In this document: piece after piece, positions 1 through 32,014 of the stretch | How positions within the stretch are numbered: position 1 is the stretch's first letter | How the letters are laid out: each line of letters starts with the position of its first letter | Assembly (NCBI GenBank): GCA_947460915.1 | Contig: CANHKJ010000003.1 | Location: 1-32,014 of the forward strand | Length of the DNA: 32,014 nucleotides | Reading direction: 5' to 3' | Origin: Verrucomicrobiia bacterium | GTDB lineage: Bacteria > Verrucomicrobiota > Verrucomicrobiia > Verrucomicrobiales > Akkermansiaceae | The notes under the pieces: model-generated | Database searches by the model: none | Told to the model about the DNA's origin: nothing | The model's input: the letters and a program-made list of their open reading frames with translations, nothing else | Made by a program: the position numbers and the translations under genes

Positions 1-1
1 G

Positions 2-1177
<1,176 letters not shown>

Positions 1178-1206
1178 TCACTCGCTTAAGCAACCATTTC
1201 TCAAAA

Positions 1207-1237
1207 ACCGACCAGTTCGCGCTGGTCGGTTTTTTTC
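1207..1237 (+). terminator. Rho-independent terminator downstream of gap
   Basis: Inverted repeat ACCGACCAG-ttcgcg-CTGGTCGGT followed by a T run. Confidence 0.9.
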
Positions 1238-1275
1238 TAGCGAAACTCCGCGATCATTCTAACATTTTTTTATTC

Positions 1276-1899
1276 ATGAACCAAGACTACACCCTTCACA
1301 TCTACACCGGCGGCCTTGTTGAAACCAATGGCTACCTGCTCGCTTTCAACGATGGAACTAACATTCTTATCGATGCACCCGAGGGTATCAGCTCATGGCT
1401 TCAGAGAAAAAATCTCCAACCCACCCACTTGCTGCTGACTCATCAGCACTACGATCACGTCATGGATGTCGCCGCCTTGCAGGCACTCGGAGTTCCCGTT
1501 TACGCACACTCTCCCTACTCAACTTTTCTCACGCTGGAAACCATGGCACGTGCCTGGGGCATGCCACAAGTATCTCCCTATCAGATCGATCACCTGCTTG
1601 CCGAGCAATCAGAGTTGGTCATCGGCGAAGCGCACTTTGCTCTTGCTCACGTGCCCGGCCACTCACCCGATTCCGTGACATTTTACCACGAGTCATCGAG
1701 CAGTCTATTTTCGGGAGACACCTTGTTTCAGCAATCCATCGGCCGCGCCGACATTCCCGGTCACGGCGATCCACGCTTGCTCATCGCTGGCATCCGCCAA
1801 AAACTTTTGACTCTCCCTGCCACAACCACCGTTTACCCAGGCCACGGTGCATCCACCACCATCCAGTCAGAAATGCAGCGCAATCCCTATCTTCGCTAA
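1276..1899 (+). CDS. MBL-fold metallo-hydrolase (glyoxalase II-like)
   Basis: LLTHQHYDHVMD (HxHxDH-type motif), HVPGHSPDSVTFY, SGDTLFQQSIGRADIPGHG, VYPGHGAST. Confidence 0.9.
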   Translation: MNQDYTLHIYTGGLVETNGYLLAFNDGTNILIDAPEGISSWLQRKNLQPTHLLLTHQHYDHVMDVAALQALGVPVYAHSPYSTFLTLETMARAWGMPQVSPYQIDHLLAEQSELVIGEAHFALAHVPGHSPDSVTFYHESSSSLFSGDTLFQQSIGRADIPGHGDPRLLIAGIRQKLLTLPATTTVYPGHGASTTIQSEMQRNPYLR

Positions 1900-1909
1900 A
1901 ATTTTCTCT

Positions 1910-2332
1910 CTACCGAAACGGTGCGAGTAAGGTAAACGGCCACAGTGGCACATTGCGCAACACCCAAAAACCTATAATGCACCAAACGATCGCCCAAGCA
2001 TATTTCGGTGCGAGTATTGTTTGCGGTACGCTACCAAGTTTCCACTCAAGCACGATTTGGCGCAGAAAAAAAACTCCAAATCCAAGCACAATAAAAATCA
2101 CCAAAGCATTCATCTGAAATGCGTCTGCAATACGCCCTTCAGCTAACATCATCATGCAGCGCCGTCCGCCACAACCAGGACAGTGCAAACCCGTGAACTT
2201 GTGAAACATGCACGGGGGCATTAGCCCGAGAAGTTTCGACTGCAACAAAAATGCCGCAATTCCCGCCAAGAACACCAAGCTTCCCAGCAAGGTCCATGGC
2301 TTTGACATCACCGGACGCACTTCATTCATCAC
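1910..2332 (-). CDS. DUF2752 domain-containing membrane protein
   Basis: CMFHKFTGLHCPGCGGRRCMMML signature with flanking hydrophobic segments. Confidence 0.8.
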   Translation of the reverse strand: MMNEVRPVMSKPWTLLGSLVFLAGIAAFLLQSKLLGLMPPCMFHKFTGLHCPGCGGRRCMMMLAEGRIADAFQMNALVIFIVLGFGVFFLRQIVLEWKLGSVPQTILAPKYAWAIVWCIIGFWVLRNVPLWPFTLLAPFR

Positions 2333-2559
2333 TACGACTACGCTTGTTGCTCTGAAATTTTACACTGGAGATCTTCGATCACTTGCAGATGAGTTTTGAG
2401 ATTCATATCAACATAACCTAAAATAAAGACAAGGCCATACCACGGTATCCGAGAATCAATCCCGCCTTCGCACCAGTTTCATCCACCGCACCGAGCTGAT
2501 TGCCATTTTTCGCAATACCATTTCATCGCTCAAACTCTCAAGCTACCATTCAAAAAACG

Positions 2560-3045
2560 TCATGGGAACAAGGAGGAACTGCTAGAGAAAATGGCAAAAC
2601 ATACAATCCCGATCACGATAAGCTGAAACAACAAACCTAGATACCCCGTGATCAAGCCCGCGATTGCCATCCCCCTGCCAGCCATCGGCAGTTCGGATTC
2701 ATTGATTTTTTTCAATGCCATGTGTCCACAAATGATAGCTGGGATCGCCGCCACTGCATTAACATAGCAAAGAATCAAGCTTACAATGCCACAAACCATA
2801 CTCGCGATTGCTAACCCCGAATTCGGCACAGGTGCATAGATCGGCGGAGAAAAACTCGATGGTCCAAGATTCGGAGACTGTGATTCAATTAGATTTAAAG
2901 CAGAATATGGCTGCCAGTTGCTCATGCCCTCACGCCAGACCAATGTCTGCGCGGTGATCCGCCCTTGTGCCACCATTGCTTGCAAAGTCTGATCATCTAC
3001 AGGGCCGAGTTGCCCACCATTTTCTCCGTAATACCAGTCAGCCAT
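2560..3045 (-). CDS. GYF_2-like domain plus DUF4190-like membrane protein
   Basis: N-terminal WYYGENGGQLGPVDDQTLQAMVAQGRITAQTLVWREGMSNWQP (GYF_2-like), then SGLAIASMVCGIVSLI...GHMALKKI (DUF4190-like). In-frame ATG at 3045 preferred over the tracked 3063 start. Confidence 0.8.
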   Translation of the reverse strand: MADWYYGENGGQLGPVDDQTLQAMVAQGRITAQTLVWREGMSNWQPYSALNLIESQSPNLGPSSFSPPIYAPVPNSGLAIASMVCGIVSLILCYVNAVAAIPAIICGHMALKKINESELPMAGRGMAIAGLITGYLGLLFQLIVIGIVCFAIFSSSSSLFP

Positions 3046-3157
3046 AATTATGTTCGTCGACACGTTTCTCCTGCCGCCTGAAGTAGTTTAGAAAACCACC
3101 TCCCACTTGACAATCATATTGTGAGCATTATCCACCCTCCTCTAGGAAATCGGCATC

Positions 3158-4360
3158 TCAAACCATGGCCTTGTAGCACAACCATAATCCGAATCCGAGC
3201 ACCGCAAAACACACAGATGCCGCTGCTTTATCTGATAGGGAAGCTCGTGGGCGCATCGCACTTTCAGAGTGTGGAAAAACCACCAGCGCGTAGAGCATAC
3301 CTCCCAACAAGCCACCAACATGCGCCGCATTGTCGATGAAACGCATCCCCAACAATCCGATCAAGGCTGTAGCAATCAAAGCAAACAACAAGCGACGTCT
3401 CGAAGAACGCGGTACCAGACGCGCATGCCGCCACTCAAAAACCAGCAAAAATCCCAGCATTCCCATGATGCCACCCGATGCACCTAAGGCGTATGCATGA
3501 TCTTTCAGCGAAAACAACAAACTCGCCTCACCGCCCAGCCATGCTGAGAAAAGGAACACCATCACCACATGCGGCCAGCGCGCCAATGCCTCGATGCGTT
3601 TTCCAAGATATAATAATCCCAGCGCATTCATGAAAAAATGAATTTCATTTCCATGCAATAATGGAGCTGTGAGTAATCGCCAACGCTCCGTGTCGCCTAA
3701 GACGAGAGCTGCTTGCTCTGTCTTTCCCGTGAAGACTTGCAACGCCCCTGCAAGAGCAATGATGCCCATCAACACCCTCGTTGCATAATTTTTTTGCCAT
3801 GCTAACCACGTCTCGAAACGCGCGAGCTCTGCGGCCTCACGCATTGTCTCAGCTGTCCAGGATTTCACCTCCTGATAGCGCTTGTAACAATCATACCAGG
3901 GCATCGCGAAAAACATCAGCAACATCAAGAGCCCCATCACCGGGGCCATACTATGCCATAGCATCCGCAGCAACACCGTCCATGGTGCACCAGGCGAAGC
4001 CTGATACAAATCAAACAGGGTGTAGCCCATAAAACCGACGAAAAGAAGTAGTCCAAATTTCAACTGTCCAGCCGCATGCTTCAGTTGACGTGCGGATGCC
4101 ACCAACCTCGACTCTTTAAGCGCCTCTTGCAGACTCGGAATCGCCTCTGGCACTTCGAGATTCCCCCCCTGCGGAGTCCATACCAGTCGAATTGATTCAT
4201 TGACATCTTGGCGCAGCAAATTCACTAACTCTTGCTCCCCAGAAACCGCAATCGGCACACGCAAATGCCCATCGTAACCCCAACCTAGATCCGGGGCTTT
4301 CGGAAACAAATCGGGCCGCGCCCAAATTGGCCGACCCGTGTCATCATCGCTCATATTCAC
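3158..4360 (-). CDS. Rhomboid family intramembrane serine protease
   Basis: GASGGIMGMLG (catalytic Ser motif), DNAAHVGGLLGG (catalytic His motif), several TM segments; about 120-residue N-terminal region before the core. Confidence 0.88.
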   Translation of the reverse strand: MNMSDDDTGRPIWARPDLFPKAPDLGWGYDGHLRVPIAVSGEQELVNLLRQDVNESIRLVWTPQGGNLEVPEAIPSLQEALKESRLVASARQLKHAAGQLKFGLLLFVGFMGYTLFDLYQASPGAPWTVLLRMLWHSMAPVMGLLMLLMFFAMPWYDCYKRYQEVKSWTAETMREAAELARFETWLAWQKNYATRVLMGIIALAGALQVFTGKTEQAALVLGDTERWRLLTAPLLHGNEIHFFMNALGLLYLGKRIEALARWPHVVMVFLFSAWLGGEASLLFSLKDHAYALGASGGIMGMLGFLLVFEWRHARLVPRSSRRRLLFALIATALIGLLGMRFIDNAAHVGGLLGGMLYALVVFPHSESAMRPRASLSDKAAASVCFAVLGFGLWLCYKAMV

Positions 4361-4384
4361 TCTGTTAGAGCGGCGCTCATACGA

Positions 4385-4933
4385 TTATTTGTCTGAGCCT
4401 TCTGGTGGCGTAGGAGAATCAGTAGGAGGTATAGCTGGCTCGGCAGGTGGAGTCACTGCTTCTGGCGCAGCTGCATCCGCAGGCTTAACGACTTCTGGGG
4501 CTGTTTCTGCGTCTGTCGCATCCTCAGATGGCACAGTGACAGGAGCAGTTGTTGCCGTCGCATTAGGCTGAGGAGTAGACAATTCTTCACTGAGTGAAGT
4601 AGCAGGAGGAGTTTGTACTTCTTCGACCGCAGCAGCAGGCGCATCAGCCTTCGCTAGCGAATTGATTTTACTCTTCCGTTGCATCAAGATCGCTAAAGTA
4701 AGAGTCAAAACGAAAAACAGCACCGCCATGTAAACCGTGCCTTTTTGTAAAACATTTGTCGTCCGCGCACCGAATAATTGATCAGTCGTGTTAGCACCAA
4801 ATGCAGCCCCTAAACCTTCTTGCTTAGGACGTTGCATCAATACCAGAAGGATCATAAACAAACAAACGAAAACGTAAATCACCAACAACGCCGTGATGCT
4901 GACATTCAAATAGTTGATACCGAGAAGAGTCAT
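4385..4933 (-). CDS. secG: Preprotein translocase subunit SecG with long Pro/Ala/Glu-rich C-terminal tail
   Basis: FMILLVLMQRPKQEGLGAAFGANTTDQLFGARTTNVLQKGTVYMAVLFFVLTLTLA is typical SecG; about 90-residue low-complexity tail follows. Confidence 0.92.
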   Translation of the reverse strand: MTLLGINYLNVSITALLVIYVFVCLFMILLVLMQRPKQEGLGAAFGANTTDQLFGARTTNVLQKGTVYMAVLFFVLTLTLAILMQRKSKINSLAKADAPAAAVEEVQTPPATSLSEELSTPQPNATATTAPVTVPSEDATDAETAPEVVKPADAAAPEAVTPPAEPAIPPTDSPTPPEGSDK

Positions 4934-5133
4934 GAGCGCGGGAATATGCAGAGCAACAAGCTACTTGTAAAGGGAAGTTTTCGAGAAATTCCACGAAAGC
5001 TCATAAAATACCCCTGAGAATGATTTTTGCGGAATTTTTTTGCAATGAACCCATTTTGTTAAACAAAAAAGCTCACCAGAATCGCTAAAGCGTTGCAATC
5101 ACCATTTGATTCAACCATTTATCAACCCGAACT

Positions 5134-5868
5134 ATGATCGAAGTAGAAAACCTGACCAAGCATTTTGGACCAAAGTACGCTGTCAAGGACCTGTCATTCA
5201 CCGTCAAACCAGGCGAAGTGCTTGGCTTCCTAGGCCCCAACGGTGCCGGCAAATCGACAACCATGCGCATGATCACCGGATTCATCACTCCCAGCTCCGG
5301 CGACGCCCTTGTCTGCGGCCACTCCATCACCGATGCCCCCTACCTCGCCAAAGCGCAAATCGGCTACCTTCCCGAGTCTGCACCACTCTACAATGACATG
5401 ACCGTCACCGGATTCCTCAACTTCTGTGCTGATGTGCGCAACCTGAGTGGAACAGCGAAAAAAAGTGCTGTCGAGAAAGCCATCGAAACTTGCTTTCTCG
5501 AAAGCGTCGCCAAACAATCCATCGACACCCTCTCGAAGGGCTATCGCCACCGCACCTGCCTTGCTCAAGCCCTCCTCCACGATCCCGCTGTGTTAATTCT
5601 CGATGAACCCACAGACGGTCTCGACCCCAACCAAAAACACGAAGTGCGCCAATTGATCAAACGCCTAGGCGAGACCAAAACCATCTTGTTTTCCACTCAC
5701 ATCCTCGAAGAAGTGGATGCCTCATGCACCCGCGCCGTCATCGTTGACCGCGGAGTGATTGTGGCCGATGGAACGCCTGCCGAGCTCAAAAAACAAAGCC
5801 CCACAGGCTCACTCCACGATCTTTTCCGGACCCTAACCACTCACGACAGCGCCCATACTGCGGCCTAA
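5134..5868 (+). CDS. ABC transporter ATP-binding protein (GldA/CcmA-like)
   Basis: Walker A GPNGAGKST, LSKGYRHR signature region, Walker B AVLILDEPTDGLDP, H-loop FSTHIL. Confidence 0.95.
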   Translation: MIEVENLTKHFGPKYAVKDLSFTVKPGEVLGFLGPNGAGKSTTMRMITGFITPSSGDALVCGHSITDAPYLAKAQIGYLPESAPLYNDMTVTGFLNFCADVRNLSGTAKKSAVEKAIETCFLESVAKQSIDTLSKGYRHRTCLAQALLHDPAVLILDEPTDGLDPNQKHEVRQLIKRLGETKTILFSTHILEEVDASCTRAVIVDRGVIVADGTPAELKKQSPTGSLHDLFRTLTTHDSAHTAA

Positions 5869-5901
5869 TTCCCAATTTAACCCAAACCAGTTCCTCATCA
5901 C

Positions 5902-6636
5902 ATGAAACACATTTGGACGATTCTCAAACGCGAACTCATTTCCTATTTTACCCAACCCACAGCCTACGCGATCATTCTGATCTTCCTCGTGATCTCCTTG
6001 CTGTTCAACTTCACTTTTGGCTCCTTCATTCTGGCCGGTGACGCCAACCTTGAGTGGTCATTCCTGTTCTGGCATCCATGGCTCTACATGCTCCTCGCTC
6101 CCGCTGTCGGCATGAAACTCTGGGCCGATGAACAACGCAACGGCACACTTGAACTCCTTGGTACGTTCCCGATTCCACCGTGGACCGCCATCATCGGCAA
6201 ATACCTCGCCGCCGCCTTCGTTTGGCTCGTCGCCCTCTTACTTACCTTCCCCATCATCATCACCGTCAATTACCTCGGCGAGCCCGACAACTGGCGCATC
6301 TTTTCGGGCTACCTCGGCTCGTACCTCACCTGCTGCGTATTCCTAGCCATCACCATGCTAGTCAGCGCCTGCACCCGCGATCAAGTTGTTTGCCTGATTG
6401 TCTCCGTCGCCATCTGCGTGATCATGGTTCTCTGCGGTTATGAGGCTTTCACCCGCGAACTCGCGAAATTCCGCATCGACTTCCTTGTCGAAGCCCTCAC
6501 CTCTCTCGGCGTATGGGACCACTTCCGCTCACTGACACGAGGCATGTTCCGCTACCAAGACATGGTGTGGTTCAGTTCCATCATCATCACCTGCCTGCTC
6601 GGCACCTCAGCAATCCTCTCAGCCAAGCGAGCCTAA
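5902..6636 (+). CDS. ABC transporter permease (GldF-like, ABC-2 type)
   Basis: Multi-TM protein directly after the ATPase gene; EQRNGTLELLGTFPIPPWTAIIGKYLAA is typical of ABC-2/GldF permeases. Confidence 0.9.
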   Translation: MKHIWTILKRELISYFTQPTAYAIILIFLVISLLFNFTFGSFILAGDANLEWSFLFWHPWLYMLLAPAVGMKLWADEQRNGTLELLGTFPIPPWTAIIGKYLAAAFVWLVALLLTFPIIITVNYLGEPDNWRIFSGYLGSYLTCCVFLAITMLVSACTRDQVVCLIVSVAICVIMVLCGYEAFTRELAKFRIDFLVEALTSLGVWDHFRSLTRGMFRYQDMVWFSSIIITCLLGTSAILSAKRA

Positions 6637-6679
6637 TTGTTTAGCAAACTCCTATTTTCTCTTCAACCAAACTACTCTC

Positions 6680-8632
6680 ATGCATCATCCCAAAACCACT
6701 CATCCTGTCGTCCGTGCAGCTTTTGGCATTGCCGCGCTTGTGTTGATCGCGTTTCTCGCCAATTGGCTGATTTCTCTCACCTCCTTTGGCACCAAGGGTG
6801 CTGACTTCACCGAAGATCGCGTCCACACGCTCTCCAAAGGCACCAAAACCATCCTCGAAAAACTCGATGCTCCCGTCACCATCCGCTACTACGCTTCGCG
6901 CAAAAATGAAGCGCTACCTCGCGAGACCAAGCTGTTCATTCGCCGCATCGATGACATTCTAAAGGAGTATGTCAACCTCGCTCCTGAGGGCAAATTGCGC
7001 GTCGAAAATCTCGATCCACAGCCTGACACCGATGCCGAGGACTCCGCCAACCTCGACGGCATCCAGACGCAAAACATCAATCAATACGAAAACGTATCGC
7101 TAGGACTCGCCATCTCTTGCCTTGAGCAAAATAGCCGCATCAACATTGACCCCTTCGATGTGCAATCGCTCGACGATCAGGAGACGATGTTCGAATACAC
7201 CCTTTCACGAGCCATTGGCGAAGTCACGGCAGTGGAAAAACCCGTCATCGGCGTCATGTCCGCCCTACCACTCAAAGGGGGCCCAGCACAAATGCCCGGC
7301 CAAGCCCCCCAGCAAGGCTGGGTTCTCTACCAACAACTCGAACAAGTATTCAAAGTCAAGGACATCGAGCTCACTGCCACCGAGATCCCCGATGATGTCA
7401 AAGTGCTGCTCCTGATTCACCCCGCTGGTATCACTCCAGAAACGGAATTTTTGATCGATCAATTCCTGCTCAAAGGCGGCACACTCATTGCCGCACTCGA
7501 TGCGTACTCCTTCGATGCTGCAGCCACAGCCCAAGGCAATCCGATGATGGGCATGGGCGGCGGAGGCATTCCCACCTCTTCGACATTGCCCACCCTTCTC
7601 CCCGCTTGGAACATCAGCTTTGAGAGCAGCCAAACCTTGGCCGACGCCAAGTATCGCACCATGCTTCAAGGAAATCGCCCCGGCTACGCGGCACTCAGCC
7701 TGCCGAAAGAAGCCATGCCCGACAAAGACGACGTCATTACGAAGAACCTCAATGACCTCTTCTTCATCCTTTCTGGAGCCATTACCAACCAAGGCAACAA
7801 CGGCCTCGCTGCGTCCACGCTTGTAAAGTCCTCCTCGCAAGCGGGCCTCACCGATTCCATGGCGGCCTCCCAATTCAGCCCCAATGTCACCTTTGAAAAC
7901 CGCCGCGCTTATGACCTCGTTCTTCGCCTGAGCGGTAAATTCAAAACCGCATTCCCCAGTGGCAAACCTGGCGAAACTCCACCCGCAGATGAGGCAAATG
8001 CCGAGAAAAAAGATGACAAAGACAATGAGAAAAAAGATGCCGAGCCTGCCAAGCCCACTTGGCTCAAGGACGGCATCTCTGACTCGAATGTCTTCCTCAT
8101 TGCCGATACCGATGCATTTTCAAACCAAGGTGCCTACCGCATTCAAAATATGGGCGGCATGCAGGCTGCTATGCCCTACAACGGCAACTCCGTGCTCCTG
8201 CTGAACATCATCGACCAAGCAGCCTCTTCTGCTGACCTCATCGGTGCCCGCAGCCGCGCGTCCATTCGCCGTCCATTTACCCTCATCCGTGAAATGGAAG
8301 CCAATGCCGAGAACGCCATGCAAGACAAGCAGAAAGAACTGCAAAACAAACTCAAGGCCGCACAAGATCGCCTTACCGAGTTGACTCAATCACGCGATTC
8401 CTCCAAAGACCTGCGACTCTCCACCGCACAAGAAGAAGAGGAAAAACAGTTCCGTGCTGAAGTCACCGATGCCAACAAGCAAATCCGCGAACTCTACAAA
8501 GATCTCAAACGAGAAAAGGACAAACTTTCCGCACGCATCATCGGACTCAACCTTGGAGTCGTCCCCGGCTTGGTTCTGCTGGCAGGCATCGGCGTTGCCT
8601 TATTCCGTCGTCTATCCGCCCGCGCTCGCTAA
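6680..8632 (+). CDS. GldG-family ABC-type auxiliary transport protein
   Basis: N-terminal TM, DFTEDRVHTLSKGTKTILEKLDAPVTIRYYAS, large extracytoplasmic region, C-terminal coiled coil and TM; follows the GldA/GldF-like genes. Confidence 0.88.
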   Translation: MHHPKTTHPVVRAAFGIAALVLIAFLANWLISLTSFGTKGADFTEDRVHTLSKGTKTILEKLDAPVTIRYYASRKNEALPRETKLFIRRIDDILKEYVNLAPEGKLRVENLDPQPDTDAEDSANLDGIQTQNINQYENVSLGLAISCLEQNSRINIDPFDVQSLDDQETMFEYTLSRAIGEVTAVEKPVIGVMSALPLKGGPAQMPGQAPQQGWVLYQQLEQVFKVKDIELTATEIPDDVKVLLLIHPAGITPETEFLIDQFLLKGGTLIAALDAYSFDAAATAQGNPMMGMGGGGIPTSSTLPTLLPAWNISFESSQTLADAKYRTMLQGNRPGYAALSLPKEAMPDKDDVITKNLNDLFFILSGAITNQGNNGLAASTLVKSSSQAGLTDSMAASQFSPNVTFENRRAYDLVLRLSGKFKTAFPSGKPGETPPADEANAEKKDDKDNEKKDAEPAKPTWLKDGISDSNVFLIADTDAFSNQGAYRIQNMGGMQAAMPYNGNSVLLLNIIDQAASSADLIGARSRASIRRPFTLIREMEANAENAMQDKQKELQNKLKAAQDRLTELTQSRDSSKDLRLSTAQEEEEKQFRAEVTDANKQIRELYKDLKREKDKLSARIIGLNLGVVPGLVLLAGIGVALFRRLSARAR

Positions 8633-8670
8633 TCCATCACTCTTCTCATTTTCCTAACCAACACAAGATT

Positions 8671-9933
8671 ATGTCGAAAAAATCAGTCATCATCCTCTGG
8701 GTCATCGCACTCGCGCTAGGCATTAGTGTGACCACGCTCAAGCTCCGTGCTCCCGTCTCCGGCAAAGCCAATACTGAGCGTAGCCGCGGACAAACCTTGC
8801 TCGATTCGTTCCCCGCCGATCAAGTTACTAGCATTCAACTCAAGGGCTTCGAAAAATCAGTCACCCTTGCCAAAAAAGAATCAGGTTGGGTCGTTGCTGA
8901 GCGCGGTGATTATCCCGCAAACGTTAGCACGATCAACAACCTACTTCGCACCATCGAGCAAGTGAAAGTCAACAACGCAATCGAAGCAGGTCCCACTTAT
9001 GGCAAACGTTTCGGCATCGACCTCACTGCCACTAGCCAAGAAAAACACGGCACCGAACTGAGCTTCTCGAATGCCGCTAACGAAAACATCGCTACCTTGT
9101 TCCTCGGTAAGGACTCAGATGGCGGTGGTCGCTACATCCAAAATGCCGCAGACACCTCAGGCATCTACGTCACCAGCGAGAGCTTCCCCACGGCATCAGT
9201 CAACGCCAAGGATTGGCTCGATACTGCATTCTTCAGCATCGAGAAAATCAAATCCATCAGTGTGACCAGCGCTGGCAAGCCCGAGTCCATCGAGTGGAAG
9301 CTCACCCGCGCCGATGAAAATGCTGAGTTTACTCTCGACGGCGCCAAGCCCGAGGAAAATCTCGACACTGCCATCACCGCGCCGCTCAAAACTGTTTTCT
9401 CAGGAGCAAACTTCCAAGACGTAGCCAGCGCTACTGATGTTGCCACAATCGAAAAAGCTGCCGAGCGCCGCGTTGCTACCATTGAGACCATCGATGGCTT
9501 CACCTACACCATCACGCTCGTTGCCAAGCCCGCCGTCAAGGTTCCCGATGCCCTCGCCAAACCAGAGGAAACGCCACCTCCAGTCACAGAAGATGCCTAT
9601 CACCTCAGCGTCAAAGTTGCCGCCAATTTCCCCAAAGAACGTGTAAAAGCAGCCGATGAAAAACCTGAAGACGCCAAGAGTAAAGACGAGGCATTTCAAG
9701 CCACACAAAAAACGTTGCAGGAAAAACTTCAGAAAGAACAATCCCTCCAAACTCGCGTTTACGAGGTAGCAAAATACACTGTCGATTCCCTCATCAAGAA
9801 TCGTGCTGACCTCATCGCCAAGGCTACCGATCCTGCCGCTGCCGCAGCGCAGCCAACTTCGCCAGGACAACAGCCACCACCAAACAGCCAACCCGTGCAA
9901 GCCGTGACGCCGCCTGTTTCGATTGGTGAATGA
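8671..9933 (+). CDS. DUF4340 domain-containing protein
   Basis: N-terminal TM, SIQLKGFEKSVTLAKKESGWVVAERGDYPANVSTINNLLRTIEQVKV; positional partner of GldG-like proteins. Confidence 0.82.
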   Translation: MSKKSVIILWVIALALGISVTTLKLRAPVSGKANTERSRGQTLLDSFPADQVTSIQLKGFEKSVTLAKKESGWVVAERGDYPANVSTINNLLRTIEQVKVNNAIEAGPTYGKRFGIDLTATSQEKHGTELSFSNAANENIATLFLGKDSDGGGRYIQNAADTSGIYVTSESFPTASVNAKDWLDTAFFSIEKIKSISVTSAGKPESIEWKLTRADENAEFTLDGAKPEENLDTAITAPLKTVFSGANFQDVASATDVATIEKAAERRVATIETIDGFTYTITLVAKPAVKVPDALAKPEETPPPVTEDAYHLSVKVAANFPKERVKAADEKPEDAKSKDEAFQATQKTLQEKLQKEQSLQTRVYEVAKYTVDSLIKNRADLIAKATDPAAAAAQPTSPGQQPPPNSQPVQAVTPPVSIGE

Positions 9934-9948
9934 TCTCACTACCACCAC

Positions 9949-9983
9949 ATCCCCGCTCGGTTTACCGCAGCGGGGATTTTTCT
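9949..9983 (+). terminator. Rho-independent terminator ending the Gld-like operon
   Basis: ATCCCCGCT-cggtttaccgc-AGCGGGGAT followed by TTTTCTT. Confidence 0.85.
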
Positions 9984-10053
9984 TGATCCAACATCCATCA
10001 TTTCCATCCTTGCTACAACTTCGTTCCTGATCTAGTATCCCGCACCTCATTTC

Positions 10054-11379
10054 ATGACCATCATCCTCCTCATCTTCGCCCTACTCATGCTCAATGGAGC
10101 TTTTGCTATGGCGGAAATCGCCCTCGTTTCAGTCAAAAAATCACGTCTGCAACAAGCTGCTGAGGCAGGCAACAAGCGCGCGCGCATCGCCCTTAAGCTA
10201 ATCGAAAATCCCGAGCGCATCCTCAGCACCGTGCAGATCGGCATCACCTTGGTGGGGGTCATTTCCGCTGCTTTCGGGGCACAGAACATTGCTGATTTGA
10301 TGACGCCATGGATCAACGATCTCCCCCTCGTCGGCACCAGCGCACCACAAATCTCCTTCGCGCTCGCCATCGTCGCACTCACCTATTGCAACATTGTCAT
10401 CGGCGAATTGGTGCCCAAGGGACTAGCACTACGCAATCCTGAGGGCATCGCCCTGCGCATGGCGCGCCCCATGACCTGGCTCTCACGCACTGCAAGCCCA
10501 CTCGTCTGGTTGTTAGAAAAATCCACTCGCCTACTGATGAAACTTTTCGGTGCCAGCGATGCCTCTAGCTCCGGCCCGTCGCGTGAAGAAGTGCAGGTTC
10601 TCGTGCGCGAAGGCATCATCACTGGTGGCGTCGATCAGGAAGAAAGCGACATGGTCAGCGGTGTATTTGATCTCCAAAACATCCAGGCCGAGGAAATCAT
10701 GTTGCCACGTCCTAAGGTCACATTTTTGCCCCACGATGCCACCCATGTGCAAATCTGCCAACGCATCGCCAATAGCAAACAATCCGTTTTCCCCATCTAT
10801 GAAGGCAGCCGGGATCAAATCTGCGGCCTCGTATCTCTTCGCGCTCTCTATGCATCCAAGGTCAGCGCTCTGCAAGAAACGCCATTGCGCGCCATCATGC
10901 AACCGCCTGCCTTCGTCGTCGAGAATCAGCCAGCATTGAAACTTTTCCAAACACTGCGCAGCACTGCACTGGGAGCTGCACTTGTCACCGATGAATTCGG
11001 CACGATCCGCGGCTTCATCACCATTGATGACATCATCGAAGAAGTCGTAGGCGACTACAAAAAAGATCTCAATCCCGAGCGCGCCCAAGTGCGAGTACTA
11101 CAAGAAAACTCTTGGATCGTCGATGGCATGACCGAGATCGATGATGTTACCCAAGCAATCCCCGAACTCGAATCCGCCGTCGATCTCGAAGACGAGGCAT
11201 TCCAAACGCTCGCAGGCTTTATTATTCACAAAATCGACCGTCTCCCCACCGAGGGCGAAAAGTTTACCATCGGACGCCTCGAATTTCACATCGCCGACAT
11301 GGATCAGCAACGCATTGATAAAATTATCATCACCCGTCTGCCACAAGAGCCCGAGGATGAGACGAATGGCAATGAGTAA
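10054..11379 (+). CDS. CNNM/CorC-HlyC family transporter (DUF21 + CBS pair + CorC_HlyC domain)
   Basis: NGAFAMAEIALVSVKKSRLQQAAEAGNKRA, IVIGELVPKGLALRNPE, VRVLQENSWIVDGMTEIDDV typical of hemolysin-family proteins. Confidence 0.93.
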   Translation: MTIILLIFALLMLNGAFAMAEIALVSVKKSRLQQAAEAGNKRARIALKLIENPERILSTVQIGITLVGVISAAFGAQNIADLMTPWINDLPLVGTSAPQISFALAIVALTYCNIVIGELVPKGLALRNPEGIALRMARPMTWLSRTASPLVWLLEKSTRLLMKLFGASDASSSGPSREEVQVLVREGIITGGVDQEESDMVSGVFDLQNIQAEEIMLPRPKVTFLPHDATHVQICQRIANSKQSVFPIYEGSRDQICGLVSLRALYASKVSALQETPLRAIMQPPAFVVENQPALKLFQTLRSTALGAALVTDEFGTIRGFITIDDIIEEVVGDYKKDLNPERAQVRVLQENSWIVDGMTEIDDVTQAIPELESAVDLEDEAFQTLAGFIIHKIDRLPTEGEKFTIGRLEFHIADMDQQRIDKIIITRLPQEPEDETNGNE

Positions 11380-11710
11380 CACTCAACATCAAAAGAAGCA
11401 CCGCGATTTCACTTTGTCTTTTTTATTAGATAACAATCATCGACATTCTAGCAATATACTTTTACATAGAATAGCAAATAGCAATAATCAAGCAATTTTG
11501 GCAAATGCATAAATAGGCTAGCGATGGCAATACTATCTGATTGGATCAAATTTTGATTTTTTCCGATCCAGACTCACATTAATTTATTGCATCTCAGATA
11601 TGCATAGGGCATGATACACCTGCTAAGAGTTTATTTGGGACAAAAGAAATTAACGAAAAAATCGAAAAACGATGCGAAAAACTGATAATATTACCCAGCG
11701 AGTACGAAGA

Positions 11711-12826
11711 ATGACCTCACAGTCCAACTCTTACACTGTAAAGCAAACAGGCAACCGGATCGACTTAATTGGAGCAAGAATACCAATTTTTTACGAGGTT
11801 TCCGGCATAGAATTACCCGAGTTACAAGATCATAGCTTCGCGGTGTGGCACTTACTTCCTTCATGTATGAAAACTGGGCAATCGATTCATATTGATGGAC
11901 CTGTTGATCCTGATGTAATAAAAAACGCTATGGAGTTTTCGCGAATCTGGGAACTGTGGGAACCTACGAAATTTCGCCAAGTATTAATCACATCTAGCGA
12001 AAAATCAGCGACACCAATAGAGAATTGCCAAAAAAGAGAAAAACAATTAGCGTGCTTTTCTGGGGGTATTGACTCTACCCACATGTTGCTCAACATGGGC
12101 ATCCAAGAAAAAAGAGGTACGATATTAGGCATTCATGGAATGGAAATTCATTATGATAATAAACAACAGTTTGAAGAGCTAGCCAATTGGACAAAGCCCC
12201 TTTTGGAGTATTTGAACTATGATCGCGTGACTGTGCGGACGAATGCCAGTAAAATTGGAGGAGGTCATCATAGTTGGGCCCTTTCCCTTGCTGGCAACGC
12301 GTATTTGTTTCGCCAGTTATTTGAAGAATGTGTTTTTGCTTCTGACTTCACCGCTGCTGAGGATTTCGTGAGTTTTCCATACGGCTCTAATTCCATATCT
12401 AATCTCTTACTTGCAGGGAGAGATTATCGCTTAAGATCATTGTGCAATCAATTCAGCCGAGTTGATAAACTGGAACCGATCACCAAAGATCACATTGCGT
12501 TACAAACCGTAACATTTTGCAAACAAAAGCATTTGCGTCCGCAAAATTGTGGCATTTGTGACAAGTGTATCCGAACTAAGATTATGATGATCGTCGCATC
12601 TGGTCACATAGCAGAAGAAATTTTTATTGATCCTACATTAAATCGTAAGTTGGTTCATTCTTTGAACTTTTCTGACAAGATCGAACAAACATTTTTCATA
12701 TCTACATGCCAGCTTGCAAGAGAGAAAAATGTTTTATCAAAAATACCGGGTATAGAGGAGAAATTTTATGCGATTCAAAACCCTCTTTCCACCAGGATTC
12801 GAAGATTCTTCAGGCGCTATAAATAG
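11711..12826 (+). CDS. QueC/ExsB-like PP-loop ATPase family protein of unknown substrate
   Basis: PP-loop motif ACFSGGIDSTHMLLNMG and C-terminal cysteine motif CGICDKCIRTKIMM. Start uncertain (tracked ORF begins at 11672; in-frame ATG at 11711). Confidence 0.72.
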   Translation: MTSQSNSYTVKQTGNRIDLIGARIPIFYEVSGIELPELQDHSFAVWHLLPSCMKTGQSIHIDGPVDPDVIKNAMEFSRIWELWEPTKFRQVLITSSEKSATPIENCQKREKQLACFSGGIDSTHMLLNMGIQEKRGTILGIHGMEIHYDNKQQFEELANWTKPLLEYLNYDRVTVRTNASKIGGGHHSWALSLAGNAYLFRQLFEECVFASDFTAAEDFVSFPYGSNSISNLLLAGRDYRLRSLCNQFSRVDKLEPITKDHIALQTVTFCKQKHLRPQNCGICDKCIRTKIMMIVASGHIAEEIFIDPTLNRKLVHSLNFSDKIEQTFFISTCQLAREKNVLSKIPGIEEKFYAIQNPLSTRIRRFFRRYK

Positions 12827-13225
12827 AGCTATCTGAATCACACGATATGTAATAATCTAAAAATATCGAAGGAAAAATCTGCGAATTTTTTTGTGGGTCA
12901 GCCCTTTTCAATACGCCCAGGAGAGATCCACTATTAGAAATTTTCAGGTCTCATACTGTGCAGCTTTGACGCATTTATTGAGTTAGCTTAATATGCGTAG
13001 TTAGCTGGGGAGAAAGTATACCGATTTGCTAAGGATTATCATCGAAATAGGTTACAATGGTTGAATAGTTGAGCAAAGAGCCCACGTTGAGTAGATTTGG
13101 ATTTCGGTTCGAATGACTTTGGCAAGTTTACTGAACGGGAAAGGATCAAACCATCAATACGCTCGATTAAACGAGAAAAAACAAGCTTGGCAGGGCGCGA
13201 TTTTTCCCCTAGAACGCTGGCTCGC

Positions 13226-14539
13226 ATGGCCACCGAACTCGAACATACACTCGCATCTGCCGCATCTTTGGAAGGCACGTCTTTGCACACGGGACAAAAA
13301 GTTTCGCTCACCATCAAACCTGCGCCAGAAGGCCATGGTTTCAAATTCCGCCGCATTGACCTGCCGGATCAGCCGTTCATCGATGCCGATGTCGACAAAG
13401 TACAGACAGTAGAACGCGCCACAACTTTGGCTCAAGGCTCAGTGAAAGTACACACGGTAGAGCACGTGATCTCGGCGCTTACCGGCATGGGGGTAGACAA
13501 TGCCATCATCGAGATGGATGCCAACGAACCACCAATTGGCGATGGCTCGTCGCGTCCTTTTGTCGAACTAATCAAAAAAGCAGGCATCGTAGCGCAAAAA
13601 GCCCCGCGTAAAGTATGGGAAATCCGCGAGCCGATACACCAAGAAAGCGGCGATGGTAGCATCGTAACGATTGTGCCTAGCAAAACATTCCGCGTATCCG
13701 TGACCAACGTTGGCCCCGATGGTCGCTTCACGCAATATTTTTCCAGCGAAGTCACTCCCGAGCTCTACGAAAGTGAAATCGCTCCTGCACGCACTTTTGT
13801 GTATTACGAGGACGTCAAGCCCCTGCTAGACAAAGGCCTGATCAAGGGTGGTTCACTCGAAAATGCCGTTGTCGTTCGCGGCAACGAAGTGATGTCCAAG
13901 GAAGCCCTGCGTTATTCTAACGAATTCGCCCGCCACAAAGCTCTCGACCTGATTGGAGATCTCATGCTCTCAGGCAAACGCATTCTCGGTCACGTCATCG
14001 CCGTCAAGCCAGGCCATGGACCGAACACACAAATGGCTGCCACTGTGAAGCGCGAGTACAGCCGCATGCGTTCGATGGTTCCGCCGATCAACATTCCCAA
14101 AGGCGAAGCAGTCTTGGACATTCACGATGTGTTGAAAATTTTGCCACATCGCTATCCATTTTTGTTAGTGGATCGCATCATTGATTTCGAGGGCGACACC
14201 AAGTGCACGGGCATCAAAAATGTGACTATGAACGAGCCGTTTTTTCCTGGGCATTTCCCCGGTCACCCCGTCATGCCCGGCGTGCTGCAGCTCGAAGCCA
14301 TGGCACAAGTATCCTCCGTGCTCATGCTGCGCAAACCAGAAAACCAAGGGAAAATTGGTTACTTCATGAGCGCCGATAGCGTCAAATGGCGTCGTCCTGT
14401 TCTCCCCGGTGACACCTTGTTCATCGAGGCAGAGGTGATCAAAATTCGTGGCTCCATCGGTCAAACACGCGCGCGCTGCCTCGTCAACGGAGAAGTTGTT
14501 TCCGAAGGTGAGCTGAAATTCGCGCTCGTCGCGAGTTGA
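13226..14539 (+). CDS. lpxC-fabZ: Bifunctional UDP-3-O-acyl-N-acetylglucosamine deacetylase / 3-hydroxyacyl-ACP dehydratase (LpxC-FabZ fusion)
   Basis: N-terminal LpxC motifs (GTSLHTGQKVSLTIKPA, TVEHVISALTGMGVDNAIIEMDANEPPIGDGSS, HKALDLIGDL) followed in frame by FabZ motifs (LPHRYPFLLVDRI, FFPGHFPGHPVMPGVLQLEAMAQ). ATG at 13226 preferred. Confidence 0.95.
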   Translation: MATELEHTLASAASLEGTSLHTGQKVSLTIKPAPEGHGFKFRRIDLPDQPFIDADVDKVQTVERATTLAQGSVKVHTVEHVISALTGMGVDNAIIEMDANEPPIGDGSSRPFVELIKKAGIVAQKAPRKVWEIREPIHQESGDGSIVTIVPSKTFRVSVTNVGPDGRFTQYFSSEVTPELYESEIAPARTFVYYEDVKPLLDKGLIKGGSLENAVVVRGNEVMSKEALRYSNEFARHKALDLIGDLMLSGKRILGHVIAVKPGHGPNTQMAATVKREYSRMRSMVPPINIPKGEAVLDIHDVLKILPHRYPFLLVDRIIDFEGDTKCTGIKNVTMNEPFFPGHFPGHPVMPGVLQLEAMAQVSSVLMLRKPENQGKIGYFMSADSVKWRRPVLPGDTLFIEAEVIKIRGSIGQTRARCLVNGEVVSEGELKFALVAS

Positions 14540-15408
14540 TCGTTATTGCGATGATCTCGCCTACCATCCAACTACATCTGTTAGTGTTTTTACTGGCACT
14601 GACTGGCGTGTTTGGACATTTACTTAGCCTCAACACCACCAGCTTGGTAGTATGGCGCACAGGAATCGCCGCTGTGGTGATGGCGTTATGGATGCTGTAT
14701 CGTCGTAAGGCACTACTGCTCGTATCGCCCGCCCTAGCCCTGAAAATGTTGATCGTAGGCATGATCATAGGGGCACACTGGTTGTTTTTCTATGGCAGTC
14801 TGAAGGTATCTAACATTTCCATTTGCCTCACAGGATACGCATCTATTTCCCTGTTTACCGCATTTACCGAACCGTGGCTAACGGGCTCGAAAATCGTCAA
14901 ATCAGAAATCCTTTTGGGTATCCTTGCTGCATTAGGATTGGCATTAATTGCGGGATTAGAAACAAAGTATTTGCTTGGCTTAACCCTAGCCGTAATTGGC
15001 GCCTTTCTTGCCGCAGTTTTCCCCGTGCTCAACCGCAAACTGGTATTATCGGGAGCAGCACCTGAAACCATTTTGCTCTGGGAAATGCCGGGGGCCTGTA
15101 TCGCGGCACTGATCGTTCACCCCTTCTTATCCCCTTACGCTTCCTTGTTTCAGTGGAAAAGCATGGACTTCGTGTGGATGTTTTTCCTCGCAATTCTGTG
15201 CACGGTTTTTGCTCACGCATTCCATACCCATTTGCTGCGCAACATCTCAGCGTATCGCAGCAATTTAGTGATGAACTTCGAGCCCATTCACGGGATCATT
15301 TTAGGTGCGCTGTTGTTTCAAGATTACCAATCGCTACGACCCGTTTTTTACTTGGGTGCCGCGATTATCATACTCACGAACTTCCTGCACCTGCGCGTCA
15401 AAAAATAA
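14536..15408 (+). CDS. EamA/DMT family transporter
   Basis: About 10 hydrophobic segments; TSLVVWRTGIAAVVMAL and NLVMNFEPIHGIILGALLFQD typical of EamA. TTG start overlapping the lpxC-fabZ stop, or ATG at 14551. Confidence 0.87.
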   Translation: MIVIAMISPTIQLHLLVFLLALTGVFGHLLSLNTTSLVVWRTGIAAVVMALWMLYRRKALLLVSPALALKMLIVGMIIGAHWLFFYGSLKVSNISICLTGYASISLFTAFTEPWLTGSKIVKSEILLGILAALGLALIAGLETKYLLGLTLAVIGAFLAAVFPVLNRKLVLSGAAPETILLWEMPGACIAALIVHPFLSPYASLFQWKSMDFVWMFFLAILCTVFAHAFHTHLLRNISAYRSNLVMNFEPIHGIILGALLFQDYQSLRPVFYLGAAIIILTNFLHLRVKK

Positions 15409-15423
15409 CGCCATTCGCAGACA

Positions 15424-15999
15424 TTACTTGCTGGTAATTTTGAGCTCACGAAAGTGAATCTCCATCACCAAACCTGGGTGAACCTGCAAACCAATCGGAC
15501 CACTTTCCGTGATCTCATCGGTAGTGTAGTCGAGCACTTGCTTTCCATTCAGAGAAACAATGTACTTCTTTCCGCTCACATCAATTTTGATTTTATTCCA
15601 CTCCCCCTCTTTGAGCAAATCCTTAACGCCAACTGCCTCTACTGGATAACGCCCCTTTTTGCCAATGTAGGGTGAGCATGTAAGGTCACGCTTGAGCGAA
15701 CCTGAAATACCAATCTGGATTTGTTCGCTTTCGTCACGAAGGAAAAATCCTGAGTCAACATGCCCCGTGAAGCGAAATTCAGCCTCGAGCACGAAGTTTT
15801 TGTAGGAGGCTTCTGTCCATAAAATCGAGCCGATTTTTTTCTCATCACTCTTGCCTACAATGGCGCCATCATTGACCGACCAATACGCAGCAGGGCCCTT
15901 AACCTTCCAACCGGTAAGCGTGCTGCCATCAAAGATTTTTACAGGTTCAGCCGCAAATAAAGGCATGGCGAACAACGCAAGAAAGATGAGTTTTTTCAT
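15424..15999 (-). CDS. DUF1080 (3-keto-disaccharide hydrolase-like) secreted protein
   Basis: Signal peptide MKKLIFLALFAMPLFA; FDGSTLTGWKVKGPAAYWSVNDGAIVGK, ILWTEASYKNFVLEAEFRF. Confidence 0.88.
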   Translation of the reverse strand: MKKLIFLALFAMPLFAAEPVKIFDGSTLTGWKVKGPAAYWSVNDGAIVGKSDEKKIGSILWTEASYKNFVLEAEFRFTGHVDSGFFLRDESEQIQIGISGSLKRDLTCSPYIGKKGRYPVEAVGVKDLLKEGEWNKIKIDVSGKKYIVSLNGKQVLDYTTDEITESGPIGLQVHPGLVMEIHFRELKITSK

Positions 16000-16042
16000 A
16001 AGGCACATAGATACGGATTAAGCGAACAAAGCTTACACGCAA

Positions 16043-17620
16043 TTACTTGCGACAACGTTGCAAGAAGAGATCAAGGCCGTCAACCAAGGCAATCCAGCTC
16101 GCCTCGATGATGTTCTCAGAGACACCCACTGTCCCCCAATTGCTTTCGCCATCGGAACAAACAATCAGCACGCGAGTTTTTGAAGCAGTTGCATCATGAC
16201 CATCAAGAATCCGCACCTTGTAGTCCACTAAAGTGACACGTGCGAGTTCAGGATAAAAGGATAGCAACGCCTTGCGCAATGCGACATCAAGAGCATTCAC
16301 CACGCCATGACCTTCCGCCACCGTATACTCGGGCATGTCATTGACAAATACCTTTACGGTAGCTTCACAAACTGGTGAGTGCCCATCGCGATATTGACGA
16401 AAACTTGTATGGTATTCTTTGAGATCGAAGGGTTTCTGATAAGCTCCCGTTTCTTTACGAATAAGCAGCTCTAACGAACCTCCCGCGGCCTCAAACGAGT
16501 AGCCGATATTTTCCATTTCCTTCACACTTTGCAGTAGATTTTTCGCGGCAGCTGAACCTTTTTCCAAGGCTAGGCCCATTTGTTCAGCTTTGATCAAAAT
16601 GTTTGATTGCCCAGCAAGTTCAGAAACCAAAATATTCTGCGAATTGCCTACTTCCTCGGGGCGAATGTGTTCATAGCTGCGCGCTAGTTTTTGTACGGCA
16701 TTGACGTGCATTCCGCCTTTGTGCGCGAAGGCTGTACGCCCCACAAATGGTGCACGGGCGAAATGCGGGTTGTTCGAGACATCATCCACGAAGTAGGAGA
16801 GATCCTGCATTTTCTCCAAATGAGGAGTTACTTCGAGATTCATCTTGAGTTGCAAAATCGGAATGAGCGAAGTGAGATTGCAGTTACCCGTGCGTTCTCC
16901 ATATCCATTGATCGTGCCCTGCACCTGAACGGCGCCAGCTTGAACAGAGGCCACAGCATTCGCGACAGCAAGTTCGCAATCGTTGTGGGTATGAATGCCA
17001 ATCGGCACACGCGGAATACGCTGGCGAACGACTTGACAAATCTCTGCAACCTCATGCGGCAAGGTTCCACCGTTCGTATCGCAAAGAACTAAAATATCGG
17101 CACCACCATCCGCAGCAGCTTGGAGTGTCGCGAGTGCGTGCTCGATGTTTGCCTTGAAGCCATCAAAGAAATGCTCGGCATCATAGACAACCTCGCGACC
17201 GTGTTTTTTTAAATAAGCCACGGTATCGCGAATCATCGCCTGATTTTCCTCAACAGTCGTGCGCAACACTTCGGTAACATGAAGATCCCAACTTTTGCCA
17301 AAAATCGTCACGACTGGCGTCTCAGCATCCAGCAACAAAGCGACTTGAGGATCTTGATCCACTGCCACATCTGCGCGGCGTGTCGAACCGAAAGCTGCCA
17401 GCTTAGCATGAGTCAGCTTGAGCTTTTTCGCCTCACGGAAAAACTCGACGTCCTTGGGGTTTGATCCCGGCCATCCGCCTTCGATATAGTCAATGCCAAA
17501 TTGATCCAAACGCTCGGCGATACGCAATTTGTCCAATCCCGATAATTGAAAGCCCTCGCCCTGTGTGCCGTCGCGCAAGGTGGTATCGTAGAGAAATACA
17601 GGTTTGGTGGAAGTAGACAT
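16043..17620 (-). CDS. cimA: (R)-citramalate synthase
   Basis: FLYDTTLRDGTQGEGFQLSGLDKLRIAERLDQFGIDYIEGGWPGSNPKD; GIHTHNDCELAVANAVASVQAGAVQVQGTINGYGERTGNCNL; LeuA-like C-terminal region. ATG at 17620 preferred. Confidence 0.93.
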   Translation of the reverse strand: MSTSTKPVFLYDTTLRDGTQGEGFQLSGLDKLRIAERLDQFGIDYIEGGWPGSNPKDVEFFREAKKLKLTHAKLAAFGSTRRADVAVDQDPQVALLLDAETPVVTIFGKSWDLHVTEVLRTTVEENQAMIRDTVAYLKKHGREVVYDAEHFFDGFKANIEHALATLQAAADGGADILVLCDTNGGTLPHEVAEICQVVRQRIPRVPIGIHTHNDCELAVANAVASVQAGAVQVQGTINGYGERTGNCNLTSLIPILQLKMNLEVTPHLEKMQDLSYFVDDVSNNPHFARAPFVGRTAFAHKGGMHVNAVQKLARSYEHIRPEEVGNSQNILVSELAGQSNILIKAEQMGLALEKGSAAAKNLLQSVKEMENIGYSFEAAGGSLELLIRKETGAYQKPFDLKEYHTSFRQYRDGHSPVCEATVKVFVNDMPEYTVAEGHGVVNALDVALRKALLSFYPELARVTLVDYKVRILDGHDATASKTRVLIVCSDGESNWGTVGVSENIIEASWIALVDGLDLFLQRCRK

Positions 17621-17721
17621 CGCGAGAAAAAATAGGGATGTAGGCTTGATAAATCCAGCAAAAATCGTGTCAACGCAGTGATAATGCACGAGGCATAATG
17701 CTAGAAATGATGACGCAAAAA

Positions 17722-17793
17722 TGCTCCCGACAGGAATCGAACCTGTATCTGCCCTTTAGGAGAGGGCCGTTCTATCCATTGAACTACGGGAGC
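17722..17793 (-). tRNA. tRNA-Arg (anticodon CCU)
   Basis: Minus strand GCTCCCG-TA-GTTC-AATGGATA-GAAC-G-GCCCT-CTCCTAA-AGGGC-AGAT-ACAGG-TTCGATT-CCTGT-CGGGAGC-A folds into a full cloverleaf; anticodon loop CTCCTAA gives CCU; CCA not encoded. Confidence 0.95.
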
Positions 17794-17843
17794 GCAGCGC
17801 AATCGTTACGAAAAAACCCGACGTTTTACAAGTAAATCGTATT

Positions 17844-18506
17844 TTATTCTTCTTCGGCATTTTTCAGCAAATGCTCGGTGATGATGCTACTCCATTTGTC
17901 ATAATTGAGACCGATCGCTTCATCCTCGCTGGTGATGAATGCAATAAGCTCAATGGCTTCTTTTTGCATTTCTCCGGTGGTGTGCTTCATCAATGCTAAT
18001 GTTGATGGTAGTTTTGCGATGTCATCGCGGTTGTATGCATCGTCTAGCGCAATACGATGCATTTCGGGAGACTCAAAATGATTGGCCTCCAGTTCAGGCA
18101 TTACGAGTTCAGCATAGTCCTCATCGTTGGTGAGGTTCAAGCCATGCTGGAGCGCATCTGCACGAACCTTGGTCGCGACTCGTGAGTCAGCAGCGATTGC
18201 CAGCAAGCCTTTGGCTGCCTGCAGAACCGGCACTTTGTCGTCGGAAAGAAGTCGACTAATCTCAGCATCTGCCAATTCTGGATCTACCGCTGTAGGACGC
18301 GGGATGCGGTCGGCACTCCGAGAGCTCGTGCGGGCTTTCGGTCTGTCTTGTGACGATGGCACAGGCTTACGAGCTTCTCTAACCGGCTCTGTTCCCTGCT
18401 CGGGCTTTCCTTGGCCAGAATCCAAATCACGAACAAGTCTGAATCCTAACAGAATTGCCACAATGATGAGAATTCCAATGAAAAGTCCGGCCGTTTTTGT
18501 TTTCAT
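17844..18506 (-). CDS. Hypothetical single-pass membrane protein with helical (possibly HEAT-like) C-terminal region
   Basis: N-terminal TM KTAGLFIGILIIVAILLGF, low-complexity linker, then helical repeat-like region. Confidence 0.65.
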   Translation of the reverse strand: MKTKTAGLFIGILIIVAILLGFRLVRDLDSGQGKPEQGTEPVREARKPVPSSQDRPKARTSSRSADRIPRPTAVDPELADAEISRLLSDDKVPVLQAAKGLLAIAADSRVATKVRADALQHGLNLTNDEDYAELVMPELEANHFESPEMHRIALDDAYNRDDIAKLPSTLALMKHTTGEMQKEAIELIAFITSEDEAIGLNYDKWSSIITEHLLKNAEEE

Positions 18507-18565
18507 GTAAAGCGAAAGGAATAAAAGTATCGGTAGCCTCTGAACTGGCGAAGCAAGGAAGTAAT

Positions 18566-18909
18566 CTAGCCTCTCATCTCATAATTGCAAATCAATCCGA
18601 TCGCACGATTTGGTTTCTGCAGAACTACTTCATGAATGAACACCAAACTCAGCGGCAGTATTGTAAGATTGAATAGAGGAGTATCGACTGAAACATCAAT
18701 GACCGAAAGTGAATAAGGCCCAGCATTGGCAATCACGAACGCCCTGTGCATGAATCCAGCACTGGCCGAAGTCGTGCCAAGTTTAGAATCATCTTCGGTT
18801 CGAGGCGAAGAATATCCATCAAATATCGCGAATCCACAGCCTGACTGCGAGACTTCAGGGGCAACTGCAATCATTGCGGTTGAGGAAAAAATGCCGAGGA
18901 AATTTCATT
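18566..18909 (-). pseudogene. Possible degenerate remnant of a choice-of-anchor-D-type Ig-like repeat protein
   Basis: Open frame FAIFDGYSSPRTEDDSKLGTTSASAGFMHRAFVIANAGPYSLSVIDVSVDTPLFNL resembles the DGxxxP..D.T.FG...G.....FTIxNTGxxxLxxxxVxV pattern; stops early, no intact start or signal peptide in frame. Confidence 0.4.
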
Positions 18910-19071
18910 TCAACAAATGATCGCCTGTCGGAAGCTTACGTTTTGTGAACGATACCACAACGTGCGTATATTCATGAAAAACTGATATGTTGCTAAAGTA
19001 AAATATAAATTTTGCAAAGAATTTCTTAGACTTTGATGATCAATGCTTTTATGTTCCGTCTTGCCAATTAG

Positions 19072-20457
19072 ATGAAAATAGCAAAAGCTAGCAGCGTCTT
19101 GAGCACAATTCCGACAAAACCAAGCATTTCTCACTGGCTCGAATACACTTTTGTGATAATTTTCGAGACCTTTTTACGCTTCTTCCCGACTTCTGTTGTT
19201 GATCGACTATCGACTTTCATGGGACGTATTGCTTGGATTTGTTTGAAGTCTCGCCGTCGAACAGTCATTAGAAATTGCCGAATTGCTTGGGGTGATCAAT
19301 TAAATCTTGATCAAATCCAAGAATTGTCGAAATCCGTTTTTGAAACTAATGCTGCAAATTTGATTTGTGGTATGAAAATGGCGTTGATGAAAGACGAAAA
19401 GATTACTCCCCACGTTTCCTTTTCAGGCTTAGTCGATTTGCATCAGCAGCTAGAATCATCACCGCACGGCATTTTGTTAGCCCTAGCGCACATGGGCAAC
19501 TGGGAAATTCTCTCCCGACTTAATGCATTGCTGGCTCCAACTAGGTCCAGCGCGGCGTTTTTCCGCCCACTCAATAACCCCTTGATGAATCACATGATAA
19601 AAATGCGACGTGCAAGATCGGGAACAAAGCTTTTTTCTAACAAAGATGGTTTTACGCAAGCCTGCTCTCACCTGCGGATTGGAGGACTTCTCGGAATCCT
19701 CGCTGACCAAAACGCCGGAAATTCAGGCATCCGCATGCCATTTTTCGGCAGGAACACTTCCTGCTCGCCACTCGTGGAGATCCTACATAAAAAAACTAGT
19801 GCAACCATATTTTATGTTTCTATGACGAAAATTGGATCAGCTCGCTGGCATATTGATCTCCGAAAGCATCCAGATGATGAGCCTTGCGATACTTCATCAA
19901 TCATGCGTGGCATTGAAACTTCTCTCAATACCAGTCCCTGTGACGGTTTCTGGTTCCACAATCGATGGAAGTTAGGCGTTAAGCAACCTTTTGTGGTTCG
20001 TCAAACGAGAACCTCAAAGACTCCACATTCACAAAATAAACCCTGGCATATCGTCATTGTGTTATCAAATGATCCCAAAATTTGTCGCGCCTCTCTTCCG
20101 GCAATCGAGCAATTGATCGCACGAGAGAATGACTACCGTTTTTTAGTTTTCAATGCTCCGTTTGATTTTCAGTCCAACAGAGCCTCTCATGCAGTTCTTC
20201 CAAAAGACATTCCGTTGCGTGATTACCTTCGAGTCTTGGATGGAGAACAAACCTCCCCTATTGACATGGTAATTTTCTTCACAGCCCCTGATGAGCAGTT
20301 TGATACGAGAAAAACTTCTGACATTCCCTGGAACGCAGGATTTTCTCAAAAATACTCCACGCTGTTATCCACTCGTATTCCCCTGCCAACTACATCGCTC
20401 TACGAGACCTCGACATGGTATCACTTCATTGATGCGCTGGGCTGCAAAGCCTCTTGA
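19072..20457 (+). CDS. LpxL/HtrB-family lipid A acyltransferase with C-terminal GT9-like (heptosyltransferase N-terminal half) region
   Basis: LALAHMGNWEIL (HxxxxD/E-like catalytic region), FRPLNNPLMNHMIKMRRARSG, LADQNAGNSGIRMPFFGR; C-terminal WHIVIVLSNDPKICRASLPAIEQLI... and AGFSQKYSTLLSTRIPLPTTSLYETSTWYHFIDALG resemble the GT9 N-terminal half. Confidence 0.82.
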   Translation: MKIAKASSVLSTIPTKPSISHWLEYTFVIIFETFLRFFPTSVVDRLSTFMGRIAWICLKSRRRTVIRNCRIAWGDQLNLDQIQELSKSVFETNAANLICGMKMALMKDEKITPHVSFSGLVDLHQQLESSPHGILLALAHMGNWEILSRLNALLAPTRSSAAFFRPLNNPLMNHMIKMRRARSGTKLFSNKDGFTQACSHLRIGGLLGILADQNAGNSGIRMPFFGRNTSCSPLVEILHKKTSATIFYVSMTKIGSARWHIDLRKHPDDEPCDTSSIMRGIETSLNTSPCDGFWFHNRWKLGVKQPFVVRQTRTSKTPHSQNKPWHIVIVLSNDPKICRASLPAIEQLIARENDYRFLVFNAPFDFQSNRASHAVLPKDIPLRDYLRVLDGEQTSPIDMVIFFTAPDEQFDTRKTSDIPWNAGFSQKYSTLLSTRIPLPTTSLYETSTWYHFIDALGCKAS

Positions 20458-20471
20458 GACATTCATTTATC

Positions 20472-21377
20472 ATGCATAAAGCCTTGCAAATTCTCGTTCT
20501 TTCAGATGGCAAACCAGGACATCGCAATCAAAGCCTCGGTTTAGCCGAGGCGGTCCAACGCCTGACTTTTTCTCAAATCCAAGTCATCGAGATCACAAGT
20601 CGCAATCCATTTTCCTCCACCATTCAGACGCTAAAACAAGCCAAATCATTACCCCACCTGGATTTAATCATCGGTGCTGGTCATTCCACTCATATCCCCT
20701 TACTGACTCTTGGAAAAATACTTGATGCACCTACAGTGGTATTGATGAAACCAAGTCTTCCCTGCGCACTATTTGATCTATGTCTCGTTCCGCAACACGA
20801 TCTCGATGCTAAAGATTACCCTCCATACATCATTCCAACAGTCGGCGCTCTGAACCGCATTCAAGCTGGCACATCTTCAAATAATCGTGGACTGATAATG
20901 ATCGGCGGGCCATCCAAAGAATTTGCTTGGAATGGAGAACTACTTCAACGTGCTATTTCTGAAATCGTAACAAGCTCACCACTCGAATGGCATCTCACTG
21001 ACTCACGCCGCACGCCGCATGGTTTTCTGGACACAATTTCCTCACTGCCACTTACCATACACCCACACCAAACAACGACACCCAATTGGCTGCCAGCACA
21101 GCTTGCCGATGTTCGGGAAACATGGGTGACTCAAGATAGCGTCTCGATGATATTCGAAGCACTCAGCAGCAGTGCCGCCGTAGGAATCCTACCATTGCCT
21201 CCCAACAAAAAAATGTCCAAGATCTCGCGCGCAGTGCAACAACTCTGCGAGACTCAACAAGCATCGTTTTTTTCCGATTGGCAAAAATGTCACCTGCTTC
21301 CGGCATCTACCCCGTTGCGCGAGGCTGACCGCTGCGCTCGCTTCCTAGTGCAAGCATTATATCCTCATCGTCTGTGA
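20472..21377 (+). CDS. ELM1/GtrOC1-like putative glycosyltransferase (mitochondrial fission ELM1 family), copy 1
   Basis: ILVLSDGKPGHRNQSLGLAEAV, LIIGAGHSTHIPLL, WHLTDSRRTPHGF, WVTQDSVSMIFEAL. Confidence 0.8.
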   Translation: MHKALQILVLSDGKPGHRNQSLGLAEAVQRLTFSQIQVIEITSRNPFSSTIQTLKQAKSLPHLDLIIGAGHSTHIPLLTLGKILDAPTVVLMKPSLPCALFDLCLVPQHDLDAKDYPPYIIPTVGALNRIQAGTSSNNRGLIMIGGPSKEFAWNGELLQRAISEIVTSSPLEWHLTDSRRTPHGFLDTISSLPLTIHPHQTTTPNWLPAQLADVRETWVTQDSVSMIFEALSSSAAVGILPLPPNKKMSKISRAVQQLCETQQASFFSDWQKCHLLPASTPLREADRCARFLVQALYPHRL

Positions 21378-22483
21378 AAATCATCCAAATCCTTCCCGAA
21401 CTCAACTCCGGAGGTGTCGAACGCGGCACCTGCGAGCTAGCCCAACATCTCGTGACAATCGGGCACGAATCCATCGTGATTTCACACGGTGGACGACTCA
21501 CGAAACGTCTTGCGGAACAAGGCACTCGACACATTACACTACCAGTTCACCGAAAGAGTTTAACTACATTTTTTCTCGTTGCCACCTTACGCCAAATATT
21601 TCTCACCGAGAAACCAGACATCATTCATGTTCGTTCACGAGTGCCCGCATGGATCGCTTGGCTCGCCTGGAAATCACTCCCTCGCTCATCTCGACCACGT
21701 TTCGTCAGCACCTTCCACGGATTTTATTCCGTCAATGCCTACTCACGAATCATGACGCGCGGCGAACAAATCATCGCCGTTTCCGCATCTGTCAAAAAAC
21801 ACATTCTCCAGCACTACCCCATCGCCCCAGAACGCGTCACAGTTATTCATCGCGGGATATCAAACGATTTCTACCATCCGAACTTTCAACCAAGTCCAGC
21901 ATGGATTGAACAATGGCGAAACGAATTTCCACAACTACAGGGCAAGTATTGCATCAACTTACCGGGTCGCATTTCGCGCTGGAAAGGACACGAACATTTT
22001 TGCCATCTCATCCATGCCTTACGACAAAAAAATCTTTCTGTTCACGGCACCATCGCAGGCTCATGTCATCCCAAAAAACAAGAATTCGGCAACGAACTTC
22101 GAGCCTTAATTCAATCCTTAAAACTCACCGATCACATCACTTTTCTCGGTGACCGCACCGACTTGCGTGAAGTCATGTCGGTATCCGATGCCGTCGTCAG
22201 CTTGTCGCTTGAGCCAGAAGCATTCGGGCGCGTGAGCCTAGAGGCAATGGGCTTAGGAAAACCCGTCGCAGCTTACCATCATGGCGGAGTCGCCGAGCAA
22301 CTCGACGCATTGTTTCCTGAGGGAAATGTCACTCCCGGCGATTGGAAATCTGCCGCTGAGCTCATCGCATCGTGGATCGATCAAGCACCCATGCCACCTG
22401 ATGAGAACACTTTTACGTTAGAAAAAATGCTCACCCAAACTGTCGAAGTCTATCATGAAGTTATGGCACGCAAACAAAATTAA
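21374..22483 (+). CDS. Glycosyltransferase family 4 protein
   Basis: GTG start; ILPELNSGGVERGTCELAQHL, HVRSRVPAWIAW, VIHRGIS, LSLEPEAFGRVSLEAMGLGKPVAAYHHGGVAE. Confidence 0.93.
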   Translation: MKIIQILPELNSGGVERGTCELAQHLVTIGHESIVISHGGRLTKRLAEQGTRHITLPVHRKSLTTFFLVATLRQIFLTEKPDIIHVRSRVPAWIAWLAWKSLPRSSRPRFVSTFHGFYSVNAYSRIMTRGEQIIAVSASVKKHILQHYPIAPERVTVIHRGISNDFYHPNFQPSPAWIEQWRNEFPQLQGKYCINLPGRISRWKGHEHFCHLIHALRQKNLSVHGTIAGSCHPKKQEFGNELRALIQSLKLTDHITFLGDRTDLREVMSVSDAVVSLSLEPEAFGRVSLEAMGLGKPVAAYHHGGVAEQLDALFPEGNVTPGDWKSAAELIASWIDQAPMPPDENTFTLEKMLTQTVEVYHEVMARKQN

Positions 22484-23577
22484 AACTTCTTAACTTTATC
22501 AGCTCTTGCGACGAAAAACTGTTGAAGTAATGGTGTAATCTTCGAGCACACCATAGCATCCAAAGGAAGATCAAACACGGAGCTGTGTGAGCAAAAAGAA
22601 TCTACGAAATTCGCATTATCCAAGCGAAGTCGTTGAATCCATTTTTCGTATTCTGCCTTAAGAATAAAGTTTTCGTGCTTAGGATCTATCCGATGTTGAT
22701 TTGATGAAAAGACACTTACAGGTATTCCCGATGCCATTGCCTCGTGCATCATTGACATACTGTCCTCACTCACCAAAACACGCTCGGCTAGGCCCAGATA
22801 TGCGGCAACAACTCGTCTGGCATCGCCCTCACCCGCCCAGCAGGCATCGTAAATGGAGCTTTTGGAAAGCCGATTACGCAGGGCTGACTCCATCTCTCTG
22901 GGCGTACGCCGAGAAGTCGTGATCACCCACCGGAGTCCCTTTTGCGCAGCTACCTCGTTCAATCGATCACCTAGTAAATTCCCATCTTTTTCGCTCCATT
23001 CATAACCAGCACCATTCCCACCAATCATACAGCATGCAATTTTATGATTCAGCGGCGCACGTCCTTCTATAAAATTTTTCGCAGCTAATGCAGTAGTTTC
23101 GTGATTGATCGGCCCGGGCAAAGCTGGAAGCAAAACCACACCAGAAGACTCAAGTGAGGGATCATAATGAATCACCATTCCATAATCAGAAACCGGAATC
23201 GAGCGCGGAGAGCCAATAAAAATACTAAACGCAGATTTTTTTTTCCCTAGTGCGGCTACTGCCCACTGCACCCCACCACCAGACCCAATGATGATATCAG
23301 GCGATTCGCCGAATTTATCTCGGCCCGCCATTCCGCAGCAAGCGAAAGAGAACCCCAACGGCCAACACCTTTGCAGCAAGCGCCCCAACGGCCGCGTCCA
23401 AGCTCGATAGCGCACCTCAGTTACTCTTAATGAATATTCGTAACGCAAGCTGCCTAACATGCCCATTGTCAGAGAACGATGTCCAGCTTTTCTGTCCAGA
23501 ACAACCCAAACTGTTAGTTTTTTCTTGATTTCATTCACGCGACGCAGAAGCGTAAAACATTTCAGCTGAAGAATCAA
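22480..23577 (-). CDS. ELM1-like putative glycosyltransferase, divergent copy 2
   Basis: VWVVLDRKAGHRSLTMGML, IIIGSGGGVQWAVAAL, WVITTSRRTPREME, VLVSEDSMSMMHEAMASGIPVSVF match the same motif series as the 20472-21377 product. Confidence 0.75.
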   Translation of the reverse strand: MILQLKCFTLLRRVNEIKKKLTVWVVLDRKAGHRSLTMGMLGSLRYEYSLRVTEVRYRAWTRPLGRLLQRCWPLGFSFACCGMAGRDKFGESPDIIIGSGGGVQWAVAALGKKKSAFSIFIGSPRSIPVSDYGMVIHYDPSLESSGVVLLPALPGPINHETTALAAKNFIEGRAPLNHKIACCMIGGNGAGYEWSEKDGNLLGDRLNEVAAQKGLRWVITTSRRTPREMESALRNRLSKSSIYDACWAGEGDARRVVAAYLGLAERVLVSEDSMSMMHEAMASGIPVSVFSSNQHRIDPKHENFILKAEYEKWIQRLRLDNANFVDSFCSHSSVFDLPLDAMVCSKITPLLQQFFVARADKVKKF

Positions 23578-23636
23578 ACGCCAATCTCTACTCGGAAAAT
23601 ATAATCCTAGGAGCTCAGAATTTCGTTATCACAGGT

Positions 23637-23666
23637 TTGACATAGGTTCAGAATCACAGCTACAAT
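23637..23666 (+). promoter_or_regulatory. Sigma70-type promoter for the pyruvyl transferase gene
   Basis: TTGACA (23637-23642), 18-bp spacer, TACAAT (23661-23666), 28 bp before the GTG at 23695. Confidence 0.6.
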
Positions 23667-23694
23667 TCACCACAACAACCATAATCAACCGCTC

Positions 23695-24777
23695 GTGAAA
23701 GTTCTTTATTACCTCGACACGTCTACATCGATCAACTGGGGCAGTCAGGCAACCAGTGCTGGCATGCGACAACTTATCGAAAACAATCATCCTGAGGCTG
23801 AATTTATACCTTATACCTTTGCTCCACTACCGCTCAAATTATTCCCTTTTCTCCGAATAATTGCTGACAAAATGCTGCTTTGCAATATTCGCAAAAACAA
23901 TCTCCACAAGGTCAAGTCCATCTTGAGCTGGTATGGAATCGATCAGAACATATACAATCAATATGATGTTGTCTGCTTTAATGGTGAAGGTGCGATGCAT
24001 GACCAGTCTGGTCACTTTTTTCGGATGCTTGCTTCACTTTATGCATTCAAGGCAAATGGGAAAAAAGTGATTTCTATGAATCAAACGATCGACGTCAAAC
24101 CCGGAAGCCTACATGCGGCCATGCTTCAAGCGGTCTATCCACAGCTAGACGCCGTGCTTGTGCGCGAGCCGCTATCTCACAGGTTACTCAATCAACTCAA
24201 CATACCTAATACCGTTCTCGGTGATGCGGCATACGCACTGCCGCGATTATCAGAAGAGGAAATCGAGCAGCATTTCCGCACTTTCGACATCGATACAGGA
24301 TTCATCGCCCTAACAGCTTCCTCGATTCTTGACCGCAACGCTCGCTCAATTGCAACCATGGAAAAAATCATCCGCGCGCTTAAACCGCTGGGTCGTAGAA
24401 TCGTTTTCCTCGCTAATACCAAGACCGACCTCTATCTAGCAAAAAAAATCGCGCAATCTTATCATATTCAGATCATCAGCTACAAAGATGCGCAATACAA
24501 ACAAGCAATGGCGATCATTGCAAAAGCTGATCTTCTCGTCGGAGGTCGTCAACACCCTAACATTTTTGCCGCAATTTATCAAACTCCGTTCATCGGACTA
24601 GCGGGCAACACGCACAAAATGCAAGGTGTGATGGAATTGCTCAATTACCCGATTCAATCCAAAAATTGGGATATCAGCGAGACAGATTTACGAACTTGTG
24701 CAAGGGACATACTCGACGGAAAAATTGATTTTTCCGCAGTTACTGTTCCCATTGTTGCACAACTGACTTTGTATTAA
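23695..24777 (+). CDS. Polysaccharide pyruvyl transferase family protein
   Basis: NWGSQATSAGMRQLIE, DVVCFNGEGAMHDQ, VISMNQTID, LLVGGRQHPNIFAAIYQTPFIGLAGNTHKMQGVMELL. GTG start. Confidence 0.85.
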   Translation: MKVLYYLDTSTSINWGSQATSAGMRQLIENNHPEAEFIPYTFAPLPLKLFPFLRIIADKMLLCNIRKNNLHKVKSILSWYGIDQNIYNQYDVVCFNGEGAMHDQSGHFFRMLASLYAFKANGKKVISMNQTIDVKPGSLHAAMLQAVYPQLDAVLVREPLSHRLLNQLNIPNTVLGDAAYALPRLSEEEIEQHFRTFDIDTGFIALTASSILDRNARSIATMEKIIRALKPLGRRIVFLANTKTDLYLAKKIAQSYHIQIISYKDAQYKQAMAIIAKADLLVGGRQHPNIFAAIYQTPFIGLAGNTHKMQGVMELLNYPIQSKNWDISETDLRTCARDILDGKIDFSAVTVPIVAQLTLY

Positions 24778-24838
24778 GCGAGAAACTCACAACGTCAACG
24801 CAGATCCAGAGTCTGTCATTTTGGACCGAGTCTCGTGA

Positions 24839-25654
24839 TCATGCACGAACAAAAACTCCATTCATGCGGCAACGCTTTTGTAAGCGATAACCACTACGTT
24901 CTAGCAATCGAATCAACGCCGAGTTTTCCGCATGAGCCAGCACCTCACATACAATCATACGGGGCAAGTCGGTTGCTTTTGTTTCTAGAAAATATGGCTC
25001 CAGAATTTCATTCTCCATACCCTCGACATCGATTTTCATACAATGTACTCTAGGAATTCCATTCTCTTCAAGAAACGTGCTCAGTTTGCAAATGCGGATT
25101 CTCTCTCCATGTTCGGATGCCGAGACTACTTGATTTTCACCAGAATTCCCCACCCCTTTGACAAGAACAACCTCTCCCTCCTCGCGTCCTAGCGCAATAC
25201 GGCGCAGATGCAGGTTATTGAGTTGATTTTGCTCGATGTTAAAAGACAACCGTCGGCAAAGAGCATCATCAGGCTCGAAGGCCTCAATGCGCAAATTTTT
25301 CTCTTTTTGCGAGGCCATCCATAGAGAATACGCTCCCACGTTGGCGCCTATATCGAGAAAAACTTCTCCGTCTTGAATCTCGTCACGAAGCAGTTGGCGC
25401 TCATCGTGATCCAGAAACTGCGGCATAAAAATCAATCTTTGCTCGGATAAATTCCCTTTTGATTTCAGACGTAACTTCAATCCCCAGACCACAACATCGA
25501 CCTCCTCACCGATCACCATTTTGAGAGGCTTCCTCAACCAAAAGGTCAATCTTCTCATCAGCTTACCGGTCGGCATGGCATGGCACATGCTAAGATAGCG
25601 CTGTGACCATGCACCTAAGCGATAGCTACCCCAATTAACATTACGTTCCGTCAT
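24839..25654 (-). CDS. FkbM family methyltransferase
   Basis: GEVFLDIGANVGAYSLWMA (SAM-binding motif I), IEAFEPDDALCRRLSFNIEQNQL, VHCMKIDVEGMENEIL. Confidence 0.9.
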   Translation of the reverse strand: MTERNVNWGSYRLGAWSQRYLSMCHAMPTGKLMRRLTFWLRKPLKMVIGEEVDVVVWGLKLRLKSKGNLSEQRLIFMPQFLDHDERQLLRDEIQDGEVFLDIGANVGAYSLWMASQKEKNLRIEAFEPDDALCRRLSFNIEQNQLNNLHLRRIALGREEGEVVLVKGVGNSGENQVVSASEHGERIRICKLSTFLEENGIPRVHCMKIDVEGMENEILEPYFLETKATDLPRMIVCEVLAHAENSALIRLLERSGYRLQKRCRMNGVFVRA

Positions 25655-26099
25655 GCACTGATCTTCGTTGATGAGCCACTTTTTGAAAAGCTAATTTCTT
25701 CGTAAAAAATAATCTTTAGAACGCTAAAAACGTTTACCTTTTTCAGCATATTGAAAATGAACCGCTATGCAAATCGCGGCCGAAGCAACAAATCGCAAAA
25801 CCTCAGGATTCAGCGAAGGTAAAAATCACAATTTGTGGTGGTTTGTTACCCAGCCTTCTACTCATGATTCACAATGGGAATTAGCTCAAAAATCAACCTT
25901 GGCGCAGCATTTTTGTACACTTTCGCAATCGCGTTTGAAATCAAACTACCAGTGACATATCCCAGGCAGTAGCTGGAAAGGAGTTATCGATGATCGTTCA
26001 TAACCGATCCAAGCATTTAAAGCTCCCATTTAACCTACGAAAGACATGGATGATTTCAAAAAAGATTGATTACACTTCAATTTGAAGTAAAATGCGAGG

Positions 26100-26822
26100 A
26101 TGTTTAAACTATTGTCGATTTTTTTCCTAAGCGCTATCGTGGGCCATACTTTTGAGCTTCCTAGCGCTTCGACTCAATGTCTCGTTGGAGTAGCAAAAGA
26201 CTGGAACTCTTCCCACGTCACCCTTCAGCTTTATCAAAAACAAGACAAGGCTTGGGTGAAATCAGGAACATCTTGGAGTGGGAGACTTGGAAAAAATGGA
26301 CTCGTATGGGGCCTAGGCCTTCATCCAGTGTCCGCTGGTGCTGGTATCAAAAAAGAAGGCGACGGCCGCACGCCGGCTGGAGTTTTTCGCATTGGCGGCG
26401 CTTGGGGCGCTGATGCCAGCATTCGCAAGCATGCTCAACTCCCCTATCGTCGTGTGACTTCCCGCGATTTGTGGGTCGAGGATCCGCAATCTCCTTCCTA
26501 CAATCGGCATGTGATCTTACCTCATGAACCAGCCACGGCATGGGAGAAAAAGCAGCAAATGAAGCAAGACGATCCCGCTCACAAACTCAAACTTTTCATC
26601 GCCCACAATGCCCCACCTCAAGTGCGTAAAGGCGCGGGCAGCTCAATCTTTTTCCACATCTGGAGAGCTGGCGGAAGCAAGCCTACCGCTGGCTGCACCA
26701 CCATGGATGAGGCCCGTTTGCGCAGTATGATCGCACAAATCGACCCGACCCGCCAGCCACTCTACGTGATCATGCCACAATCTGAGTATGCGCGCTATCG
26801 GAATGCCTGGAAGCTGCCTTAA
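26100..26822 (+). CDS. Secreted L,D-transpeptidase (YkuD-like) family protein
   Basis: N-terminal signal sequence; GRTPAGVFRIGGAWG and SSIFFHIWRAGGSKPTAGCTTMDEARL (H...GC catalytic motif). Confidence 0.85.
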   Translation: MFKLLSIFFLSAIVGHTFELPSASTQCLVGVAKDWNSSHVTLQLYQKQDKAWVKSGTSWSGRLGKNGLVWGLGLHPVSAGAGIKKEGDGRTPAGVFRIGGAWGADASIRKHAQLPYRRVTSRDLWVEDPQSPSYNRHVILPHEPATAWEKKQQMKQDDPAHKLKLFIAHNAPPQVRKGAGSSIFFHIWRAGGSKPTAGCTTMDEARLRSMIAQIDPTRQPLYVIMPQSEYARYRNAWKLP

Positions 26823-26879
26823 ATCACCATAGTTCCCGATCGCGATTGCAACGCTAACCCGCATCTGCTTCTCTTGTGC

Positions 26880-27404
26880 ATGTCGAATTCCAAACTGCTC
26901 TATTCTTCTCGCTGGCTGTCCATGCACCGCATTGACCACTGGGAATTCGTCAAGCGCCCGCACTCTGATGCCGCAGTCGGCATTTTGGCCATCACCGATG
27001 AGCAAGAGATCGTGCTGGTGGAGCAATACCGCATCCCCATGCAAAAACGAGTAATCGAACTCCCAGCGGGATTGGTGGGAGACGAGCCAGAATTCGCTCA
27101 TGAATCACTCGCTGAAAGCGCGGGCCGCGAGCTCTTGGAGGAAACCGGCTATGCCGCGGCTGCCATCAAAGCCCTCCTCTCATCTCCCACTTCTTCGGGA
27201 ATGACCTCTGAAACCACCCATCTATTCTGGGCCACAGGATTGACCAAAACCCACGATGGCGGTGGGGTGGCAGGCGAAGAAATCTGTGTGCACCGGATTC
27301 CCATAGCAGATCTTCGACATTGGCTGCTAGCACAAGAACAAGGCGGAAAATCCGTCGATCTCAAAATCTACGCTGCCCTCGCTGCAGCAAACGTTCGTAT
27401 TTAA
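26880..27404 (+). CDS. NUDIX hydrolase (ADP-sugar pyrophosphatase-like)
   Basis: VLVEQYRIPMQKRVIELPAGLVGDEPEFAHESLAESAGRELLEETGY, Nudix box REx2EExGx. Confidence 0.9.
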   Translation: MSNSKLLYSSRWLSMHRIDHWEFVKRPHSDAAVGILAITDEQEIVLVEQYRIPMQKRVIELPAGLVGDEPEFAHESLAESAGRELLEETGYAAAAIKALLSSPTSSGMTSETTHLFWATGLTKTHDGGGVAGEEICVHRIPIADLRHWLLAQEQGGKSVDLKIYAALAAANVRI

Positions 27405-27490
27405 TAAGCGCTTTAAACGTCTGCATCAAACGATGCCGCTCCAATCGCTGTTTCATTTTATCCATAACCCACTCACCATCAACATTTACC

Positions 27491-28273
27491 ATGCGTTTTT
27501 CCGGAATTTCCCGACTCTACGGCACTTGCGCTCTTGAGCGATTTCACCAAGCCCATGTCACAGTAATCGGCATTGGCGGAGTGGGCTCTTGGATTGTCGA
27601 AGCCCTCGCCCGTTCTGGAATCGGCCACATCACCATGGTTGATCTCGATGAAATCTGTGTCACCAACGTCAACCGTCAACTTCACGCCATGGATGGCCAA
27701 ATCGGTCGTTTGAAAACTAGCGCCATGGCTGAACGAATCCAAGCCATTCATCCCGACTGTCAAATCACAGAAAAACAAACGTTTTATTCAGAGAAAAATG
27801 CGGATGAATTGCTCGCCTCATCCCCCGACGTTGTCATAGATGCCATCGATGCTGTCCGCCAGAAATGCCACTTGATCGCCGAGTGCAAAACGCGCGGCAT
27901 CCCTATAGTTACCGTCGGCGCCGCAGGCGGACGGCGAGATCCTTCCTGCATTCAAATCGCCGATTTGGCAATGACCTGCCACGATGCACTTCTACTCCAA
28001 ACCCGAAAAAATTTGCGTAGCCACCACGGCTTCCCTAAAGCGCCAACAGGTAAAAAAATCAAAAAAATTGGGGTTACTGCCATTTTTTCGACCGAGTCTC
28101 CCGTTTTTCCTCAATGTGATGGATCAGTCTCGACGCAGCGCCCTGAGGGCGCAAATCTACGACTCAGTTGCGATTCAGGCTACGGTACAGCCACTCCTGT
28201 GACCGCCACATTCGGCATGATCGCGGCAGCACAAGCATTGGAAATTTTGAAAAAAAGCGTCACAGATTCTTAA
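27491..28273 (+). CDS. tcdA: tRNA threonylcarbamoyladenosine dehydratase-like ThiF/E1 protein
   Basis: RFSGISRLYGTCALERFHQAHVTVIGIGGVGSWIVEALARSGIGHITMVDLDEICVTNVNRQLHA characteristic of TcdA/YgdL. ATG at 27491; the upstream ORF extension overlaps the NUDIX gene. Confidence 0.92.
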   Translation: MRFSGISRLYGTCALERFHQAHVTVIGIGGVGSWIVEALARSGIGHITMVDLDEICVTNVNRQLHAMDGQIGRLKTSAMAERIQAIHPDCQITEKQTFYSEKNADELLASSPDVVIDAIDAVRQKCHLIAECKTRGIPIVTVGAAGGRRDPSCIQIADLAMTCHDALLLQTRKNLRSHHGFPKAPTGKKIKKIGVTAIFSTESPVFPQCDGSVSTQRPEGANLRLSCDSGYGTATPVTATFGMIAAAQALEILKKSVTDS

Positions 28274-28461
28274 ATATTCATTGACATTACCGCAAGATCT
28301 GCTTGTCTCGCTTCGGTTTATATCGTTGCAGAGCGTAAACGATCTTGCTGATTGAATGAGAAGGACCTGACCTCTCTCGCACAGCTCCTCATATCGATCG
28401 CTGAAACAGCGGAAAAGCCGCATGAACCTCATTTTTTTCTTTTCCCCATTTTCTCATTTCC

Positions 28462-29493
28462 ATGTCCATTTTTAAACGTCTTTTCGGCAATTGGATGTCT
28501 CAAGACATCGGTATCGATCTCGGCACCGCCAACACACTTGTATGTGTCAAAGACCACGGTATCGTTCTTCGTGAGCCTTCCGTAGTAGCAGTCAAAGCTG
28601 GCACTAATCAAGTTCTCGCCGTAGGTGATGACGCCAAGCGCATGCTCGGCCGCACTCCCGGTGACATCGTCGCCATCCGTCCGCTGCGTGATGGTGTCAT
28701 TTCCGACTTCCAAGTTACGGAAGCCATGTTGCGCCACTTCATTAAAAAAGTGAACAATGGTCGCCGCTCAAACTCCCGCGTTGTCATTGCTGTCCCCTCC
28801 GGTATCACCGAAGTGGAAAAACGTGCCGTTCGTGAGTCCGCAGAGCAAGCTGGCGCACGCGAGGTTTACCTGATCGAGGAACCCATGGCCGCCGCCATTG
28901 GCGTAGGTCTTCCTGTTCAAGATGCCGCAGGCAATATGATCGTTGACATCGGCGGCGGCACCACTGAGGTCGCATTGATTTCACTCTCTGGCATTGTTTA
29001 CTCCCGCAGCGTTCGCGTTGCAGGTGATGAACTGGATGACGCCATTACCTCCTATATGAAGCGAGCCTACAATCTCATGATCGGGGAGCGTACAGCAGAA
29101 GACATTAAAATCCGCATCGGCTCCGCAGCTCCGCTGCCCAAAGAAATGACCATGGAGGTCAAGGGGCGCGACCTCGTAGCAGGACTGCCGAAAACAATTA
29201 CCATCACCTCACAAGAAATACGTGAGGCAATGGCTGATCCTCTTTCCCAAGTTATCGATGGCATACGCACCACTCTGGAGCGATGCCCTCCTGAACTTGC
29301 AGCGGACCTCGTGGACCGCGGAATCGTTCTCGCTGGTGGCGGTGCTCTCCTAAAAGGATTGGATCGGCTCATTCGTGAAGAAACCGGGCTTCCCGTTCAC
29401 ATCGCTGAGGATCCACTCAGCGCTGTTGCCGAAGGCACAGGAAAAGCATTGCAAGAAATTGCGCTGCTCAAACGTATCGCCAACATTGGTTGA
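28462..29493 (+). CDS. mreB: Rod shape-determining protein MreB
   Basis: [73 protein letters not shown]. Confidence 0.98.
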
Positions 29494-29526
29494 TACACAT
29501 CGTAGACCCCGACTTCTTCCCCGGCC

Positions 29527-30330
29527 ATGAAGCCGCTTAATCTCATCGCTTTGCTTTGCTTCCTTGGTGGTGCCACCTGGGCTCTCACGCGCAGTGATCG
29601 CAGCGTTCGCTCGATCCAAAATACATACTATTCCGCGCTTAACCCGTTCCTCAAATCAGGATCGGCAATCGAGGAAAAGGCGCGTAATTTCTCCAAAGAA
29701 GTTACTCACTCTCGCGAACTCGAAGCCGCTTTAGAAGTAACGAAGGCTGAGCTCGACAAACTGAGGCAAATCGAACAACGATTCGATGCCCTTGAGTCAG
29801 AAAACGCTCGTTTACGCTCCGCACTGAAATTCACCAAAAACACCAATTTTACTCTGGTAGCCGCCAACATCACGCGCCGCCAGACAACAAACTGGTATAA
29901 AACTGTCGAAATCAACCGCGGAGAGGAATCCTTCATAGGCATCCAAAATTCCGTCGTAACCGCTGATGGATTGGTAGGAAAAGTCGATCTCATCGCCCAC
30001 AACTTTGCCACCGTCATTCTCTTGACCGATAAGAGCTGCCAAGTTTCCGCGAAAGTTGAGGGTTCTGCCGATCTCGGAATCATCAGTGGTCGGCCCGCCG
30101 AATACGGCAAAGACCCCATGCTCATTCTCAGCTATTTACCCAAAAACACCAACCTGAAAAAAGGTCAACGCGTATTCAGCGATGGCCGCGGTGCTGTTAC
30201 GCCCGCCAACATACTCATCGGAACGATCGAGTCTGTCGAGTCAGGTGCCATGTACTCTGAAGCTCTCGTTCGCCCCGCAGTGAACTTCAATGATCTGGCT
30301 ACAGTGTTCGTCATTCCTAGTGAGAATTAA
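29527..30330 (+). CDS. mreC: Rod shape-determining protein MreC
   Basis: N-terminal TM, coiled coil, NFTLVAANITRRQTTNWYKTVEINRGEESFIGIQNSVVTADGLVGKV, downstream of mreB. Confidence 0.94.
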   Translation: MKPLNLIALLCFLGGATWALTRSDRSVRSIQNTYYSALNPFLKSGSAIEEKARNFSKEVTHSRELEAALEVTKAELDKLRQIEQRFDALESENARLRSALKFTKNTNFTLVAANITRRQTTNWYKTVEINRGEESFIGIQNSVVTADGLVGKVDLIAHNFATVILLTDKSCQVSAKVEGSADLGIISGRPAEYGKDPMLILSYLPKNTNLKKGQRVFSDGRGAVTPANILIGTIESVESGAMYSEALVRPAVNFNDLATVFVIPSEN

Positions 30331-30351
30331 CCAGAACTCGTAAACCACTCC

Positions 30352-30936
30352 GTGCTTCGCTACGCCATAACCCTATTTTTCTTGATCTTGCTGACGGTCA
30401 TCCTGCAGCAATTTGCGCCAGCATTCATTTCGCTCTATAACGCGCGGGTTTTTCTTCTACTTGTTGTATTCTTATGCATCGCTGTTACTGTGCCACTGCC
30501 TGTAATGTTTATTTACGCGCTGATTTGCGGCTTTCTATGGGATGCCCAGTGCGCGATTAGCTCCTCAAAGCTCGATCCCAGCGTCTATACAGATTCCATC
30601 CAAAACATCCGCTTTGGCTCCTCGATCTTACTTTTCGGCCTTGCCGGAGCGCTTATGAACGGATTTCAACCCATTTTTCGACAAGGAAAGTGGTATCTTT
30701 CCGCATTGCTTACCGGCATCTCAACTTTTCTCTATTGTCTCGCAGAATACAGCTTGCTCGATTTCCTCCGTGGCTCATTCACCATCAATCGTAGCGTGAT
30801 GTTGCAAATTAGCTATACCTCCCTCTTCAGCCTACTCGTAGCTCCACTCGTATTCATACTACTTTTTTTCATCGCTCGCATCTCTCACTACCAAATCGTT
30901 GTTACCCAAAAGCGCACATTTCGTCGCTTTGAATAA
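30352..30936 (+). CDS. mreD: Rod shape-determining protein MreD-like
   Basis: Small multi-TM protein (about 6 hydrophobic segments) in the mreD position between mreC and PBP2; GTG start. Confidence 0.75.
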   Translation: MLRYAITLFFLILLTVILQQFAPAFISLYNARVFLLLVVFLCIAVTVPLPVMFIYALICGFLWDAQCAISSSKLDPSVYTDSIQNIRFGSSILLFGLAGALMNGFQPIFRQGKWYLSALLTGISTFLYCLAEYSLLDFLRGSFTINRSVMLQISYTSLFSLLVAPLVFILLFFIARISHYQIVVTQKRTFRRFE

Positions 30937-30959
30937 AATACGCCCCCGCGCTCAACTCC

Positions 30960-32014
30960 ATGCAGACCGCTTTCCGCTTCCGCCTCTACTTACTGACCGC
31001 CTTCGTGCTCGTCGGATTCGGCACCCTTTTGCATCGACTTCACGAAGTTCAAATCGAGGACACGCAGAAGTATAAAAGCCGCGTTCCTTCACCCAAGTAT
31101 GTCTCTGTGCGCGAACCGGGAGTGCGTGGTGAAATCCGCGACGCCAACGGCATCCCGTTAGCTCGCAATAGCCGCAACTATGAAGTCAGTTTTAACATCG
31201 AGGAAATCATTGCCTCTTATCAACTTCAACATGATGAGATCCCTACTGTCGATATCATGAAATCTCAGGATGGCATGAGCCGCAAAGGGAAAAAGAAAAA
31301 CATTGTTGCCATCGTAAATGAAACCATCATTTCTCGCCTCACAAACTACGGACTCGCCAAAGATTACCGCTCAAAGAGCCTCGAAATTCACTACGCCACC
31401 CACGGTGGATTGATCCCCTTCTCCTACCGAACCGATCTCACCTACGAGCAGTTTGCGCGTTTTGCCGAACTCAATCTCGAACTCCCTGGCGTTTATATTG
31501 GCATCAGCCCTCAACGCGCCTATCCCTACGATACTCTCGCCTGTCACATCCTCGGCTACACCACCCCATGGCGCCCTGGCGATATCCCCGAGGATGACAA
31601 GAAGAAATACAATCACTACATCGGCGATGAAAAAGGCATTGCCGGTATCGAGATGACCATGGACCGCTACCTTCGCGGTACAGAGGGAGTAAAAACAATC
31701 CTCAAAGATGAAAAAAATCGGGTCATTAACATGACAGACTACACCAAGCCCCAAATGGGTGCTGACGTGATCCTCACGATCGATGCCCGTGCCCAAATGC
31801 GCGTTGAGGAAATCCTCCGCAGCGCCGGTCGCGCCGCCGCAGTGGTCATGAACGTCCAGACAGGTGAAGTCATCGCCATGGCATCCGTGCCCAATTACAA
31901 CCCTAACAATTTCATACCATCGATTGACGAAAAAAAATGGATTGAATACAAAACGAGCAATATCTGCCTCCCCCTGATGAACCGCTCGATTGAGTCATTC
32001 GATCCAGGCTCAAC
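30960..32014 (+). CDS. mrdA: Penicillin-binding protein 2 (partial, truncated by window end)
   Basis: Reading from ATG 30960: MQTAFRFRLYLLTAFVLVGFGTLLHRLHEVQIEDTQKYKSRVPSPKYVSVREPGVRGEIRDANGIPLARNSRNYEV...; later AAVVMNVQTGEVIAMASVPNYNPN and NRSIESFDPGS at the edge. Absent from the ORF track because no stop lies in the window. Confidence 0.92.
   Translation, partial: MQTAFRFRLYLLTAFVLVGFGTLLHRLHEVQIEDTQKYKSRVPSPKYVSVREPGVRGEIRDANGIPLARNSRNYEVSFNIEEIIASYQLQHDEIPTVDIMKSQDGMSRKGKKKNIVAIVNETIISRLTNYGLAKDYRSKSLEIHYATHGGLIPFSYRTDLTYEQFARFAELNLELPGVYIGISPQRAYPYDTLACHILGYTTPWRPGDIPEDDKKKYNHYIGDEKGIAGIEMTMDRYLRGTEGVKTILKDEKNRVINMTDYTKPQMGADVILTIDARAQMRVEEILRSAGRAAAVVMNVQTGEVIAMASVPNYNPNNFIPSIDEKKWIEYKTSNICLPLMNRSIESFDPGS

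Follow-up and report, generated by a model that had tools for sequence, protein, structure and literature searches.

A QueC-like PP-loop protein from a predicted lipid A/LPS locus very probably belongs to an unnamed protein family with genomic ties to surface-glycan genes

The window analysed here, a stretch of 32,014 nucleotides from a Verrucomicrobiia bacterium taken as a whole, raises the question of what a QueC-like PP-loop protein does when its gene lies between a CNNM/CorC-type protein gene and an lpxC-fabZ fusion. PP-loop enzymes convert ATP to AMP and PPi and thereby adenylate a carboxylate or carbonyl, and the activated group is then attacked by ammonia, an amine or sulfur (PMC13329287, PMC13279940, PMC13060819). 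An earlier note on this DNA described the two flanks correctly. It read the product as an orphan PP-loop protein with an uncharacterised N-terminal domain and a QueC-like cysteine cluster, distinct from canonical QueC and lacking any sugar-related partner nearby.

The open frame is intact over its 384 codons, and the three stretches on which that description was based are all present in the protein, namely WHLLPSCMKTGQSIHIDGPVDPDVIKNAMEFSRIWELW (residues 59-96), CFSGGIDSTHML (residues 128-139) and CGICDKC (residues 293-299). The cysteine cluster does resemble that of QueC, as a fourth residue, C283, completes a C-x9-C-x2-C-x2-C pattern. The AlphaFold model of the window protein reached a mean pLDDT of 87 and a pTM of 0.89, the first 40 residues being weak, and lays out an N-terminal alpha/beta domain, a Rossmann core starting at residue 123 and C-terminal helices. 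The N-terminal domain, when folded alone, was modelled less confidently (pLDDT 79) and found no confident match among solved structures. No Pfam model matches this domain either, in line with the earlier description. Used as a lone query, the window protein found no match in a PDB sequence search and recovered no relatives from the genome contigs. The frame nevertheless represents more than a chance ORF, because a family profile built without it scores it at 195 bits and its AlphaFold model is confident. The models show a three-part build, with a predicted N-terminal alpha/beta domain, a PP-loop Rossmann core bearing a QueC-type four-Cys site and a helical C-terminal extension (Table 1).

Table 1. 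Features of the window discussed in the text
Feature	Coordinates	Strand	Remarks
QueC-like PP-loop protein, 384 aa	11672..12826	+	ATG start; unnamed surface-glycan-linked family member
N-terminal alpha/beta domain, about residues 42-117	11795..12022	+	structure models
PP-loop FSGGIDS, residues 129-135	12056..12076	+	Gly132 and Asp134 in 132/134 family ORFs
Presumed zinc site, QueC-type four-Cys, C283-x9-C293-x2-C296-x2-C299	12518..12568	+	pattern as PMC13329287
lpxC-fabZ fusion, lipid A synthesis	13226..14539	+	listed ORF from 13097 TTG; domain from near 13226 ATG
Putative lpxA ORF, directly after lpxC-fabZ	14536..15408	+	by position only
LpxL-like lipid A acyltransferase	19072..20457	+	PF03279
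ELM1-family putative glycosyltransferase	20454..21377	+	PF06258
GT4 glycosyltransferase	21374..22483	+	
Second ELM1-family putative glycosyltransferase	22480..23577	-	PF06258
Polysaccharide pyruvyl transferase	23695..24777	+	PF04230
FkbM-type methyltransferase	24839..25654	-	PF05050

That leave-one-out profile was built from 49 relatives, the window protein being excluded, and its match covers residues 22-356, N-terminal domain included. Canonical QueC proteins reach only 11-13 bits against the same profile, with a maximum of 13. We are thus highly confident that the window protein belongs to a coherent, unnamed, glycan-linked PP-loop family. Other genomes of the class contain relatives, and so do plasmids from Azospirillum, Gloeothece, Gemmobacter, Nostoc and haloarchaea. 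The annotated plasmid members listed are all labelled "hypothetical protein". In the GTDB species collection, a pattern search built on the closer relative set (A4), the A3 alignment being too divergent, returned 126 places with relatives, 80 of which were kept, each of them with an iterated profile match. The family ranges over at least 13 bacterial phyla plus haloarchaea, while no relative was found among viral contigs and phage records. Weak matches to DUF6395 were seen in 2 of 14 members (best E 0.027), and phrog_1550 catches mostly canonical QueC.

Family members share the motifs FSGGxD[SAG], HGFD, TNxR, GSxPxTDP, RxxK, LRVC and NCGxCxKC. Loss of the PP-loop residues across the family, which would have refuted the proposal of the earlier note, was not observed: of 134 near-full-length ORFs, 132 have both Gly132 and Asp134, and each of the four cysteines is present in 132-134. 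The last Ser of the loop is replaced by Ala or Gly in 33 of the 134. Tandem pairs or triplets, or double-domain family proteins, occur at five loci (L154, L117, L082, L018 and L024) and some of their PP-loops are altered, the loop of the third copy at L018 reading FAPDVDG. This arrangement perhaps reflects the pairing of active and inactive units. Given the few tandem copies with degenerate loops and the Ser to Ala or Gly replacements, some members may be non-catalytic.

The neighbourhood analysis that the earlier note had suggested revealed the polysaccharide pyruvyl transferase family PF04230 as the commonest Pfam family next to the relatives. Across 76 species loci, PF04230 accounts for 19 of 124 immediate neighbours, ahead of glycosyltransferase 2 (8), asparagine synthase (5) and flippases (4), GATase_7 (3) also being present. 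It again ranks first among the second neighbours (11/83), followed by glycosyltransferase 2 with 8. Within flanks of up to 10 kb, PF04230 genes were found at 41 of the 80 loci against 0.8 expected, an expectation derived from the genome-wide PF04230 density in 36 genomes of the Verrucomicrobia class and therefore applying one class to loci that come from many phyla and are not fully independent. At 21 of the 80 loci the PF04230 gene lies no more than 300 bp from the family gene, and in 18 of these cases both genes share a strand. Roughly half of the 80 have no PF04230 gene in the flanks available, in some cases owing to a short contig. As a control, flippase (PF01943) loci away from family members were tallied by hand in the same genomes: a PF04230 gene lay within 10 kb at 21 of 37 family loci but at only 3 of 26 flippase loci (Fisher p = 2e-4). 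The linkage to PF04230 is thus stronger than that of flippase-marked glycan loci in the same genomes.

On plasmid p4 of Azospirillum brasilense, the PF04230 gene (D3869_RS27260) and the family gene (D3869_RS27265) stand as a near-isolated pair. A single-contig Akkermansia-family genome (G214) carries a fusion of the two, a single frame of 1134 codons (L086:7324-10728) encoding, in this order, a GT2 domain, so labelled by reading of its sequence, a PF04230 domain spanning residues 347-621 and, at residues 678-1021, the family protein. The family is consequently linked, by genomic proximity and by one gene fusion, to polysaccharide pyruvyl transferases and glycosyltransferases, PF04230 membership not meaning a proven pyruvyl transferase in every case. 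Other surroundings were also observed. The haloarchaeal plasmid loci L035 and L036 have members of the sulfatase/alkaline-phosphatase family, ATP-grasp or GNAT proteins and Gfo/Idh/MocA proteins nearby rather than PF04230, and on the Gloeothece plasmids L030 and L031 the pair of PF04230 and QueC-like genes adjoins a non-ribosomal peptide synthetase cluster. Our search of the literature found no PP-loop or QueC-like protein tied to a pyruvyl transferase.

The window itself, judging from its gene content, is a lipid A/LPS locus. The family gene stands alone, with gaps of about 290 bp to the preceding CNNM/CorC-type gene and about 400 bp to the likely start of lpxC, and lipid A/LPS and glycan genes follow 1-13 kb downstream. 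The absence of a sugar-related partner noted earlier thus holds for the two adjacent genes and fails for this downstream region. The label of orphan does not fit a member of a coherent family so strongly linked to pyruvyl transferases and glycosyltransferases. The PF04230 gene of the window, the only one detected in the genome (assembly 88% complete), lies 10.9 kb from the family gene and is not adjacent to it. In G001, from the same genus, two tandem family genes sit beside an LpxL-like gene and near glycosyltransferases, with the only PF04230 gene of that genome about 2.5-3 kb away. Orthologs shared by the G001 and window loci reach 92% (CimA), 70% (YkuD), 69% (DUF1080) and 40% (LpxL-like) identity, and the family proteins only 26-28%. 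Within the window, the GT4 gene is flanked by the two ELM1-family genes, which lie on opposite strands. The LpxL-like acyltransferases of the window and of L017:7745-9175, from two species, have in common a C-terminal extension of about 150 residues.

Based on the glycan enzymes surrounding the family genes and on the one fusion, the family enzyme probably modifies an acid group on a surface sugar. We infer, with a probability of roughly 60%, that these proteins are QueC-like ATP-pyrophosphatases of surface-glycan assembly that adenylate such a group. ATP would be bound at the SGGxDS loop and used, with release of PPi, to adenylate a sugar residue of the glycan or of its lipid-linked precursor at a carboxylate or, alternatively, at an amide carbonyl. 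Ammonia or an amine would then attack the adenylate, probably yielding an amide, so that a negative charge would be removed or a substituent added. Possible products are an amide and a substituted amide, a nitrile being the least likely outcome. Amidation and nitrile formation, which the earlier note had put forward, or a related adenylation step are plausible. In the window genome, the target glycan would be the LPS core or lipid A-linked sugar encoded by the same locus. The most economical substrate, and the simplest candidate, would be the free carboxylate of the pyruvate ketal that the partner enzyme installs; a uronic acid or a Kdo-type (ulosonic) acid could be used instead. The narrower proposal that the family amidates the pyruvate-ketal carboxylate on surface glycans, converts it to a nitrile or couples it to an amine is tentative, and we rate it as unlikely in this precise form. 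If true, it would describe an unreported two-step glycan decoration by a paired or fused enzyme set. The ATP-dependent nitrile synthetases (ArtA/NitB, PesC; PDB 9leh/9lei) show that PP-loop enzymes are able to amidate and nitrilate carboxylates. Their SGGLDS loop region aligns weakly (E 0.16), the match to 9leh/9lei being restricted to the loop, and PesC is asparagine-synthetase-like, unlike the family.

Sugar chemistry of another kind is known from the N-acetyl sugar amidotransferases (NASAT), and the family enzyme could act on an N-acetyl sugar in the manner of WbpG, forming an amidine or amide with ammonia from a partner. NASATs likewise combine a PP-loop with a tetracysteine zinc site and act in LPS synthesis (PMC10607449); the window gene sits in an LPS locus, and asparagine synthase and GATase_7 genes are found among the 124 neighbours. 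The NASAT cysteines, however, follow the layout CxxC-Xn-[GN]xCxxC (PMC10607449), against C-x9-CxxCxxC in the family. When 14 members were compared with the NCBIfam sugar amidotransferase models, none matched, and reading of the loci brought up no HisH/HisF-type partner. We therefore regard an N-acetyl sugar substrate as unlikely.

A different concern is that the window copy could be a foreign or decaying gene without present function, the family as a whole being functional. The gene has a GC content of 40% and a GC3 of 38%, whereas its flanking core genes have about 53% and 60%; the protein forms a long branch (2.04) in the family tree; and in the genus sample the family was found in only 2 of 10 genomes. 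Several family-typical residues are changed in the window protein (Asp158 to Glu, Asp244 to Asn, LRVC to VTFC). Against decay, the frame remains intact, the PP-loop and the four cysteines are kept, the structure model is confident, and low GC is common, less strongly, to other LPS-core genes of the window. The divergence and low GC would fit horizontal acquisition and rapid change of LPS genes, and we consider a functionless copy rather improbable.

The structure comparison proposed in the earlier note placed QatC as the best fold and QueC next. The two top Foldseek matches among solved structures are QatC entries (E 6.6e-6 and 1.2e-5 over 380-385 columns), albeit with a TM of about 0.45, an rmsd of 9 and only 10-12% identity. 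The predicted three-part build resembles that of QatC, in which an N-terminal alpha/beta and a C-terminal helical extension surround a QueC core, whether or not the extensions share an ancestor. On this basis, the protein could attach a small acid to a partner protein at its N-terminus. Cap9 carries out such a conjugation, and QatC has been proposed to do the same in phage defence. The QatC cysteine layout, C(x)19CGxCxxRR, differs from C-x9-CxxCxxC. None of 14 members gave such a PADLOC match, no qat genes were seen among the neighbours and none of qatA, qatB and qatD adjoins the window gene. The neighbours are instead glycan genes, and the L086 protein is covalently joined behind a pyruvyl transferase. 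Conjugation to a protein is thus very unlikely.

The relationship to QueC (PF06508) lies in the PP-loop Rossmann core and the C-x8/9-CxxCxxC site, with a profile-profile E of 4.3e-6 over the PP-loop half of the core and a TM (by target) of 0.60-0.66 to B. subtilis QueC (3bl5). The window protein has the SGGIDS loop, and its cysteine spacing is one residue longer than the C(x)8CxxCxxC that accompanies SGGxDS in QueC (PMC13329287). The QueC motifs YxQxHxxE, VPxRN and YPDC (PMC13329287) were not seen in the family consensus, which has HGFD, TNxR and GSxPxTDP instead at positions matched by sequence only. The family protein is also longer (384 against about 222 residues) with its N-terminal domain and C-terminal extension, and its neighbours are glycan rather than queuosine genes: neither queD nor queE was found in the scanned window genes or among the neighbour-census families listed. 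No Pfam or NCBIfam model claims the window protein, and PADLOC gave no match. The genome encodes a canonical QueC on another contig (205.7 bits), and the relatives of the window protein are not QueC themselves, which bears out its earlier separation from QueC. A full-length canonical QueC match is absent from 7 of 23 family-carrying genomes (G018, G029, G077, G166, G198, G206 and G297), which have partial or no QueC matches, G198 being only 86% complete. Family presence consequently does not track queuosine synthesis. A role as canonical QueC, or as some other enzyme that modifies nucleosides, is extremely improbable for the window protein, as its weak PF06508 score (15.4 bits) falls below the curated 22-bit cut-off, the genome has a separate canonical QueC, several family genomes gave no full-length match to one and the YPDC-type substrate motif was not found in the family. 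As identities of the protein, canonical QueC, phage-defence QatC and NASAT were all rejected, on the grounds of the PF06508 cut-off, motifs, neighbours, cysteine layout and NCBIfam models.

A 2026 survey divided the QueC family into tRNA, phage-defence, LarE, GMP-synthase and sugar-amidotransferase branches (PMC13329287). Since the family described here scores below the PF06508 cut-off, a survey built on PF06508 would be expected to miss it. The family has a clear, testable partner. If confirmed, sugar acid adenylation by this family would be a chemical reaction new to the synthesis of capsules, exopolysaccharides and LPS, also in bacteria related to Akkermansia from the gut. It would also provide proteins now annotated as hypothetical with a working hypothesis.
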